From Phaeobacter sp. B1627 (GTDB lineage: Bacteria > Pseudomonadota > Alphaproteobacteria > Rhodobacterales > Rhodobacteraceae), in NCBI RefSeq assembly GCF_006265095.1, contig NZ_VCNK01000014.1, positions 124,001-188,000 of the forward strand: 64,000 nt of DNA, given 5' to 3'. A model generated the notes under the pieces. It made no database searches. It had not been told where the DNA came from and saw only the letters and a list, made by a program, of their open reading frames with translations. Positions within the stretch are counted from its first letter, which is position 1; every line of letters begins with the position of its first letter. Below are positions 1 to 64,000 of this stretch, piece by piece. The position numbers and the translations under genes were made by a program.

Positions 1-451
1 CATGCGCATCGATATGGATCAGCGCCACCGGCCCGTGTTTGCGGGCAATCGCGCGCAAAATCGGCAGGGTGATCGAATGGTCTCCGCCCATGGCGACGGG
101 CATGACATCCTGCGACAGGATCGCATCATAGCTGTCTTCGATAATGCGGAGCGATTCCGGCAGGTTGAAGGTGTTGATTGCCAGATCGCCAATATCAGCG
201 ATGTTCAGGTGATCAAACGGAGCCCCGCCCGTGGTCATATTATAGGGCCGGATCATCGCGCTTTCGGCGCGGATCTGCTTGGGGCCGAACCGGGTCCCGG
301 ACCGCCACGAGGTCCCGATGTCCATCGGCACCCCCAAAACCGCAACATCCAGCCCGTCCAGCGAGGTCGCCTGCGGCAGGCGCATATAGGTATTGGGTCC
401 CGAGAACCGGGCCAGATCATTGCCGCTGATCGGTTGATTGAACTCTGTCAT
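1..451 (-). CDS. Agmatinase-like ureohydrolase, N-terminal part (runs off window)
   Basis: This is the first 150 codons of a manganese ureohydrolase (agmatinase/arginase family), which removes urea from a guanidino substrate. The visible part carries the metal motif GGDHS (about residues 120-124) and, at the window edge, the start of HIDAH. The remaining ligands (DxDxxDP) lie outside. The ATG overlaps the TGA of the preceding ureohydrolase gene (ATGA), so the two are translationally coupled. Tandem ureohydrolase genes suggest two substrates or a hetero-oligomer. The substrate cannot be read from this part; agmatine, guanidinobutyrate and guanidinopropionate are all possible. Confidence 0.85.
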   Translation of the reverse strand, partial: MTEFNQPISGNDLARFSGPNTYMRLPQATSLDGLDVAVLGVPMDIGTSWRSGTRFGPKQIRAESAMIRPYNMTTGGAPFDHLNIADIGDLAINTFNLPESLRIIEDSYDAILSQDVMPVAMGGDHSITLPILRAIARKHGPVALIHIDAH

Positions 452-1413
452 CGCTCTCTCATCTTCCAGCCCAGAAGGCAGATAATACTCATTGCAACAT
501 GCGCGCCTGCGATTGCCGTGGCGCCGGTGGTATCAAAGGGAGGCGACACCTCGACCACGTCGCCGCCCTTGATGTTGATCCCGCGCAGCCCCTTGAGGAT
601 CGCCTCCGCCTGCGCCGAAGTCAAACCGCCCCAGACCGGCGTGCCGGTGCCCGGCGCATAGGCCGGATCGAGACAGTCGATATCAAAGGTCAGATAGACC
701 GGCCGGTCCCCCAGTATCTCGCGGATACGGCGCGCGGTCTCTGCGGGGCCGATCTCGTGAACGGTGGGCGCATCGATCGTGGGCACGCCAAGAGTGTCCT
801 CGTTGGTGGTGCGAATGCCCACCTGCACCGAGGTTGCAGGGTCGATGATGCCGGATTTCACCGCCTTGTAGAACATGGTGCCATGATCGACGCGGGTGAA
901 ATCATCATCGGCCCAGGTGTCGCTGTGGGCATCGAAATGCAACAGCGACACAGGCCCGTATTTCTCGGCATAGGCCTTCAGGATCGGGAAGCTGACATAG
1001 TGATCGCCGCCGATGGCAACCGAGGCCGTCTCCGTCGCCAGAATCCCCCGGATATGATCCGTCAGCGTATCCGGAAAGGCAGGCACATTGGCATAGTCAA
1101 AGGCCAGATCGCCATAGTCGACAATGGCCAGCTCGCTCGCCGGGCAGATGTCCCAACCATAGGGCGCATCCGGGCTCTGCAGCGCCGACGCCTCGCGCAC
1201 GGCCCGCGGCCCCAGACGGGTGCCGGGACGGTTGGTCACCGCCTGATCGAACGGAATACCGGTGACGGCGATATCTGCGTGGGTCAGATCCTTGCTGTAG
1301 CGTCGTCGCAAGAACGACAACGCCCCGCCAAAGGTATTCTCGAAACTCAGACCTTTCAGGTCTTCTCGGGTGAACGCCTGATCCACCTGGGTCTTTGCGT
1401 CTTCCAACGCCAT
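448..1413 (-). CDS. speB: Agmatinase-type ureohydrolase
   Basis: A 321-residue cytoplasmic manganese enzyme of the agmatinase/arginase family, a normal length for the family. The binuclear metal site is complete: GGDH (135-138), HFDAHSD (159-165), DIDCLDP (244-250) and EVSPPFD (288-294). The predicted reaction is agmatine to putrescine plus urea, but the family also includes guanidinobutyrase and related enzymes, so the substrate is uncertain. The gene is the middle of a leftward group: an M20 amidohydrolase lies 89 bp upstream and a second ureohydrolase starts inside its stop codon. The set looks like a nitrogen-scavenging unit for guanidino and N-acyl compounds. Confidence 0.85.
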   Translation of the reverse strand: MALEDAKTQVDQAFTREDLKGLSFENTFGGALSFLRRRYSKDLTHADIAVTGIPFDQAVTNRPGTRLGPRAVREASALQSPDAPYGWDICPASELAIVDYGDLAFDYANVPAFPDTLTDHIRGILATETASVAIGGDHYVSFPILKAYAEKYGPVSLLHFDAHSDTWADDDFTRVDHGTMFYKAVKSGIIDPATSVQVGIRTTNEDTLGVPTIDAPTVHEIGPAETARRIREILGDRPVYLTFDIDCLDPAYAPGTGTPVWGGLTSAQAEAILKGLRGINIKGGDVVEVSPPFDTTGATAIAGAHVAMSIICLLGWKMRER

Positions 1414-1502
1414 ATCCGGCTGCTCCCTCTTCTCGGGTTGTGGCCCTCGCCATAGCGAAAGCGGACGGGCTTGTCATCCGAAAGCCCGCCCGGCTGTGAA
1501 AC

Positions 1503-2666
1503 TCAGACCACCGGCTGTGCTTTCTCCACCAATCGGGCGAAAAACGACGCCCCAACGGGCGCGATGGCATCGTTGAAATCATAGTCCGGATGATGCAGGC
1601 CGGCTGTCTCTCCCTGACCGAGGAACAGATAGGCGCCGGGGCGGGCCTGCAGCATATAGGCAAAATCCTCCGCCCCCATTTCGCGCCCCCCGTCGGCCTC
1701 GACCTGCGAGGCCCCGGAGATATCGCGCGCCACATCTGCCGCAAAGGCCGCCTTTGCCGCGTCGTTGATGGTGGCGGGGTAGCCGACCTCATAGTCCAGC
1801 TCCGCACGGACGCCATAGGCCACCGCACAGCCTTTGACGATCTCGTCCAGACGGGTCATCACCATGCGCTGGACATCAGGATTGAAGGTCCGGATCGTGC
1901 CATTGATAAAGGCGGTTTCGGGGATCACATTGTCCGCCGTGCCGGTATGGATCTGAGTGACAGAAATCACCAGATCCTCGGTTGCGTGGTGGTTGCGGCT
2001 GACGATGGTCTGAATGGCCTGCGCCATGCCACAGGCGGCCATGACCGGATCCCGGGTTTCATGCGGCATTGCCCCATGCCCGCCCAACCCGGTGATATGG
2101 ATGGTGAACGTGTCGACTGCCGCCATCAGAGGGCCCGGCGCTGTCAGAAATGCCCCCTCCGGCAGGCCGGGTGAATTGTGCAAAGCGTAAACTTCAGCGA
2201 TGTCAAAGCGGTCCATCACCCCCTCTTCGACCATAATGCGGGCTCCGCCCGTGACCTCTTCGGCGGGTTGGAACAACAGCGCCACACGGCCCGCAAAATT
2301 GCGCGTCTCTGCCAGATACCTGGCCGCCCCCAACAGCATCGTGGTGTGGCCGTCGTGGCCGCAGGCATGCATGTTTCCCGGATGCGTGGACCGGTACTCC
2401 GCCCCCTCCGGCTCGGTGATCGGCAAGGCGTCCATATCGGCCCGCAGCCCGATGGTCGGCCCCTCGCCGCGGCCGTTGATAATCGCCACGATCCCGTTGG
2501 AGGCAATCCCGCCATGGATTTCGTCGACACCAAACCCTTCAAGGATTTCCGTGACATAGGCGGCGGTCTTCACGGTCTCCAGGCCCAGTTCGGGGATCTG
2601 GTGCAACCGGCGCCGCCAGATCTTCATATCCTCAGAGAAATCGGCAATACGATTGACGACCGGCAT
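1503..2666 (-). CDS. M20 family amidohydrolase (hippurate hydrolase-like)
   Basis: A 387-residue zinc-dependent aminoacylase/carboxypeptidase of the M20D type. Metal-site motifs HACGHDGH (about 100-107) and QPAEE (about 133-137) are present, as is the dimerisation-domain segment with GHGAMPHETRDP. Enzymes of this group release amino acids from N-acyl or N-benzoyl amides, or from IAA conjugates. The start at MPVVNR was preferred over an upstream in-frame codon because AGGAG lies about 8 nt before it. The gene heads the leftward ureohydrolase group and is divergent from mazG, with 62 bp between the starts. Substrate not determinable from sequence. Confidence 0.85.
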   Translation of the reverse strand: MPVVNRIADFSEDMKIWRRRLHQIPELGLETVKTAAYVTEILEGFGVDEIHGGIASNGIVAIINGRGEGPTIGLRADMDALPITEPEGAEYRSTHPGNMHACGHDGHTTMLLGAARYLAETRNFAGRVALLFQPAEEVTGGARIMVEEGVMDRFDIAEVYALHNSPGLPEGAFLTAPGPLMAAVDTFTIHITGLGGHGAMPHETRDPVMAACGMAQAIQTIVSRNHHATEDLVISVTQIHTGTADNVIPETAFINGTIRTFNPDVQRMVMTRLDEIVKGCAVAYGVRAELDYEVGYPATINDAAKAAFAADVARDISGASQVEADGGREMGAEDFAYMLQARPGAYLFLGQGETAGLHHPDYDFNDAIAPVGASFFARLVEKAQPVV

Positions 2667-2728
2667 GGGGTGGACTCCTGTAAGATAGTCGGGAAAATGC
2701 ACATCACCACACAACGCAGGCAGGTGCA

Positions 2729-3550
2729 ATGAGTGACGACAGTCTGATCCACGACGAGACGGCAGGTATCGAACGGCTGCTGAAAATCATGCAACGGCTG
2801 CGCGACCCGGACACCGGATGCCCCTGGGATATCGAACAGGATTTCGCCTCTGTCGCCCCCTATACCATCGAAGAGGCCTATGAGGTCGCCGATGCGATCG
2901 AGCGCCGGTCCTGGTCCGAGCTGAAGGGGGAATTGGGGGATCTTCTGTTTCAGTCGGTGTTTCATGCCCAGATGGCCGATGAGGCGGGATATTTCAATTT
3001 TCAGGACGTGGTCACCACCATGTCGAACAAGATGGTGTCGCGCCACCCGCATGTTTTCGGAAACGAAGACCGCGAGAAATCCGTCGACCAGCAAGCGCAG
3101 GACTGGGAGAGGATCAAAGCTGCCGAGCGCGCGTCGAACGCCCAATCCGGCGCCCTTGACGGCGTGGCCGTTGGCCTGCCTGCGCTCCTGCGGGCCTTCA
3201 AATTGCAAAAACGCGCCGCGCGGGTCGGATTTGACTGGCCCTCGGCGCAGAATGTTCTGGCCAAGATTGCCGAGGAATCTGCCGAGTTGGTCGAGGCCCG
3301 CGAGCAGCTCAGTCAGACCGAAGTCGAAGAAGAATTTGGCGATCTGCTGTTCGTGATGGCCAATCTCGGTCGTCATCTGGGCGTCGAACCAGAGGCCGCC
3401 CTGCGCCGCACAAATGCAAAATTCACGCGCCGGTTCACCGCCGTAGAGGAAAAACTTGCGGCAATCGGAAAGCGCGCGGAGGACAGTGACCTCGACGAAA
3501 TGGATGGTTTGTGGAACCAGGTCAAAGCCGAAGAAAAATCCCGCAACTGA
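2729..3550 (+). CDS. mazG: Nucleoside triphosphate pyrophosphohydrolase MazG
   Basis: A 273-residue two-domain MazG protein that hydrolyses (d)NTPs to monophosphates and pyrophosphate, a housecleaning role. The all-alpha NTP-PPase signature appears in both halves: EEAYE (48-52) with ELGD (68-71), and EESAE (182-186) with EFGD (202-205). It matches E. coli MazG in length and layout. It is divergent from the amidohydrolase and is followed by a 156-bp gap before the nucleoside hydrolase, so it is probably its own unit. Confidence 0.93.
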   Translation: MSDDSLIHDETAGIERLLKIMQRLRDPDTGCPWDIEQDFASVAPYTIEEAYEVADAIERRSWSELKGELGDLLFQSVFHAQMADEAGYFNFQDVVTTMSNKMVSRHPHVFGNEDREKSVDQQAQDWERIKAAERASNAQSGALDGVAVGLPALLRAFKLQKRAARVGFDWPSAQNVLAKIAEESAELVEAREQLSQTEVEEEFGDLLFVMANLGRHLGVEPEAALRRTNAKFTRRFTAVEEKLAAIGKRAEDSDLDEMDGLWNQVKAEEKSRN

Positions 3551-3706
3551 CCGCTCCGCCCACTGACTGCCCCGCCCGCAGGATGCAAGCGATAGCTGCC
3601 CCTAAATCAATCAGGCTGACGGAGTACCCCGCCCTTTTGGGCAGCGCCGCTCTGGACAAGCCATCGCAGGCTTGACACTGTCCCCCCTCAGCCAACGGAG
3701 ACCACA

Positions 3707-4648
3707 ATGAGAGCGCGTAAAATCATCATCGATACCGACCCCGGACAGGACGACGCGGTCGCCATTCTGCTGGCTTTGGGGTCGCCGCAGGACATCGATC
3801 TCTTGGGGATTACCACCGTGGCCGGGAATGTGCCGCTGGCGCTGACGCAAAAGAACGCGCGGATCGTTTGCGAGGTCGCAGAGCGCCGGGATGTGAAGGT
3901 CCATGCGGGCTGTGCGGCCCCGCTTGAGCGGGCCTTGGTGACGGCCGAACATGTCCACGGCAGAACCGGGCTGGACGGGCCGGAGCTGTTTGAACCGACC
4001 ATGGCTCTGGCGGAGCAGAACGGTGTCGATTTCATCATCGAGAGCCTGCGACAGGAGGCCCCCGGGACGGTGACGCTCTGCCCGCTCGGCCCTCTCACCA
4101 ATATCGCCGCCGCCTTTCGCAAGGCGCCGGACATCATCGGACGGGTGCAGGAAATCGTGCTGATGGGCGGGGCCTATTTCGAGGTCGGCAACATCACCCC
4201 CGCAGCCGAATTCAACATATATGTCGACCCCGAAGCCGCCCGCGAGGTTCTGGGCTGCGGTGTTGCCGTCACCATGATGCCGCTGGATGTGACCCACAAG
4301 GCGCTGGCCACCCCGGCCCGGGTGGCCGCCTTTCGCGATCTCGGCACCCGTGTGGGCAGCTTCACCGCCGATATGCTTGAGTTCTTTGAACGCTTCGATG
4401 TGGAAAAATACGGGTCCGAAGGCGGCCCCTTGCATGACCCATGTGTCATTGCCTACCTGATCAGGCCCGAGCTTTTCTCGGGGCGGCATGTGAATGTCGA
4501 GGTGGAGACCGCCTCCGAGCTGACCCTGGGCATGACCGTCGCCGACTGGTGGGGGGTCACGGATCGCAGCCCGAATGCGATGTTCATCGGCGATGTGGAA
4601 GCGGATGGCTTCTTTGCCCTGCTGACCGAACGTCTGGGTCGGCTATGA
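3707..4648 (+). CDS. Inosine/uridine-preferring nucleoside hydrolase family protein
   Basis: A 313-residue calcium-dependent N-ribohydrolase, cleaving ribonucleosides to base plus ribose. The diagnostic N-terminal aspartate cluster DTDPGQDD is at residues 9-16. A C-terminal LHDPC segment near residue 242 supplies the usual active-site His and Ca-ligand Asp. Length is typical of IunH/RihA proteins. ACGGAG precedes the ATG. The last codons overlap the start of a GNAT gene by ATGA, suggesting co-expression. Purine or pyrimidine preference cannot be judged. Confidence 0.9.
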   Translation: MRARKIIIDTDPGQDDAVAILLALGSPQDIDLLGITTVAGNVPLALTQKNARIVCEVAERRDVKVHAGCAAPLERALVTAEHVHGRTGLDGPELFEPTMALAEQNGVDFIIESLRQEAPGTVTLCPLGPLTNIAAAFRKAPDIIGRVQEIVLMGGAYFEVGNITPAAEFNIYVDPEAAREVLGCGVAVTMMPLDVTHKALATPARVAAFRDLGTRVGSFTADMLEFFERFDVEKYGSEGGPLHDPCVIAYLIRPELFSGRHVNVEVETASELTLGMTVADWWGVTDRSPNAMFIGDVEADGFFALLTERLGRL

Positions 4649-5094
4649 GCGCCTCGCTGCATCTTGCGGGCCCGGATGATCTGGAAAAGCTGCTGACTCT
4701 GGTGGCCAGTTTTCACGCCGAATGCGGCATCGACAGCACCGAGGAGCAACGCCGTGGCGCGCTGCTGCCACTGCTCGAAGGGATCCCCTATGGCGCGATC
4801 TATCTGATAGGCCCGGCCCGCGCGCCCATCGGCTATCTCGTCATGACCTTCAGCTGGTCGGTGGAATTCGGCGGGCTGGACGGGATGATAGACGAGCTGT
4901 TCATCCGGCCCGCAGTGCGGGGGCGCGGCATCGCAACCGAGGTTCTGCACGCCCTGCCCCGAACCCTCGGCGAAGCAGGCGTTGGTGCGATACATCTCGA
5001 AGTGGACCGCACCAACGAGGCCGCAATGAAGCTGTATCGGCGCGCCCGTTTCGAGCCGCGCGCGCAATATATGCTGATGAGCCGCAGGCTGTAG
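4645..5094 (+). CDS. GNAT family N-acetyltransferase
   Basis: A 149-residue GNAT protein. The acetyl-CoA pyrophosphate loop is visible as VRGRGIA (about 90-96), followed by the usual helix and the motif-B segment EVDRTNEAAMKLYRRARF. The start was set at the ATG inside the nucleoside hydrolase stop (ATGA); an open frame continues upstream only as an overlap. The acetyl acceptor is unknown. Coupling to a nucleoside hydrolase suggests, without proving, a small-molecule substrate. Confidence 0.85.
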   Translation: MSASLHLAGPDDLEKLLTLVASFHAECGIDSTEEQRRGALLPLLEGIPYGAIYLIGPARAPIGYLVMTFSWSVEFGGLDGMIDELFIRPAVRGRGIATEVLHALPRTLGEAGVGAIHLEVDRTNEAAMKLYRRARFEPRAQYMLMSRRL

Positions 5095-5139
5095 CCCGGG
5101 CTCAATTTTCAGCGTTCTCCTCAGTTTCCAGCGATCCGC

Positions 5140-5610
5140 TCAGTCTTGGGCGATCATCCCTGTGCCACTGGCGGCGGCGATTTGCTCGTCGCCAAGGGCG
5201 AACAGAATGGCGCAGGCCCCGTCACAGGCATGGCCCGCCGCCATCACCGTGGCGAGACGCACACCATGCTCCTGCGCCACGGCCAGAAGCCCCGCAATCC
5301 GCCGGGCCGCCGCCTCATCTCCGCCTGTGCCCGCCAGCCAGAGGGCGATGGGCGCATATCGCGGCTCTTCGAGCATGGCAGTTTCAAAGAGATGCAGGAA
5401 GGCGCCATAGTCGATCGCCTTCACTTCGCCATCAAGACGCAGACCACCCGGAACCCTGCTCCAACCGGCCTGCGCCTCCTGTCCTGACAGGGCGGTTCCA
5501 GACAGCGCAGTGCCAGACAGGGCGGTGCCAGACAGGGCGGCGCCAGACAGCGCGGTCCCGCAGATAAAACTCGCCATAAGAACCGCTATCAGTCGCGTTC
5601 CACGATACAT
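5140..5610 (-). CDS. Small secreted ClpP/crotonase-fold-like protein with TALSG repeat
   Basis: A 156-residue protein with an N-terminal signal-like hydrophobic stretch (RLIAVLMASFICG), then five TALSG-type pentapeptides (about 19-43) encoded by a 15-bp tandem repeat. The rest resembles periplasmic ClpP-like proteins of the COG3904 type. It has a GGDEAAARRIA helix and a C-x-x-x-C segment (CDGAC), where relatives usually have Ser before Ala-Cys. The change to Gly suggests loss of catalytic Ser. The start was chosen at MYRGT because GGAGG lies 8 nt upstream. Function unknown; probably exported. Confidence 0.6.
   Translation of the reverse strand: MYRGTRLIAVLMASFICGTALSGAALSGTALSGTALSGTALSGQEAQAGWSRVPGGLRLDGEVKAIDYGAFLHLFETAMLEEPRYAPIALWLAGTGGDEAAARRIAGLLAVAQEHGVRLATVMAAGHACDGACAILFALGDEQIAAASGTGMIAQD
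5486..5560. repeat. Five tandem 15-bp units inside the ClpP-like gene
   Basis: Five consecutive 15-bp units, the first being gacagggcggttcca. Copies differ by one to four bases. They encode the TALSG/AALSG pentapeptides just after the signal-like segment. The unit is a multiple of three, so copy-number change would not break the frame. Confidence 0.95.
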
Positions 5611-5783
5611 GACATACCTCCAAATGCTTTCGAGGCGCCGCATTTGCAGGATGCGACAGGCTCAGCATGTCATGAAATCGTTACAAATGTCACGGCAGTC
5701 TCTGTGGAAGGGCGCAGCCCGGCCCCGTCAGGGGTGTGAAGGCCCAAAGTTTCAGCCGAACCGCTGCGCCCCCGACCGATCCT

Positions 5784-6383
5784 TCAGGGACGCAGCAACG
5801 GCACATGTGCCGCGCGGTCGAGGCCGATCACCCCGCTAAGACGCGGGTCATCCACGATCTCGATTGCACGTCCGTAGGGCACAAAACCCGCGCGCCTGTA
5901 AAATCCCAATGCCTGCGCGCTGTCCAACGTACAGGTATGCACAAAAAACCGTTTGATCGGGCGCGAGAATGCCCGATCAAACGCATGTTCCATCAGCCAG
6001 CGGCCCACGCCCCCACCGATCAAAGCGGGGGCGAGACCGAAAAACGACAACTCGCAATCGCCGTTTGGCATCCATTCCAGCTCCAGAAGGCCCAGATCCT
6101 CACCTGCTTTGTGAACCGACCACACTTCGACCGCCTCAGATGCCAGATGGGCCTTCAGCACATCCTCCGCCATCAGCAGGCGGGAAAACCACAGGTAGTC
6201 CTCGCCCACCCGGCGATAGAGCTTTCGGTACCATTCCAGATCGGGCGCATCATGCCGCAGGAGGGTCAGCTCCGCCGGCTTCTCCACCGCCCGCGCAACT
6301 GGGCGCGCTGTCATCTCGAGATAGGTCACAACCGCCGCGATCTTTCCGGGCGCTAGATCTGTGATGCCATCAGGCAGGGTCAT
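5784..6383 (-). CDS. GNAT family N-acetyltransferase
   Basis: A 199-residue acetyltransferase. The central beta-strand and acetyl-CoA loop read ELSFFGLAPALIGGGVGRWL (about 110-129). The C-terminal half has the GNAT pattern AQALGFYRRAGF, typical of YhbS/RimI-like proteins. It is a single gene upstream of eno's 3' side, with no partner overlapping it. Substrate unknown. Conserved Rhodobacterales proteins of this form are usually annotated only as GNAT. Confidence 0.85.
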   Translation of the reverse strand: MTLPDGITDLAPGKIAAVVTYLEMTARPVARAVEKPAELTLLRHDAPDLEWYRKLYRRVGEDYLWFSRLLMAEDVLKAHLASEAVEVWSVHKAGEDLGLLELEWMPNGDCELSFFGLAPALIGGGVGRWLMEHAFDRAFSRPIKRFFVHTCTLDSAQALGFYRRAGFVPYGRAIEIVDDPRLSGVIGLDRAAHVPLLRP

Positions 6384-6540
6384 GGGCCACTCCGCAGGCT
6401 GGGAAACAGGTTCCGCCTAGGTCTAGGGGCAGCGCCCCGTCATCGCAAGCGCTTGTGAAATATCGAAAGCTCTGGGTTTGATACGAAAAACGCCCCGGTG
6501 CAATGCCCGGGGCGCTCTCAGGATCATATGGCCGCGCGGC

Positions 6541-8131
<1,591 letters not shown>

Positions 8132-9379
8132 ATGAACAACACTCCGGGTTTCCGTAGATTTCTGATCACCAATGCCCCGTATCTGTCGGCGGGCGCGATG
8201 CTGACATTCCTGTCCAGCTTTGGTCAGACCTTCTTTATCTCGGTCTTTGCCGGCCAGATCCGCGAGGAGTTCGGCCTCAGCCATGCCGGATGGGGTGGGC
8301 TGTATATGATCGGCACCACCGCCTCGGCACTGGTGATGATCTGGGCCGGTGGCTTGTCGGACATCCTGCGGGTCCGCCATCTCGGTCCGCTGGTTCTTTG
8401 CGGATTGGCGCTGGCCTGCCTCACTATGGCGTTCAATCACAGCCTCTGGCTGCTGCCGGTCGCGATCTTTGCGCTGCGGTTCTTCGGCCAGGGCATGAGC
8501 AGCCATCTGGCGGTGGTGGCAATGGCGCGCTGGTTCGTGGCGGCGCGCGGGCGGGCCTTGTCGCTGGCCGCCCTTGGGTTTTCCCTGGGCGAAGCTCTGC
8601 TGCCCCTGAGCTTCGTCGCCCTGATGACCGTGCTGGACTGGCGGGTGCTCTGGGTCATCAGCGCCGGTATCTGCCTCCTTGGCGCGCCGCTGCTGGCGCG
8701 GCTTCTGGCGCAGGAACGCACGCCGCAGTCCTCTGCCGGGGATGAAAGCGCGGCCGGCATGGACAACCGGCACTGGACCCGCTGGGACGCATTCCGCTCG
8801 CCGCTGTTCTGGTTCATGGTGCCTGCGGTTCTGGGGCCACCCGCCTTCAATACCGCGTTCTTTTTCCACCAGCTGCATTTTGCCACCACCAAGGGCTGGA
8901 CGCATCTGGAACTGGTCGCCTTCTTCCCACTCTATACCGCGCTTTCCGTGGTCGCCATGATGGTCTCCGGCTGGGCGCTGGATCGCTGGGGCGCGGCGCG
9001 GCTGACACCGTTTTATCAGCTGCCCATGGTGGCCGCCTTCGTGATCTTTGCCACCGCCACCAGCGGCCCGGGCATCGGGGCCGCCTTCTTCTGTCTGGCC
9101 CTGACCACCGGCGCTCAGGCCACGTTGCCGAACTCCTTCTGGGCCGAACTCTTCGGGACCCGCAACATCGGAGCGATCAAGGCGCTGGCCACGGCCGTCA
9201 TGGTCTTTGGCTCTGCCATTGGTCCGGGGCTGACCGGCCTTCTGATTGATCTGGGCTTCAGCTTTGATAGGCAAGCCTATGGGATTGCGATCTATTTCAC
9301 AATCACGACCCTATTGATGATGGTGGGCGTCGGGCAGGCCCGCAAGCGCTTGCCGCCTCCTGCCGGAGGGGCCACCTAG
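8132..9379 (+). CDS. MFS transporter
   Basis: A 415-residue inner-membrane permease with about 12 hydrophobic helices and a central charged loop (about 200-225). The loop between helices 2 and 3 contains GGLSDILRVRHLG, the A-motif region of the major facilitator superfamily. No substrate-specific motif is recognised; relatives in Rhodobacterales are annotated only as MFS. It ends in a convergent overlap with an EamA permease: the stop codons share the palindrome CTAG. Confidence 0.85.
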   Translation: MNNTPGFRRFLITNAPYLSAGAMLTFLSSFGQTFFISVFAGQIREEFGLSHAGWGGLYMIGTTASALVMIWAGGLSDILRVRHLGPLVLCGLALACLTMAFNHSLWLLPVAIFALRFFGQGMSSHLAVVAMARWFVAARGRALSLAALGFSLGEALLPLSFVALMTVLDWRVLWVISAGICLLGAPLLARLLAQERTPQSSAGDESAAGMDNRHWTRWDAFRSPLFWFMVPAVLGPPAFNTAFFFHQLHFATTKGWTHLELVAFFPLYTALSVVAMMVSGWALDRWGAARLTPFYQLPMVAAFVIFATATSGPGIGAAFFCLALTTGAQATLPNSFWAELFGTRNIGAIKALATAVMVFGSAIGPGLTGLLIDLGFSFDRQAYGIAIYFTITTLLMMVGVGQARKRLPPPAGGAT

Positions 9380-10281
9380 GTCACGATGTCGCCCAACTGC
9401 CGGGCCGCCTGCCGGGCCACCTGCGCCAGCCGCCGTTCGCGCACAAACGTATAGAGGCCGGTCGCAATGATCAGCGCCGAGCCCGCCAGCGTCATCTGAT
9501 CGGGGCGTTCTGCGAACACGATGGCGCCGCCGACCATCGCAAACACCAGGCGCGCGTAGCGAAATGGCGTGATCGCCGCCGCATCCGCCACCCGCGTCGC
9601 CGTGACGATACCGTAGTAGGCGATCACGCCAAAGACAGCGCCGCAGGCCAGCATCGCCCATTCAAACCCGGTCGGCGCAACCACACCCGTCGGTGAAATC
9701 ACCAACAGGACGCCGCCCGCAACGACGACCGCCCAATAGGCCTGAACACTGACGAGCGACGACGGAATGGAAGCGTTCATGCGGCGGGTGATCAGGTCTC
9801 GGACCGCGACACACAGGACTGATATCAGAACCAGCAGCGCGTTGGGCTCAAACCCCGACAGTCCCGGCCTGATGATCATCAGCACCCCGACAAAGCCGAC
9901 GAAAATGGCGGTCCACCGGCGCCAGCCGACCTGCTCGCCCAGGAACAGCGCCGCCCCCATGGTGATCGCCAGAGGGGTTGCCTGAAACACCGCCGCGACC
10001 ACCGAAATATCGACCAGGGCCAGCGCCGTGGCAAAGCTCATCGCGGCGCCGCCCTCGGCCAGCGCCCGCAGCACCGGCAATGGCCGCCAGGCCGCAGGCA
10101 CGAAAACGGAATGCCCCTGCAGCCACAACACCGCGAGAAACACGAAGCCTGCGCCAAAGCCGATCAGGATCAGGATCTGCCCCACCGGAATGGTGCCCGA
10201 GAGCTGCTTGATGAACAGGTCTTCGATGGTAAAACCCACCATTGCAAGAAGCAGCAGCACTATACCTTTGACGTTGTCCAT
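9376..10281 (-). CDS. EamA/DMT family permease
   Basis: A 301-residue protein with about ten hydrophobic helices forming two EamA repeats (about 5-138 and 150-285), as in the drug/metabolite transporter superfamily. It is probably an exporter of small metabolites. The second repeat carries the family pattern ending in a conserved proline and polar residue before the last helix. Its TAG stop overlaps the MFS stop tail to tail. A similar but separate EamA gene lies at 38720-39730. Confidence 0.85.
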   Translation of the reverse strand: MDNVKGIVLLLLAMVGFTIEDLFIKQLSGTIPVGQILILIGFGAGFVFLAVLWLQGHSVFVPAAWRPLPVLRALAEGGAAMSFATALALVDISVVAAVFQATPLAITMGAALFLGEQVGWRRWTAIFVGFVGVLMIIRPGLSGFEPNALLVLISVLCVAVRDLITRRMNASIPSSLVSVQAYWAVVVAGGVLLVISPTGVVAPTGFEWAMLACGAVFGVIAYYGIVTATRVADAAAITPFRYARLVFAMVGGAIVFAERPDQMTLAGSALIIATGLYTFVRERRLAQVARQAARQLGDIVT

Positions 10282-10485
10282 GGTGTCGCCCTTCGGGTTG
10301 AGATCCGTCCTGTGTCAGACCTCCGCCTTCGCGCAGGGCACGCCCGGGGCGCAAGCGCAAATGCGACCAGCCAACAGCATAAGTTGTGAACCGCCGCATT
10401 CAAAACCGTGATGGCCCATTTGGCAGGCCCTCCGAAAGGCGCTCTCGAATGTCCTCTCGGGCCCGCCGCGCGCGATCAGCGCGCC

Positions 10486-10905
10486 TCAGCGTCCCTTGCG
10501 GATCGGCACACCGTAGAGCTCCAGCTTGTGCCCCTTCAGCCTGTAGCCGAGCTTCTGCGCGATTTTTTCCTGCAGCGCCTCAATGTCGGGGTCGCAGAAT
10601 TCGATCACCTCACCGGTGTTGAGGTCAATCAGATGGTCATGGTGATCGCGGTCGGCATCCTCATAGCGGGCCCGGCCATCGCCAAATTCCAGCCGGTCCA
10701 GAATGCCCGATTCCTCGAACAATTTGACCGTGCGATAGACGGTCGCCAGCGAAATCCGGGAATCGAGCGCATTGGCGCGGGCATGCAGCTCCTCCACATC
10801 CGGATGATCGTCGCTGTCCTGCAGGATCCCCGCAATCGTGCGCCGGGGACCGGTCATACGCAATCCATGCGCTTCACATCGCGAGATGATGGTATCCGTC
10901 GTCAT
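10486..10905 (-). CDS. fur: Fur/Mur family metal-responsive regulator
   Basis: A 139-residue Fur-family repressor. The winged helix covers about residues 15-80, with SLATVYRTVKLFEE as recognition region. The metal site HHDH is at 88-91 and continues in DLNTGEVIEF. It lacks the C-terminal CxxC structural-zinc motifs; only single cysteines are seen at 10 and 104. In Rhodobacterales the orthologue often senses manganese (Mur) and represses sitABCD/mntH, so Mur is as likely as Fur. It is a monocistronic gene, facing away from the helicase. Confidence 0.9.
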   Translation of the reverse strand: MTTDTIISRCEAHGLRMTGPRRTIAGILQDSDDHPDVEELHARANALDSRISLATVYRTVKLFEESGILDRLEFGDGRARYEDADRDHHDHLIDLNTGEVIEFCDPDIEALQEKIAQKLGYRLKGHKLELYGVPIRKGR

Positions 10906-11336
10906 GCCTGTCCCTTCCCTTTGCCCGATCAGGGGTTCCTTGCTTGGCGCTTCTTTTTAGCGAATACAACCCCTGTCGAAAACAGCGTTCTGCGCGGATG
11001 CACCATTGACAAATGCCGCCCCGCAGGTCATGTGCCCCCACAGGCACACCCTCTGCCGCGTGAGCAGAGAGCCGAAGCGCCCCGGAATTCTTATGGATCC
11101 CGGCATGATATGTCCCCTGACCTCAGGCGGGCCTTTGCGTTTCAGACCGGCTCTTGTCGGGGTTGCCATGGTTCCAAGATCACGCGTGGGGCTACGTGCG
11201 AGAGATCGACCCGTCGGCATGAGGCCAGACGGAGTCGGAGATTTCCGCCCCACTCGAACGGGTGTCGCAGGCCAGAAAGCCGCGGCCCCGGCGGTATGCG
11301 TCGTTCTCTGACACGCCTGCCGAAGAAAGGCTATTT
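10906..11336. other. Intergenic region between fur and the DEAD-box helicase
   Basis: A 431-bp region between divergent genes. A TTGACA hexamer sits near 11007, and the helicase would then have a long leader, which is common for cold-inducible RNA helicases. No open frame with a ribosome site or family resemblance was found. A cold-shock leader or small RNA is possible but not shown. Confidence 0.5.
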
Positions 11337-12671
11337 GTGACCGAATTTTCTACAATGGATCTGCCCGCGCAGCTTCTGACCCGTGTGACTGAAATGGGGT
11401 TCAAGGACCCGACACCAATCCAGGCACATGCAATCCCCCACGCCCTGCAGGGCAAGGATGTTCTGGGGCTGGCGCAGACCGGCACCGGCAAGACAGCCGC
11501 CTTCGGCATCCCGCTCGTGGCGCAGATGCTGGAATACGGCCAGAAGCCCGCGGCCAAGACCGTGCGCGGCTTGATCCTGGCCCCGACCCGCGAGCTTGCC
11601 AATCAGATTGCAGAAACGCTCAAGGGGCTGACGGACGGCACGCCGTTGAAAACCGGCCTTGTGGTCGGTGGCGTCTCCATCAATCCGCAGATTGCGCGCA
11701 TCGCCCGGGGGACCGACATCCTGGTTGCCACCCCCGGTCGCCTTCTGGACATCCTCGACCGCCGCGCGCTCGACCTTGGGTCCTGCGATTTTCTGGTGCT
11801 GGACGAGGCCGACCAGATGCTCGACCTCGGGTTCATTCATGCCTTGCGCAAGATCGCCGCACTGCTCCCCGAAGAGCGTCAGACCATGCTGTTCTCGGCC
11901 ACCATGCCGAAACAGATGAATGAAATCGCCAATGCCTACCTCAAAAGCCCCGTGCGCGTGGAGGTGACCCCTCCGGGCAAGCCTGCCGCCAAGGTGACCC
12001 AGTCGGTGCATTTCATCGCCAAAGCCGAAAAGCTGAAGTTGCTGAAAGAGCAGCTGGCCACCCATGAGGGTGAGCGGACGCTGGTCTTCGGGCGTACCAA
12101 GCACGGTATGGAAAAGCTGATGAAAGTGCTGGAGAAATCCGGTTTCAAAGCGGCCGCCATTCACGGCAACAAGAGCCAGGGACAGCGTGAGCGGGCCCTG
12201 CGCGCGTTCAAATCCGGCGAGATCACGGTTTTGGTTGCCACCGATGTGGCCGCCCGGGGGCTCGACATTCCGGATGTGAAATACGTCTACAACTATGAAC
12301 TGCCCAACGTTCCGGACGCCTATGTGCACCGGATCGGACGCACCGCGCGGGCGGGCAAGGACGGCCAGGCCGTGGCCTTCTGCGCCCCGGATGAAATCGG
12401 CGATCTGAAGGCGATCCAGAAGACTATGGGGATCACCATTCCCGTTGCCTCCGGTCGCGCCTGGGAAGAGCTGCCCGATCCGGCCTCCAAACCGGCACGC
12501 GGCGGTGGCCGTGGTCGCCCCGGCGGCAGTGGCGGCGGACGCGGCAAATCCGCAGGCAAACCCGGCGGTGGACGTCGCCGCTTTGGCGGTGGTGGCAAAT
12601 CTGAAGCACAGGGCGGCGGCGAAGCCCGCTCCGCAGGCGGCGGAGCATCCCGCCAGCGCCGGAAATCCTGA
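11337..12671 (+). CDS. rhlE: DEAD-box ATP-dependent RNA helicase, RhlE type
   Basis: A 444-residue RNA helicase acting in ribosome assembly, RNA decay or cold adaptation. Motifs in order: Q motif (PTPIQAHAIP, 25-34), Walker A AQTGTGKT (46-53), PTRELA (about 92), DEAD (about 157-160), SAT (about 186-188) and HRIGRTARAG (about 330). The last 60 residues are a Gly/Arg-rich RNA-binding tail. The start is taken as GTG (VTEFSTMDL) because AGAAAGG precedes it and relatives begin MTEF; an upstream ATG adds 25 unrelated residues. A strong hairpin terminator follows. Confidence 0.93.
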   Translation: MTEFSTMDLPAQLLTRVTEMGFKDPTPIQAHAIPHALQGKDVLGLAQTGTGKTAAFGIPLVAQMLEYGQKPAAKTVRGLILAPTRELANQIAETLKGLTDGTPLKTGLVVGGVSINPQIARIARGTDILVATPGRLLDILDRRALDLGSCDFLVLDEADQMLDLGFIHALRKIAALLPEERQTMLFSATMPKQMNEIANAYLKSPVRVEVTPPGKPAAKVTQSVHFIAKAEKLKLLKEQLATHEGERTLVFGRTKHGMEKLMKVLEKSGFKAAAIHGNKSQGQRERALRAFKSGEITVLVATDVAARGLDIPDVKYVYNYELPNVPDAYVHRIGRTARAGKDGQAVAFCAPDEIGDLKAIQKTMGITIPVASGRAWEELPDPASKPARGGGRGRPGGSGGGRGKSAGKPGGGRRRFGGGGKSEAQGGGEARSAGGGASRQRRKS

Positions 12672-12708
12672 CCCGGATCAGACCACCAGGTCAGCAGTCA
12701 TGACCACA

Positions 12709-12734
12709 GGGGCGGGAGATCTCCCGCCCCTTTT
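12709..12734 (+). terminator. Rho-independent terminator of the helicase gene
   Basis: A perfect 22-bp palindrome (ggggcgggag, at, ctcccgcccc) followed by TTTT, 38 bp after the helicase stop. Near-perfect hairpin geometry. Confidence 0.9.
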
Positions 12735-12762
12735 GATCTGTGCCACAGGCACCGACAAAAGC

Positions 12763-12835
12763 GTTGGGCCGCGCAGGCCGCGCCGGAGGCGCGGCCTGCG
12801 CCCCCGCGCGACGCGAACCGCGGCGCAAAACCTCC
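12763..12835. repeat. GC-hairpin intergenic repeat, copy 1
   Basis: A perfect 13-bp stem (12772-12784 with 12788-12800, loop gga). It is flanked on the left by aaagcgttgggccg and on the right by gcgcaaaacctc. The same flanks border a different stem at 48884-48966, so this is a dispersed repeat rather than a chance hairpin. It lies between the convergent helicase and selO genes. Confidence 0.8.
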
Positions 12836-12939
12836 TCTTTCCAGACAGCTGCCCAGAGACCTGTACAGATAAACGGCCAGATAGATCTCCAGACACCCGC
12901 CCGCCACCGCGCAGCGGGCAAGGTGCCGTCTTCAGTCAG

Positions 12940-14358
12940 TCAGGTCCCACAAAACGTGGCCTGCACCACCTCCCCCTCAGAGGGCGGGCGCCGCAGATCC
13001 TCAAACCCGGGCAGCGGTTCATAGGGGCGTGCAAGCGCCGTCATCAGCCGCTCAAACGGCGCAAGGTCACCGGCGACCGCAGCGGCTATCATCTGTTCAA
13101 CCCGATGATTGCGCGGGATGAGAACCGGGTTGGCCCGGGCCATGACCGCCTCCGGGTCGCGCTCGCCTTCAAGCCGCCGCAACCAGCGGTCCTTCCACTT
13201 GTCAAAACCAGAGGGGTCCAGAAACTGATCCCGCGCCTCGGCGTCCATCAGGGCCCGGAATGTATTGGTAAAATCGGCCTGCCCTTCCGTCATCAGCTGC
13301 AACAGGTCGGTAATCAGCTCCGGATCATCGGCGTCTTCGGTCAGAAGTCCCAGTTTGGCCCGTAACCGCCTCAGCCGAGCCGCTTCGATCAGGCCCGGCA
13401 TGGCATGGACGATCTCTGTTGCCTCTTCGACCGCGTCGCTGGGGTCCTCGTATTGCTGGATCAGCGCTGTCGCCAGTTGCGCCAAGTTCCAGACCGCGAT
13501 CTCCGGCTGGTTGGAAAACGCATATCGCCCGGCACGATCGATGGAGGAAAACACCCGGTTCGGATGAAACACATCCATGAAGGCACAGGGGCCGTAGTCA
13601 ATGGTCTCACCGGAAATGGAGCTGTTGTCCGTATTCATCACGCCATGGATGAACCCAACGCTCATCCAGGCCGCAATCAGCTCCACCTGCGCATCGCGCA
13701 CGCTCCGCAACAGCCCCATCGGACCTCGGGCGTCCGGGGCGTGGCGCGCAATGGCATAGTCGGTCAGGGTTTTGAGAGCCGCCGTTTCTCCACGCGCGGC
13801 AAAGACCTGAAATGTCCCGACCCGCAGATGGCTGCGGGCCACCCGCGTCAGGACCGCACCGGGCAGCGCCCCTTCGCGCCAGATCGTCTCTCCCGTGGCG
13901 ACGGCGGCAAGCGCCCGCGTGGTCGGGATCCCCAGAGCATGCATCGCCTCCGAGACCACATATTCCCGCAGCACCGGCCCCAGCCATGCCCGCCCGTCCC
14001 CGTTTCGGGAATAGGGGGTCGGGCCTGACCCTTTGAGCTGGATGTCGTGGCGGATGCCATCGGTGCCGACCACCTCGCCCAGCAACAGGGCGCGGCCGTC
14101 TCCGAGTTGCGGGTTGAAATTGCCGAACTGATGGCCCGCATAGAGCTGCGCCAGGGGTTCGGCCCCCTCCGGGATCTGATTGCCGCCAAAGACTGCGGCC
14201 AGTTCGGCCTCCTCGCTGGGCGCGATGCCCAATGTGTCGGCCAGTCCCGAATTGAAGGCCAGAAGACGGGGCGCCGCCACCGCCGTGGGCGCCTGTCGCG
14301 TATAGAACTGCGGCGGCAGTTGCGCATAGGTATTGTCGAATGGGATGTTGAGTGTCAT
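12940..14358 (-). CDS. selO: Protein adenylyltransferase SelO (YdiU/UPF0061)
   Basis: A 472-residue pseudokinase-fold enzyme that AMPylates proteins on Ser/Thr/Tyr in response to oxidative stress. Family hallmarks are QLYAGHQFGNFNPQLGDGRA, LKGSGPTPYSRNGDGRAWLG, HGVMNTDNSSISGETIDYGP and a Cys four residues from the end (FCGT). That last position holds selenocysteine or cysteine in other SelO proteins and is redox-linked. The start is MTLNIPFDN; upstream in-frame codons overlap the divergent cupin promoter and are not conserved. It is divergent from the DUF985 cupin, with 82 bp between starts. Confidence 0.95.
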   Translation of the reverse strand: MTLNIPFDNTYAQLPPQFYTRQAPTAVAAPRLLAFNSGLADTLGIAPSEEAELAAVFGGNQIPEGAEPLAQLYAGHQFGNFNPQLGDGRALLLGEVVGTDGIRHDIQLKGSGPTPYSRNGDGRAWLGPVLREYVVSEAMHALGIPTTRALAAVATGETIWREGALPGAVLTRVARSHLRVGTFQVFAARGETAALKTLTDYAIARHAPDARGPMGLLRSVRDAQVELIAAWMSVGFIHGVMNTDNSSISGETIDYGPCAFMDVFHPNRVFSSIDRAGRYAFSNQPEIAVWNLAQLATALIQQYEDPSDAVEEATEIVHAMPGLIEAARLRRLRAKLGLLTEDADDPELITDLLQLMTEGQADFTNTFRALMDAEARDQFLDPSGFDKWKDRWLRRLEGERDPEAVMARANPVLIPRNHRVEQMIAAAVAGDLAPFERLMTALARPYEPLPGFEDLRRPPSEGEVVQATFCGT

Positions 14359-14440
14359 GGGCGAAACATATGGCGTCGCGGCGCAATTACCACCCGGAAA
14401 CGCCCCGCCCGAGCGGCGCCACGCAAATAAGGACCACCCC

Positions 14441-14911
14441 ATGATGCACAACATGCGCGCAGAAGAGATCATTGAGACCCTGAGACTGGAGCGGCACCCC
14501 GAAGGCGGCTGGTATCGTCAGACCTGGATTGAAGAAACCGGCGCGCGTGATGCGCCAGAGGACGACGCCCCGCGCCCCAGTGGCACCTGCATCTATTTCC
14601 TGTTGCGCCGGGGCGAGGCCAGCCACTGGCACCGCGTGGACGCTACCGAGATCTGGCTGTACCACGCCGGGGCACCGCTGATTCTGTCGATGTCAGCGAC
14701 GGACAGCGGCCCGGCCATCGACCATTTGTTGTCTCCTGACCTGAGACACGGACGGCCGCAGTTGATTGTCCCCAAGGACCATTGGCAGGCGGCCCGCAGC
14801 ACCGGGGACTGGACGCTGGTGAGCTGCACGGTATCGCCCGGTTTCGATTTTTCGGGCTTTGAGCTGGCGCCTGAAACCTTTGATATTCCGCGTCAATCGC
14901 AGGCAAAATAG
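14441..14911 (+). CDS. DUF985 cupin-like protein (COG3542)
   Basis: A 156-residue single-domain cupin of the DUF985 family. Recognisable features are EIIETLRLERHPEGGWYRQT at the N-terminus, the segment SGTCIYFLLRRGEASHWHRV with possible ligand-binding histidines, and SCTVSPGFDFSGFEL at the C-terminus. The family is abundant and structurally known, but its biochemical role is not settled. Start set by AAGGA seven bases before the ATG. Divergent from selO. Confidence 0.9.
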   Translation: MMHNMRAEEIIETLRLERHPEGGWYRQTWIEETGARDAPEDDAPRPSGTCIYFLLRRGEASHWHRVDATEIWLYHAGAPLILSMSATDSGPAIDHLLSPDLRHGRPQLIVPKDHWQAARSTGDWTLVSCTVSPGFDFSGFELAPETFDIPRQSQAK

Positions 14912-14963
14912 CGCTCTCATATCGGATCTTTCCGGGTCGTACCGGGGAGCAGGTATCAAAGGC

Positions 14964-14983
14964 CCGCATCAGGAGATGCGGGC
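14964..14983. terminator. Hairpin after the DUF985 gene
   Basis: Perfect 8-bp stem CCCGCATC/GATGCGGG with a 4-nt loop, 52 bp past the cupin stop. No U-run follows on either strand, so termination is only probable. Confidence 0.5.
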
Positions 14984-14997
14984 AATCAAGAGCGCCG

Positions 14998-15027
14998 CCA
15001 CAGAGCCCCACAGAGCACCACAGAGCG
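14998..15027. repeat. Three tandem 10-bp units
   Basis: ccacagagc plus one variable base, three times in a row, continuing as degenerate gagcgc-containing copies to about 15055. It lies in the space between the convergent cupin and anmK genes. Confidence 0.85.
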
Positions 15028-15107
15028 CCAGAAGGAGCGCTACCAGGAGCGCCACTGGTCGAGGGATGTCGCGAGGGATTTCGCGGCGGGCCTTGCCCGA
15101 CGCGACC

Positions 15108-15140
15108 GGCCGCGCGCGCCCGTTCCGGGCGCGCGCGGCC
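15108..15140. repeat. GC-hairpin downstream of anmK
   Basis: Perfect 15-bp stem (15108-15122 with 15126-15140, loop ttc) made of alternating GC. It lies 44 bp beyond the anmK stop, on the strand reading leftward. It resembles the hairpin at 20017-20053 in composition and position. It may act as a terminator or mRNA end-protection structure. Confidence 0.75.
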
Positions 15141-15183
15141 CCGCCAAACCAGAGCAAAGCGCCCCGAGGCAGACGCTACCTCA

Positions 15184-16314
15184 TCAGGCATCGACTGCAG
15201 GCAACCACCCCGCGGGGACCGTCACCACGCCTCCGCCCACGCAGGCCCGCACCCCCGTGGTCCGCGGGGCCGAAGTGGCCATGCCACGGGCAACACGCAC
15301 GGCCAGATAGGCAAACGCCTGTGCCTCCAGCATGTCACCGTCGAGACCCACCGTCTCGACCGGTTCGACCGGGCAATCCAGCGACACCCGCAGCATTTCC
15401 ATCAGCACCGGATTGTGCCGCCCCCCACCCGTGACCAGCACCCGCTCCGGAGGCTCGGGGCAATGCTGCATGCCCTGCGCCACGGCGGCGGCGCACATGG
15501 CCGTCAGCGTGGCGGCGGCATCGGCATCGCTCAGCTCTGTCACCAGACCGACCATTTCTGAGAAATCGTTCCGGTCCAGAGACTTCGGCGGCATTCTTGA
15601 AAAATACGGCTCGGCGAGAAACAGCTCCAGCGCACCGGTTTCGACGGATCCGTCGCTGGCAATCCGCCCGTCCTTGTCCATCTCCAGCCCCAGCCGGGCC
15701 TGAAGGAAATCATTCAGCGGCGCATTGGCGGGGCCGGTGTCAAAGGCCAGCAAGGCACCATCCTCCTCGGGGCGCGAATAGCGGGGATCCACATAGGTCA
15801 GGTTGCCGACGCCCCCCAAATTCAGAAAACACAACGGCTCGGCCGCGCCGATATAGTGCGCGCAGGCGTGATGGAAAAACGGCGCCAGCGGCGCGCCCTC
15901 CCCCCCAAGGGAGACATCATCCGAGCGAAAGTCCCAGACCACCGGCAGGCCGAGCGCCTGTGCCAGCACCGCCCCGTCGCCAACCTGCAGCGTCCCCTGC
16001 AGGCGCGGCGCGTGGGCAACGGTCTGGCCGTGGAACCCGATCACCTCGACATCAGTATGGGCGCTCAGCAGGTCGATATGCGCCTGCTCCACCACCCGGG
16101 CCGCCGCCACCACCTGAGGTCCGCTCCACTGTCCCAGGGCCGCCCGCAGGGTCTCGCGCTCCGCTGCCGAATAGGGCCGGAACCCGGCGCCGCCAAAGGC
16201 GAAAATCTCCCGGCCGTCCGTCTCCAGAACCGCAGCGTCAACCCCGTCCAGCGATGTGCCGCTCATGGCGCCCAGGGCGCGGACCGGCCCGGATTTGGAA
16301 ATGGCTTTGCCCAT
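15184..16314 (-). CDS. anmK: Anhydro-N-acetylmuramic acid kinase
   Basis: A 376-residue ATP-dependent kinase that opens and phosphorylates 1,6-anhydro-MurNAc during peptidoglycan recycling. The signature [14 protein letters not shown] is at residues 15-28, with later [13 protein letters not shown] and [14 protein letters not shown] segments typical of the family. It is divergent from tyrS with 142 bp between, an arrangement common in Rhodobacterales. It acts in the same pathway as NagZ (32696-33697). Confidence 0.95.
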
Positions 16315-16456
16315 CTCTGCCCTCTTTCATGCAAAACCGGGCCGTTTCGCCCGTTGCCCAGCAGTCTACACTGCGCATTTTGTCGCGAAAACAGGTTCCA
16401 ACCCCGGCGGATGCGATTTATACCCGCGCTTGCAAATTCAAAAGCCGGGGCGTGCT

Positions 16457-17710
16457 ATGACCTATCATCCAAAATCGGATTTCATCGCCATCATGATGGA
16501 GCGCGGGTTCCTCGCGGACTGCACCGATTATCAGGGCCTCGACGATGCTCTGGTGAACGGGACCCAGACGGCATATATCGGCTATGACGCCACCGCTCAG
16601 TCGCTGCACGTGGGGCATCTGCTCAACATCATGATGCTGCGCTGGCTGCAAAAGACGGGCCACCGGCCGATCACGTTGATGGGCGGTGGCACCACAAAGG
16701 TCGGTGACCCCTCTTTTCGCTCGGACGAACGGCCCCTGCTTGGCCCCGAACAGATCGACGCGAATATTGCGGGCATGCAGAAGGTGTTTGCCAAATATCT
16801 CAGCTATGGTGACGGCGCCTCAGATGCGCTGATGCTCAACAATGCGGAATGGCTGGATGAGCTGAACTACCTCGATTTCCTGCGCGATATCGGGCGCCAT
16901 TTCTCGGTCAACCGGATGCTCAGCTTCGAGAGCGTGAAGTCACGCCTCGACCGCGAACAGTCGCTGTCGTTTCTCGAATTCAACTATATGATTCTCCAAG
17001 CCTATGACTTCCTCGAGCTGAACCGCCGCTACGGCTGCACCCTGCAGATGGGCGGGTCAGACCAATGGGGCAATATCGTCAACGGGATCGACCTGACACG
17101 GCGGGTTCTGGACAATGAAATCTACGGCCTCACCTCGCCGCTGCTGACCACCTCAGACGGTCGCAAAATGGGCAAATCCCAGGGCGGTGCCATCTGGCTC
17201 AATGACGAGATGCTCAGCTCATATGAGTTCTGGCAGTTCTGGCGCAATACGACCGATGCCGATGTGGGGCGCTTCCTCAAGCTCTATACCGAGATCCCTG
17301 TGGACGAATGTGACCGCCTCGGGGCTCTGCAGGGCTCCGAGATCAACGAGGGCAAGGTGATCCTCGCCAATGCGGTCACCAGCCTGCTGCACGGGCCGGA
17401 GGCCGCCCAGGCCGCAGAAGCCACCGCGCGCGAAGTGTTCGAGAAGGGCGGCATCGGCGATGATCTGCCCACCCTGACGCTCTCCTCCGCAGAGCTGGGC
17501 GACGGCATGTCCATCGTGCAGATGATCGTCAAGTCAGGCCTCGCCAAGACCGGCAAGGAAGCAAAACGGCTGATCGCGGAAAACGGCGCGAAAATCGACG
17601 ACCAGCCCCTGACCGACGCGGGTCTGATGATCGACGCGAAAGCGCTGTCGGCTCCGATCAAACTGTCCGCAGGCAAGAAACGCCACGCTCTGGTTCAGCT
17701 GCAGGGCTGA
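16457..17710 (+). CDS. tyrS: Tyrosyl-tRNA synthetase
   Basis: A 417-residue class Ic aminoacyl-tRNA synthetase. The HIGH-like motif is HVGH (51-54) and the KMSKS loop reads KMGKS (about 236-240). The tyrosine pocket GGSDQWGNI is present. A C-terminal S4 domain (about 350-415) contains [13 protein letters not shown]. The start MTYHPKSDF was chosen from family alignment, discarding a long upstream in-frame stretch overlapping anmK. A strong hairpin follows the stop. Confidence 0.97.
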
Positions 17711-17725
17711 GCTGCCACACCGCTC

Positions 17726-17772
17726 AACAGGCGCGGGCAAGAAGGGCTGTGTCTCTCTTGCCCGCGCCTGTT
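17726..17772 (+). terminator. Hairpin terminator after tyrS
   Basis: A perfect 17-bp inverted repeat (17726-17742 with 17756-17772) with a 13-nt loop, starting 16 bp after the stop. The right arm ends in TT followed by cccc, so there is no long U-run. Confidence 0.75.
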
Positions 17773-17876
17773 CCCCGACTTCGGATCATCCCGAGGCGCT
17801 CCTATTGCACCCTGTTGCACCGGACGCATGCGGGCATTCGCGCCGTCCGCACATCGGACCGGCGCCCCTCGCCCAC

Positions 17877-17915
17877 AGTTTGCGCCCAAGCTGTGCGCCC
17901 AAAGTGTGCGCCCTG
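17877..17915. repeat. Three tandem 13-bp units
   Basis: Three 13-bp copies built on tgtgcgcccaa, immediately downstream of the small gene ending at 17927. Non-coding. Confidence 0.85.
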
Positions 17916-17926
17916 ACGGCGAAGCC

Positions 17927-18064
17927 TCACAGAACCAGCAGATCAAGCACCGTCAGCACGACGAAAGTCGGAACCGACAGTAAACTGGCCAGAAGAACCG
18001 CAGCCGATTTTGTCATCCGCGCGCCAGGAGCTTCCTTTCCGTACACTTTAATCGCTTTTTTCAT
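17927..18064 (-). CDS. Possible 45-residue single-span membrane protein
   Basis: A short open frame: a basic N-terminus (MKKAIKVYGKEAPGARMTK) followed by about 25 hydrophobic residues (SAAVLLASLLSVPTFVVL and on) to the stop. This fits a small N-in membrane peptide. The ribosome site is weak (GAGGG about 14 nt upstream). It is divergent from the FemAB-like gene. Function unknown; it could also be a chance frame, but the charge and hydrophobicity pattern argue for a gene. Confidence 0.45.
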   Translation of the reverse strand: MKKAIKVYGKEAPGARMTKSAAVLLASLLSVPTFVVLTVLDLLVL

Positions 18065-18109
18065 GGTTCCATTAACCCTCGCTTAGGTTTCAATCCGGTT
18101 AATGGCGCC

Positions 18110-19033
18110 ATGTTTGATCTCGCCGCCTCAGATGCCATGCCCCGTACCACCCACCGCTCATCCCTCATTCCTGCGCTGGCGCAATCGCCGCACTTCGTGG
18201 CAGCCCTGCGCCATGCCGGACAGGCTCCGCTGCTGCTGGATCGACTGCAGGATATGGTCGTGCTGCGCCGCACCATCTGCGGCCTGCCCTGTGCCATGGT
18301 CAACCGCGCCGACCTGGTGAAACCCGCACGCCTGCTGGAGATCCTGCAGGAAGAGGGGTTGCGCCGCACTCCCGTCATCCTGTCGCCCGAACGACCGGTG
18401 CCGGAACTGGCCCGTCTCGGCGCCCTGCCCCTGATGACGCCCGCCAGTGTGGGGACCTTGGCAATCCATCAAAATCGTGAGGACCGGCGCGCGGGTCTGG
18501 AGCAGAAATGGCGCAACCGCCTGTCTCATGCCGAGTCGCAAGCGCTGCGGATCACGCGCCGGAATATGCCTCTCTCCCCCGACCATTGGTTGCTCCGGGC
18601 CGATGCGGCGCAACAACGCCGCCGTCGCTACCGCAGTTGGCCCGTGGCCCTGACCCTGGCCTATGCCGAGGCCAACCCCGGCTGTGCCAAACTGTTTGAG
18701 GCCTTCGATGATCACGAGCGGGTGGCCGGAATTCTGGTGCTCACCCATGGGGAGGGTGCGACCTATCACATCGCCCACAGCACGGAGCGCGGCAAAGACC
18801 TGTCGGCGCATAATCTGCTGATGTGGACGGCCATGGACTGGCTGGCCTCCAAAGGCATCCGGCAACTGGATCTTGGCGTGATCAACACAGAGGACGCGGC
18901 CGGGCTCGCGCGGTTCAAACTGGGCACCGGCGCCACCGTCGAGACGCTCGGTGGCACATGGCTCTTCTGGCCGCCACTCGGCCGGTGCCTGGCCCCTCTG
19001 GCCTCGATCGATCTCAACCTCATGGGGGCCTGA
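18110..19033 (+). CDS. FemAB/GNAT-fold acyltransferase-like protein
   Basis: A 307-residue soluble protein. The C-terminal part (about 180-300) resembles the GNAT half of FemAB-like (COG2348/BioF2-like) transferases. It has TYHIAHSTERGKDLSAHNLL followed by MDWLASKGIRQLDLGVINTE and GLARFKLGTGA, where the last glycine-rich piece is typical of this group. The N-terminal 110 residues look like a degenerate second domain. No partner gene is near. Acceptor unknown; an aminoacyl or N-acyl transfer to a small molecule is plausible. Confidence 0.7.
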   Translation: MFDLAASDAMPRTTHRSSLIPALAQSPHFVAALRHAGQAPLLLDRLQDMVVLRRTICGLPCAMVNRADLVKPARLLEILQEEGLRRTPVILSPERPVPELARLGALPLMTPASVGTLAIHQNREDRRAGLEQKWRNRLSHAESQALRITRRNMPLSPDHWLLRADAAQQRRRRYRSWPVALTLAYAEANPGCAKLFEAFDDHERVAGILVLTHGEGATYHIAHSTERGKDLSAHNLLMWTAMDWLASKGIRQLDLGVINTEDAAGLARFKLGTGATVETLGGTWLFWPPLGRCLAPLASIDLNLMGA

Positions 19034-19143
19034 GCGCCCCGCGGCCCTCCCACGCGCCACCCGGCCCCGCTCCGGTCCCATTGCGGTCCCGTTTCGCTCC
19101 CCGCCCGCACATGACTGGACAGGGCTGCGCCACCGTGATTATC

Positions 19144-19157
19144 TGAACGCACGTTCA
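19144..19157. promoter_or_regulatory. Palindromic operator TGAACG-N2-CGTTCA before the SDR gene
   Basis: A perfect 14-bp inverted repeat 22 bp before the SDR start and just upstream of its ribosome site. The form fits TetR-family operators of fatty-acid or acyl-CoA catabolism genes. Its position over the leader suggests repression. Confidence 0.6.
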
Positions 19158-19179
19158 TTTCAGGGGAGGAGCGCGGGAT

Positions 19180-19935
19180 ATGAAACTCGCAACAACACGC
19201 GCCGTCATCACCGGCGGCGCCTCAGGCCTGGGCGAGGCTACCGCCCGCCATTTCCGCACTGCGGGCGCAGAGGTCACAATATTCGATCGGGATGCGGATC
19301 GGGGGCAGCGGATCGCCGACAGTATCGGAGCCCATTTTGCGCAGACCGATGTGACCAGCGAAGCCTCCGTCCAGGCCGCCATTTCTCTGGCCTCAGAGCG
19401 CATGGGCGGGATCTCGGCCTGCGTCAACTGTGCAGGGATCGCCCATGCCATCAAGACGGTCGGGCGGGACGGACCGCACCCGCTTGCCGCCTTTCAGTCC
19501 ACCATCGACATCAATCTCGTCGGCAGTTTCAACGTCTCCCGCCTGGCCGCTGCGGAGATCGCAAAGACGGAACCGGCGCCCGATGGGGCACGCGGCGTTA
19601 TCATCAACACGGCCTCCATCGCGGCCTTTGACGGGCAAAAGGGGCAGGCCGCCTATGCTGCGTCAAAAGGCGGCATCGTTGGCATGACCCTGCCCATGGC
19701 CCGCGATCTGGCCTCTCTCGGCATTCGGGTGATGGCCATTGCTCCGGGGATCTTCATGACGCCGATGCTGGCCGGGCTGCCGGAGGAGGCGCAGGCGCAG
19801 CTGGCCGCCGATGTGCCGAATCCGGCGCGGCTTGGCCAGCCCGAGGAATACGCAAGGCTGGCCGGCTTCATCGTAGAGTTGGGCTATCTGAACGGAGAGG
19901 TCATTCGCCTCGACGGGGCCTTGCGGATGCGGTGA
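19180..19935 (+). CDS. SDR oxidoreductase, 3-hydroxyacyl-CoA dehydrogenase-like
   Basis: A 251-residue short-chain dehydrogenase. The NAD(P) motif TGGASGLG is at 11-18, NCAGIA at about 85-90, and the catalytic Ser146, Tyr160 and Lys164 are in place (YAASK). The FDRD stretch after beta-2 favours NAD. The insertion around residues 125-135 and the overall pattern are closest to type II 3-hydroxyacyl-CoA dehydrogenase (HSD10-like) proteins of beta-oxidation and branched-chain catabolism. GGGGAGG precedes the ATG. The palindromic operator supports catabolic regulation. Confidence 0.85.
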
Positions 19936-20016
19936 TCTTTCTGGCGACACGCGCCTCCCTCCCGTCCCGGCTGCCCTGCCTTCTGCCAAGGGGGCACTCC
20001 GTTTGGGGGGGGGAGC

Positions 20017-20081
20017 GGCGCCGCGCGCGCCCGGCACGGGCGCGCGCGGCGCCGGTCGCTTTGGGCCGAAGGCCCAAAGCG
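20017..20081. repeat. Two GC-rich hairpins downstream of uup
   Basis: Two perfect stems in a row: 17 bp (20017-20033 with 20037-20053, loop gca) and 11 bp (20057-20067 with 20071-20081, loop gaa). They lie between the convergent SDR and uup genes. The second stem begins 11 bp from the uup stop and may terminate it. The sequence gcgaaacacctc to the right resembles the right flank of the repeats at 12763 and 48884. Confidence 0.75.
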
Positions 20082-20091
20082 AAACACCTCA

Positions 20092-21903
20092 TCAGCCGTC
20101 GGCTTTCTCTTCCAGCGTCAGCCACTCTTCTTCTGCCAGAGCGAGCTTTTGCTGACGCTCGACCAGAGCCTCGGTCGCTTTTTTGAATTTCACCGGCTCG
20201 CGGCTGAACAACTCCGGGTCGGCCATCAACCCTTCCAGCTTTGCGATTTCCGCCTCCAACCGGGAGATTTCATCCGGCAGCACCTCAAGGCGATGCCTTT
20301 CCTTGAAGCTCAGAACCTCCCGGGGCGGCGCCGCTGCGGCCTTGGGTTTGACCTTTGACACCTTTTGCTTGTCCGCCTTGCCCGCGCCGTCCAAAGGGCC
20401 GCGCTGTGACAGATAATCACTCCAGCCCCCCGCATAGACCGTGGCCTTGCCCGCGCCCTCCATTGCAACCGTGGCCGTTGCCACCCGGTCGAGAAAATCC
20501 CGGTCGTGGCTGACCAGCAGGACGGTGCCATCGTAGCTGTCCAGCAGCTCTTGCAGAAGATCCAGCGTTTCCACATCCAGGTCGTTCGTCGGTTCGTCAA
20601 GCACCAGCATGTTGGAGGCGCGCGCCATCAGGCGGGCCAGCAGCAACCGGGCCTTCTCACCGCCGGACAGCGACCGTACCGGCGCCCGCACCTGGCGTTC
20701 GTCAAACAGGAATTCCTTCAGATATCCGACCACATGTTTGGGCTGGCCCCGCACCATCACCTGATCCGCCTTGCCGGAAATGCCCATCAAGGGATCGGCC
20801 GTCAGATTTTCCCAAAGGCTCGCATTGCCATCGAGCTGATCCCGCGTCTGGTCAAAGACGGCGATATCGAGGTTGGTGCCCAGTTTGATCTGCCCCGCGT
20901 CCGGCTGCTCCTGGCCCAGCAGTATCTTCAGCAAGGTCGTCTTGCCGATGCCATTGGGGCCAACAAAGGCAATCCGGTCGCCGCGCTGGACGGTGACCGA
21001 AAACCCCTCGATGATCTGCTTGTCGCCGAACCGCTTGCTCAGCCCCTCGGCCTCGATCACTTTACGTCCTGATTTCGGACCACTTTCCAGGTCCATCGCA
21101 GCGGTGCCCTGACGGGAAATCTGCGACGCACGATCCGCTTTCAGGTCCTGCAGGGCGCGCACCCGGCCCATATTGCGTTTGCGCCGGGCAGAGATCCCTT
21201 CCACCGCCCAGCGGCTCTCGGATTTGATCAGCCGATTGAGCTTGTGACGGGCCATGTCCTCCTCCTCCCAGACCTTGTCCCGCCAGGCTTCGAAATCCTC
21301 GAACCCCTTGTCCTGACGACGCACCTGGCCGCGGTCCACCCAGAGCGTCGCCCGCGTCAGGGCGCGCAGAAAGGCGCGGTCGTGGGAGATCAGCACAAAG
21401 GCCGCACGGGTGGCCGCCAGCTCGCTTTCGAGCCAGGAAATCGCCTCGATGTCGAGATGGTTTGTCGGCTCGTCCAGCAGCATCAGTTCGGGCGCCTCTG
21501 CCATCAGCTTTGCCAGCGCCGCCCGGCGCCGCTCGCCGCCGGATGCGGTATTGACCGGGCGGTCGGGGTCAAATTTCAGCCCTTCGCCCGCGCGCTCCAC
21601 CTTGTAGAGTTCGCCCGGATCCAGCTCGGAGGCGGCAAAATCCCCGAGGGTTGCGAAGCCTTCCATCTTCGGGTCCTGCTCCATGTAGCCCACGGAATTT
21701 CCCGGCGGGATCACGACGGAGCCTGCATCGGCCTCCACCAGCCCAGCCATGACTTTCATCAGGGTCGACTTGCCAGAGCCATTGCGCCCGACCAGCGCCA
21801 CCCGGTCGCCCGGTTGGACCACAAGATCAAGGTCGGAAAAGATCGGATCGCCGCCGAAGGTCAGCGAAATACCGTTCATCTGAAGGAGAGGAATACGTGC
21901 CAT
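20092..21903 (-). CDS. uup: ABC-F ATPase Uup
   Basis: A 603-residue soluble ABC-F protein with two ATPase domains and no membrane segments. Walker A motifs are GRNGSGKST (39-47) and, in the second half, GPNGIGKTT. Signature motifs are ASGGERRRAALAKL and LSGGEKARLLLARL, and both Walker B regions end LLDEPTNHLD or VLDEPTNDLD. The C-terminal 90 residues form a Lys/Glu-rich coiled coil, as in Uup, a DNA- and ribosome-associated factor. Start at MARIPLLQ by family; a 12-codon extension is possible. Confidence 0.93.
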   Translation of the reverse strand: MARIPLLQMNGISLTFGGDPIFSDLDLVVQPGDRVALVGRNGSGKSTLMKVMAGLVEADAGSVVIPPGNSVGYMEQDPKMEGFATLGDFAASELDPGELYKVERAGEGLKFDPDRPVNTASGGERRRAALAKLMAEAPELMLLDEPTNHLDIEAISWLESELAATRAAFVLISHDRAFLRALTRATLWVDRGQVRRQDKGFEDFEAWRDKVWEEEDMARHKLNRLIKSESRWAVEGISARRKRNMGRVRALQDLKADRASQISRQGTAAMDLESGPKSGRKVIEAEGLSKRFGDKQIIEGFSVTVQRGDRIAFVGPNGIGKTTLLKILLGQEQPDAGQIKLGTNLDIAVFDQTRDQLDGNASLWENLTADPLMGISGKADQVMVRGQPKHVVGYLKEFLFDERQVRAPVRSLSGGEKARLLLARLMARASNMLVLDEPTNDLDVETLDLLQELLDSYDGTVLLVSHDRDFLDRVATATVAMEGAGKATVYAGGWSDYLSQRGPLDGAGKADKQKVSKVKPKAAAAPPREVLSFKERHRLEVLPDEISRLEAEIAKLEGLMADPELFSREPVKFKKATEALVERQQKLALAEEEWLTLEEKADG

Positions 21904-21979
21904 GACAGCGGAGCTAAACCGGGGCCGGTGGCGCGTCAACGTCAGAAGCGTCAGAACCGGGCAGCACCGGTGGATTTGC

Positions 21980-22023
21980 GAGGCTCTGCCTCGCGCTCCG
22001 AGGTATTTTTGAAAAGATGAAAA
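21980..22023 (-). repeat. Rhodobacterales-type intergenic motif downstream of olsB
   Basis: gaggctctgcctc followed by ctccgaggtatttttgaaaagatgaa, 28 bp beyond the olsB stop. From memory, motifs of this form (a GC arm, then GGTATTT...GAAAAGATGAA) recur at gene ends in many Rhodobacterales genomes. Only one copy is seen in this window, so the repeat status rests on recall. Confidence 0.45.
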
Positions 22024-22051
22024 GCCACGGACCGGACGACCGCGGCAGCGC

Positions 22052-22873
22052 TCAGCCCATGACGGCGCGCAGGAGCCGCTTTCGGGCGGGCGGAATTGCG
22101 CCGATTTCCAGGCCGGTAAACACGTGAAGCGTGTTCATATGGGTGTCGACCACCGCATGATCGCTGACCCAGCCCCCCATCATCAGATAGGTCCGCAACA
22201 AGGGCGGCATCCGCAGCATTGCCTTTTTGGCATCGGGTTTGCGGCGCAGGCGGGCCGCGAAGCGAAACACATTCGGAGCTTTGACCTGCGGCAGCCAGCG
22301 TTTGGGGGCCAGATGGCGGTGTTTGAGCATGGCGAATGCATCGAGGTAATCCGTGGTCTCGGTGCCTGCGAAGGAGGAACATCCAAACAGCATCTGGACG
22401 TCCTGCCTGTCGACGAAAGTGGTCATTGCGCCCCAGGCCACCCGCAGAATGTCAGGGTCCTTCCAGGCCTGATGGATACAGAAGCGGCCCATCTCGACCA
22501 TGCGTCCCTCGAAGTTCAAGAGCCCCGAGAGGTCGTAGTATTGCGCCGAGTAGCTGCGCTCCACATCTGTGCCGGCCTCCAGAACCAGCATCCGAAAGCA
22601 ACAGACCAGGGTGTCTGTGCGGTTGTCTTCGACCAGGATGTGGGCGCAGGTCGCGTCGAAGTCATCCTGATCGATGGCCTCGGTCCGAAAGCACAGGGTC
22701 CGCAGCGCCCGGGCTGCCGCGATATCAGCCGGGCCCTGGGCCAGCCGGGCGCGATAGCGCCCTTTGCTCAGCAGGATACCAGAGCGGGCCTCCGGGGGGG
22801 CTGGTGACTGCGATGAGTGGGGGCGGAAACTGGCTGCCATGGGGTCGGGGTGCTCACGTTTGAGAATCGCCAT
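22052..22873 (-). CDS. olsB: L-ornithine N(alpha)-acyltransferase OlsB
   Basis: A protein of about 273 residues of the OlsB/hemolysin-like GNAT family, which transfers 3-hydroxyacyl groups from ACP to ornithine, the first step in phosphorus-free ornithine lipids. Typical segments are LSKGRYRARLA, AARALRTLCFR, YSAQYYDLSGL, EMGRFCIHQAW and MLFGCSSFAGT. Conserved PPLLRTYLMMGGWVSDHAV near the end also fits. The exact start is uncertain: MAILKRE is used here, with a GTG 19 codons upstream and MAASF 11 codons downstream as alternatives. No olsA lies next to it. Confidence 0.88.
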   Translation of the reverse strand: MAILKREHPDPMAASFRPHSSQSPAPPEARSGILLSKGRYRARLAQGPADIAAARALRTLCFRTEAIDQDDFDATCAHILVEDNRTDTLVCCFRMLVLEAGTDVERSYSAQYYDLSGLLNFEGRMVEMGRFCIHQAWKDPDILRVAWGAMTTFVDRQDVQMLFGCSSFAGTETTDYLDAFAMLKHRHLAPKRWLPQVKAPNVFRFAARLRRKPDAKKAMLRMPPLLRTYLMMGGWVSDHAVVDTHMNTLHVFTGLEIGAIPPARKRLLRAVMG

Positions 22874-23029
22874 CTGCGGATCGCCCGCGCCCGGGTCCGG
22901 GCACAGATCACAGTGACATCCGGCTAGCACATAACATGTGAAGCCCGGGTGACAGTTTCATCCCCCACACCACCCCCGCCTCACGCCCAGGGGTGAACTG
23001 CGATCCGGTCGACCGCAGCCGCCACCGGG

Positions 23030-23500
23030 TTACTGCTGCAGGAAGCTGCCCGGGTTGAAGTTGCCGAGGTTGCCGAGCAGCTGGCGCAGGAAGGTTTTGT
23101 CATCAAGGCTCGAGTCGGTCACCCGGCGCTCCAGCGGAATGGCCCGACCGTCCGCCAATGTGTAGCGTTGCACGCTGTCGACCACCCCGGCCTGATCGAA
23201 GGTGATCGCCACCAGATCGCGGGCGACAACCTTGGGCGCGCGGGCTCCGTAGAACTTCATGCGCGAGGTCACGTAATAATAGCCGCTGTCGTCCACGAAG
23301 GAGTCGATGGTGGGGGCGCCGACCGTTTCCGCCACCGAGTCGCGGGTATCAACGCCGACCACAACCTCGTTCAAGAGCTCCGGTCCGGGGATCCAGCCAT
23401 GCTTGCGATACGTGGCCGTACAGGCCACAACGGTGGCCAGAACCCCGACAAGCAGCGCGGCTCGCAGCGCGGTTTTTACGGTCTTTGGTGTTGCAAACAT
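23030..23500 (-). CDS. bamE: Outer-membrane assembly lipoprotein BamE (SmpA/OmlA)
   Basis: A 156-residue lipoprotein. The signal peptide ends in lipobox VVAC, with Cys27 as lipidated residue. The SmpA/OmlA domain follows: HGWIPGPELLNEVVVGVDTR, DSVAETVGAPT and YYYVTSRM. It is predicted to sit on the inner face of the outer membrane as part of the Bam complex. AGGGGAA precedes the ATG. It is divergent from the YceD gene. Confidence 0.9.
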   Translation of the reverse strand: MFATPKTVKTALRAALLVGVLATVVACTATYRKHGWIPGPELLNEVVVGVDTRDSVAETVGAPTIDSFVDDSGYYYVTSRMKFYGARAPKVVARDLVAITFDQAGVVDSVQRYTLADGRAIPLERRVTDSSLDDKTFLRQLLGNLGNFNPGSFLQQ

Positions 23501-23586
23501 GCGCTTCCCCTGCCCTTCGGCTTGATTAAGACTGAAGTCCCGATTACCTAAACCGGGCCTCTGGTTCAAGAAATGAAAGTGTTCAC

Positions 23587-24213
23587 GTGAGTTCAGCCCC
23601 CTCTTCGCCAACCGCCCTCCGGGTGGCCGACCTGCCCCAGAACCGCCCCACGCGCTTTGCGCTGGTGCCGGAGTCCTCTGAATTGACGGAGATCGCGCGC
23701 GAGTTGGGTGTCGAAACCCTGCGCAAACTGCGCTTTGAGGGTGAGATTTCCGCACGCGGCAAACGCGACTGGGCGCTGAAGGGCAAGCTGGGCTTTACCG
23801 TGGTGCAGCCCTGTGTCGTGACACTGGAGCCGGTGACGACCCGCATCGACACGCCTGTGGAGCGGTTGTTCCTCGCCCGGATCGACACGCCTGAGGAAGA
23901 AGAGGTCGAAATGTCCGAAGACGATCACATCGATCCGTTGGGCGAAGAGATCGATCCCTATCTGGTCATGGTGGAATCTGTGGCCCTGCATCTGCCGCAG
24001 TATCCGCGCAAGGATGGTGCCGAACTGGGCCAGCACGTACACGCCGAGCCCGGCACCGCGCCGATGACCGACGAAGACACCCGCCCCTTTGCGGGGCTTG
24101 CGGACCTGATCAAACCCGCGGGCGCCGCCAGTGCGGAGAGCTCTGATGCAGCATCGGGAGAGGCACAGGGCGAGACACGGGGCGAGACACGGGGCAAGAA
24201 ACCCAAACAGTGA
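23587..24213 (+). CDS. YceD family protein (DUF177)
   Basis: A 208-residue protein of the YceD/DUF177 family, found next to rpmF across bacteria and linked to 23S rRNA and lipid-gene expression. Core features are LKGKLGFTVVQPCVVTLEPV and the acidic EEEEVEMSEDDHIDPLGEEID. The motif VALHLPQYPRKDGAE follows. The start is GTG, 15 bp from the bamE-side promoter region. The C-terminal tail ends in a duplicated GETRGETRG. First gene of the yceD-rpmF-plsX-fabH-ihfA-MerR cluster. Confidence 0.88.
   Translation: MSSAPSSPTALRVADLPQNRPTRFALVPESSELTEIARELGVETLRKLRFEGEISARGKRDWALKGKLGFTVVQPCVVTLEPVTTRIDTPVERLFLARIDTPEEEEVEMSEDDHIDPLGEEIDPYLVMVESVALHLPQYPRKDGAELGQHVHAEPGTAPMTDEDTRPFAGLADLIKPAGAASAESSDAASGEAQGETRGETRGKKPKQ
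24170..24193. repeat. Two tandem 12-bp units at the yceD 3' end
   Basis: gcgagacacggg twice in perfect tandem, with a partial third copy before. In frame, it doubles GETR near the C-terminus of the YceD protein. Confidence 0.9.
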
Positions 24214-24501
24214 TCGCAGCTCATTCGGCGGTGGCTGCGGGCTTTGGCATCGCCGGGCGAGATCAAAAACAGGGCACTTTGGGAATTCGGGCTGGCGCTC
24301 GACACCGGGGTTCCCTAAAAAACCGCTTGCGCCGTCGAGGATTCGCAGTATTTTCGCGCGCTCATCGGAATTTTTGGTTGGACATCGGACAGGCAGCGGC
24401 CTACACGCACGTCACACCGCCCGTCAGACCGATTGACACGGAAATATGAAACGCGCCGAAAGGATCTGTCCTGACGGCCCCAGTTAGACAAAGGTTGAGA
24501 C
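24214..24501. other. Intergenic region before rpmF
   Basis: A 288-bp gap that probably holds the rpmF-plsX promoter and leader. An imperfect hairpin with arms gggaa and ttccc spans about 24280-24316 and is followed by taaaaaa, which could terminate yceD transcription. No open frame is convincing. Confidence 0.5.
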
Positions 24502-24708
24502 ATGGCTGTCCAACAGAACAAAGTATCCAAATCGCGCCGCAACAACCGCCGCGCGCACGATGCACTGGTTGCTGCAAACCCGAACGAATGCTCGAACTGC
24601 GGTGAACTGCGTCGTCCCCACCATGTATGCCCGTCCTGCGGCCATTATGATGACAAGGAAATCGTTGCACAGGCCGATGAAATCGACCTCGACGAAGACG
24701 CGGCCTGA
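24502..24708 (+). CDS. rpmF: 50S ribosomal protein L32
   Basis: A 68-residue L32 with N-terminal [20 protein letters not shown] and the zinc-binding cysteines C30, C33, C43 and C46, followed by the acidic tail typical of alphaproteobacterial L32. A 41-bp gap leads to plsX. The rpmF-plsX-fabH order is widely conserved and links ribosome and membrane-lipid supply. Confidence 0.98.
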
Positions 24709-24749
24709 GCAATAACGGAATCACGGATGCCAGGCAGGCACGCAGTCGC

Positions 24750-25877
24750 ATGACGGGTAACACCGCTCCATCGCAGGCAAATGCCCGCCGCACCGTGATT
24801 TCGGTGGATGCCATGGGTGGCGATGCCGGCCCTGCCGTCGTGGTTGCAGGCATCGCCAAATCCGCAAAGAAGAACCCGAATATCCGGTTTCTTCTGCATG
24901 GCCCCGTCGAACAGCTTGAACCTCTCGTGGCCCGCAGGAAAAACCTGAAGGACCGGGTTGAGATCCGTGACGCACGAGATGTCGTCACGATGGAGGACAA
25001 GCCCAGTCAGGTCATGCGCAATGGCAAGGGCACTTCCATGTGGTCTGCCCTTGAATCCGTGCGCAATGGCGATGCGGCGGGCGTCGTGTCCTGTGGCAAC
25101 ACCGGCGCGCTGATGGCGCTGTCGATGCTGCGCCTGCGCAAACTGCCCGGTGTCAACCGCCCGGCCATTGCGATTCTCTGGCCCTCCCGAAACCCGCAGG
25201 GGTTCAACGTGATGCTGGACGTCGGCGCGGATGTGCGGGCCGATGCCGAGGATCTGCTGCAATACGCGCTGATGGGCACCTCCTATACGCGCAACTCCAT
25301 GGATCTGCCCTGTCCCCGTGTCGGCCTGCTGAATGTCGGCACCGAAGAACACAAGGGGCGCGCCGAGCTGAAAGAGGCCTACAGCCTGATTTCACGCAAC
25401 GCTGAAAAAGCGAACTACGAATTTGTCGGCTTCGTGGAAGGCAGTGATATTCCCGGCGATATTGCCGATGTGATCGTGACCGATGGCTTTACCGGCAATG
25501 TCGCAATCAAGACGGGCGAAGGCACGGCGAGCCTGTTGCGCTCCGCCATGCGCGAAGCCTTTGAATATTCCGTGCTGTCCCGGCTGGCTGCCCTTCTCGC
25601 CTACACATCGCTGGCCCGCCTGTCCAAGCGGATCGACCCGCGGCGCGTCAACGGCGGAATTTTCCTCGGCCTCAACGGCACCGTTGTCAAATCCCATGGC
25701 GGCGCCGATGCGACCGGTGTATCCGCCGCTGTGAAGCTGGCATTTCTTCTTGCAGAACAAGGATTTGCGGAAAAGCTTGCAGCCCGGGTTGCATCCGCCG
25801 TAGAGCTTGCCCAAGATGACGCAACCTCCGCCGATGCGGAGCGCCCCGGCGACTCGACCTCCGGGATCAAGGAATAG
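24750..25877 (+). CDS. plsX: Phosphate acyltransferase PlsX
   Basis: A 375-residue peripheral membrane enzyme making acyl-phosphate from acyl-ACP, the first step of phospholipid synthesis with PlsY. Conserved segments are SVDAMGGDAGP, VSCGNTGALMALS, LNVGTEEHKG, FVEGSDIPGD and DGFTGNVAIKTGEG. The C-terminal 30 residues are variable. The gene is 15 bp from fabH, so it is surely co-transcribed. Confidence 0.97.
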   Translation: MTGNTAPSQANARRTVISVDAMGGDAGPAVVVAGIAKSAKKNPNIRFLLHGPVEQLEPLVARRKNLKDRVEIRDARDVVTMEDKPSQVMRNGKGTSMWSALESVRNGDAAGVVSCGNTGALMALSMLRLRKLPGVNRPAIAILWPSRNPQGFNVMLDVGADVRADAEDLLQYALMGTSYTRNSMDLPCPRVGLLNVGTEEHKGRAELKEAYSLISRNAEKANYEFVGFVEGSDIPGDIADVIVTDGFTGNVAIKTGEGTASLLRSAMREAFEYSVLSRLAALLAYTSLARLSKRIDPRRVNGGIFLGLNGTVVKSHGGADATGVSAAVKLAFLLAEQGFAEKLAARVASAVELAQDDATSADAERPGDSTSGIKE

Positions 25878-25892
25878 AAAGCAGGCACTGGA

Positions 25893-26864
25893 ATGACGCG
25901 ACGCGCAGTGGTGATTGGCGCAGGGCACTACCTCCCCGAACGCATTGTTGAAAACGCGGAATTCGAGGCCACGCTGGATACCTCCGACGAATGGATTCGC
26001 TCCCGCTCCGGCATTGAACGGCGCCACTTTGCCGCCGAAGGCGAGACCACGTCCCAGATGGCCACCCGCGCGGCCCAGGCTGCGCTGAAATCCGCCGGCC
26101 GAACTGCCGACGACGTGGACGCCATTGTGCTCGCCACCTCGACCGCCGATCTGACCTTTCCCTCCGCAGCCACCATGGTGCAGTCACAGCTTGGCATGAC
26201 CTCGGGCTTTGCCTTCGACGTTCAGGCTGTCTGTGCGGGCTTTGTCTATGCGCTGGCCAATGCCAATGCGCTGATTGCCTCCGGTCAGGCCGACCGGGTT
26301 CTGGTGATCGGCGCCGAGACCTTCTCGCGCATCATGGACTGGACCGACCGCTCGACCTGCGTTTTGTTCGGCGACGGGGCCGGAGCGGTACTGCTGGAAG
26401 CACAAGACGGCACGGGCAGCAGCGATGACCGCGGCATTCTTGCCACGGATCTGAACTCCGACGGGCGCTACAGGGACCTTCTGTATGTCGATGGCGGCGT
26501 TGCCACACAAAATACAGGCCATCTGCGCATGCAGGGCAATCAGGTCTTTCGCCACGCCGTGGAAAAGCTCGCGGCGACGGCGCATACCGCGCTCGACCGG
26601 GCGGGCGTTGCTGCGGATGACGTTGACTGGATCGTGCCGCACCAGGCCAATATCCGCATCATTCAGGGCACCGCAAAGAAAATGGGCTTGCCCATGGACA
26701 AGGTGGTCGTGACCGTTCAGGATCACGGAAACACCTCTGCAGCCTCAATCCCGCTGGCGCTCTCTGTCGGTGTCGAGCGGGGTCAGATCAAACCCGGCGA
26801 TCTTCTGGTGACCGAAGCGATCGGCGGCGGGCTCGCTTGGGGTGCCGTGGTTTTGCGGTGGTAA
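25893..26864 (+). CDS. fabH: Beta-ketoacyl-ACP synthase III
   Basis: A 323-residue FabH condensing acetyl-CoA with malonyl-ACP to start fatty-acid synthesis. The catalytic triad is visible: Cys114 in QAVCAGF, His250 in PHQAN and Asn280 in GNTSAAS. Length and N-terminal [16 protein letters not shown] match the family. It overlaps nothing and is 88 bp from ihfA, which has its own promoter-like sequence. Confidence 0.97.
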
Positions 26865-26898
26865 TGAGGCGGAAACAGCAGCTTCCAATTCATTGATA

Positions 26899-26928
26899 TT
26901 GACAGGGAAATTCCTGACCCCCTATTGT
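26899..26928 (+). promoter_or_regulatory. Candidate sigma-70 promoter of ihfA
   Basis: TTGACA (26899-26904), 18-bp spacer, TATTGT (26923-26928), ending 24 bp before the ihfA start. The spacer contains a short inverted repeat (ggaaattcc). Confidence 0.55.
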
Positions 26929-26952
26929 TTCACAAAACAGCGGGGACTGGCG

Positions 26953-27255
26953 ATGACCGAAAAAACGATTACACGAATGGATTTGAGCGAAGCCGTGTTT
27001 CGTGAGGTGGGCCTGTCCCGCAACGAAAGCGCACAACTCGTAGAGAGCATGCTGCAGCATATGTCCGATGCTCTGGTCCGGGGCGAGCAGGTCAAGATTT
27101 CGTCTTTTGGCACGTTCAGCGTGCGGGAAAAATCCGCCCGGGTTGGCCGCAACCCCAAGACAGGCGAGGAAGTTCCCATTCAACCACGCCGTGTTCTCAC
27201 CTTCCGCCCGTCTCACCTGATGAAGGATCGCGTTGCCGACGGCAACCGCAGCTAA
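26953..27255 (+). CDS. ihfA: Integration host factor alpha subunit
   Basis: A 100-residue DNA-bending protein of the HU/IHF family. The alpha-subunit pattern is clear: [18 protein letters not shown]-like N-terminus, [20 protein letters not shown], then the beta-arm with [12 protein letters not shown]. The start MTEKTITR was picked over an upstream in-frame ATG inside fabH because it matches the family and follows the promoter-like site. Confidence 0.96.
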
Positions 27256-27343
27256 ACCTTTTTCCGGTAGTTGAGTGCTGAACCAAACCAGCCCGCGGTC
27301 TGCGGGGCAACTGGCCGTAGTGTAGTTTCAGAAGGGTCGCCCT

Positions 27344-29380
27344 ATGTCCAAGTCTCCTGACGCCTTTCGCACCATCAGCGAAGTCGCAGATTGGCTTGAA
27401 ATCCAGGCGCATGTGCTGCGGTTCTGGGAAAGCAAGTTCACCCAGGTCAAACCGGTCAAACGGGCGGGGGGGCGTCGGTACTACCGCCCCAACGATATGC
27501 TCCTGCTCGGCGGGATTCAGCATCTCCTCCATGAAGAGGGCCTGTCGATCAAAGACACTCAGGCGCTGATCCGCGACAAGGGCGTGCAACACGTCCAATC
27601 GCTCTCCAAGCCGCTCGAAGCGGACGAAGCGGAGGACCTCGACGGCCCGCCCGCGCCGGTCAGCAAATGGGCAGATCAGCCAGACGGCGCCGAGCCCGCG
27701 CCCAAAGTCCAGCGCCGGTCACCCGCAGACCGGGATCCGCCGGAGGAACGCGCCAGCGCCTCGCGGCGACTGCCACCTCTGGCCCCGCCGCTCTCAGCCG
27801 CGCAACAGCAGATCCCACCGTCATTATCGGACTTTTCGGAGGTTCCCAAGGACAACGCCGCCCCTGCGAAGACGGCCGTCGACGATGCGGACCATGCGGC
27901 ATCCGACGCGGCACCATTCCCGCTCGCGGGGGAGATCGAACAGGAACAGCCCGCCACGCCCGACTCCGCCTCGCTTGGCATGGAGCCCCCCGCAGAGGAC
28001 GGTACCACGACGCCCCCCGTTCCTACAGAGCCAGCTTCTGCGGAGCCTGCGGCTGATGCCGACAGCGACCTCGCCCCACCCGCCCCCGGATCAGAGCAAA
28101 TGGCGATGCCGATGGATCTGCCCGACGCCGCTGCCCCTGACCGCGAGATGCGACAGCCCTCGGCGCTGCAACCCGCAGGTGGCGGCATTGCCCCCGATGC
28201 CGCCGGTACTGCGGAGGCACAGCAGGATTTCTTTGCCGCCCCCTCCGTCGATGACATGCCCGCTGATGCCGATGACATGCCGCTCGCTCCCCTGTCGGAC
28301 GACATCACAGGCCCCGCGCCGCAGGACGCCGTGGCCTCGATGGATCCGGACGCCGAAGCCACCGACGTGATCGCCGATCAGACATCCCACTTTCCCGATG
28401 AAACGCCGACCGCAGAGGCACCGGACCAGATCGCCCAGGATGACGCCGCCTTCGGTGGGGATGCCGCGGACCCGTCCGACGAGCCGGCCGCAGACTCGCC
28501 TGACGCATCGCCAGATGAGACCCCCACCCCATATCCGGCCACCGGGGACATGCCGGAAACGGCCCCAGGGCCCGAATCGGAGCAGGCCCCCGACGCAGGC
28601 AGCAACGACGGCGGGCAGGAGGAGCCGGAGGATGCCACCTTCGGGCACACCGCGCCGACTGACGATACCGAAGCCCCCGCTCTGCCCGAGGCCGAAGCCG
28701 AAGCCGAAGCCGCGCCGATGGTGGCTGCAGATGCCGCCGAACCGGCAATGAACCTTGCCGCCCCCGATTTCCCAGAAGAGCCATTGGCCGGATCGGACGC
28801 CGATGGTGCGCAGGAAGCCCCAGCGCCGGAGGGTCCTGCTATGTCTGCGGATGCCGCGCCCCTCACCGATCCGACGGAGCATGAAGCCGACGCTTTCGAA
28901 GAGGCCGCGCCTGCCGATGCAGAGCAGAGCGCCTCTGCGCAGACAGAAGATCCACGGCTCGGCACCCCAGAGGAGCAAGAGCCTCTGGCGGACGCCCCGG
29001 CAGCGGAAGACGCGGCAGCCGACGCTCCGATAGCTGAGCCCCCGATAGCCGACGAGCCAGTCGCAGAAGCCTTTGTCGCCGAAGACCATGGTGTCGAGGC
29101 TCCGTCGACCGCAGAATCTGATGCCGGGACCACACCCCAGGCCGGGCCGCTGCCTGACGCGACAGATGCGGAGCCAGTGTCCTCCGACCCCGCCCTCGCC
29201 GCGGCGCAAGAGGGACCTGCCCCCCGTGCCCGGGTGATCGAGATCGCCGATGAAGTCACGGTCGAGAGCGTGCCGGGGCTGTTGCGCCGCCTCTCTGCCC
29301 TTCCGGCCCTGTCCCCCGATATGCGCAGCCAGTTGAGCGAGATTGCAGAGGACTTGCGCAACACCCTGTCACGGGGCTGA
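27344..29380 (+). CDS. MerR-type regulator with very long acidic Ala/Pro-rich tail
   Basis: A 678-residue protein. Residues 6-75 form a MerR-type winged helix ([38 protein letters not shown]). This regulator follows ihfA throughout Rhodobacterales. Residues about 90-630 are low-complexity: Ala, Pro, Asp and Glu, with hardly any hydrophobic clusters, so very probably disordered. The last 45 residues regain order ([19 protein letters not shown] and on) and look conserved. Orthologues are usually far shorter in the middle. Target genes unknown; no metal-binding Cys is seen. Confidence 0.85.
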
Positions 29381-29483
29381 TCCTCTGCCACCACAGACCC
29401 TGTCGCTGCCACATTGAAAAAGCACCGGAAAAGCGAAATCGCCCCTTGCCCCCGCTGCAAAAAGAGGTAGAAAGCACCCTCAA

Positions 29484-29560
29484 CGGGCTATGGCGCAGCC
29501 TGGTAGCGCGTCCGTCTGGGGGACGGAAGGTCGCAGGTTCGAGTCCTGCTAGCCCGACCA
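29484..29560 (+). tRNA. tRNA-Pro(GGG)
   Basis: A 77-nt tRNA with encoded CCA. It has an acceptor stem starting CGGGCTA, a D-arm, an anticodon stem TCCGT/ACGGA with loop CTGGGGG giving anticodon GGG, and a T-arm containing GGTTCGAGTCC. It reads codon CCC, frequent in this genome. An intrinsic terminator follows six bases later. Confidence 0.97.
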
Positions 29561-29565
29561 AAACA

Positions 29566-29596
29566 AAACGCCCGAGCGTTCGTCGCTCGGGCGTTT
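29566..29596 (+). terminator. Terminator of tRNA-Pro
   Basis: 13-bp stem AAACGCCCGAGCG with its exact complement, loop ttcgt, right arm ending in TTT then gtg. Begins just after the tRNA 3' CCA. Confidence 0.92.
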
Positions 29597-29734
29597 GTGT
29601 ATCCGCTGCCTGCTTTGTCTTTGGTTTTCCATGGTATTTTTGCACAAGCGGCTCTGTGTGGGTGACAAGGCGATTGTGGCCTGTGGGAAATTGCGCCAGC
29701 ATTCCCGGAACGCGATGAACGAGGGAAACCGCAG

Positions 29735-30814
29735 ATGACCGGTGTTTTACCCAGCCAGACGATCCAGACAATGGTCGACCGTGGTGAGATTGCTCTGGCC
29801 GAACCGCTTCTGGAGGGACAGATCCAGCCCGCCAGTCTGGATTTGCGGTTGGGCACCATTGCCTACCGCGTACGGGCGTCGTTTCTTGCCGGACAGGGCC
29901 GCAGCGTGGCGGACCGGCTGCAGGAATTTGAGATGCACCGTATTGATCTGCGCGATGGTGCGGTGCTGGAAAAGGGCTGTGTCTATGTGGTCCCGCTGAT
30001 GGAATCACTGGCGCTGCCCGCCAATGTGACCGCCGTCGCCAATGCCAAAAGCTCCACCGGACGGCTGGACCTGCTGACCCGGACCATCACTGACGGGGGC
30101 GAGGAATTCGACCGCATCCGCGCCGGCTATCACGGCCCCCTCTATGCCGAGATCTGTCCGCGCTCCTTCTCGGTTCTGGCGCGACCGGGCATGCGTCTGA
30201 ACCAGATCCGCTTTCGCGACGGCCAATCCGTGTTGAGCGACCGCGAACTGGCCGCCCTTCACGCCGAAATGCCGCTTGTGGATGGCGAGGCGGTGATCGA
30301 AGACGGGCTCGGCTTTTCCGTTGACCTGCGCCTGCCGGATACGGACCTCGTGGGCTACCGGGCCAAACCGCATACGGGCGTGATTGATCTTGACCGTATC
30401 GGCGCCTATGAGGCCCGCGACTATTGGGAGGAAGTGCGCAGCGATCAGGGCCGTATCATCCTCGACCCCGGCGCCTTCTATATTCTCGTGAGCCGGGAGG
30501 CGGTGCATATCCCCCCCGAATACGCCGCTGAAATGGCGCCCTATCTGGCCATGGTGGGCGAGTTCCGGGTGCATTACGCGGGCTTTTTCGATCCCGGATT
30601 TGGTCATGTGGCGGCCGGTGGTGCAGGCTCTCGCGGGGTGCTCGAAGTGCGCTGTCACGAGGCCCCCTTCGTGCTGGAACACGGTCAGGTGGTCGGCCGT
30701 CTGGTCTATGAGCGCATGGCCGCGCTTCCGGATCAGCTCTATGGCGCGGGCATTGCCTCCAACTATCAGGGTCAGGGCCTGAAATTATCCAAACATTTCA
30801 AGACGCCGAAGTAG
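29735..30814 (+). CDS. dcd: dCTP deaminase, double-length form
   Basis: A 359-residue 2'-deoxycytidine 5'-triphosphate deaminase (DCD/dUTPase fold). The N-terminal half holds QPASLDLRLG and NAKSSTGRLDLLTR. The segment AEICPRSF follows, and the C-terminal half repeats the fold with REAVHIPPEYAAEMAPY and HAGFFDPGFGH-like sequence. The roughly 360-residue duplicated form is normal in alphaproteobacteria, versus about 190 in E. coli. It supplies dUTP for thymidylate synthesis. A 138-bp leader separates it from the tRNA terminator. Confidence 0.92.
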   Translation: MTGVLPSQTIQTMVDRGEIALAEPLLEGQIQPASLDLRLGTIAYRVRASFLAGQGRSVADRLQEFEMHRIDLRDGAVLEKGCVYVVPLMESLALPANVTAVANAKSSTGRLDLLTRTITDGGEEFDRIRAGYHGPLYAEICPRSFSVLARPGMRLNQIRFRDGQSVLSDRELAALHAEMPLVDGEAVIEDGLGFSVDLRLPDTDLVGYRAKPHTGVIDLDRIGAYEARDYWEEVRSDQGRIILDPGAFYILVSREAVHIPPEYAAEMAPYLAMVGEFRVHYAGFFDPGFGHVAAGGAGSRGVLEVRCHEAPFVLEHGQVVGRLVYERMAALPDQLYGAGIASNYQGQGLKLSKHFKTPK

Positions 30815-30881
30815 TCCCGGACGCGCGCACGTGCGCGCTGCGACCCTGCCCGTCACGCCTTCCCCCGTCACGCCATGGCAG

Positions 30882-31121
30882 TCAGCCTTCGCGCTCCTTC
30901 TCCCGCTCTGCCCGGCGTTCCCGGCGCGCCTGCCGCAGCGCCCTCACCCGCAGTCGCTCTTTTTCCTCGGCGGCAGTGCGACCGGCCACAGGCGCGCCGC
31001 TCCCAGCAGCAGAGCCCTTGCCCCGCCCCGACATCGCATTGATGCCCGCATTGATGCCGATATTCATCACCCGCCCGATCAGGCGGCGCAGCAGCATATT
31101 GGCAATTCGGTCAAATCCCAT
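30882..31121 (-). CDS. Small conserved hypothetical protein with basic C-terminus
   Basis: A 79-residue protein. The N-terminal part (FDRIANMLLRRLIGRVMNIG) is amphipathic, followed by a Gly/Ser linker and a C-terminal 35 residues very rich in Arg, Glu and Lys, probably one charged helix. I recall similar short proteins in Rhodobacterales near scpAB, without known function. Start at the ATG five bases after GAGGG rather than the in-frame GTG two codons earlier. It may be the last gene of the scpAB operon, 98 bp downstream. Confidence 0.65.
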   Translation of the reverse strand: MGFDRIANMLLRRLIGRVMNIGINAGINAMSGRGKGSAAGSGAPVAGRTAAEEKERLRVRALRQARRERRAEREKEREG

Positions 31122-31219
31122 GGGCACCCTCGTTTCCGCTCAGATCAGTGGTTCACGTCGCCTACCTCCCTATATAGGGGCAAACGACCGGAAAATCCCG
31201 CATTTCGACGGTCGGCGGC

Positions 31220-31903
31220 CTAGTCCTCAAACAGTTCCGGCTGTTCGACGTCGTCGCGATGGTCCTCGCTGTCGCCCTGACCGATCGGAAAGGCACCGGG
31301 GGGCGGACGGTTTTCCAACAGCCCCGCCGCGCGCAGCTCTTTCAGGCCGGGCAGGTCGCGCGCACTTTCCAGACCGAATTGATCAAGGAAGGTCGGCGTG
31401 ACCACAAATGTCACCGGCCGCCCCGGAGTCATCTTGCGCCGCCCCAGCCGGATCCACTCCATCTCCAGGAGCTGATCAATGGTCCCCCGCGACACGGAAA
31501 CACCACGGATTTCTTCGATTTCCGCCCGCGTCACCGGCTGATGATAGGCAATGATCGCCAGTGTCTCGATGGCAGCGCGGGACAGTTTGCGGGTCTCTAC
31601 CGTTTCCTTTTGCAACAGAAACCCGAGATCCGGCGCCGTCCGCATCGCCCAGGCATCGCCCACCCGAACCACTCGCACACCGCGCCCCTCATAGCGTTTG
31701 CGCAGATATTCCAACGCCTCGCCGGCGGAGCAGCCATGGGGCATGCGCGCTTCCAGATCCCGCACCGTCACCGGTTCGCTGCTGGCAAACAGGACCGCCT
31801 CGACCATACGCTCCTGCTCTGCCATCGGGGGGGCATCGAACAGGCTCTCATTGTGGGCATCCGGGCGCGGCGCGTCCGGCATATGGCTTGGGTGGTCTTC
31901 CAT
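31220..31903 (-). CDS. scpB: Segregation and condensation protein B
   Basis: A 227-residue ScpB, the dimeric winged-helix partner of SMC-ScpA in chromosome condensation. Signature stretches are MVEAVLFASSEPVTVRDLEA, LSRAAIETLAIIAYHQPVTR and EEIRGVSVSRGTIDQLLE. The C-terminal 40 residues are acidic and variable. The start codon overlaps the scpA stop by one base (TAATG). Confidence 0.95.
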   Translation of the reverse strand: MEDHPSHMPDAPRPDAHNESLFDAPPMAEQERMVEAVLFASSEPVTVRDLEARMPHGCSAGEALEYLRKRYEGRGVRVVRVGDAWAMRTAPDLGFLLQKETVETRKLSRAAIETLAIIAYHQPVTRAEIEEIRGVSVSRGTIDQLLEMEWIRLGRRKMTPGRPVTFVVTPTFLDQFGLESARDLPGLKELRAAGLLENRPPPGAFPIGQGDSEDHRDDVEQPELFED

Positions 31904-32703
31904 TACGTGTCCTCAGGCCGGTTGCGCAGCTGTATCGGGGCAAAGCTCTCGCTCTGGCGGATTTCCATCCTACCCTCTTTTACCAGCTGCAGCGAGGCCG
32001 CGAATGTGGCCGCCGTGGCAGAGCGCCGCCGCACCGGATCGCTGTGCCAGCCATCGGGCAGGTAGCTCAGCATATCGGTCCAGCTGCCGGTAAATCCCAA
32101 AAGCCCCCGCATGCGTTCGAGTGCTTCTTCCATGGTGTAGACGCTGTCGCGATCCATCACAAAGGGGCGGAATTCATCCTTGGTCCGAATGCGCGCATAG
32201 CCCTGCATCAGATCCAGAAGGTTGGCGGTATAGGTCACCGTCTTGATGCGCTGCACGTCCTCGGATTGGCCGCGAGCAAAGAAATCCCGCCCCAGCCGGT
32301 CCCGCCCCATCAGCCGCGCCGCCGCGTCGCGCATCGCCTGAAGACGCTCCAGCTGGAACGCCAGATGCGCCGCCAGCTCCGCGCCCGAGGGGCCGTCTTC
32401 GGTGGGGTCCGGCGGCAGCAGCAAGCGGGATTTCAGAAAGGCCAGCCAGGCCGCCATCACCAGATAATCCGCCGCCAGTTCGATCCGCAGCTCCTTGGCC
32501 TTCTCCACAAAGGTCAGATATTGCCGGGCGAGCTCGTAGACCGAGATCTGGCGCAGGTCCACCTTTTGCGTGCGTGACAGGGTCAGCAACAGGTCAAGCG
32601 GGCCCTCAAACCCATGCACGTCAACGATCAGCGCCTCCGCCTCGAGGCGCTCCTCGACCGAAAGCCGCGCATCTTCTGAAAATAGCGTCTCTTCGTCAGC
32701 CAT
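31903..32703 (-). CDS. scpA: Segregation and condensation protein A
   Basis: A 266-residue kleisin linking SMC heads. The N-terminal SMC-binding domain shows FEGPLDLLLTLSRTQKVDL, followed by LAADYLVMAAWLAFLKSRLL. The C-terminal winged helix is shorter than average but present (RRRSATAATFAASLQLVKEG). It overlaps nagZ by 8 bp upstream and touches scpB downstream, so the three are translated together. Confidence 0.95.
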   Translation of the reverse strand: MADEETLFSEDARLSVEERLEAEALIVDVHGFEGPLDLLLTLSRTQKVDLRQISVYELARQYLTFVEKAKELRIELAADYLVMAAWLAFLKSRLLLPPDPTEDGPSGAELAAHLAFQLERLQAMRDAAARLMGRDRLGRDFFARGQSEDVQRIKTVTYTANLLDLMQGYARIRTKDEFRPFVMDRDSVYTMEEALERMRGLLGFTGSWTDMLSYLPDGWHSDPVRRRSATAATFAASLQLVKEGRMEIRQSESFAPIQLRNRPEDT

Positions 32704-33697
32704 ATACCTGTCCGCCCATCAGGGCAGATAGTTCCGCTTCAGCCGCCTCTGTGTCAAGCGCCGTCGGTGTCCTGCGGCAGGCCAGGGCCGCCTCGGCGCG
32801 CCTTTGGGCGGTTGCGTTCATCGCGCCTGCGGCCTCGGCAACCGCCGCACGCTCCGCCAGCGGCGCATTGCAGAACAGCGCCACGTCGCAGCCCGCGTCC
32901 AGCGCCGCGCGCGCCAGGGTCTGCGGCGCCCCCTGCAGGGCCTTCATCGAGATGTCATCCGTCATCACCAAGCCGTCATAGCCGATGTCCTGACGGATCA
33001 CCTCCATCATCACCGGCGACAGGGTCGCGGGGCGCGCGTCAAAGGCGTCGTAGACCAGATGCGCCGTCATCGCCATCGGCAGATCGCGCAGCGCCGTGAA
33101 GGCTGCAAAATCCTCCCGACGCAGCAGCTCTGCCGGCGCCGTCACATGGGGCAGATCATGATGGCTGTCCATGCTCGACCGCCCATGTCCGGGGATATGT
33201 TTCATCACCGGCACGACGCCGCCGTCCAGAAGGCCCTGCGCACAGGCGCGCGCACGATCAACAACGGACTGCAACTCGCTGCCATAACAGCGGTTTTTCA
33301 AAAATGGATGGGTCTCTGTCCCGGCAATATCGGCCAGCGGGGCGCAGTTGCTGTCGATCCCCAGCGCATGAAGCTCGGCCGCAATCAGACGCGCCCGCAG
33401 ATACATCGCCCGCAGCGGGTCAGACGCCGCCTCCGCATGCTCCAGCGCCGGTCTCCAGTCTCGGGCCAAAGGCGCCCGCAGCCGCTGGACCCGCCCGCCT
33501 TCCTGATCGATGGTGATCAGACAGTCGTGACCCGCCGCCTCGCGCAGCTCGTCGCAGAGGGCGCGTAGCTGATCCGCACTGTCAACGTTGCGGGCAAACA
33601 GGATAAAGCCAAAAGGCGCTGCCTCGCGAAACAGCGCCTTTTCATCGGCCGTCAGACGCAGACCTTCGGCGTCGAGGATCGTGGCTCCGTACCGCAT
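32696..33697 (-). CDS. nagZ: Beta-N-acetylhexosaminidase NagZ
   Basis: A 333-residue cytosolic family-3 glycoside hydrolase removing GlcNAc from anhydromuropeptides in peptidoglycan recycling. ITIDQEGGRVQRL and the catalytic loop KHIPGHGRSSMDSH (about 163-176) with DSHHDLP are present; LVMTDDISMKAL supplies the nucleophile Asp region. The start MRYGATI was chosen over a long in-frame extension that overlaps the SPOR gene. It is functionally paired with AnmK. Confidence 0.94.
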   Translation of the reverse strand: MRYGATILDAEGLRLTADEKALFREAAPFGFILFARNVDSADQLRALCDELREAAGHDCLITIDQEGGRVQRLRAPLARDWRPALEHAEAASDPLRAMYLRARLIAAELHALGIDSNCAPLADIAGTETHPFLKNRCYGSELQSVVDRARACAQGLLDGGVVPVMKHIPGHGRSSMDSHHDLPHVTAPAELLRREDFAAFTALRDLPMAMTAHLVYDAFDARPATLSPVMMEVIRQDIGYDGLVMTDDISMKALQGAPQTLARAALDAGCDVALFCNAPLAERAAVAEAAGAMNATAQRRAEAALACRRTPTALDTEAAEAELSALMGGQVYG

Positions 33698-33701
33698 CCG
33701 C

Positions 33702-35114
33702 TCAGCGCATGGTGACCGGGATGCAATCGGCATTGCCCGCGACCAGAGCAGAACAGAACCGGCGCGCGTCCGAGAGATCCTCAAACCCATGGGCCCGCAG
33801 CCGATAGAAAATGCGCCCGCCGCTCTCTGCGCGCTGCACCACACGGGCCTTGTCGTCGAAATAATCGCCGAACTTCGCGCTGATCCGGGCCCACTCGCTG
33901 CGGGCGACCTCGGCGCTTTCATAGGCCCCGAGCTGGGCAAGACGGGTGCCGACGGCCAGGCTGTCTGCCGCCACATCAACGGCCACGCGGCGTTCTGTTT
34001 CAGGGGTTTCGGACGCCGCCGGAGCCGGGGCAAACCGGGCCGGGCGCACCTGAGGCCGCGGGGTGACCCGCACGCCGGGCGCATTGCGGATCGCCGCCGG
34101 GACTCGCACCGACGCAACTGACGCCAGCCCCCCTGCTCCGGCAACCGGATCAGGCTGCACGATGGCCGCCGAGGTCTCGCGCAGATCCTGCAACGGCACG
34201 GCGCCCTCCGTCAGCGAGGCGACCAATGCGTTGATGTCGTCACTGCGCCGCTCGATGGGCGACAGGGTCGCAGCCGCCATATCAACGGTCTGTTCCATGG
34301 CCTCATCCGTGGCAAGATCCAGCGCCGCCAGTCGGTTCTCGGCCTCGGCTTCAAGCGCGGCGGCAAATTCCTGATCCAGCGCGGCTTCGGCCTCTGCCGC
34401 TTCGGTCAGGGCCGGGATCGGCTGATCATCCTCGGTGAGCGCAATCGCCTGTGGTGCCAGTCGCAGGGTATCGGCCGGATCCTCGGCGATGCCATTGGCC
34501 GCAACCGCATTCACCGCCAGGCCCTGATGGTCCGCCGTTTCGCCGCCGGGATCTTCGGGCGCGATGCGCATGGGACCGGAGACCGCGCTCACCACCGGAA
34601 CGCCGCTGACGTCCCGCATGATCAGCTTGTAGCCCCAGACGGAGATCGCCACCACAAGCGCCAGCGAAGCCGCCGCGCCCAGAACACCCGCCATCCGGCC
34701 CAGCTCTCCGCGCGGTGCTGAGGGTGGCGCAAACAATGCATCCTCATCCCCCGAGTAGCCGTCTCCGTAGTCATCGACATAATCATATCCGGCCTCGGGA
34801 TAGGCCCCAGGCCCTGACCCGGCGACTGACCCGGCCGCAAACCCGGCCACTGACCCAGACGGGGCAGCCGCAGTCAGAGGCGTCCGCGTCACCGCCGCCG
34901 ATGCGCTATATCCAAAACTCGGGAACCCCGCATCCGGCGCGTTTGGCGCCACGTGTGCCCCTGCATGCGATACGGGCGCTGCGGAATGGGCCTGCTCCTG
35001 CGCCGGCGCCCGGGAATATTGATGCGAGGAAAAAGGGTCAAACGCAGAGCCACCAGAGTCGCCATCACCCGTGGAAGAGCTGGCGCCCGCGCCAACCTGT
35101 GCAAAATATGCCAT
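33702..35114 (-). CDS. SPOR-domain membrane protein
   Basis: A 470-residue bitopic protein. The N-terminal 140 residues are Gly/Ser/Ala/Pro-rich and disordered, with an acidic patch (about 110-130). One transmembrane helix follows (about 146-166, GVLGAAASLALVVAISVWGY). A long periplasmic linker leads to a C-terminal SPOR domain (about 395-470, RLAQLGAYESAEVARSEWAR) that binds denuded septal glycan. It sits between argS and nagZ, the usual Rhodobacterales order, and probably acts in cell division. Start MAYFAQVGAG by context. Confidence 0.88.
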   Translation of the reverse strand: MAYFAQVGAGASSSTGDGDSGGSAFDPFSSHQYSRAPAQEQAHSAAPVSHAGAHVAPNAPDAGFPSFGYSASAAVTRTPLTAAAPSGSVAGFAAGSVAGSGPGAYPEAGYDYVDDYGDGYSGDEDALFAPPSAPRGELGRMAGVLGAAASLALVVAISVWGYKLIMRDVSGVPVVSAVSGPMRIAPEDPGGETADHQGLAVNAVAANGIAEDPADTLRLAPQAIALTEDDQPIPALTEAAEAEAALDQEFAAALEAEAENRLAALDLATDEAMEQTVDMAAATLSPIERRSDDINALVASLTEGAVPLQDLRETSAAIVQPDPVAGAGGLASVASVRVPAAIRNAPGVRVTPRPQVRPARFAPAPAASETPETERRVAVDVAADSLAVGTRLAQLGAYESAEVARSEWARISAKFGDYFDDKARVVQRAESGGRIFYRLRAHGFEDLSDARRFCSALVAGNADCIPVTMR

Positions 35115-35224
35115 ATCCGCCTCACTGCCCGTCACCGCCGGACTCCCACCGTTTTCACAGCGGGACAGCAGGCGTGTCGGGTCTCTTGATCTGCCTCAGA
35201 CCGGCGGTTCGGGTGACTTTGGTG

Positions 35225-36967
35225 TCACATCTCCTGCGCCGGAGTTACGCCAAGAATACCAAGCCCGGCAGAAATGACAATGGAAACAGCCCGCGCCAGC
35301 GCCAAATTAGCATGTGTTGCCAATTGGCTGCTCTCATTAACAAATCGTAAACTATGATCAGATTTGCCGAGATGGTAGAGCGCGTGCAGATCGGATGCCA
35401 GATCGAACAGGTAAAAGGCGATGCGGTGCGGTTCGTTGCTGCGCGCCGCAATATCGACCTGCCGTGGCCATTCGGCAAGCTTGCGCGTCACCGTGAGCTG
35501 CGCCGGGTGGCTCAGCAGCGCAAGATCCGCCCCCTCCAGGGTGGCGTCATCCGTGGCCACGCCGGCCTCGACCGCCTTGCGCAGGGTCGAGTTGATCCGC
35601 GCATTGGCGTATTGCACATAAAACACCGGGTTGTCCTTGGACTGCTCCAGCGCCTTGTCGAGATCAAAGTCAAATCCCTGATCGTTCTTGCGTGTCAGCA
35701 GCATGAACCGGGTCACATCCGGCCCGACGGCCTCGACCACATCGCGCAGGGTGACAAAGGTCCCTGCCCGCTTGGACATCTTGAATTCCTGACCGTCCTT
35801 GAACAGCTTCACCAACTGGCAGAGCTTCACATCCAGCGGCACCTTGCCATCGGACAAAGCCGACACCGCCGCCTTCATCCGCTTGACATAGCCGCCGTGG
35901 TCGGCCCCGAAGATGTCGATCAGCATGTCGTAGCCACGGCTGACCTTGTCATAGTGATAGGCGATATCCGGGGCGAAATAGGTCCAGGCGCCATCGGATT
36001 TCTTGACCGGGCGGTCCACATCGTCGCCGTGATCCGTCGAGCGGAACAGGGTCTGTTCGCGCGGCTCCCAATCCTCGGGCTTCTTGCCCTTTGGCGGCTC
36101 CAGCACGCCTTCGTAGATCAACCCCTTGCTCTCGAGATTTGCCAGCGCCGCCTCGATCTTGCCGGTGCCGTAGAGCGATTTTTCCGAGTAGAAGACGTCC
36201 ATCTTGACGCCCAGCATGGCCAGATCCTCGCGGATCAGATCCATCATCATGCCGGTGGAAAAATCACGCACCTGCTCCAGCCAGACCGCTTCCGGCTGGC
36301 CTACAAAGGCCGCGCCGAATTCCGCCTTCAGTGCGGCCCCCACGTCCCGGAGGTATTCCCCCGGATAGGTGCCGTCCGGGAATTCCACCGTCTGGCCATG
36401 GGCCTCAAGATAGCGCAGATAGGCCGACCGCGCGAGCACATCAACCTGCGCGCCGCCGTCATTGATGTAGTATTCCCGCGTGACCTCATAGCCCGCGAAA
36501 TCCAGCAGGCTCGCCAGCGCGTCGCCAAAGACCGCCCCCCGCGTATGCCCCACATGCAGCGGCCCGGTCGGGTTGGCGGACACATATTCCACATTGACCT
36601 TTTTGCCCTGCCCCATGTCAGAGCGCCCATAGGCGAGCCCGTCGCCCAGTACCCGGCCCGGCACGCTCTGCCAGACCGACACATCCAGCCGCAGGTTCAA
36701 AAATCCGGGCCCGGCCACCTCGGCCGAGGTCACCCGCGCGTCCTGCGCCAGCTTTGCCGCCAGCGCCTCAGCGATATCGCGGGGCTTCATCGCCGCAGGT
36801 TTGGCCAGCACCATGGCCGCATTGGTTGCCATATCGCCATGCGCCGCATCGCGCGGCGGCTCGACCGCCACATTGGCGAAATCAAGCCCCTCGGGCAGGA
36901 TCCTTTCGGCCGTCATGGCCGCGAGGCTGTCAATCACAAGCGTACGGATATCGGTAAAGAGGTTCAT
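35225..36967 (-). CDS. argS: Arginyl-tRNA synthetase
   Basis: A 580-residue class I synthetase. Motifs are [20 protein letters not shown] (HIGH as HVGH) and [12 protein letters not shown]; the C-terminal anticodon-binding DALR domain holds [10 protein letters not shown] and ends near the stop. The start is taken as MNLFTDIR; an ATG three codons upstream is equally possible. It lies in the leftward operon after dgt, 100 bp away, and before the SPOR gene. Confidence 0.96.
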
Positions 36968-37067
36968 GTCTGGCATCCCATTGCGTCAGGTCAGCGGATA
37001 CCGAGGGGCGCGCTCTGGGTCAACCGGAGAAGCGCCCGCGCCACCGCCGCCCCACTCCCCATCCGGC

Positions 37068-38210
37068 CTAGCCCGCCAGCCCCAGCTCCTCATGGAGATG
37101 CAGCGCAAACCGGTCCGTCATGCCCGCGATGTAATCCGACACGATCCGCGCCCGGTCCGTCTCCGTCCGGGCCGCGCGGATCTCATCGTGCCAACGCTCG
37201 GGCATGTCCATCGTATGGGCGAGGTAATAGGCAAACAGCGCCTGCACCACCCGGGACACCCGCTCCCGCACCACCATCACCGATGGTGCACGATACATCC
37301 GGGTGAAGAGAAACGCCCGGATCTCCTTCAGCTGGGACCAGATCTCCGGCGAGAACGTCACCACCGCGTAGCCCAGCGCCCGGATCTCCTCGACGGAGGC
37401 CGCACCGGAGCATGCGATCCTCGCCCGGGAAGTGTCGATCACATCGCCCACCATGACCCCGAAGACCCGCCGCAGCGCCTCATGCCGTCGTCGGCTCTGG
37501 TCGAGCCCCGGATAGGCCGCATCCACCTCGGCATAGGCCGGGCCGATGATCGGAAGCGCGCAGATGTCGTCGTCCGTGAACAGCCCCGCGCGCAGCCCAT
37601 CGTGCAGATCGTGATTGTTGTAGGCCACGTCATCCGCCAGCGCCGCCACCTGCGCCTCGGCGCTGGCATGGGTGGAGAGTTCCAGATCGACCGTGGCATT
37701 ACAGGAGGCCAGCGCCCAGGGCAGCTCCCCCACCACCGGGCCATTATGCTTTGCAATCGCCTCCAGCGTTTCCCAGGTCAGGTTCAGCCCGTCAAACTCC
37801 GCATAGTGGCGCTCCAGCACGGTGACGATCCGGATCGCCTGCGCGTTGTGATCAAAGCCGCCATAGGGGGCCATCATCTCGTGCAGCGCATCCTCGCCGG
37901 TGTGGCCAAAGGGCGTGTGGCCCAGATCATGCGCCAACGCGACCGCCTCGGTCAGCTCCTGATTGAGCCCGAGCGCCCCCGCAATGGTGCGCGCCACCTG
38001 CGCCACTTCGATGGTATGGGTCAGCCGGGTACGATAATTGTCGCCCTCATGTTCGACAAAGACCTGCGTTTTGTGTTTTAATCTGCGAAAGGCGCTGGCA
38101 TGGATGATCCTGTCCCGGTCCCGCTGGAAGGGCGACCGGAAACTGCTCTCTTCTTCGCGGACACGGCGACCGCGCGACCGGTCGGGCATCGTGGCATAGG
38201 GCGCGTACAT
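37068..38210 (-). CDS. dgt: Deoxyguanosinetriphosphate triphosphohydrolase-like protein
   Basis: A 380-residue HD-domain dNTP triphosphohydrolase of the type-2 dGTPase group. Metal-site residues are H65 in RTRLTHTIEVAQ and H94-D95 in AHDLGHTPFGHTGE, with further DLELSTHASAEAQVAALADD downstream. The start MYAPYATMP is supported by GAGGAAAG. It heads the leftward dgt-argS-SPOR-nagZ-scpAB operon and is divergent from erpA, with 100 bp between. Substrate preference may be broader than dGTP. Confidence 0.94.
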   Translation of the reverse strand: MYAPYATMPDRSRGRRVREEESSFRSPFQRDRDRIIHASAFRRLKHKTQVFVEHEGDNYRTRLTHTIEVAQVARTIAGALGLNQELTEAVALAHDLGHTPFGHTGEDALHEMMAPYGGFDHNAQAIRIVTVLERHYAEFDGLNLTWETLEAIAKHNGPVVGELPWALASCNATVDLELSTHASAEAQVAALADDVAYNNHDLHDGLRAGLFTDDDICALPIIGPAYAEVDAAYPGLDQSRRRHEALRRVFGVMVGDVIDTSRARIACSGAASVEEIRALGYAVVTFSPEIWSQLKEIRAFLFTRMYRAPSVMVVRERVSRVVQALFAYYLAHTMDMPERWHDEIRAARTETDRARIVSDYIAGMTDRFALHLHEELGLAG

Positions 38211-38310
38211 ATGTTCTTTCCTCGGGAATTCTGATCGGAAATCTTGTCGCAACGCCCGCACCTTTCTATATTCCTGTAGACGCTGCAACACGCCATCGGA
38301 GAAAACCAGA

Positions 38311-38634
38311 ATGCAACTGCCCCCAAAAGTGACGGATCGTGCCTTTGATCAGCTGGCCGTGATCGGGGCTGCCGATCAGGGTCAGGCCCTGCGCATCGCC
38401 GTCGAAGGCGGCGGCTGTTCCGGATTTCAGTACGAAATCGCGCTCGACACCCAAAAACCCGATGATCTCGTGCTGGAAGGCAAGGGTCAAAAAGTCGTGG
38501 TGGATGAGGTTTCGCTGCCGTTCCTCGAAAACGCCGTCATCGACTTCACCGAAGAGCTGATCGGGGCACGTTTCACAATCGAGAATCCCAATGCGACCTC
38601 AAGCTGTGGCTGCGGCACCTCGTTCTCCATGTAG
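38311..38634 (+). CDS. erpA: Iron-sulfur cluster insertion protein ErpA (A-type carrier)
   Basis: A 107-residue HesB/IscA-family carrier of Fe-S clusters to apo-enzymes. The three cluster cysteines are C36 (GGGCSGF) and C99 and C101 in the C-terminal SSCGCGTSFS. The position divergent from dgt is standard in alphaproteobacteria, where this copy is named ErpA or IscA. Confidence 0.93.
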   Translation: MQLPPKVTDRAFDQLAVIGAADQGQALRIAVEGGGCSGFQYEIALDTQKPDDLVLEGKGQKVVVDEVSLPFLENAVIDFTEELIGARFTIENPNATSSCGCGTSFSM

Positions 38635-38719
38635 GTGAGCTCTGTGGAGGCGGCTCTGTCGGTTGAGCGACCGCCAAGCACGGATCATAAAGTCGCACAG
38701 GCAACTGAAAACACGACGT

Positions 38720-39730
38720 TTACCGGCCCGCTCTCCAGGCGCCGCGCCGCGTTTGCATCTCATCCGAAGGCGTCCCGCCCCGCATGCGTGACCGCCCGCG
38801 TCGGCTGACCGGCGCAGGCGACAGAACCTGTGGTGCCGCGCTCTCCTCCCGTGAAGAAGCCGAGCGCCCCGCGCCCGCAGATTGCATCTGATCCCACACC
38901 AAAAAGACCCCGGAGGCGGCCACGACCGCCATCCCCAAAAAGGTCGAGACCAGTGGAATTTCACCAAAGGCGACAAGGCCGATCAGGGTCATCCAGACGA
39001 ACTGCAGATTCAAAAGAGGCGCCACCGTATAGGCGGGCAGATGCCGCAGCGCCAGCACCAGCAACCAGCGGGCGCCGAACAACAGGACCGCATAGGCCAC
39101 AACCCAGCCGCAATCCAACAGCGTCATCGGCCGCCACACGAAGGGCAACAGGCACAGCATAACCAGACCCAGGGTGAGATTCGGATAGAACACCTGCGCG
39201 AGCACATTGCTGTCGTAGCGACTGACGTAGCGCGCCATGACGATCGACAGCGTGCCGAAACTCATGCCCCCCATCGCCAGGACGGAGCCACGCACCCCGC
39301 CCACATGCACCCCCGGCTGCATCACCAACAGCCCGACCACGCCGACACAGAGCGCAAGCCAGACCGCAGGGCGAATACGTTCCTTGAGGATCAGCCCCGA
39401 CAACAGCGCCGCCATCAACGGCATCAGGGCGACAAAGACAAACACCTCTGCCAGCGCCAGATAGCGAAACGCATAGTAAAAACACGTACAGGCCAGCACC
39501 GTCGCCCCTGCCCGCACCGCCATGCCCCCCGGGCAGCGCGTGCGCAATCGATCAGGGTGCCCCTGCACCCGGCTGGCCGCGAAACAGAACCCGGCCACCA
39601 ACAGCCCCGACACCGCGAACAACTGCGCCGGGGCAAATCCGGCGGCCATGAATTTGGTGATACCGTCTGCTGCCGCAATCAGCCCGGTATAGGCGAACAC
39701 CGCCAATATACCATGGGCCAACAGCCTCAT
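38720..39730 (-). CDS. EamA/DMT family permease (last gene of the SSTC-peptide operon)
   Basis: A 336-residue inner-membrane protein with about ten hydrophobic helices in two EamA repeats, and a C-terminal Arg/Ser-rich tail of about 45 residues. DMT proteins of this kind usually export amino acids or small metabolites. The start MRLLAHGILA overlaps the stop of the preceding 354-residue protein by ATGA, so the two are tightly coupled. By position it is the likely exporter for whatever the peptide operon makes. Confidence 0.82.
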   Translation of the reverse strand: MRLLAHGILAVFAYTGLIAAADGITKFMAAGFAPAQLFAVSGLLVAGFCFAASRVQGHPDRLRTRCPGGMAVRAGATVLACTCFYYAFRYLALAEVFVFVALMPLMAALLSGLILKERIRPAVWLALCVGVVGLLVMQPGVHVGGVRGSVLAMGGMSFGTLSIVMARYVSRYDSNVLAQVFYPNLTLGLVMLCLLPFVWRPMTLLDCGWVVAYAVLLFGARWLLVLALRHLPAYTVAPLLNLQFVWMTLIGLVAFGEIPLVSTFLGMAVVAASGVFLVWDQMQSAGAGRSASSREESAAPQVLSPAPVSRRGRSRMRGGTPSDEMQTRRGAWRAGR

Positions 39731-40791
39731 GCAGAGCCAACCTGGCCGAAACGGGCGAAGGTCTCGAAGAATGGTTCGAACAGAGGCGTGCTGTGTTCGG
39801 CCCGGTGCACCACGTTGCGATCCTCGACGCTCAGCGTCTCCAGCAGCGGATCGCGGACCCGCAGCCACCCCCCCGGAGCCTCATCAAGCAGAGTATAGAG
39901 GGCCATGGACATTCCCCTTAACGCACCGGAGCCACGCGGCCCCTCGATCATTACCGACCCTGTGCAGTCTGCCTGAGAAAAAGCCTCGCGTCCAACCAGA
40001 CGTTGAAACCAATTGCACATAAGGTAGGGATGGTAGTCGTCCTGCCCCACCCGGCCCTGCGCCGGGCGCAGCGTGAAACGCGCCGTTCTTTGCCCGAGCC
40101 AGTCCTGCCAGTCCTGCGGCGGGGTCTCGTTGCAGAAGACCAGCGCGATACAGATTTCCGCCAGCAGATCCGCATCCTGATCCAGATAGGCCACCAATCC
40201 CGCAAACAGCAGGCTTTGATGTTCCTCCCGGTCCAGCGCCAGCGGCGCCCGGCCGTATTCCGTCAGGTAGAACACAATATGGGTCAATTCATAGGCCGCC
40301 TTGCGATTGGGCACCGCAAAGCTGCGGCTCTGCCGCATGAAGGCGCGCAAACGGTCGTCCAGCCCATCGACACCGGTCAGCTCGACTCCGCGCCGCGCCA
40401 GCAGGCGCCGCGCCTCCGCCCGCTGCAGATCCGATAACTCGCCTGCTGCGATATCCTGTCGCGCGATCCAATCGGCCATCACCTCCGCCCGCGCCCCCGG
40501 CAGCCCCAGATCCTCAAGGTCGAGACAGATCGACAGGATGAACCGGTAGTATTGGCGAAAGAAATTCAGATGTCGCAAACTGCCTTCGTAAAATGGCAAA
40601 AGCGGCTCCAGCGCCAGCATGGGCGTTTTACAACCTGACGTTTCTAAAACGTTCAGCAGCTCCGCATTCTCCTTCAGCCAGAGCACATCCAGCCGATCCT
40701 TTCGAAACGAGGCGAAACTATCGATCAATTGCGGAACAAGCGCCTGAGAAGACCGCGCCCGCGCTGCGGAAAAGGAAACAACCTGACCCAT
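39727..40791 (-). CDS. Uncharacterised protein of the SSTC-peptide operon
   Basis: A 354-residue soluble, mainly helical protein without any fold I can name. Visible features are a conserved-looking helical core (about 50-150, with FFRQYYRFILSICLDLEDLG). Then come AYELTHIVFYLTEYG and a Cys/Glu segment EICIALVFCNETPPQDWQDW. A C-terminal His/Trp region contains HPYLMCNWFQRLVGREAF. HIVFYLTEYG and YHPYLMCNW could hold catalytic or metal residues, but no known motif is met. It lies 105 bp downstream of the peptide gene and overlaps the permease. It could be the modifying enzyme, a binding partner or an immunity protein; I recall Roseobacter homologues listed only as unknown. Confidence 0.75.
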   Translation of the reverse strand: MGQVVSFSAARARSSQALVPQLIDSFASFRKDRLDVLWLKENAELLNVLETSGCKTPMLALEPLLPFYEGSLRHLNFFRQYYRFILSICLDLEDLGLPGARAEVMADWIARQDIAAGELSDLQRAEARRLLARRGVELTGVDGLDDRLRAFMRQSRSFAVPNRKAAYELTHIVFYLTEYGRAPLALDREEHQSLLFAGLVAYLDQDADLLAEICIALVFCNETPPQDWQDWLGQRTARFTLRPAQGRVGQDDYHPYLMCNWFQRLVGREAFSQADCTGSVMIEGPRGSGALRGMSMALYTLLDEAPGGWLRVRDPLLETLSVEDRNVVHRAEHSTPLFEPFFETFARFGQVGSA

Positions 40792-40827
40792 TCGATCCTC
40801 AATTCGTCAATTTCTGAAATCATAGAC

Positions 40828-40856
40828 GAGTGACCCGAAAATATTTCGGATCACTC
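40828..40856 (-). promoter_or_regulatory. Hairpin between peptide gene and its downstream partner
   Basis: Near-perfect inverted repeat: GAGTGA and TCACTC outer arms, CCGAAA/TTTCGG-type inner arms, AT loop. It sits in the 105-bp space between the peptide stop and the 354-residue gene. No U-run follows on the minus strand. This fits an mRNA-stability or processing element that lets the peptide be made in excess. Confidence 0.6.
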
Positions 40857-40896
40857 CTGCCACAGCAATGCGCTGCTCAGTATTCCGCTCTCTGGC

Positions 40897-41118
40897 TTAC
40901 TTTGCGGTCTCAAGGCAGGTGGACGACACCATCTGCGTTGCGTCGCCGGAGTGCATGTCGCTCTGCGATTCTGAAATACACGTGGAACTATATAGGGATA
41001 CCTGTGACCCGGCATGCTCCCCCCCGAGGCAGGTCGAGCTGAACAAGCCGACATTCTCACCTGCGAAAGCACCTGTTTCGGCAGGAACCGCGACATATGT
41101 TTTTTTCAAAGCAACCAT
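40897..41118 (-). CDS. 73-residue peptide with three SSTC motifs (putative precursor peptide)
   Basis: A small, well-formed gene: ATG eight bases after GGAGAGA, 73 codons, TAA. The N-terminal 26 residues (MVALKKTYVAVPAETGAFAG then ENVGLF) look like a leader. The rest contains SSTC three times, at 27-30, 44-47 and 65-68, each after a hydrophobic pair (LF, LY, MV) and before L or I. The only three cysteines lie in these motifs, spaced 17 and 21 residues. Repeated Ser-Ser-Thr-Cys cores behind a leader resemble RiPP precursors. No lanthionine synthetase, radical SAM, YcaO or DUF692 gene is adjacent. A metal- or redox-binding small protein is the alternative. Confidence 0.75.
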   Translation of the reverse strand: MVALKKTYVAVPAETGAFAGENVGLFSSTCLGGEHAGSQVSLYSSTCISESQSDMHSGDATQMVSSTCLETAK

Positions 41119-41222
41119 TGTTTTCTCTCCGTCAAAAAGTTCGATGATTCAAAAACTGCCAGCCATGTGAAATAATTCAAGAAAATAATCAGTCGAAAAA
41201 TACATAAAAAAACTCTGCCACA

Positions 41223-41417
41223 TTAATAGTGGTGATCAATAAATTGATTTCCGTCACCAATTCGACTTGCCCACAATAAATCCACAGAAAAATTCACAAG
41301 CCCATTTTTGCAAAGCGTTTTTAATTCCTCAGGGTTGATACCGGTAAAGTTGCGGAGCCTGACAACCAGAGCCCAAACGCGCGGCAAAACTGCCTGATTC
41401 TGCAGCAGAAAATACAT
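41223..41417 (-). CDS. Possible 64-residue protein upstream of the SSTC peptide
   Basis: An open frame starting MYFLLQNQAVLPRVWALVVR and running to a TAA in AT-rich DNA. It has the same strand as the peptide gene, 104 bp before it. The N-terminal half is hydrophobic with basic residues; the C-terminus ends GDGNQFIDHHY. The ribosome site is poor, and an ATCAAT/ATTGAT inverted repeat overlaps its last codons. It may be a real small protein, the remnant of a longer gene, or part of a leader region. Confidence 0.3.
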   Translation of the reverse strand: MYFLLQNQAVLPRVWALVVRLRNFTGINPEELKTLCKNGLVNFSVDLLWASRIGDGNQFIDHHY

Positions 41418-41520
41418 GAGCGCCCCGGCCCAGAGAGCACCGGGCCAGGGCCTGCATTGCTTGCGAGACGGCGGGATTTCAGCGATAGAACTCCCGGGAC
41501 AGCGCAGAACGGAGACCGAC

Positions 41521-42327
41521 ATGAAGATCGCCAGTTTCAACATCAACGGCATCAAGGCCCGCCTCAATGCGCTCGGGGACTGGCTGGACGAAGCCCAGCC
41601 CGACGTCGCCGTGCTGCAGGAGATCAAATCCGTCGATGAGGCCTTCCCGCGCGAGATGATCGAGGACCGCGGCTACAATCTGGAAACCCACGGTCAAAAA
41701 GGGTTCAACGGGGTGGCGATTCTGTCAAAGCTGCCGCTTGAGGATGTGCAACGCGGTCTGCCCGGCGACGACAGCGACACCCAGGCCCGATGGATCGAGG
41801 CGACGGTCGTGGGCAAGCAGGCGATCCGAATCTGCGGCCTCTATCTGCCCAACGGCAACCCGGTCGAGCTGAACGCGGATGGCAGCCCGGTTGCGGGCGG
41901 GAAATACGCCTATAAACTTGCCTGGATGGAGCGCCTCAGGGCCCGTGCAGAGGCGCTTTTGGCGGAGGAGATGCCCGCCTTGATGGCCGGGGACTACAAT
42001 ATCATCCCCCAGGCCGAAGATGCCAGCCGTCCCGAAGTCTGGCGCGACGACGCGCTGTTTCGGCCCGAAAGCCGCGATGCATTCCGCAGAATCGTCAACC
42101 TCGGCTTCACCGAAGCCTTTCGCAGCCGCACCCATGGCCCGGGCCACTACACGTTCTGGGACTATCAGGCAGGCGCGTGGAACCGCAACGACGGCATCCG
42201 CATCGACCACTTTCTGCTGAGCCCGCAGGCGGCGGATCTGTTGCTGGACTGCCAGATCGACAAGGACATCCGCGCCCGCGAGAAACCCTCCGACCATGTG
42301 CCGATCTGGGTCGAACTGGACCTCTGA
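41521..42327 (+). CDS. xthA: Exodeoxyribonuclease III
   Basis: A 268-residue AP endonuclease/3'-5' exonuclease of the ExoIII family, in base-excision repair. Active-site pieces are FNINGIKAR, E34 in LQEIK, D158 and N160 in GDYNIIP, and D258-H259 in SDHVPIW. The start ATG gives the canonical MKIASFNING. It is divergent from the peptide operon. Confidence 0.96.
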   Translation: MKIASFNINGIKARLNALGDWLDEAQPDVAVLQEIKSVDEAFPREMIEDRGYNLETHGQKGFNGVAILSKLPLEDVQRGLPGDDSDTQARWIEATVVGKQAIRICGLYLPNGNPVELNADGSPVAGGKYAYKLAWMERLRARAEALLAEEMPALMAGDYNIIPQAEDASRPEVWRDDALFRPESRDAFRRIVNLGFTEAFRSRTHGPGHYTFWDYQAGAWNRNDGIRIDHFLLSPQAADLLLDCQIDKDIRAREKPSDHVPIWVELDL

Positions 42328-42461
42328 AGACCCGGGTATCTGTGGGCCAGAGCTCTGTGCCCCGCTTGCGCCCTGATCCGGAAAACGTTCCGTGTGGCGA
42401 CCGGGCAGCGGCGCGGGGTCGCGACGGGGGGGCCATCCGGGGACCGGCCCGGCCGCTGCCG

Positions 42462-43652
42462 CTACAGGCGGGGCGCCGTCCGGTCCTGCCGGGTCTCATC
42501 GTGGCGGTAGATCCAGTCGAACTGACTGACCATGCGCTGCGGCGCCAGCGCGCCTGCCAGACGTAAAATCCCATGCGCAGGCCAGCTCAGCGGCGCCCGC
42601 AGGTGGTATTTCCAGGCATTGCCACTGGCGGCCTCCACCACTTTAGCCGCCCTTGCCCGCCGCCGGAGCTGATAGGCCGACAAGGCGGCCGCGATATCGG
42701 GAGCCGCCGCCAGGCAATCCACCAGCGCATAGGCATCCTCCAGCGCCATATTCGCGCCCTGCGCCATGAAGGGGAGCGTCGGATGCGCCGCATCCCCCAG
42801 CAACGCAATGCCGTCCTGCCCCCAGTTCTGTGCGACCGGATGACGAAACAGGCCCCACAGCTTGACCTCGTCCACAGTGTCCAGCAGCTCCCGCGCGATG
42901 CCGCCAAACCCGGCGAAGGCCTGTCGGAGATTGTCGGGATTGTCGCCGTGGCTCCAGCTTTCCTCGGCCCAATTCCGTCGCGCCTGCGCAGCCACCAGAT
43001 TGACCATTGACCCATCCCTGATCGGATAGGTCACCAGATGCCGCCCAGGCCCCATGAACACCTGCGCCTCGGGTGGCAGGCCCAGCCGATTGGGCACCGT
43101 CGCGCGCCAGGCCACCTGGCCGCTGAACCGGGGGGCGCGCACTGCATTCAGGGCCGGTCTCACCCGCGAATGGATGCCGTCAGCGCCGATGACCAGGTCC
43201 GCGTGGCACTTCGCCCCATTGGCCAGATGCACCGCCGGACGCGGGCCGGGCACCACTGTGCTGACCTTCTGCAACAGGCGCACCTGAACGCCCGAGCGGC
43301 GCACTGCATCGGCCAGCAGGTGGATCAGATCGGCCCGATGCACGAAATAATACCGCAGGTCCGGCGCATATTGGTCCAGATCAAGCCGCAGCACCTCGCG
43401 GCCATGGGCGTGATGGCGCAGGACCACGGCGCGGGCCCGTTGCGCACACCAGGCCAGATCATCCGCCAGCCCCATCGCCCGCAGCACTGCGACGCCGTTC
43501 GGGGTGACCTGCAGACCGGCACCGACCTCGGAGATCTCCTCGGCCTGTTCCAGCACCGTGACCTGCGCCCCCTTTTGACGCAGCAGATAGGCCACCGCGA
43601 GACCACCGATCCCCGCCCCGACCACCGATATTCTGACGTCCTTGAAGTTCAT
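42462..43652 (-). CDS. FAD-dependent monooxygenase (salicylate hydroxylase-like)
   Basis: A 396-residue class A flavoprotein monooxygenase. The ADP-binding motif GAGIGGL is at 11-17, the DG motif is seen in VIGADGIHSRVR, and the GD motif in LLGDAAHPTLPFMAQGANMA. Closest in pattern to salicylate/3-hydroxybenzoate 6-hydroxylases of Rhodobacterales, often called UbiH/COQ6-like or salicylate hydroxylase. The start at MNFKDVR is supported by AGGGG; a more upstream ATG lacks a ribosome site. No aromatic-degradation genes are adjacent, so the substrate is open. Confidence 0.87.
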   Translation of the reverse strand: MNFKDVRISVVGAGIGGLAVAYLLRQKGAQVTVLEQAEEISEVGAGLQVTPNGVAVLRAMGLADDLAWCAQRARAVVLRHHAHGREVLRLDLDQYAPDLRYYFVHRADLIHLLADAVRRSGVQVRLLQKVSTVVPGPRPAVHLANGAKCHADLVIGADGIHSRVRPALNAVRAPRFSGQVAWRATVPNRLGLPPEAQVFMGPGRHLVTYPIRDGSMVNLVAAQARRNWAEESWSHGDNPDNLRQAFAGFGGIARELLDTVDEVKLWGLFRHPVAQNWGQDGIALLGDAAHPTLPFMAQGANMALEDAYALVDCLAAAPDIAAALSAYQLRRRARAAKVVEAASGNAWKYHLRAPLSWPAHGILRLAGALAPQRMVSQFDWIYRHDETRQDRTAPRL

Positions 43653-43690
43653 TCGCCCCTGACCTGCATTCCCCGTGCCATCGCTCATAA

Positions 43691-43723
43691 CAAAAAAGCG
43701 CCGGATCAAAAGACCCGGCGCTT
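43691..43723 (-). terminator. Intrinsic terminator of dksA
   Basis: Read on the minus strand, AAGCGCCGG pairs with CCGGCGCTT around a 10-nt loop and is followed by TTTTTTG. It lies 35 bp past the dksA stop. Confidence 0.93.
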
Positions 43724-43758
43724 CATAAACTTGTGGATGTAGGACTTTTTTGGTGGTC

Positions 43759-44181
43759 CTAATCGTCGCGATGGACCTTCTCTCGACGTTCGTGCCGCTC
43801 CTGAGCCTCAAGGCTCATGGTTGCAATCGGACGCGCGTCCAGCCGTTTCAATGAAATTGGTTCCCCGGTGACTTCGCAGTAGCCATACTCGCCCTCGTCG
43901 ATACGACGGATCGCAGAGTCGATCTTGGCCACAAGTTTGCGTTGACGATCCCGGGTGCGCAGCTCAAGCGCGCGGTCGGTCTCTTCGCTGGCACGATCAG
44001 CCACGTCGGGAATATTACGGGTGTTTTCCTGCAGGCCTTCAATGGTGTCACGGCTTTCATCCAAAAGCTCGGCTTTCCAGTTGTACAGCTTGCGGCGGAA
44101 ATATTCCATCTGCCGTTCGTTCATGAACGGCTCGTCTTCAGCCGGGCGATAGTCCTCCGGCAGAAACGTTTCCTGCTTCAT
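43759..44181 (-). CDS. dksA: RNA polymerase-binding factor DksA, single-Cys type
   Basis: A 140-residue DksA that works with ppGpp on RNA polymerase. The coiled-coil domain includes NERQMEYFRRKLYNWKAELL, and DVADRASEETDRALELRTRD carries the tip acidic residues. The zinc-finger positions read C102, T105, S and A instead of four Cys, so no ordinary zinc site is formed. Such Cys-poor DksA proteins occur in Rhodobacterales. The start MKQETFLPED is supported by GGAG; an upstream in-frame ATG adds 19 residues. Confidence 0.93.
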   Translation of the reverse strand: MKQETFLPEDYRPAEDEPFMNERQMEYFRRKLYNWKAELLDESRDTIEGLQENTRNIPDVADRASEETDRALELRTRDRQRKLVAKIDSAIRRIDEGEYGYCEVTGEPISLKRLDARPIATMSLEAQERHERREKVHRDD

Positions 44182-44368
44182 TTCGGCTCCTTCGGTCTGG
44201 CCCATCACCTTGGTCTCTGCAAATTTTCCAAGCATCAAAGCTCCCCCATGCCGCTGCGTTTATCGCCATGTGCGCCGAATGTCACTACACAATAATTCCA
44301 CGCTGTGATTAAACCTGCACCTAGCATGTCAATTCGGCAATATTAGGGCGCAGCCTAAAGGAGACTCC

Positions 44369-45208
44369 ATGCAATTTCAGGGCACTAAGGACTATGTCGC
44401 CACCGATGACCTGAAGATCGCGGTCAATGCAGCGGTCACATTGGAGCGCCCTTTGCTGGTCAAGGGAGAACCCGGAACCGGCAAGACGGAGCTGGCAAAA
44501 CAGGTCTCCGATGCCCTCGGTTTGCGCATGATCGAATGGAACGTCAAATCCACCACCCGCGCCCAGCAGGGGCTATATGAGTATGACGCGGTGTCCCGTC
44601 TGCGCGACAGCCAGCTGGGCGACGAACGGGTGCATGATGTACGCAATTATATCCGCAAGGGCAAGCTCTGGGAGGCCTTCGAGGCGGATGAAAAGGTCGT
44701 CCTGCTGATCGACGAAATCGACAAGGCCGACATCGAATTCCCCAACGATCTGCTGCAGGAACTCGACAAGATGGAGTTCCACGTCTACGAGACCGGCGAA
44801 ACTGTTCGTGCCCGCCATCGCCCGATCATGATCATCACCTCCAACAACGAAAAGGAACTGCCGGACGCCTTTCTGCGCCGCTGTTTCTTTCACTACATCC
44901 GCTTCCCGGATGCGGAGACGATGAAGAAGATCGTCGAGGTGCACCACCCTGAGATCAAATCCGACCTGCTCACCGCCGCGCTGACCCAGTTCTACGAGAT
45001 CCGCGAGACCCAGGGGCTGAAGAAAAAACCCTCCACCTCCGAGGTGATCGACTGGCTGAAGCTGCTGCTGGCCGAGGATCTGACCCCCGCCGATCTGGCC
45101 CGCGACGGTGTCAATGCCCTGCCCAAGCTGCATGGCGCTCTGCTCAAGAATGAACAGGACGTGCATCTGTTCGAACGGCTGGCCTTCATGGCCAGACGCG
45201 GCCGCTAG
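44369..45208 (+). CDS. MoxR-type AAA+ ATPase
   Basis: A 279-residue AAA+ protein of the MoxR family, thought to work as a chaperone with VWA-domain partners. Walker A GEPGTGKT is at 33-40, Walker B LLIDEIDKAD at about 112-121, the sensor-1 segment IITSNNEKELP and the arginine-finger region LRRCFFHYIRFPD follow. The partner VWA gene is at 47379, separated by two other rightward genes, so the four may form one unit. Confidence 0.92.
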   Translation: MQFQGTKDYVATDDLKIAVNAAVTLERPLLVKGEPGTGKTELAKQVSDALGLRMIEWNVKSTTRAQQGLYEYDAVSRLRDSQLGDERVHDVRNYIRKGKLWEAFEADEKVVLLIDEIDKADIEFPNDLLQELDKMEFHVYETGETVRARHRPIMIITSNNEKELPDAFLRRCFFHYIRFPDAETMKKIVEVHHPEIKSDLLTAALTQFYEIRETQGLKKKPSTSEVIDWLKLLLAEDLTPADLARDGVNALPKLHGALLKNEQDVHLFERLAFMARRGR

Positions 45209-45524
45209 GCGCCGCCACAGCCCCGTCCCCGTCGCAGGGGTCGCAACCCCAAAAGCACAGCTCGCGGCCCTGTCATTGCCCCGACTTCAAAATCTTGCCG
45301 CATTTCTGCGCCATTGCAGTAGGCTCGACCGGACGGCGTGCGCGGCAAGAGCGCGCGCGGAAAGGTCGGCGTGGAAGGTCGGCGTGGAAGACAGGTCGAC
45401 GAAGACGGCTATGGAGACGAGGCGAGTATTACGAGTGACCTTGATACAGTTTTTTCCGGACGCCCTGTTGCCCGCCTTGCGGGCGACGTTGCGCAGCCCG
45501 CGGACAACGTTGCTCAGCCTGCGG
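45209..45524. other. Intergenic region with two tandem repeats before the DUF2927 gene
   Basis: A 316-bp region without a convincing gene. It holds a 13-bp perfect duplication (45362-45387) and a 21-bp duplication running into the start codon (45484-45525). An open frame crosses it in phase with the lipoprotein, but the ATG at the lipobox-containing signal peptide is the likely start. Confidence 0.6.
45362..45387. repeat. Two tandem 13-bp units
   Basis: aaggtcggcgtgg twice, perfect, in the leader of the DUF2927 lipoprotein gene. Confidence 0.95.
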
Positions 45525-45525
45525 A
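45484..45525. repeat. Two tandem 21-bp units abutting a start codon
   Basis: Two 21-bp copies that differ at three positions (45484-45504 and 45505-45525). The last base is the A of the DUF2927 ATG. The duplication shifts the distance between upstream signals and the start. Confidence 0.92.
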
Positions 45526-46901
45526 TGAGGATCCGTCCCGCCCTGCTGGCGGCTCTCGGGCTGGCGCTTCTGGCCGGCGCCTGCAGCGATGGTGGCCCGC
45601 CCCCCACCCGCGCCGCTGCGGGGAATGCGCTCTCCCTGCCTCCGATCCGCACCTTTGCCACCACCGCCGCTCTGGCCCCGCAACGGTCCAACTCCGATAT
45701 GGCCCGCGATTTTCTGGACCTGCATTTCCGTCTTGAGGGCGGCAGCACATTGCCGGTGCTGACACGGTTCGAGATGCCCATCGGCGTCGCCGTCACCGGC
45801 AGCCCGACCGCGACGCTGCGCCCGGATCTGGAGGCGCTGCTGCGCCGCCTGCGCCGCGAAGCCGGGATCGATATCCGCCTCACCCCGCCCGCCGAGGCCC
45901 GCATCACGATCGAGGCCGTGAGCCGCGACCGCATCCAGCGGGTCCTGCCTCAGGCGGCCTGTTTCGTGGTTCCCAATGTCAGCTCGCTTGACGAATACCG
46001 CCGCAATCGCCGCGCGCTGCAGACCGATTGGAAAAGCCTCCGCCGCCGCGACCGGCTCGCGATCTTCGTCCCCAACGACGTCAGCCCGCAAGAGCTGCGG
46101 GACTGTCTGCACGAAGAGCTGGCTCAGGCGCTGGGGCCCCTCAATGACCTCTACCGATTGCCCGATTCCGTCTTCAATGACGACAACATCCACGCCATTC
46201 TGACCGGCTTTGACATGCTGATGCTGCGCGCCACCTATGACCCTGCGCTGACGACCGGCATGACCCGCCCAGAGGTCGCCGCCCGCATTCCGGCCATTCT
46301 CGCCCGGCTCAATCCCGCAGGCGAGACGCGCCGCTCCGCCCCGCTCCCCGAAACCCCGAGAGCCTGGATCACAGCGGTGGAAACCGCCCTTGGCGCCTAT
46401 GGCTCCGACGCGACCCGCAGCCGCGCCGCCCATGAGGCCGCCCGGATAGCCCGCGATCTCGGCTGGCATGATCATCGCCGCGCCTTTGGCCACTTTCTGC
46501 TGGGCCGCACCGAACAGAGCCGCGACACCGGGCTCGCAGAGGCGCATTTCCGCACCGCGCTCACCTTTTTCGGTCAGGGGCCCGACACCGCCAATCACCG
46601 GGCGCTGATCCAGTCCCGTCTGGCCGCCTTTGCGCTTCAGGCCGCAGAGTATGACAGCGCCGCGCGGCTGCTCGATCAGGCGATGCCTGCGGCAAAAGCC
46701 GGACAAAACGCCGCACTCCTGTCGACCCTCCTGATGATGAAGGCCCGCCTCGCCGACGCCCGGGGCCATCGCCGCGAGGCTGCGGCATTGCGCTCTGACA
46801 GCATTGGCTGGGCGCTCTACGGGCTGGGCACCGAGGCGACGATAGACCATCAACTGCGCCACCGGACGGCCGCCACCACTGCCGCCGCCACCCTGCGCTG
46901 A
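45525..46901 (+). CDS. DUF2927 lipoprotein
   Basis: A 458-residue lipoprotein. The signal peptide (MRIRPALLAALGLALLAGAC) has a lipobox with Cys20. The DUF2927 domain (about 90-230) contains AACFVVPNVSS, RLAIFVPNDVSPQELRDCLH and the metalloprotease-like HEELAQALGPLND; the same motif is seen in Rhodobacterales relatives. The C-terminal 180 residues contain helical repeats resembling TPR. Cell-envelope role presumed. A GTG 30 codons upstream is a less likely start. Confidence 0.82.
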   Translation: MRIRPALLAALGLALLAGACSDGGPPPTRAAAGNALSLPPIRTFATTAALAPQRSNSDMARDFLDLHFRLEGGSTLPVLTRFEMPIGVAVTGSPTATLRPDLEALLRRLRREAGIDIRLTPPAEARITIEAVSRDRIQRVLPQAACFVVPNVSSLDEYRRNRRALQTDWKSLRRRDRLAIFVPNDVSPQELRDCLHEELAQALGPLNDLYRLPDSVFNDDNIHAILTGFDMLMLRATYDPALTTGMTRPEVAARIPAILARLNPAGETRRSAPLPETPRAWITAVETALGAYGSDATRSRAAHEAARIARDLGWHDHRRAFGHFLLGRTEQSRDTGLAEAHFRTALTFFGQGPDTANHRALIQSRLAAFALQAAEYDSAARLLDQAMPAAKAGQNAALLSTLLMMKARLADARGHRREAAALRSDSIGWALYGLGTEATIDHQLRHRTAATTAAATLR

Positions 46902-46958
46902 TCCGACCAAACCGGCCCCAGGCGGGTATGGATGTGGGGCCTGAGAGGGCTGTTCGCC

Positions 46959-47006
46959 CCCCGTGCCTGCCCCCGTACTCGCCCCCGTGCTTGCCCCCGC
47001 CCTTGC
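46959..47006. repeat. Four tandem 12-bp units
   Basis: ccccgtgcctgc and three variants in head-to-tail array, in the 236-bp space between the DUF2927 and 57-residue genes. Non-coding as far as seen. Confidence 0.93.
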
Positions 47007-47137
47007 ATCCATCGTTGCACGGGTCTTTGCACTGGCGGCACGGCCGCGCTATACGCGGCAGAACCATTTGTCACAGATCCTTCGGCCGCTACCGGAAAAG
47101 CCCGCCGCCGCAGGACGCAAGCACCGGGAAGACCCAC

Positions 47138-47311
47138 ATGATCGTGATCCTCGCACTCCTCTCTGGCGCGGCCCTCGGCGCCTTCAAGGCCCGCAAACGT
47201 GGCGGCAACCTTGCCGATATGCTGCAATACGGGGCTGTCTACGCCATGATCTTTGGTATTCTCGGCCTGCTCGCCACCATCATTGCCCACCGTATGATCG
47301 TCAGCCCCTGA
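47138..47311 (+). CDS. 57-residue two-span membrane protein
   Basis: A short membrane protein with helix 1 MIVILALLSGAALGAFKAR and helix 2 GAVYAMIFGILGLLATII, separated by a basic loop RKRGGNLADMLQ. GGGAAG is placed 7-8 bases upstream of the ATG. I recall near-identical short proteins next to MoxR/VWA genes in Rhodobacterales, sometimes misnamed apolipoprotein acyltransferase. Function unknown. Followed by the VWA gene after 67 bp. Confidence 0.82.
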   Translation: MIVILALLSGAALGAFKARKRGGNLADMLQYGAVYAMIFGILGLLATIIAHRMIVSP

Positions 47312-47378
47312 CCCCCCGCGCCTCACCGGGCCTCATACCACCCCGCACGACGCCTCGCGCCGCGGATCGGAGAACGCC

Positions 47379-48563
47379 ATGTTCCAGCCCTTTTTCGAGA
47401 ACCTGCGCGCGGCTGCCGTGCCCGTCTCCCTGCGGGAATACCTCGCCTTTCTCGAAGGGCTGAAGGCCGGGCTGGCCACCTATGACATCGAGGCGTTTTA
47501 CTTCCTCGCGCGCACGGTGATGGTCAAGGATGAACGCAACCTCGACAAATTCGACCGCGCCTTTGCACAGACGTTCAAAGGGCTGGAGGCAATCCCCGCC
47601 GAGGCCGTGATCGATGCGGTTGATCTCCCCGAGGACTGGCTGCGCAAAATGGCGGAGAAACACCTCAGCCCCGAGGAACGGCAGGAAATCGAGGCCCTCG
47701 GCGGCTTTGACAAGCTGATGGAAACGCTCAAGGAGCGGCTCAAGGAGCAGAAGGGGCGTCATCAGGGCGGCAACAAATGGATCGGAACGGCCGGCACCTC
47801 GCCCTTTGGGGCCTATGGCTACAATCCCGAGGGGGTGCGCATCGGCCAGAAGGAAAGCCGCCACCAGCGCGCCGTCAAGGTCTGGGACAAACGCGATTTC
47901 CGCAACCTTGACGGTGATGTGGAACTGGGCACCCGCAACATCAAGGTCGCCCTGAAACGCCTGCGCCGCTGGGTGCGGGAGGGGGCCCGGGATGAGCTGG
48001 ACCTCGACGGCACCATCCGCTCCACTGCCGAACACGGCTATCTGGATGTGAAGACACGGCCCGAGCGGCACAATGCGGTCAAGGTCCTGTTGTTTCTCGA
48101 TGTGGGGGGCTCCATGGACCCGCATATCAAAGTGGTGGAGGAGTTGTTTTCCGCCGCGCGGTCGGAATTCAAGCATCTGGAGTATTTCTACTTCCACAAT
48201 TGCATCTACGAAGGGGTCTGGCGCGACAATCGCCGCCGCTGGGAGGCGCAGACCCCCACCCATGAGGTGCTCCGGACGTATGGGCCGGACTACAAATGTA
48301 TCTTTGTGGGCGATGCCTCGATGTCCCCCTACGAGATCGCCTATCCCGGCGGCGCCAACGAGCATTGGAACCAGGAGGCCGGTCAGGTCTGGCTCGAACG
48401 GGCCCGGGCACAATGGGGGGCGCATCTGTGGATCAATCCCGTGCCCGAGGCGCAATGGGACTACACCCATTCGATCAGCATGATCCGCGAAATCTTCGAA
48501 GGCCGCATGGTGCCGATGACCCTCGCCGGACTGGATCGCGGCATGAAAGAGCTGATCCGCTGA
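47379..48563 (+). CDS. VWA domain protein, CoxE-like
   Basis: A 394-residue protein with an N-terminal helical region and a C-terminal von Willebrand A domain. The MIDAS motif DVGGS is at about 241-245 (DxGxS), followed by YFYFHNCIYEGVW and FVGDASMSPYE, the usual COG3552/CoxE pattern. These proteins act together with MoxR ATPases, which agrees with the MoxR gene at 44369. The cellular client is unknown. Confidence 0.88.
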   Translation: MFQPFFENLRAAAVPVSLREYLAFLEGLKAGLATYDIEAFYFLARTVMVKDERNLDKFDRAFAQTFKGLEAIPAEAVIDAVDLPEDWLRKMAEKHLSPEERQEIEALGGFDKLMETLKERLKEQKGRHQGGNKWIGTAGTSPFGAYGYNPEGVRIGQKESRHQRAVKVWDKRDFRNLDGDVELGTRNIKVALKRLRRWVREGARDELDLDGTIRSTAEHGYLDVKTRPERHNAVKVLLFLDVGGSMDPHIKVVEELFSAARSEFKHLEYFYFHNCIYEGVWRDNRRRWEAQTPTHEVLRTYGPDYKCIFVGDASMSPYEIAYPGGANEHWNQEAGQVWLERARAQWGAHLWINPVPEAQWDYTHSISMIREIFEGRMVPMTLAGLDRGMKELIR

Positions 48564-48587
48564 CCCCTGGCCGTCGGCGGCGACCCT

Positions 48588-48668
48588 GCGCCCTCTGCGC
48601 CTTGTCTTTTGCGCCTTGCGATTTCGCCTTCCCTTGCGTCTTGCGCCTTGCGCCTTGCGATGTCGCAA
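48588..48668. repeat. Degenerate 7-bp repeat array (gcgcctt)
   Basis: About nine copies of gcgcctt or a one-base variant, in blocks, directly 3' of the VWA gene. Slippage-type array. Confidence 0.85.
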
Positions 48669-48736
48669 ATACGGCGTCCTCTGACTGGGCAACCTCCATC
48701 TGGGTGGGCTGCGCCGGTCAGGGACCACAAAAAGTA

Positions 48737-48790
48737 TCAGCCCTTCTGACGTTGTGTTTCGCGTGCGAAACAACAGGTCAGGAAGGCTGA
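48737..48790. terminator. 54-nt inverted repeat after the VWA gene
   Basis: Outer arms TCAGCCCTTCTGAC and GTCAGGAAGGCTGA (12 of 14 paired) and inner arms TGTTTCGC and GCGAAACA (8 of 8), with short symmetric bulges between and a 2-nt tip. T-runs flank both sides, so it could terminate in either direction. It is unusually long for a terminator. Confidence 0.6.
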
Positions 48791-48883
48791 CATTTTCCCA
48801 CAGCCACCCTATGACGGACCCGCGTCGCGTTTCACAGCACGGGGGGCGCTCCCGCCCCTTTGTCATGAGGCATAGCCTCCCTC

Positions 48884-48966
48884 CAAAGCGTTGGGCCGGG
48901 CGGGGGCCGCGCCGAAGGCGCGGCCCCCGCCCCCTCGCGATGCGCGGAGCGCAGCGCAAAACCTCA
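48884..48966. repeat. GC-hairpin intergenic repeat, copy 2
   Basis: Perfect 15-bp stem (48899-48913 with 48917-48931, loop gaa), with flanks caaagcgttgggccg on the left and gcgcaaaacctc on the right. The flanks match copy 1 at 12763-12835 while the stem differs with compensating changes. Confidence 0.8.
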
Positions 48967-49115
48967 GCCGACCGCCAAACCGGGCGCATCCATCACCGCC
49001 AGAAGGCTCCTGCGCCCCGCCCCATCATGTTGCTGCCGCAACGACAGAGCACCTCGCGACAGGAATAGTCAGCAAACACCTTGTCCGCCCCGCGAAACCC
49101 GCCCATATCTGGACC

Positions 49116-49802
49116 ATGCTCAGATTGACGCCCATCCTTCTCGCCGTGATCTACGGGTTGGTCATGTACCGGCTTTCGGTCTGGCGCACCCACCGTGAAC
49201 TGGACGCCCGCTCCACCGAGCTGGCAGATCCCCGGCTGAAGCAGATGACCGACCGGCTTGCCGCCGCACTGGAACTGCCGCGCATCCCGGTCTACATCTA
49301 TGAAATCGACCCGGTGAACGGGCTGGCGGCGCCCGACGGGCGGATCTTCATCACCCGGGGATTTTACCGCAAGTTCCGCAACGGCGAGGTCACGGACGCG
49401 GAACTGACCTCGGTGATCGCGCATGAGCTCGGCCACGTGGCGCTCGGCCACGCCCGCAAGCGGATGATTGACTTCTCGGGACAGAATGCGCTGCGTACGG
49501 TTCTGATGATGGTGCTCGGCCGCTATGTGCCCATCGTCGGCCCCTGGATCGCGGGAATGCTCGCCAACCTGCTGGCGGCGCGCCTGTCCCGCGGCGATGA
49601 ATATGAGGCCGATGAATATGCCGCCGCGCTGCTCACCAAAGCAGGCATCGGCGTCGCGCCCCAGAAAAGCCTCTTCCGCAAGCTCGAAGCGCTGACCAAT
49701 GCGCGCTCCGGCATGGCGCCCGCCTGGTTGATGAGCCACCCGAAGACCGACGAGCGGATCGCCGCGCTGGAGCGGCTGGAGGCGAAATGGGGCACGCCCT
49801 GA
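49116..49802 (+). CDS. M48 family metallopeptidase
   Basis: A 228-residue membrane-anchored zinc protease. N-terminal helix LTPILLAVIYGLVMYRLSVW, zinc motif HELGH at 103-107, third ligand in DEYEADEYA (about 167). A second hydrophobic stretch lies at about 128-150 (MMVLGRYVPIVGPWIAGMLA). It is similar to HtpX/Ste24-like proteases but short, and probably in membrane protein quality control. The start is the ATG at the hydrophobic N-terminus; the long in-frame upstream stretch crosses a hairpin repeat. Confidence 0.87.
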   Translation: MLRLTPILLAVIYGLVMYRLSVWRTHRELDARSTELADPRLKQMTDRLAAALELPRIPVYIYEIDPVNGLAAPDGRIFITRGFYRKFRNGEVTDAELTSVIAHELGHVALGHARKRMIDFSGQNALRTVLMMVLGRYVPIVGPWIAGMLANLLAARLSRGDEYEADEYAAALLTKAGIGVAPQKSLFRKLEALTNARSGMAPAWLMSHPKTDERIAALERLEAKWGTP

Positions 49803-49829
49803 ACGCGCAGGAGCCGCAACCTATCGGCT

Positions 49830-49915
49830 CAAAACGAACCGGCCCAAAACGCGCTGGTTGAAACGCACTGGCTGAAATGCTCAGGTCGAAACACGCTGAC
49901 CGAAACGCACCAGCC
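49830..49915. repeat. Six tandem 14-15-bp units downstream of the M48 gene
   Basis: Six units of the form (c/g)aaacgcnctggnn: two of 15 bp then four of 14 bp. Drift between copies is high. They fill most of the space between the M48 and LLM genes. Confidence 0.88.
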
Positions 49916-50034
49916 AAACCTCGGACAAACCCCGGTCAAGCTGCCGCAACGGCAACCGCCCTGACACCGCCTCCGCCCCCTTGCAAGCTCCACCGCGCGC
50001 CCCCACCTTGGGCCTTCCAGCAAGGAGAAGGTTC

Positions 50035-51024
50035 ATGCGCTATTCCGTCCTCGATCTCGCCCCCGTCCCGGAGGGAACCACCACGGCGCAGGCGCTGAAG
50101 AACAGCGCGGACCTGGCGCGCCACGCCGAAAGCTGGGGCTACCACCGGTTCTGGCTGGCGGAACATCACAACATGCCCGGCATCGCCAGCGCCGCGACGG
50201 CGGTGATGATCGGCCATATCGCCCAGGCCACCGCGACAATGCGGGTCGGAGCCGGTGGCATCATGCTGCCCAACCACGCGCCTTATATGGTGGCAGAAGC
50301 CTTTGGCACGCTGGCGGAACTCCACGGCCCCCGGATCGATCTCGGGCTCGGACGCGCGCCGGGCACGGATATGGCGGCGATGCGCGCCATGCGGCGCGGG
50401 CTGTCCACCGAAGCCGGGGACCGGTTCCCGCAGGATGTGCAGGAATTGATTGCCTTTCTCGGGCCACGGACTGAGGGGGCGCAGCTGCGCGCGATCCCCG
50501 GCGAAGGCACCAACGTGCCGGTCTGGATGCTCGGATCCAGCCTCTATGGGGCGCAGTTGGCGGCCATGTTGGGGCTGCCCTATGCCTTTGCCAGTCACTT
50601 TGCGCCTGCAGCGCTCGAACAGGCGCTGGAGGTCTACCGTCGGCAATTTCGCCCCTCCGCCACGCTGGACCAGCCCACCGCAATGATGGCGATCAATGTC
50701 TTTGCGGCCGGGACGGATGCCGAAGGGGAACGGCTGCGCACCACCATGCAGCAGGCCTTTGCCCGGTTGCGATTGGGCACGCCGGGCAAATTGCCCGCCC
50801 CCGTCGACGACATCTCTCACCACCTCAGCCCGGAGGTCCTGCTTGGCGTGAATGAGGCCCTGTCGATCTCGGCCACCGGCAGCATGGACACTGTCCGCGC
50901 CGAGCTGTCGCAGCTGATCGAGAGGTTCCGACCGGATGAGGTGATCCTGACCGGCCAGATCCACGACCACAGCGCGCGCCTCAGATCATTTGAAATCGCG
51001 GCAGAGATCCTTGCCGACGTCTAG
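50035..51024 (+). CDS. LLM class flavin-dependent oxidoreductase
   Basis: A 329-residue luciferase-like monooxygenase fold protein. The N-terminus [28 protein letters not shown] and [20 protein letters not shown] are typical of the MsnO8/YhbW group, and [10 protein letters not shown] is the flavin-binding region. AAGGAG lies just before the ATG. Substrate unknown. It is a single gene, followed by a repeat-rich spacer. Confidence 0.88.
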
Positions 51025-51262
51025 CCTGTCGGCGGCGCGCGTCTGACAGGAACGGACTTGTTCGGGAAAGTCGGACCGGACGCGGGTCAGAGCGGACGCG
51101 GGACTGGACGCCAGCCAAGTTCACCAGTCCAGTTCGCCAGTGAGCTCGGGCAGTGTAGGCGGCCGCGCGCAGGCCGGAGTATGGGGCCCGAGTATGGGAG
51201 CGGCGCGGCCAGATGCCATTCCTGCCACGGCCCTGCCTCGGTGCTGTATCCTGTGCCCCCGG

Positions 51263-51298
51263 TTCTAGCCGAGGGCCTTTTTCTAGCCGAGGGCCTTT
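51263..51298. repeat. Perfect 18-bp duplication at the end of the PIN gene
   Basis: ttctagccgagggccttt twice, back to back. Copy 2 contains the last codons (KALG) and stop of the PIN gene; copy 1 lies outside and repeats them. The unit is six codons long. Confidence 0.97.
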
Positions 51299-51867
51299 GC
51301 GATCCGCGGCAGACGTGCCTTTTTCAACAGCGGCCGCATCTCCCAGATCTGCTCAGACGGGATTTTTCCAGTCTGGGTCTTTCTGGACCGGGCGTTTCCG
51401 GCGAGGCGGTTGGCTTCGGCCAGAACACGCTGACCGACCGCCTCTATGCCCGCGCGATCCTGCAACCACAGCCCATAGAGCACCTCATCCGGACCCTGCC
51501 GACCCAGCCCTTCCTCCGCCAGAAGATGACGCGGGAAGTCTTTGATATTCATGGTAACAATCGCATCCGCATGACCTGATACCGCCGCCGCGAGGACGTG
51601 AATGTCATTCTCGTCCGGCAACCAGAGCCGCGCCGCGACGCCGGGCTTCACGGCCACGTCGGACTTGGGCCAGGCGGCCCGCAAAAGCGCGATCTCCGCC
51701 TGAGCCTGCGCCGGACCCTCCGGCCCGATCTTGACCGCAGCCCGCGCCCATTCACCCAGAATACGCTCTGACCAGAGCGGCGTGAAATGGCCAAGCTGCG
51801 CCGCCCCCAGGAGCATTTCCCGCATGACGGTCGGGTAGAGCACGCATGTATCCAGCAGCAGTTTCAT
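51283..51867 (-). CDS. PIN domain protein
   Basis: A 194-residue PIN-fold protein, the nuclease fold of VapC toxins. Acidic residues are D6 (LLLDTCVLYP), D and E near 95-100 (PDENDIHVLAAAV) and D near 113-118 (NIKDF). The C-terminal 80 residues extend beyond a usual 130-residue VapC. No VapB-like antitoxin lies beside it; the neighbour 46 bp upstream is the RlmI-like gene. It belongs to the RSP_2974-type chromosomal PIN family; the toxin role is unproven. Confidence 0.8.
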   Translation of the reverse strand: MKLLLDTCVLYPTVMREMLLGAAQLGHFTPLWSERILGEWARAAVKIGPEGPAQAQAEIALLRAAWPKSDVAVKPGVAARLWLPDENDIHVLAAAVSGHADAIVTMNIKDFPRHLLAEEGLGRQGPDEVLYGLWLQDRAGIEAVGQRVLAEANRLAGNARSRKTQTGKIPSEQIWEMRPLLKKARLPRIAKALG

Positions 51868-51884
51868 TCCCCGCGCCCCTTCAG

Positions 51885-51916
51885 TTCCCCGTCACTTCCC
51901 AGTCACTTCCTGGTCA
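51885..51916. repeat. Three degenerate 11-bp units at the methyltransferase 3' end
   Basis: gtcacttccca-type unit three times, the last overlapping the stop codon of the RlmI-like gene. Confidence 0.75.
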
Positions 51917-53149
51917 ATCGAGACGGAAGAATACGGATTTCAGATAGCCACTTTCGGCCAGCTGCGGCATCTGCGGGTGATCTGCCCCGGCAGAGCCCGT
52001 ATGCAGCAGTTGCGCCCGGCGCCCTCCCTTGCCGATCCCGCGCGCCGATGCATTGCGGAACCGGGTCAGATCGGCGGCATGCGAACAGGAACACAGCCCC
52101 AGGTAGCCGCCCGGCGCGACCAGCGGTGCCGCCAGCTTGGCGATCCGCTCATAGGCGCGCAGCCCTGCTTCAAGCGCTTGTTTTGAGGGCGCAAATGCCG
52201 GCGGGTCGCAGATCACAACATCAAACTGTGCGCCTTCCTCACCGAGGGCGGTCAACACCTCGAAGGCGTCTCCCTGCCGGGCGGTGAAACGGTCGCCAAA
52301 ACCAGAGGCCTCGGCCCCCGCCTGCGCCAGTTCCAGCGCCGCTGCAGAGCCGTCAACGCAGGTGGCATGCCCTGCCCCGGCTGCCAGCATCGCCAGGCCA
52401 AAGCCCCCCACATGGGAAAACACATCCAGCACCCGGGCGCCCGGCGCCACCAGCCGCGCCGCAAAGGCCTGATTGTCACGCTGGTCGTAAAACAGGCCGG
52501 TCTTCTGCCCGCCGGTCAGATCGGCCATATAGGTGGCCCCGTTCATGATCACCGGCACCGGCGCATCGGGGGCGGTGCCTGTCAGAACCGCGCTCACATC
52601 GTCGAGCCCGTCCAGCGCCCTTGTCCGCCCCGAGGCATTCTTCAGAATGACCGTGCAGCCGGTGACCTCTGCCAGCGCCTCGGTCAGCGCCTGCAGATGA
52701 ACCTCGGCCCAGGCCGCATTGGGCTGTACCACGCAGGTGTCGCCGAACCGGTCGATCACCACACCGGGCAGGCCGTCCGCCTCGGCATGCACCAGCCGAT
52801 AGGCGGGCGCGTCATATAGCTGCGCCCGCAGCGCCTGTGCCCGGCTCAGCCGGTCGGCAAACCACGCAACATCGATCTGCGCCGCCGGGTCGCGGTCCAG
52901 CATTCGGGCGATGATCTTGCTGTCGGGATTCATCGCCACGAGGCCCAGCGTGCGGCCGGCCTCGTCCTCGAGCACCGCGAGACTACCGGGGGCCAGCTTT
53001 CGCGTGCGGCGGTCGGTCACCAATTCATTGGCATAGACCCAGGGAAAACCGTGGCGAAGCGCGCGCGCATTCGATTTGGGTTTCATCTTGACGCGCGGGC
53101 GCGGCAGGGGGGCGGGCATCGGAGCGGGGGCGTGATCATCGTCTGTCAT
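51914..53149 (-). CDS. Class I rRNA methyltransferase, RlmI-like
   Basis: A 411-residue SAM-dependent methyltransferase with an N-terminal PUA domain (about 20-100, KPKSNARALRHGFPWVYANE), a central EEHEE-like domain and a C-terminal Rossmann domain. SAM motif I reads VLDVFSHVGGFGLAML, and motif IV is CDPPAFAPSK. The target is probably a 23S rRNA cytosine, by analogy to RlmI (m5C1962). Start MTDDDHAPAP; the frame continues upstream through a tandem-repeat region that is unlikely to be coding. A PIN gene follows on the same strand. Confidence 0.87.
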   Translation of the reverse strand: MTDDDHAPAPMPAPLPRPRVKMKPKSNARALRHGFPWVYANELVTDRRTRKLAPGSLAVLEDEAGRTLGLVAMNPDSKIIARMLDRDPAAQIDVAWFADRLSRAQALRAQLYDAPAYRLVHAEADGLPGVVIDRFGDTCVVQPNAAWAEVHLQALTEALAEVTGCTVILKNASGRTRALDGLDDVSAVLTGTAPDAPVPVIMNGATYMADLTGGQKTGLFYDQRDNQAFAARLVAPGARVLDVFSHVGGFGLAMLAAGAGHATCVDGSAAALELAQAGAEASGFGDRFTARQGDAFEVLTALGEEGAQFDVVICDPPAFAPSKQALEAGLRAYERIAKLAAPLVAPGGYLGLCSCSHAADLTRFRNASARGIGKGGRRAQLLHTGSAGADHPQMPQLAESGYLKSVFFRLD

Positions 53150-53245
53150 GCAGTGCACATAGCCTGATGCGCGCCCTTGCCCAAGACGGAAAAGAGGCCT
53201 CTGGCGGGGGCCTCGTTCTTTTTGTCGCTTTTGCGCTTGGTCCCT

Positions 53246-53340
53246 GCCGCCTGTCTGCAACCTGCCTGCAACCTGTCTGCCGCCTGCCTGCTCCCAGCCT
53301 GCACCCGCCAGCACTCCACAGGCCAGCACTCACAGGCCAG
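53246..53340. repeat. Two adjoining tandem-repeat arrays upstream of the RlmI-like gene
   Basis: An array of about five 10-11-bp units (cctgcctgcaa type), then two copies of ccagcactcacagg (14-15 bp). They lie between the RlmI-like start and the small lipoprotein stop and may alter leader spacing. Confidence 0.85.
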
Positions 53341-53378
53341 ACCACAACGATCCAGTCGGTTCGGGGGATTGAGCTGGC

Positions 53379-53615
53379 TCAGGGGTAGTGGACGGTCAGC
53401 CCGGAGACGGCCGTCTCATGCGGCGCCCGGAGCGTGCCGATCTCGGGGTGCGCCATAGCGCCCTGCTCCAACGCGAATTCGGGTAGCATCGCAATGGCCG
53501 GAACAATATCGGTCAGCGGCTCCAGCGTTGCATTGCGCGACGGCAGATCGACCGACCCGCATGCGGCCAGCGCCAGACCCAATCCTGATAGTGCGATTAG
53601 TCGTGTAAGTATCAT
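53379..53615 (-). CDS. Small lipoprotein
   Basis: A 78-residue protein with a lipoprotein signal (MILTRLIALSGLGLALAAC, Cys19) and a mature part of about 60 residues with no known domain. GGGAGGG is 8 nt before the ATG. Nothing further is recognisable; the C-terminus ends GLTVHYP. Confidence 0.75.
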   Translation of the reverse strand: MILTRLIALSGLGLALAACGSVDLPSRNATLEPLTDIVPAIAMLPEFALEQGAMAHPEIGTLRAPHETAVSGLTVHYP

Positions 53616-53803
53616 GACGAAACCCTCCCAAGCCCGTCGGGCCTTCCGTTTAAACTCGTCCAAAGACTTTGCCCCTGAAACACGGCAGGAATCCGACGAT
53701 ATCGGAACATTTTAAGGAGTTGTTAACCATAACTGTGGCGCTTCTGTGCCCCATGCCGGTCGCAGATGTACCAGCCGACCGCCCCTTGCCGCCTTGAGCG
53801 GCG

Positions 53804-54205
53804 TCAGTCCCTTGGGCGGCTGCGCCAGCCACCACGGCGCCTTGGCCGGTGGTTAGGGTGGTCAGGGTGGTCGGCCGACGCGGCGCCGGAGGTCCCATCG
53901 GAGGGGTCACCGGGCCGCCCGGCGGTGAGACCTTCGCGCAGGACCGCCGTCATCGGGTGGTCGGCCTGCGCGGCACCGTAGTGGTCAAGCAGGGCCTTCA
54001 GCGCCGCCCTGGTATCCTGATCCAATGGTGCCGACAGCGCCCAATCGAGAAAGATGCTGCGGCATTGACCCGCGTCGATCCCCTCGATCCGGTAGGATTC
54101 CCGGATCAGCCCCTTGGGGTCCAGTTGCCGGGCGGTGAATTCGGTCTGTGACGTGCCAGAGGGCGTCATCTCAGGTGGGGTCATATCAGGTGGTGAGGTG
54201 GTCAT
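53804..54205 (-). CDS. Conserved hypothetical protein coupled to glnE
   Basis: A 133-residue protein. An N-terminal Met/Thr/Pro repeat (MTTSPPDMTPPEMTPSG) precedes a compact helical core (about 25-95: RQLDPKGLIRESYRIEGI, QCRSIFLDWALS, ADHPMTAVLREGL) and a basic, His/Arg-rich tail. The core looks conserved in Rhodobacterales downstream of glnE. The start codon overlaps the glnE stop (ATGA). Function unknown. Confidence 0.75.
   Translation of the reverse strand: MTTSPPDMTPPEMTPSGTSQTEFTARQLDPKGLIRESYRIEGIDAGQCRSIFLDWALSAPLDQDTRAALKALLDHYGAAQADHPMTAVLREGLTAGRPGDPSDGTSGAASADHPDHPNHRPRRRGGWRSRPRD
54165..54194. repeat. Two tandem 15-bp units at the 5' end of the glnE-coupled gene
   Basis: gtcatctcaggtggg and a close copy; in frame they encode the repeated PPDMT/PPEMT. 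Confidence 0.88.
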
Positions 54206-57132
54206 TGCGGCTCTCCCTTGGTCCCGCGGCCGGCCCCGAGACAGGCATCAAGGCAGGCATCGAGGCAGGCGTCAATACGGCGGGCGCTGGCGTCATAGGC
54301 CCCTTCCAGCGCCTGTTGCAACTCCGCGATCCGGTCAAATCCTGCGCTGCGCAACACGAAGGCCGCGCCGCCTTCGCCGCGCACCGCAGCCCCCGCGCCC
54401 TTGCCGGAGATCAGCCGAACCGCGCTTTGTACCGACCAATATAGATCATAGGCCCGGGACAGGGCCTGTTCGTCCGCGGCATCGAGCCATCCGGTCGCGA
54501 CAGCCGCCTGCAGCCCGCGAGAAACGCCGCTGCCCGCGGGGCTGCCGATGCTTCCGGTGGGGTCCGCCTCTCCCTTGAGTGTTTCCGGGGCGGTTTCGAT
54601 CTCTGGGGTGCGGCTCTCTGGGGGGCGGCTCTCTGGGGTGCGCGCCAGAAGCGTGCCCGCCTGCGCCAGCAGTTCAATATCCAGCATCCGGCCGGGGCCG
54701 GTCTTTGCGTCCCAGGGGCCGTCCGGCGTCTTGGCGGCCGCCAGTCGCGCGCGCATCTCCGCCACCTCGCGCAGAACATCCGCAGGGTCGCGCGGCCGCG
54801 CCAGCAACTGGCCGCGAAACCCGGAAACATCCGCGCCCAGATCCGGATCGCCGGTGATCACCCGGGCCCGGGTCAGCGCCAGATGCTCCCAGACCCAGGC
54901 GTCATTTTCCTGATACTGGGTGAAGCTGGGCCAGCTCGTGGCCACCGGCCCCTGATTGCCGGAGGGGCGCAGCCGCATGTCGACCTCATAGAGGCGCCCC
55001 TGCGACATCGGCGCGGTGAGCGCGGTCACCAATGCCTGTGTGAGGCGCGCATAATAGGGGCGCACAGCCAGCGGGCGCTTGCCCTCCGACATCTCCGCCT
55101 CCTGCGGGTCATAGATAACGATCAGATCCAGGTCCGAGGTCGCCGTCAGCTGTCCGGCGCCCAGAGAACCCATGCCCAGGATGACACAGCCCCGCCCCGG
55201 CATCGGCCCATGTTTGGCGGCGAACTGAGCCGTCACCTGTGGCCAGAGCGCGGTGATCACCGCATCCGCCAGATCGGCGTAGTGGCGGCCCGCCTCGGCC
55301 GCAGTGATCAGCCCGCGCAGATGGTGCACCCCGGTGCGAAAGTGCCACTCGCGATGCCAGCGCCGGGTGAGGTCAAGCTGGCGTTCATAATCAGACTCGG
55401 CGGCCAGCGCCGACTGCAGACCGGCCACCAATGCCGCCCGTCCCGGCCAGGGCGCGAAAAACCCGCCGTCAAGCACCGCATCAAACACCGAGGAATTGCG
55501 CGACAGATATTCCGCCAACGCCGCAGAGGTGCCGACAATATCCACCAATAGGTCAATGAGTTGCGGGTTCGCCTCAAACAGGGAGAACAGCTGCACGCCG
55601 GCAGGCATCCCGGCCAGAAACCCATCCAGCGCCAGCAGCGCCTCGCCCGGATGTGCCGCGCGGGAAAGCCGGCCCAGCAGCTCCGGCTTCAGCCGTTCAA
55701 AGATCCGCGCCCCCCGGTCAGAGCGCAGCGCCGGATAGGTCCGCCAGCGGGCGATGACGCTCTGGTCGAGCGTCTCCGGCACGGGCGCCGCCACCGTCGC
55801 CGGGGGGGCGCAGGAGGGGGCAAAAAAGTCCTCGGTCAGCGCGTGGACCTCCTGCAGCCGGTCGCGCAGCTCCGCGATCAGCGCGGGCGGATCTGTGTCC
55901 ATCAGACAGGCGATGCGCTGCAGCCCCTCATCCGCCGAAGGCATCCGGTGGGTCTGGGCATCATGCACCATCTGTATCCGGTGCTCCACCTCGCGATGCG
56001 CCCGGTAATGGCAGGCGAGCGTGTCGGTGACATCCGCCGAAATCCAGCCCGCCCGGGTCAGCGCTTCCAGCCCCTCGACCGTGCCCCGAACCCGCAGCGA
56101 GGGGTCGCGCCCGCCAGCAATCAACTGTCGCGTCTGGGTGAAGAACTCGATCTCGCGGATACCGCCCCGTCCGAGCTTCATGTCATGGCCCGGCACGGTG
56201 ATCGGCCCGCCGGTGCCCTTGTTCTCGCGGATGCGCAGCCGCATGTTGTGGGCGTCCTCGATGGCGGCGAAGTCCAGATGCCGCCGCCACACGAAGGGGG
56301 TCAGGGTGCGCAGGAACCGCTCCCCCGCCGCGATGTCACCGGCACAGGCGCGGGCCTTGATATAGGCGGCGCGTTCCCAGGTCCGGCCGAGGCTCTCGTA
56401 GTAGCGCTCCGCCGCCACCATCGCCAGCGCCACAGGCGTCACCGACGGATCCGGGCGCAGACGCAGATCGGTGCGAAAGACATAGCCCTCCGCGGTGCGG
56501 TCGTTCAGGGTTGCGCTCATGTTGCGGGTTGCGCGCACGAGGGCCTGGCGGGCCTCCAGATAGTCGGACTCGGCGTAGCGGGTTTCGTCGAACAGGCAGA
56601 TCAGATCGATGTCGGAGCTGTAGTTCAGCTCGTAGGCGCCCATCTTGCCCATCGCAAACACACACATGCCGCCGGCGGTTTCGATGTCGTCCTCGCTGAG
56701 CCCCGGCAGTTTCCTGCGCCGCATCAGCAGGGCGATTTCCGCTTTCAACGCCAGATCCACCGCCAGCTCGCCGAATCGCGTCAGCGTGGTGGTGACCTCC
56801 ATCAGGGGCCAGTGCCCGGCGAGATCGCACAGCGCACACAAGAGCGCCACCCGCCGTTTGGCCGCCCGCAAGACCGACTTCAACCGGTCGGGCGGACAGT
56901 CCCGACAGGCCTGAAACAGGTGATCGCGCGCCTCGAAAGGGGCGTTGAGCGCGGTTTCGATCCAGTCCCGCTCCGACAGGATGAGCGCATTGAGATAGGG
57001 GCTGCTGCCGGCCGCACCGACCAGAAGCGCGCGCCAATCGGCAGGTAGATGGCCAAGCTGCGCCACCGCCTCGGCACCGATGGCGGGATCATAGGGGCGT
57101 GGACAGCGGGTCAGCAGAAGCGAATTTGTCAT
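54202..57132 (-). CDS. glnE: Glutamine synthetase adenylyltransferase/adenylyl-removing enzyme
   Basis: A 976-residue bifunctional enzyme controlling glutamine synthetase by (de)adenylylation in response to PII. The N-terminal nucleotidyltransferase domain holds GKMGAYELNYSSDIDL (162-177) and the C-terminal one GSLGAGQLTATSDLDL (to about 670). Between them lie GlnD-type helical segments. Two odd parts stand out near the C-terminus: a Pro/Glu-rich insertion with RTPES repeats, and the very end with DACL three times. Both are encoded by tandem repeats. A 133-residue gene overlaps the stop. Confidence 0.95.
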   Translation of the reverse strand: MTNSLLLTRCPRPYDPAIGAEAVAQLGHLPADWRALLVGAAGSSPYLNALILSERDWIETALNAPFEARDHLFQACRDCPPDRLKSVLRAAKRRVALLCALCDLAGHWPLMEVTTTLTRFGELAVDLALKAEIALLMRRRKLPGLSEDDIETAGGMCVFAMGKMGAYELNYSSDIDLICLFDETRYAESDYLEARQALVRATRNMSATLNDRTAEGYVFRTDLRLRPDPSVTPVALAMVAAERYYESLGRTWERAAYIKARACAGDIAAGERFLRTLTPFVWRRHLDFAAIEDAHNMRLRIRENKGTGGPITVPGHDMKLGRGGIREIEFFTQTRQLIAGGRDPSLRVRGTVEGLEALTRAGWISADVTDTLACHYRAHREVEHRIQMVHDAQTHRMPSADEGLQRIACLMDTDPPALIAELRDRLQEVHALTEDFFAPSCAPPATVAAPVPETLDQSVIARWRTYPALRSDRGARIFERLKPELLGRLSRAAHPGEALLALDGFLAGMPAGVQLFSLFEANPQLIDLLVDIVGTSAALAEYLSRNSSVFDAVLDGGFFAPWPGRAALVAGLQSALAAESDYERQLDLTRRWHREWHFRTGVHHLRGLITAAEAGRHYADLADAVITALWPQVTAQFAAKHGPMPGRGCVILGMGSLGAGQLTATSDLDLIVIYDPQEAEMSEGKRPLAVRPYYARLTQALVTALTAPMSQGRLYEVDMRLRPSGNQGPVATSWPSFTQYQENDAWVWEHLALTRARVITGDPDLGADVSGFRGQLLARPRDPADVLREVAEMRARLAAAKTPDGPWDAKTGPGRMLDIELLAQAGTLLARTPESRPPESRTPEIETAPETLKGEADPTGSIGSPAGSGVSRGLQAAVATGWLDAADEQALSRAYDLYWSVQSAVRLISGKGAGAAVRGEGGAAFVLRSAGFDRIAELQQALEGAYDASARRIDACLDACLDACLGAGRGTKGEPQ
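54238..54273. repeat. Three tandem 12-bp units at the glnE C-terminus
   Basis: gagacaggcatc and two close copies encode DACL three times, ten or so residues from the end of GlnE. Confidence 0.93.
54601..54645. repeat. Three tandem 15-bp units in glnE
   Basis: ctctggggtgcggct and two near-copies, encoding the RTPES-type pentapeptides in a loop of the C-terminal GlnE domain. Confidence 0.93.
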
Positions 57133-57216
57133 GCGAGGAGAGTGAGATGCGGCACCGGGGGCGTCAATCCCAAACCACGCGGCGGCGGCGGCTCCGGCGA
57201 ATTTACCGGTCGCGGG

Positions 57217-57231
57217 CCAATTTAAAATTGG
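57217..57231. promoter_or_regulatory. Perfect palindrome CCAATTTAAAATTGG
   Basis: A 15-bp perfect inverted repeat with central A, 85 bp upstream of glnE, followed by gtaaaatgag. Its arms are the only AT-rich stretch near. Candidate repressor site for glnE or for a transcript running right. Confidence 0.5.
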
Positions 57232-57311
57232 TAAAATGAGCCATTGAAATTCAAAAATCCTGTGCTAGGGTAATGCCTGATATGATCCATGTCGCGCCGG
57301 ATACTGCGCAG

Positions 57312-57338
57312 CCCTGCCATTTCGAAAATGATGCAGGG
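57312..57338. other. Stem-loop with CCCTGC/GCAGGG arms
   Basis: Arms CCCTGC (57312-57317) and GCAGGG (57333-57338), with a second inner pairing of ATTT and AAAT. Terminator or RNA element. Confidence 0.5.
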
Positions 57339-57535
57339 ACAGGAAAATTTCCCCCTCCTGCCTACTTTCACAGATCTAAAAGTTGATATACTTGCGGGCT
57401 GTGGTCACGCTCCTGTTTCGGGGACCGAGTGAAATAATTAACAAGTACCCTGTCCGGGCTGTTGCCTGTGTGGACGAGTAAACATTGACACGTGGTTTTG
57501 GGGCGTGATCACACCCCCCCCATAGTCCACCATTA

Positions 57536-57595
57536 TCTGGCCCACCTCTCTCTGGCCCACTAGTATCTGGCCCATTAATATCAGGCACTGGCCAG
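57536..57595. repeat. Four 15-bp-period units containing TCTGGCCCA
   Basis: TCTGGCCCA starts at 57536, 57551 and 57566, and a degenerate copy at 57581, exactly 15 bp apart. It may be an operator array or slippage product. Confidence 0.85.
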
Positions 57596-57783
57596 CAGAG
57601 CATGCAGGCCGTCCACCCGTCACATTCCCGCCTGCCGAGATCTCCTCACGCATATCGCCGTCTTGCGCAGAGTCGTGGCGGATCCCGTTGTTGGCGATAT
57701 GTTCGCTGGCGGCGAGCCGACTCTCGCGCCTGCCACGCCGGAGATTTGGTCAAACGCCCGCACAGCGAGTTCACCGCGAGTTA

Positions 57784-57802
57784 ATGTGAAAAACATTTAC
57801 AT
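57784..57802. promoter_or_regulatory. Distal 19-bp operator-like palindrome upstream of DUF2852 gene
   Basis: ATGTGAAAAACATTTACAT: half-sites ATGTRAA and TTTACAT with 5-bp spacer, one mismatch from perfect. Partner of the site at 57841. Confidence 0.65.
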
Positions 57803-57840
57803 CCCTCTTGAAGAGAGGTCGGGTCCACCACATATGGGTG

Positions 57841-57859
57841 ATGTAAATGATGTTTACAT
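57841..57859. promoter_or_regulatory. Proximal 19-bp operator-like palindrome upstream of DUF2852 gene
   Basis: ATGTAAATGATGTTTACAT: perfect half-sites ATGTAAA and TTTACAT with 5-bp spacer. It lies 39 bp before the start codon, 57 bp (centre to centre) from the distal copy. Two equal sites suggest cooperative repression of the DUF2852 gene. The regulator is not identified. Confidence 0.7.
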
Positions 57860-57897
57860 GCGGCTGCAAAGCCACCCAAAAGCAGTGGAGACACCTG

Positions 57898-58341
57898 ATG
57901 ACCAGTTACACAACCAACCTTCCGCCGACGCAGCACCAGGGCTGGCTGGCAAAAAGCGAAGCCTGGCTGGATGCCAGAGGCAAAGGCGCCTGGATCGCGA
58001 CCATGGTGCTGGGATTCGTCTTTTTCTGGCCTGTCGGGCTGGCCATTCTTGCCTATATGATATGGAGTAAACGTATGTTCAAATCTGGCTGTCGCAACCG
58101 ATCCACCCATATGCATCGCGGCTTTCACGCGATGAAATCGAGCGGCAACGGCGCGTTTGATGCCTATAAGGCCGATACGCTGGCGCGTCTGGAGCAGGAG
58201 CAGACCGATTTTGAATCCTTCCTGGCCCGGCTGCGCGCCGCCAAGGACAAGGCCGAGTTCGACGAATTCATGGAGGAGCGCTCCCGCAAGGTCAGCCCTG
58301 AAGAAGGTGACGAAGACGAGCGTGCAGCGGGTCAGGCCTGA
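57898..58341 (+). CDS. DUF2852 membrane protein
   Basis: A 147-residue protein of the DUF2852 family, common in alphaproteobacteria. One transmembrane segment (about 32-55, WIATMVLGFVFFWPVGLAIL) is preceded by a short amphipathic N-terminus. The C-terminal helix is rich in Glu/Arg (LARLEQEQTDFESFLARLRA and following FDEFMEERSRK) and typical of the family. The start is MTSYTTNLP with GGAG upstream. Two palindromes upstream suggest tight regulation. Function unknown. Confidence 0.85.
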   Translation: MTSYTTNLPPTQHQGWLAKSEAWLDARGKGAWIATMVLGFVFFWPVGLAILAYMIWSKRMFKSGCRNRSTHMHRGFHAMKSSGNGAFDAYKADTLARLEQEQTDFESFLARLRAAKDKAEFDEFMEERSRKVSPEEGDEDERAAGQA

Positions 58342-58462
58342 CTCTCAGCCCGGACGCCCTGACCTGGCGCTCTGACCAGCCTCTCTGGGTCCATGAGCAG
58401 ACTGATACCACCGATGCCTCCGCCTTTGGGCGGAGGAGCCATCCCATCCGCAGGAGCCCCTG

Positions 58463-58894
58463 ATGACCGCCCTCCCCGACCCGGACGTACAGGCCGAATT
58501 TTATGACGGCGTCACCGCCAAGCGTCTGTTTTCCTTTCTGATCGACAGCGTGCTGATCTTCATCCTCGCAGCCCTCGTAGTGCCGTTCACCGCATTTCTC
58601 GGCCTGTTGATGTGGCCTGCGCTCTATTTTGTTGTCGGCTTCATCTACCGGGTCGCCACGCTGAGCAACGGATCCGCGACCCTTGGCATGCGGTTCTGCG
58701 GGATCGAGCTGCGGGAATATTCCGGTAGCCGCCTCGATGGGGGAACGGCGTTTCTGCATACGGTGGGCTACACGGTGTCGATGGCGGTGGTTGTGCTGCA
58801 GGTGGTCTCGATCCTGCTGATGCTGACGAGCGCACGGGGCCAGGGGCTGACTGACCATATCCTCGGCACGGTGATGCTGAAACGGCGCGCCTGA
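58463..58894 (+). CDS. RDD family membrane protein
   Basis: A 143-residue RDD protein with three hydrophobic helices. The N-terminal motif FYDGVTAKRLFSFLIDSVLI includes the Arg-Asp pair of the family (R-x4-D). Helix 3 is followed by RGQGLTDHILGTVMLKR, with the usual C-terminal Asp. A possible transporter accessory, role unknown. AGGAG is upstream. The gene follows the DUF2852 gene with 121 bp between. Confidence 0.87.
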   Translation: MTALPDPDVQAEFYDGVTAKRLFSFLIDSVLIFILAALVVPFTAFLGLLMWPALYFVVGFIYRVATLSNGSATLGMRFCGIELREYSGSRLDGGTAFLHTVGYTVSMAVVVLQVVSILLMLTSARGQGLTDHILGTVMLKRRA

Positions 58895-59054
58895 CGCGGT
58901 GGGTCCTGACGCGGTGGGTGCAGGGGGCGCTTTCCGTCCGCCAGGCGGCGGGCGCGAATAAACCCTTTTGCACAACACCACTTGTTACTTGCCGGGCGGT
59001 TGCTATCATCATGGCAATCCAGACAACAATAGTCAGAAAGCCGTTGTTCCCCGT

Positions 59055-59876
59055 ATGCGCCATACGCTTCCGATTGCCCCACAGTTTTACGTGACCGCCC
59101 CGCAGCCCTGTCCCTATCTGGATGGCAGGATGGAGCGAAAGCTCTTTACCGCGTTGCAGGGGGACGGGGTCGATCAGCTGAACAGCTCGCTCAGCCAGCA
59201 GGGGTTTCGCCGCTCGCAGAATGTGCTCTATCGGCCGTCCTGTTCTGACTGCTCGGCCTGCATGTCGGCGCGGATCAATGTCTCGGCCTTTTCCGCGACG
59301 CGCAGCCAGCGCAAGACGCTGAACCGCAACCGGCATCTGGAGCGCCGGGCCACCTCGCCCTGGGCCACCGAGGATCAATACGCGTTGTTTCGCCGCTATC
59401 TGGACGAACGTCACGCCGATGGCGGCATGGCGGATATGGATGTGTTCGAATACGCCGCCATGGTCGAAGAGACCCCGATCCGGACCCGTGTGGTGGAATA
59501 TCTCAACCCGGAGAACAATGCGCTCACGGCGGTTTCGCTCACTGATGTGCTCGATGATGGTCTGAGCATGGTCTATTCCTACTATGCGCCGGATTTGCCG
59601 CAGCAGTCGCTCGGGACATTCATGGTGCTGGATCATATCGAGATCGCACGCGAAGCGGGGCTGCCCTATGTCTATCTCGGCTATTGGGTGCCCGGCAGCC
59701 AGAAGATGGGCTACAAGGCCAAGTTCGCCGGGCTTGAGGTGTATTTCGGCGGCGGCTGGATTCCGGTCAAGGATCCGGCAGCCTTTGAGGCGGACCAGCA
59801 TCCCCTCAGCAATGCTCCGATCGCAGAGCAGGTCGCCAATATCCAACTGCCGCAAGGGCAGCCGCGCAGAAGGTAG
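59055..59876 (+). CDS. bpt: Leucyl-tRNA protein transferase Bpt (ATE family)
   Basis: A 273-residue enzyme that adds Leu to N-terminal Asp/Glu in the N-degron pathway (Bpt type). The N-terminal [14 protein letters not shown], the Cys-rich [15 protein letters not shown] and the C-terminal [20 protein letters not shown] are all typical. A VOC gene starts 8 bp after its stop, so they share a transcript. Confidence 0.92.
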
Positions 59877-59884
59877 TCTCCAGA

Positions 59885-60268
59885 ATGCAATCACTGCACG
59901 CGGTGTCGCTGATCATTCCCGACTATGACGCTGCCATTTCGTTTTACTGCGGCACGCTGGGCTGGACCCTGGCGGAGGATGTGGATCAGGGGCGCAAACG
60001 CTGGGTCCGCATTCTGCCCCCCGGCGCCATGCAGGGCAGCCTGATTCTGGCCCGGGCGGATACGCCGGCGCAGGAGAAGGTGATCGGGGATCAGTTCGCA
60101 GGCCGTGTGGGTCTGTTTCTCGCAACCGATGACTTCGCCCGCGACCATGGCGCGATGCAGGCGGCCGGGGTGATCTTTGAAGAACAGCCCCGCCACGAAC
60201 CCTATGGCACAGTCGCGGTATGGCGCGACCCCTTCGGCAACCGCTGGGATCTGATCCAGTTCGCCTGA
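59885..60268 (+). CDS. VOC family protein
   Basis: A 127-residue glyoxalase/bleomycin-resistance fold protein with two beta-alpha-beta-beta-beta modules: the first has VSLIIPDYDAAISFYCGTLG, the second FLATDDFARDHGAMQAAGV and ends VWRDPFGNRWDLIQF. Metal ligands are plausible at His5 and Glu near 99. The last codons are repeated after the stop (60251-60294). Function unknown. Confidence 0.87.
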   Translation: MQSLHAVSLIIPDYDAAISFYCGTLGWTLAEDVDQGRKRWVRILPPGAMQGSLILARADTPAQEKVIGDQFAGRVGLFLATDDFARDHGAMQAAGVIFEEQPRHEPYGTVAVWRDPFGNRWDLIQFA

Positions 60269-60294
60269 TCCAGTTCGACCTGATCCGGTTCGGC
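60251..60294. repeat. Three tandem 14-15-bp units covering the VOC gene 3' end
   Basis: ctgatccagttcgc(c) three times. The first copy encodes the last residues LIQFA and runs into the stop; the other two lie downstream. The pattern is the same as at 51263-51298. Confidence 0.93.
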
Positions 60295-60326
60295 GCCGTC
60301 AATGGCGGGGGACACTGCAGAACGGC

Positions 60327-60358
60327 AAAAGGCCCCACCTCTGGCGGGGCCCTTTTTG
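60327..60358. terminator. Bidirectional intrinsic terminator
   Basis: AAAA-GGCCCC...GGGGCC-CTTTTTG. Stem 60331-60336 with 60346-60351, 9-nt loop, A-run to the left and T-run to the right. It serves the VOC gene and the leftward TRAP operon. Confidence 0.9.
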
Positions 60359-60383
60359 TTGGAACACTCTGCTTTCCTGCTAC

Positions 60384-60425
60384 CGGCCGATAGGGGCCGA
60401 CTGAGGCCGACTGGGGCCGATAATA
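60384..60425. repeat. Tandem ggccgactg repeats
   Basis: Four to five degenerate 9-13-bp units (ggccgactg, ggggccgata) in the short gap between the terminator and the TRAP large permease stop. Confidence 0.75.
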
Positions 60426-60458
60426 GCGAGCCGGTAGCGGGCTGACACCACGGCGGTG

Positions 60459-62813
60459 TCAGTTCGGGATCAGCGCCGGGACAATGGTCACAATCGCCGG
60501 GAAGAACCACAGGATCGCGAGACCGGCCACCTGGATCAGCACGAAGGGCAGCACCCCACGATAGATATGGCCCGTCGTCACCTCTCGTGGTGCCACGCCG
60601 CGCAGGTAGAACAGCGCAAAGCCGAACGGCGGTGTCAGGAAGGAGGTCTGCAGGTTCACCGCCACCATGATGGTCACCCATTTCGGATCAAACGACCCGC
60701 CATAGATCACCGGCCCGACGATCGGGATCACGATGTAGATGATCTCGAGGAAGTCCAGAACGAAGCCCAGTATGAAGAGCACGATCATCACGATCAAAAA
60801 GACCGTCATCTCGTTGTCAAAGCTCCTCAGGAACTGCTGGATATAGTGTTCGCCCCCGAAGGAAATCACCACCAGATTGAGCAGCTGCGAGCCGATCAGG
60901 ATGGTGAAGACCATGGAGGTCACCTTGGCGGTCTCTCGCACGATGGGGCTCAGGACGCCGCCCCGGAACAGCACCCAGCAGCCGTACAGCAGACCGAAGA
61001 GCGCGAACAGATAGCAGCTGTAGGCAAAGAAGAACGCGAAATAGCTCTCTGCCGGGACCACGTCCTGATTGATCCGCAGGTCAAAGTTCACCCCGGTCAG
61101 GATCGCAAGCGCCACCGCGAAGGTCGCCCAGATGATGATATTGCCGGACTGGCCCTCATCCTTGAGGCGACGATAGGCCGCCAGCATGATCGCGCCCCCT
61201 GCCCCCAGCGCCGCAGCCGGCGTCGGGTTGGTGATGCCACCGAGGATCGACCCCAGCACGGCCACGATCAGCACCAGCGGCGGGAAGACCACCCGGATCA
61301 GGTCGTTGCGGGCACAGCGCGCCGCCGCTTCCTTGCAGCCATAGAGCGCAAGCAGGCTCGGCAGCAGCATCCAGATCACCGTGCCCGTGGCCGATGTAGT
61401 GGGCGAAATCGCCACCACATCCACCAGCGCCAGGGCCAGCAGGCCAATGGCCCCGGCGATCAGCGGTGTGGCATCGCGCGATGGCGCAACGCCCCGGCCA
61501 ATGGCCAGGACCAGGCCCAGCAGCACGATCATCGTCGCGATCCCGGAGCCGATGGGCGCCGCATTGGCGATCTTGGCCTCCAGCGCCTGGGACAGTTCCT
61601 CCTCCGAGAGTTTGGTGGCTTCGGCCACGCCGCCTGCGTCGTCGATTGCGGTCTGTTCGGCCACGGCCGCATCCCAGGCCGCCTGACCGTGAAGGTCGAT
61701 CATTGCCGCCTGACATTGCGCGCTCACATTGGTGCGCAAGGAGGCCGTCTGACCCGCGTCGGAGAAGCTCGACACGACAATGTTCTGACTGCCGACCAGA
61801 CCGAGGCTGCCGAGCAGGACGGTGCCCGCAACCAATGCGACCGGAACGCCCAAGAACCATGTCAGGCCCTCGCCGCGGGTGATCGGCTCTTCACTGGCGG
61901 TGCCCATGGAGACGGCCGGCGCCTTGTGCGGGTTCAGCAATGCATAGCCAAAGGCATAGAGCGCATAGAGCAGCGCCAGCAGGATGCCCGGCAGCAACGC
62001 CGCCTGAAACAGCGTGCCCACAGAGACGACCGCCGGTTCCCCGAGATAGGTCAGCGCATCCGAGCAGCCGACTTCCTGGGCGCGGGCCTCCTGTGCAGTG
62101 GAGTAGAGATCCCCCGCCAGCGTGCCGAGCAGAACGATCACGATCGAGGGCGGAATGATCTGCCCCAGCGTGCCCGACGCCGCGATGACACCGGTCGCAA
62201 GCTCCGGCGAGTAGTTGTTGCGCAGCATGGTCGGCAGGGCCAGCAGGCCCATGGTCACCACGGTGGCGCCGACGATCCCGGTGGAGGCCGCAAGGAACGC
62301 CCCCACCACGACGATCGACACCGCCAGACCCCCCGGCAGCGGTCCGAAGACCCGCGCCATGGTGGTCAGAAGGTCATTGGCGATCTTGGAGCGTTCCAGC
62401 GTGATGCCCATCAGCACGAACATCAAAACCGCCAGCAGGGTCTCGATCGAGGCGCCCGCCAGAACCCGCTCGTTGATCCGGTTGACGATGAACGACAGAT
62501 TGCGGTCCATCGCCGTTTCCCAGCCCTGCGCGAAGACAGGCTCTGCCAGACGCGGCAGATCCGGGTATCGGAACACCGATATCACATCGGACTGCACGCC
62601 CGAGTCGATGATATCCCTGTAGGCCTGGCTCGACGTGTCGATGGCCTGGTGGATCAGCAGACCGGCGCTGTCGAGGGCTGCGATGATCCCGAAGGAGATG
62701 ATCCCCGCACCGCCGATGGCAAAGGCCACCGGAAAGCCGGAGAGGATGCCTCCGAAGAGGCAGAGAAAGACGATGATCAGGCCGATTTCGACGCCATCAA
62801 GTCCGAATAGCAT
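60459..62813 (-). CDS. TRAP transporter large permease (DctM type, extended)
   Basis: A 784-residue membrane protein, about 1.8 times a usual DctM. The N-terminal block (about 1-245) and the C-terminal block (about 480-784) carry typical DctM segments such as GASIETLLAVLMFVLMG, AASTGIVGATVVTMGLLALP and IPPSIVIVLLGTLAGD. Between them lies an insertion of about 200 residues with a soluble Asp/Glu/Ala-rich part and extra helices. This form belongs to the COG4664 group (mannitol/chloroaromatic or keto-acid TRAP, as with TakP). The solute is not determinable. It follows the small permease after 16 bp. Confidence 0.9.
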   Translation of the reverse strand: MLFGLDGVEIGLIIVFLCLFGGILSGFPVAFAIGGAGIISFGIIAALDSAGLLIHQAIDTSSQAYRDIIDSGVQSDVISVFRYPDLPRLAEPVFAQGWETAMDRNLSFIVNRINERVLAGASIETLLAVLMFVLMGITLERSKIANDLLTTMARVFGPLPGGLAVSIVVVGAFLAASTGIVGATVVTMGLLALPTMLRNNYSPELATGVIAASGTLGQIIPPSIVIVLLGTLAGDLYSTAQEARAQEVGCSDALTYLGEPAVVSVGTLFQAALLPGILLALLYALYAFGYALLNPHKAPAVSMGTASEEPITRGEGLTWFLGVPVALVAGTVLLGSLGLVGSQNIVVSSFSDAGQTASLRTNVSAQCQAAMIDLHGQAAWDAAVAEQTAIDDAGGVAEATKLSEEELSQALEAKIANAAPIGSGIATMIVLLGLVLAIGRGVAPSRDATPLIAGAIGLLALALVDVVAISPTTSATGTVIWMLLPSLLALYGCKEAAARCARNDLIRVVFPPLVLIVAVLGSILGGITNPTPAAALGAGGAIMLAAYRRLKDEGQSGNIIIWATFAVALAILTGVNFDLRINQDVVPAESYFAFFFAYSCYLFALFGLLYGCWVLFRGGVLSPIVRETAKVTSMVFTILIGSQLLNLVVISFGGEHYIQQFLRSFDNEMTVFLIVMIVLFILGFVLDFLEIIYIVIPIVGPVIYGGSFDPKWVTIMVAVNLQTSFLTPPFGFALFYLRGVAPREVTTGHIYRGVLPFVLIQVAGLAILWFFPAIVTIVPALIPN

Positions 62814-62829
62814 GTGAGCTGTCCCTTAG

Positions 62830-63777
62830 TTAATGAGCGCCTTCATAGGCTTCTTCACCGGCGCCAAGGGTATCCTTGTCGAGGTATTTTCCGTCCGCTT
62901 CCTCGCCTTCGACGAATTCAAGGAACGAGCGGTAGAAGAAGGCCACAGCATGCAGGAACACCAGTCCCGCAAAGGTCACCAGAAGGATCTTGAACAGGAA
63001 GTACCCGTTGAAGCCGTTGGGCGAAAAGCCGATGGTTTCGACGTTCCAACGCATCGCGCGGGCCTTCATGACGAGGCGGTCGAGTTGGTCAGAGGCCGAA
63101 GGTTTCGGCACGATCAGGTGGCGCCACAGGAAGAACCAGCCATACATCCACGTCAGCACCGCGACCGGCATCATGAACAGGAGCGAACCGACCATGTCGA
63201 CGACCCGTTTGGCCCGGTGCGAGATCCCTGCATAGATCAGGTCGACGCGCACATGGCCGCCCTGCACAAAGGTGTAGGTGACGCAGAAACAGACCACGAG
63301 CGCATTATAGAGCTTCAGCTCCTCGGCGAACCAGGAGATGTCTTTCTCCAGCCCGATACCGAGCCCGAAACTCATGTCGGGGCGGGCAAAGACGCGCTGC
63401 ATGAACACGATGATGATCTGCTGGATCACCATCAGCAGCCCCGCCCAGGCAAAGAAGCGGCCGCAGGCATTGGCAAAGCCTTCAAGCGCGCGCACGATGC
63501 CCCACATGAAGCCGCGGAAATACATTCCGAACGCCGTCACCACCAGAAACAGGGTGAAGACCACAAAGAAGAATTCGGTCGATCCCCCGTAGTAGACAAA
63601 GCGCATCACGGCTTCTTTGTCCTCGGTGGTGTTGGCCCAGGTCAGCCAGCCGAGCCACAACTCGGGGTGGGTGATGGCGTAGCCAAGATTGTAGAAAGCG
63701 CCCAATACACTTTGGATCAGCCACCACAGGAAGCTGCCAATTGCGCCAATAAAGGAAATACTCATGTCGTCCTGCAT
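62830..63777 (-). CDS. TRAP transporter small permease (DctQ type, extended)
   Basis: A 315-residue small permease, about twice the usual length, matching the COG4665 type that pairs with the long large permease. It has four core helices (including FACGRFFAWAGLLMVIQQII-like sequence and LLFMMPVAVLTWMYGWFFLW) plus additional N- and C-terminal helices. The start is MQDDMSIS close after GGGGGAG; a second ATG four codons later is possible. The upstream hairpin separates it from the binding-protein gene. Confidence 0.88.
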   Translation of the reverse strand: MQDDMSISFIGAIGSFLWWLIQSVLGAFYNLGYAITHPELWLGWLTWANTTEDKEAVMRFVYYGGSTEFFFVVFTLFLVVTAFGMYFRGFMWGIVRALEGFANACGRFFAWAGLLMVIQQIIIVFMQRVFARPDMSFGLGIGLEKDISWFAEELKLYNALVVCFCVTYTFVQGGHVRVDLIYAGISHRAKRVVDMVGSLLFMMPVAVLTWMYGWFFLWRHLIVPKPSASDQLDRLVMKARAMRWNVETIGFSPNGFNGYFLFKILLVTFAGLVFLHAVAFFYRSFLEFVEGEEADGKYLDKDTLGAGEEAYEGAH

Positions 63778-63862
63778 GGCTCCCCCGGAAGTTCAGCAGT
63801 CGGTCCGTCAGCTCTGACAACGGCAAGGCCGGAGACGCAGACGGGACCGCAAGTGCAAAAGA

Positions 63863-63889
63863 GATCCCCCGCTGTCACTGCGGGGGATC
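63863..63889 (-). terminator. Hairpin attenuator between TRAP binding protein and permease genes
   Basis: A 10-bp perfect stem (63863-63872 with 63880-63889), loop 7 nt. On the minus strand it is followed by TCTCTTTTG. It lies 24 bp after the binding-protein stop and probably lets only part of the transcripts continue into the permease genes. Confidence 0.8.
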
Positions 63890-63912
63890 CGTGTCAGATC
63901 CACAAGGGACCG

Positions 63913-64000
63913 TTAGCCCAGAACGCGGTCGCGCTGCGCGGTGTAGGTGCCCGAGGACTGGTGGATCCAGGAAGACGAGGCCTTCATCGACGCCATGGCG
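63913..64000 (-). CDS. TRAP substrate-binding protein, C-terminal end (runs off window)
   Basis: The last 29 codons of a leftward gene end in a Ser/His/Gln-rich tail (SSWIHQSSGTYTAQRDRVLG). This C-terminus and the position before the two permeases identify it as the periplasmic DctP/TakP-like binding protein of the COG4663 type. Most of the gene lies beyond the window. Confidence 0.8.
   Translation of the reverse strand, partial: AMASMKASSSWIHQSSGTYTAQRDRVLG

What the first reader, a model, noticed from the sequence alone, without database searches (positions are those of the whole stretch)
38720..41118. Possible new peptide system: SSTC-repeat peptide, unknown 354-residue protein and EamA permease
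A 73-residue peptide with three SSTC motifs as its only cysteine sites is followed on the same strand by a 354-residue protein of no known fold and an EamA permease coupled by ATGA. The layout of leader plus repeated Ser/Thr/Cys cores, an enzyme-sized partner and an exporter is what ribosomal natural-product (RiPP) loci look like. None of the known modifying families (LanB/C/M, radical SAM, YcaO, DUF692) is present. If the 354-residue protein modifies SSTC, it is a new class; if not, the set may be a peptide-based metal or redox system.
Basis: partly seen in the sequence, partly recalled or inferred. Interest (0 to 1): 0.78.

Follow-up and report, generated by a model that had tools for sequence, protein, structure and literature searches.

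The report
Repeating-core peptide with partner toroid enzyme
A marine bacterium carries a small gene cassette, shared with many relatives, in which a small protein repeats one five-residue motif several times next to a conserved enzyme-like protein related to a reported peptide-modifying enzyme; the copies of the motif change together from species to species, which suggests an undescribed kind of ribosomally made, modified peptide.

Summary
The 354-residue protein is DUF6902 (PF21843). It also matches DUF6895, a family with a member reported as a lasso-peptide epimerase (title seen only). Its model is an alpha/alpha toroid. In 53 of 55 DUF6902 genomes of the family sample, and at all 80 loci kept from a second scan, a gene upstream encodes a peptide with 2-20 copies of a five-residue core about every 20-21 residues. 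Of the other two genomes, one is cut by a contig end; the other has no peptide, and its DUF6902 has lost seven polar residues conserved across DUF6895/DUF6902. SSTC is only the local core: elsewhere it is FSSGS, FTSGL, FTSWS, FTTSC, IMSAS or others, nearly uniform within a peptide although synonymous sites have diverged, and switched as a set between related species. Only 20 of 109 peptides have a Cys core, so a metal or redox role is unlikely. EamA is optional (70 of 80). Genomes without the cassette keep the flanking xth-like and erpA-like genes together. Best reading: a multi-core RiPP-type precursor with DUF6902 as tailoring enzyme, perhaps an epimerase. Modification, release and bioactivity are unproven.

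The parts
40897..41118 (-). 73-aa precursor-like peptide: leader-like start, then three units with cores FSSTC, YSSTC, VSSTC
   Evidence: ORF; homologues at the same place with the same 3-unit layout; no Pfam family, and nothing near an NCBIfam cut-off
39727..40791 (-). DUF6902 protein, 354 aa, putative tailoring enzyme (alpha/alpha toroid model); residues shared with DUF6895: E44, Y167, H171, G180, D208, E212, Y253, and H254 (nearly invariant)
38720..39730 (-). EamA permease, overlapping DUF6902 by ATGA; optional member (candidate exporter, untested)
   Evidence: within 400 nt after DUF6902 in 70 of 80 loci
40792..40896 (-). 105-nt gap between peptide and DUF6902 with a strong hairpin (z -2.16)
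   Evidence: similar stems in some close relatives only, the alignment of eight is poor
38311..38634 (+). Flank: erpA-like iron-sulphur biosynthesis gene
   Evidence: PF01521; conserved next to the cassette
41521..42327 (+). Flank: xth-like exonuclease/endonuclease/phosphatase family gene, the other border of the site
   Evidence: PF03372; conserved neighbour

Best explanation
The locus makes a multi-core peptide of the RiPP type. The peptide gene encodes a short leader and several 20-21-residue units, each G-[DE]-x-x-x-[MLA] followed by a five-residue core (general form F-[ST]-S-x-x; here FSSTC, YSSTC, VSSTC). The DUF6902 enzyme would take each core into the cavity of its alpha/alpha toroid and modify it there with the conserved set E44/Y167/H171/D208/E212/Y253/H254. 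The most likely reaction is epimerisation of a core residue, as reported (title only) for a DUF6895 relative; the favoured site would be core position 3, Ser in 92%. A general protease would release the cores and EamA, where present, might export them. Shown here: cassette, co-conservation, repeat architecture, concerted core change, kinship to DUF6895, predicted fold. Inferred: the reaction, its site, cleavage, export and the biological role. Multi-core substrate of a tailoring enzyme: about 0.75. Epimerisation in particular: about 0.45.
For: (1) Co-occurrence: DUF6902 in 55 of 198 family genomes. In the same 198, a multi-core peptide query matches 44, of which 43 are DUF6902 genomes (Fisher p 2.6e-31). 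By direct reading 53 of 55 have a repeated-core peptide upstream. (2) In the genus, 16 of 18 have DUF6902. The 15 not cut by a contig end have the peptide (and window). The two without DUF6902 gave no peptide match and have the xth and erpA genes about 70 nt apart. (3) In 92 peptides with 4 or more cores, within-peptide identity is 0.98 for the core, 0.31-0.35 for spacer, 0.55 for core third codon positions; between peptides the cores are 0.57 identical. (4) At least 36 core changes on the enzyme tree of 98 rows. (5) DUF6895 match in 31 of 31; hhalign E 2e-7; shared invariants. (6) G039: no peptide, and E44, Y167, H171, D208, E212, Y253, H254 all replaced. (7) DUF6895 genes elsewhere also follow small peptide genes, four loci of which have clearly homologous peptides.
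Against: No modification or mature product was observed, and no protease or dedicated ABC exporter lies in the cassette. EamA was not found after DUF6902 in 10 of 80 loci. Foldseek found no significant structural match; the toroid rests on VIA-align Z of about 12, which its own note says can be only a common arrangement for helical proteins. hhalign prob is 93.6, and it did not align the C-terminal YH pair. The DUF6895 epimerase paper is known to me only from a reference-list title. The DUF6895 model was poor (pLDDT 57.5), so a shared fold was not confirmed. G039 is a single case and many other positions changed there too. The 80 loci came from a scan for two conserved DUF6902 motifs, so degenerate copies would be missed there. 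Some arrays are mixed (L202, L209, L213) and some hold only two cores.
Confidence: 0.72

Rival explanations
1. The pair is RiPP-like but DUF6902 performs another reaction on the core (for example Ser/Thr dehydration, acylation, glycosylation or prenylation-like transfer) rather than epimerisation.
For: Core position 3 is S or T in 105 of 109 peptides. The toroid matches include protein prenyltransferase beta subunits.
Against: Position 3 may also be C or N (FTCGA, FTCGL, FTNWC) and later loci have YIAGL and MMCCS, which suits a reaction tolerant of side chains. Cys is absent from most cores, so Cys prenylation is unlikely. A DUF6895 relative is reported as an epimerase (title).
Confidence: 0.3
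2. No modification: DUF6902 is a binding, chaperone or regulatory partner of a repetitive scaffold peptide whose cores are docking motifs.
For: Regular 20-21-residue spacing; no demonstrated chemistry; toroids can bind peptides (recalled).
Against: Kinship to a reported peptide-modifying family, a conserved polar set that looks catalytic and its loss together with the peptide in G039. A docking motif would not be expected to be replaced in all copies between related species.
Confidence: 0.2
3. A cysteine-based metal-binding or redox peptide with an associated permease.
For: Three regularly spaced Cys in the window peptide.
Against: Only 20 of 109 unique peptides have a Cys in the core. Within the window's genus some members have FSSGS in place of the Cys cores.
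Confidence: 0.03

Closest known systems
DUF6895 family (PF21836), one member reported as a lasso-peptide epimerase (Shi et al. 2026, title seen in the reference list of PMC13352647)
   Same: Significant profile match over residues 72-228, shared invariant E, Y, H, G, D, E, Y; DUF6895 genes read here also follow a small peptide gene
   Different: DUF6902 has its own precursor family with repeated pentapeptide cores, no lasso genes found beside it in the window, and a fixed chromosomal site
MslH, lasso peptide epimerase (PMC10406935, abstract and outline seen)
   Same: Acts on a ribosomal precursor; MslH uses two His/Asp acid-base pairs, and DUF6902/DUF6895 conserve two His with acidic residues
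   Different: MslH has a calcineurin-like fold and a Ca ion; DUF6902 is modelled as an alpha/alpha toroid. Analogy only.
Multi-core RiPP precursors such as cyanobactins or fungal dikaritins (recalled, no call)
   Same: Several cores per precursor separated by spacers
   Different: No core-excising protease nearby, and the core changes in all copies together between related species
Protein prenyltransferases and LanC-type cyclases (recalled)
   Same: alpha/alpha toroid; act on peptides or proteins
   Different: No sequence relative in the PDB; cores mostly lack Cys

Membership tests
DUF6902 (PF21843) | Profile score over the curated cut-off across the whole length | tested here: met
   430.6 bits against 27, residues 1-347 of 354
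DUF6895 (PF21836) | Profile score over the curated cut-off | tested here: met
   71.4 bits against 23.8, but only profile positions 74-235 of 289; 31 of 31 relatives match at E 0.001 or better
DUF6895-type peptide epimerase | Residues invariant in DUF6895 kept | tested here: met
   E44, Y167, H171, G180, D208, E212, Y253 invariant in 12 of 12 rows, H254 nearly so (one row is truncated); which residues are catalytic in the reported epimerase is not known to me
DUF6895-type peptide epimerase | Introduces a D-residue into a ribosomal peptide | not testable with these tools
   Needs chiral analysis of the product
RiPP system | Short encoded precursor with leader and core(s), conserved with a cognate enzyme gene | tested here: met
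   53 of 55 family genomes by reading; 80 of 80 loci of the second scan
RiPP system | Core is post-translationally modified | not testable with these tools
   No mass spectra
RiPP system | Release and export of the core | tested here: inconclusive
   No protease in the cassette; EamA after DUF6902 in 70 of 80; its substrate is unknown
Lasso peptide cluster | Lasso cyclase and protease/RRE genes beside the precursor | tested here: not met
   Window neighbours scanned are EamA, Fe-S_biosyn, HD, Exo_endo_phos, FAD_binding_3, DksA, AAA, arginyl-tRNA synthetase and a SPOR protein
Cysteine metal/redox peptide | Cys conserved in homologues | tested here: not met
   Cys in the core in 20 of 109 peptides

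The most novel reading that the evidence does not exclude
DUF6902 defines a new class of multi-core RiPPs in the roseobacter group: each precursor yields many copies of one five-residue peptide, probably with a D-residue, that serves as a lineage-specific signal or toxin. The core acts as a 'barcode' that is switched in all copies by internal repeat turnover while the enzyme changes little. DUF6895 with its own homologous precursors (Alphaproteobacteria to Bacillota) would be the wider superfamily of toroid peptide epimerases.
Probability: 0.35. Interest if true: 0.9.

Novelty: new variant of a known kind. Interest (0 to 1): 0.82.

Why it matters
About 28% of the sampled genomes of this family (55 of 198) would carry an unrecognised peptide-modifying system at one chromosomal site. 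It would link two domains of unknown function to peptide modification, give a simple two-gene platform whose enzyme family tolerates very different cores, and offer a natural experiment in concerted core evolution: related species keep enzyme and spacers yet carry different cores. It is directly testable by co-expression and mass spectrometry.

Tried and rejected
Chance repeat: rejected, and the control whose anchors are not chosen by the core (806 GD/GE-anchored stretches, 653 identical to the peptide's majority core at positions 2-5; majority 4-mer fraction 0.81 at the core offset against 0.28-0.37 at offsets -10 to -1). The printed misses are partly GD or GE pairs inside spacers.

Metal/redox: rejected by Cys-free homologues. 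Defence system: no PADLOC match. Relatives of the window protein on plasmids: none. Solved sequence relatives: none. Foldseek against PDB and viral models: nothing at E 0.001. LanC did not appear among the VIA rows shown, which excludes nothing.

Structure of DUF6895 for comparison: low confidence, not used. Hairpin between peptide and enzyme: strong in window, L058 and L059 but not generally conserved (10 gaps folded), so not built on. Rfam: only a tRNA in the window.

Literature: DUF6902 in 0 papers and DUF6895 in 1; core strings FSSGSAP, FTSGSAP, MFTSGS, FTSWSGP, MFSSGS, SSTCLGG in 0 papers; general searches gave listings only. Passages of PMC13352647 and the abstract and outline of PMC10406935 were seen; the ACS Catal. 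paper itself is not held.

Rows left out before counts: the 109 unique peptides come from 125 detected of 127 loci. L023 (run of N) and L025 (filtered for Arg) were seen by eye but not counted, and peptides with the same last 60 residues were merged. The 22 peptides read later (L193-L214) are not in those statistics, except that of G055, which was already in them as L161; three of the 22 hold mixed arrays. L112's core was picked one residue off and shifted. Identity statistics use the 92 peptides with 4 or more cores. Units were picked partly by a G six residues before the core, so the 97% G is partly by construction. The tree holds 98 rows, all labelled.

Error of mine: three flank queries (xth, dgt, FAD) were out of frame; one search repeats the count with right frames.

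Full report
Observation. The three ORFs are as described. On the minus strand: peptide 41118-40897 (73 aa, three Cys, all in SSTC), then after 105 nt a 354-aa protein (40791-39727), then an EamA permease that starts at 39730 with an ATGA overlap. Pfam assigns the 354-aa protein to DUF6902 (E 5.1e-129) and, over residues 72-228, also to DUF6895 (E 1.1e-19). All 31 proteins of alignment A1 match both. The peptide has no Pfam match and one NCBIfam match far below its cut-off; three homologous peptides reach no curated cut-off either.

Distribution. DUF6902 is present in 55 of 198 sampled genomes of the family, 16 of 18 of the genus, and 4 of 289 of a class-wide sample, one of them (G217) below the curated cut-off. 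A scan of named genome contigs for two DUF6902 motifs found 357 relatives, of which the best 80 were kept; their titles name roseobacter-type Rhodobacterales or unassigned Alphaproteobacteria. The closest record to the window (L057, 88% identity) is an Alphaproteobacteria MAG, followed by Tritonibacter species.

The peptide goes with the enzyme. At all 80 named loci a gene upstream encodes a peptide with a repeated core; four are cut by the contig end (L083, L084, L117, L125) and one holds Ns (L080), but all five show cores. Of the 55 genomes, 53 show it by direct reading. G139 is cut by the contig end and G039 has none. An independent search of the same 198 genomes with one such peptide matched 44: 43 are DUF6902 genomes; the 44th (G003, E 3.5e-4, 21% identity, 402-aa frame) does not look like a repeated-core peptide, though I did not read it. 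The 12 DUF6902 genomes it missed include the window's own. In the genus, the two genomes without DUF6902 gave no peptide match.

Architecture. Units recur every 20-21 residues (615 of 662 spacings). The consensus is G at -6 (97%, partly by the way units were picked), D or E at -5 (83%), then V/T at -3, M/L/A at -1, F at core position 1 (86%), S/T at 2, S at 3 (92%), variable 4 and 5, and P as second residue after the core (79%). In 72 of 109 peptides the protein ends exactly at core residue 5. The median stretch before the first core is 33 residues, and 68 of 109 have M-x-A-[LQ]-x-K in it. Cores per peptide: 2 to 20, median 7.

Concerted core change. In 75 of 109 unique peptides all cores are identical, and in 106 positions 2-5 are identical in all copies. 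The core picker favours similarity, so I also used anchors blind to the core: of 806 GD/GE anchors, 653 are followed at the right offset by the majority core (positions 2-5), and the 4-mer uniformity peaks only there. Within peptides (92 with at least 4 cores) core identity is 0.98, spacer identity 0.31-0.35, and third codon positions of the core are only 0.55 identical, with on average 6.4 different DNA versions per 7.9 cores. So the sameness is kept at protein level and is not just recent duplication. Between peptides the core is 0.57 identical. On the enzyme tree (98 rows, quick method, several long branches flagged) at least 36 changes among 28 core states (positions 2-5) are needed; no null for that count was run. 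Of four records named Marivita, L078 and L123 carry FTSGS, L104 FTTSC and L135 IMSAS, with similar spacers. Arrays that look caught in transition exist: L213 has FSSGS, then four [FY]STSC, then FSSGS; L209 has FTTSC twice and FSSGS; L202 has FTSSS three times and FTSGS. In the window's genus peptides with three or four units carry either SSTC or SSGS cores; two divergent members keep only two recognisable cores, of the SSTV or SSTC type.

Locus. The order xth-like gene, peptide, DUF6902, EamA, erpA-like gene, dgt-like gene, argS is kept. Similarity hits in the 80 loci: erpA 78, dgt 77, xth 73, EamA 70, argS 67, each in one orientation; EamA within 400 nt after DUF6902 in 70; the other 10 have erpA 24-135 nt after DUF6902. 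The seven loci without an xth hit are L083, L084, L105, L114, L117, L125 and L129, six of which hold little or no upstream sequence. In nine genomes without DUF6902 that I looked at, xth and erpA hits lie 36 to 1163 nt apart in the same order; in the two congeners the distance is about 70 nt, an empty site. The pattern fits gain or loss of a compact cassette at one site; which of the two is not resolved. Gene names of flanks are by Pfam family and otherwise recalled.

Enzyme. The model (pLDDT 90.7, pTM 0.90) aligns with class II terpene cyclases, prenyltransferase beta subunits and complement thioester domains, best Z 12.4, mostly over residues 12-271, all alpha/alpha toroids by recall. Of 84 residues in every second helix (36-51, 79-94, 121-132, 163-176, 207-219, 253-265), 41 are invariant in the 31 proteins, against 10 of 82 in the alternate helices (p 2.7e-7; a short helix 155-159 was left out). 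Profile comparison gives prob 93.6, E 2e-7 over columns 78-269.

A natural control. The one DUF6902 genome with enough sequence and no peptide (G039) has a divergent DUF6902 in which E44, Y167, H171, D208, E212, Y253 and H254 are all changed, while other family residues such as W38, N42, Y82, D121, R124, R292 and W309 are kept. It lies at the usual site between xth and erpA, with erpA starting within about 20 nt of its end and no EamA hit. It is one case, and many other residues changed too.

Wider family. DUF6895 genes outside the DUF6902 group also follow a small ORF on the same strand. Of seven read (L150, L151, L152, L155, L158, L159, L160), the peptides of L150, L151, L152 and L160 are homologous to one or more of the others above shuffled controls. 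L159 is weak (E 0.007, where one shuffle reached 0.011), and L155 and L158 are not clear. L151, L152 and L159 carry internal repeats (GPWYIYKE/GPWFVLKE and the like, by eye). The weak class-wide match G217 proves to be a 362-aa protein with the same YxLTH...DYG motif and a 78-aa ORF upstream that resembles these peptides by eye. So peptide partnership seems a feature of the superfamily. One DUF6895 protein is reported as an epimerase in lasso-peptide modification (title only).

Mechanism. The best-supported chain is: precursor translated, DUF6902 binds the unit by its G-[DE] flank and modifies the core in the toroid, then cleavage at the core's end (many precursors stop right there) and export. 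Only the cassette, the architecture and the kinship rest on data. Epimerisation is favoured by kinship and by the tolerance of core chemistry (S, T, C or N at position 3). A fixed redox cofactor is unlikely because the core varies. The role as signal, toxin or other secreted peptide is open; lineage-specific change of the core is what I would expect of a recognition molecule.

Novelty. I found no paper on DUF6902 or these peptides in the held library (general searches). As RiPPs are a known kind and DUF6895 has one report, I file this as a new variant of a known kind, with a fair chance that it founds a RiPP class.

Noticed in passing
L158 (G633), ORF 2539-5250: DUF6895 domain fused to an APH-type phosphotransferase domain in a 903-aa protein, with a small ORF directly upstream.
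   Followed up: partly
L160, Pseudalkalibacillus hwajinpoensis plasmid NZ_CP156675.1: DUF6895 gene with a homologous 86-aa peptide upstream in a Bacillota plasmid: the peptide-enzyme pairing crosses phyla.
   Followed up: partly
L192 (G039): Divergent DUF6902 at the usual site that lost seven shared polar residues and has neither peptide nor EamA.
   Followed up: partly
L213, L209, L202, L161/L214: Peptides with two core types in one array, apparently transition states of core replacement.
   Followed up: partly
L177 (G203) and L178 (G208): Within the window's genus, shortened or decaying arrays (VSSTV with TSSLN; ISSTC and VSSTC) beside long-branch DUF6902.
   Followed up: no
L216 (G217): A 362-aa DUF6895-like protein below the DUF6902 cut-off, with a 78-aa ORF upstream that resembles DUF6895-type peptides by eye.
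   Followed up: partly
window 40792-40896 (-): Strong hairpin between peptide and enzyme genes in the window and some close relatives; could set the ratio of precursor to enzyme.
   Followed up: partly
L193 and L195: Outlying two-copy cores YIAGL and MMCCS, far from the usual F-[ST]-S form.
   Followed up: no
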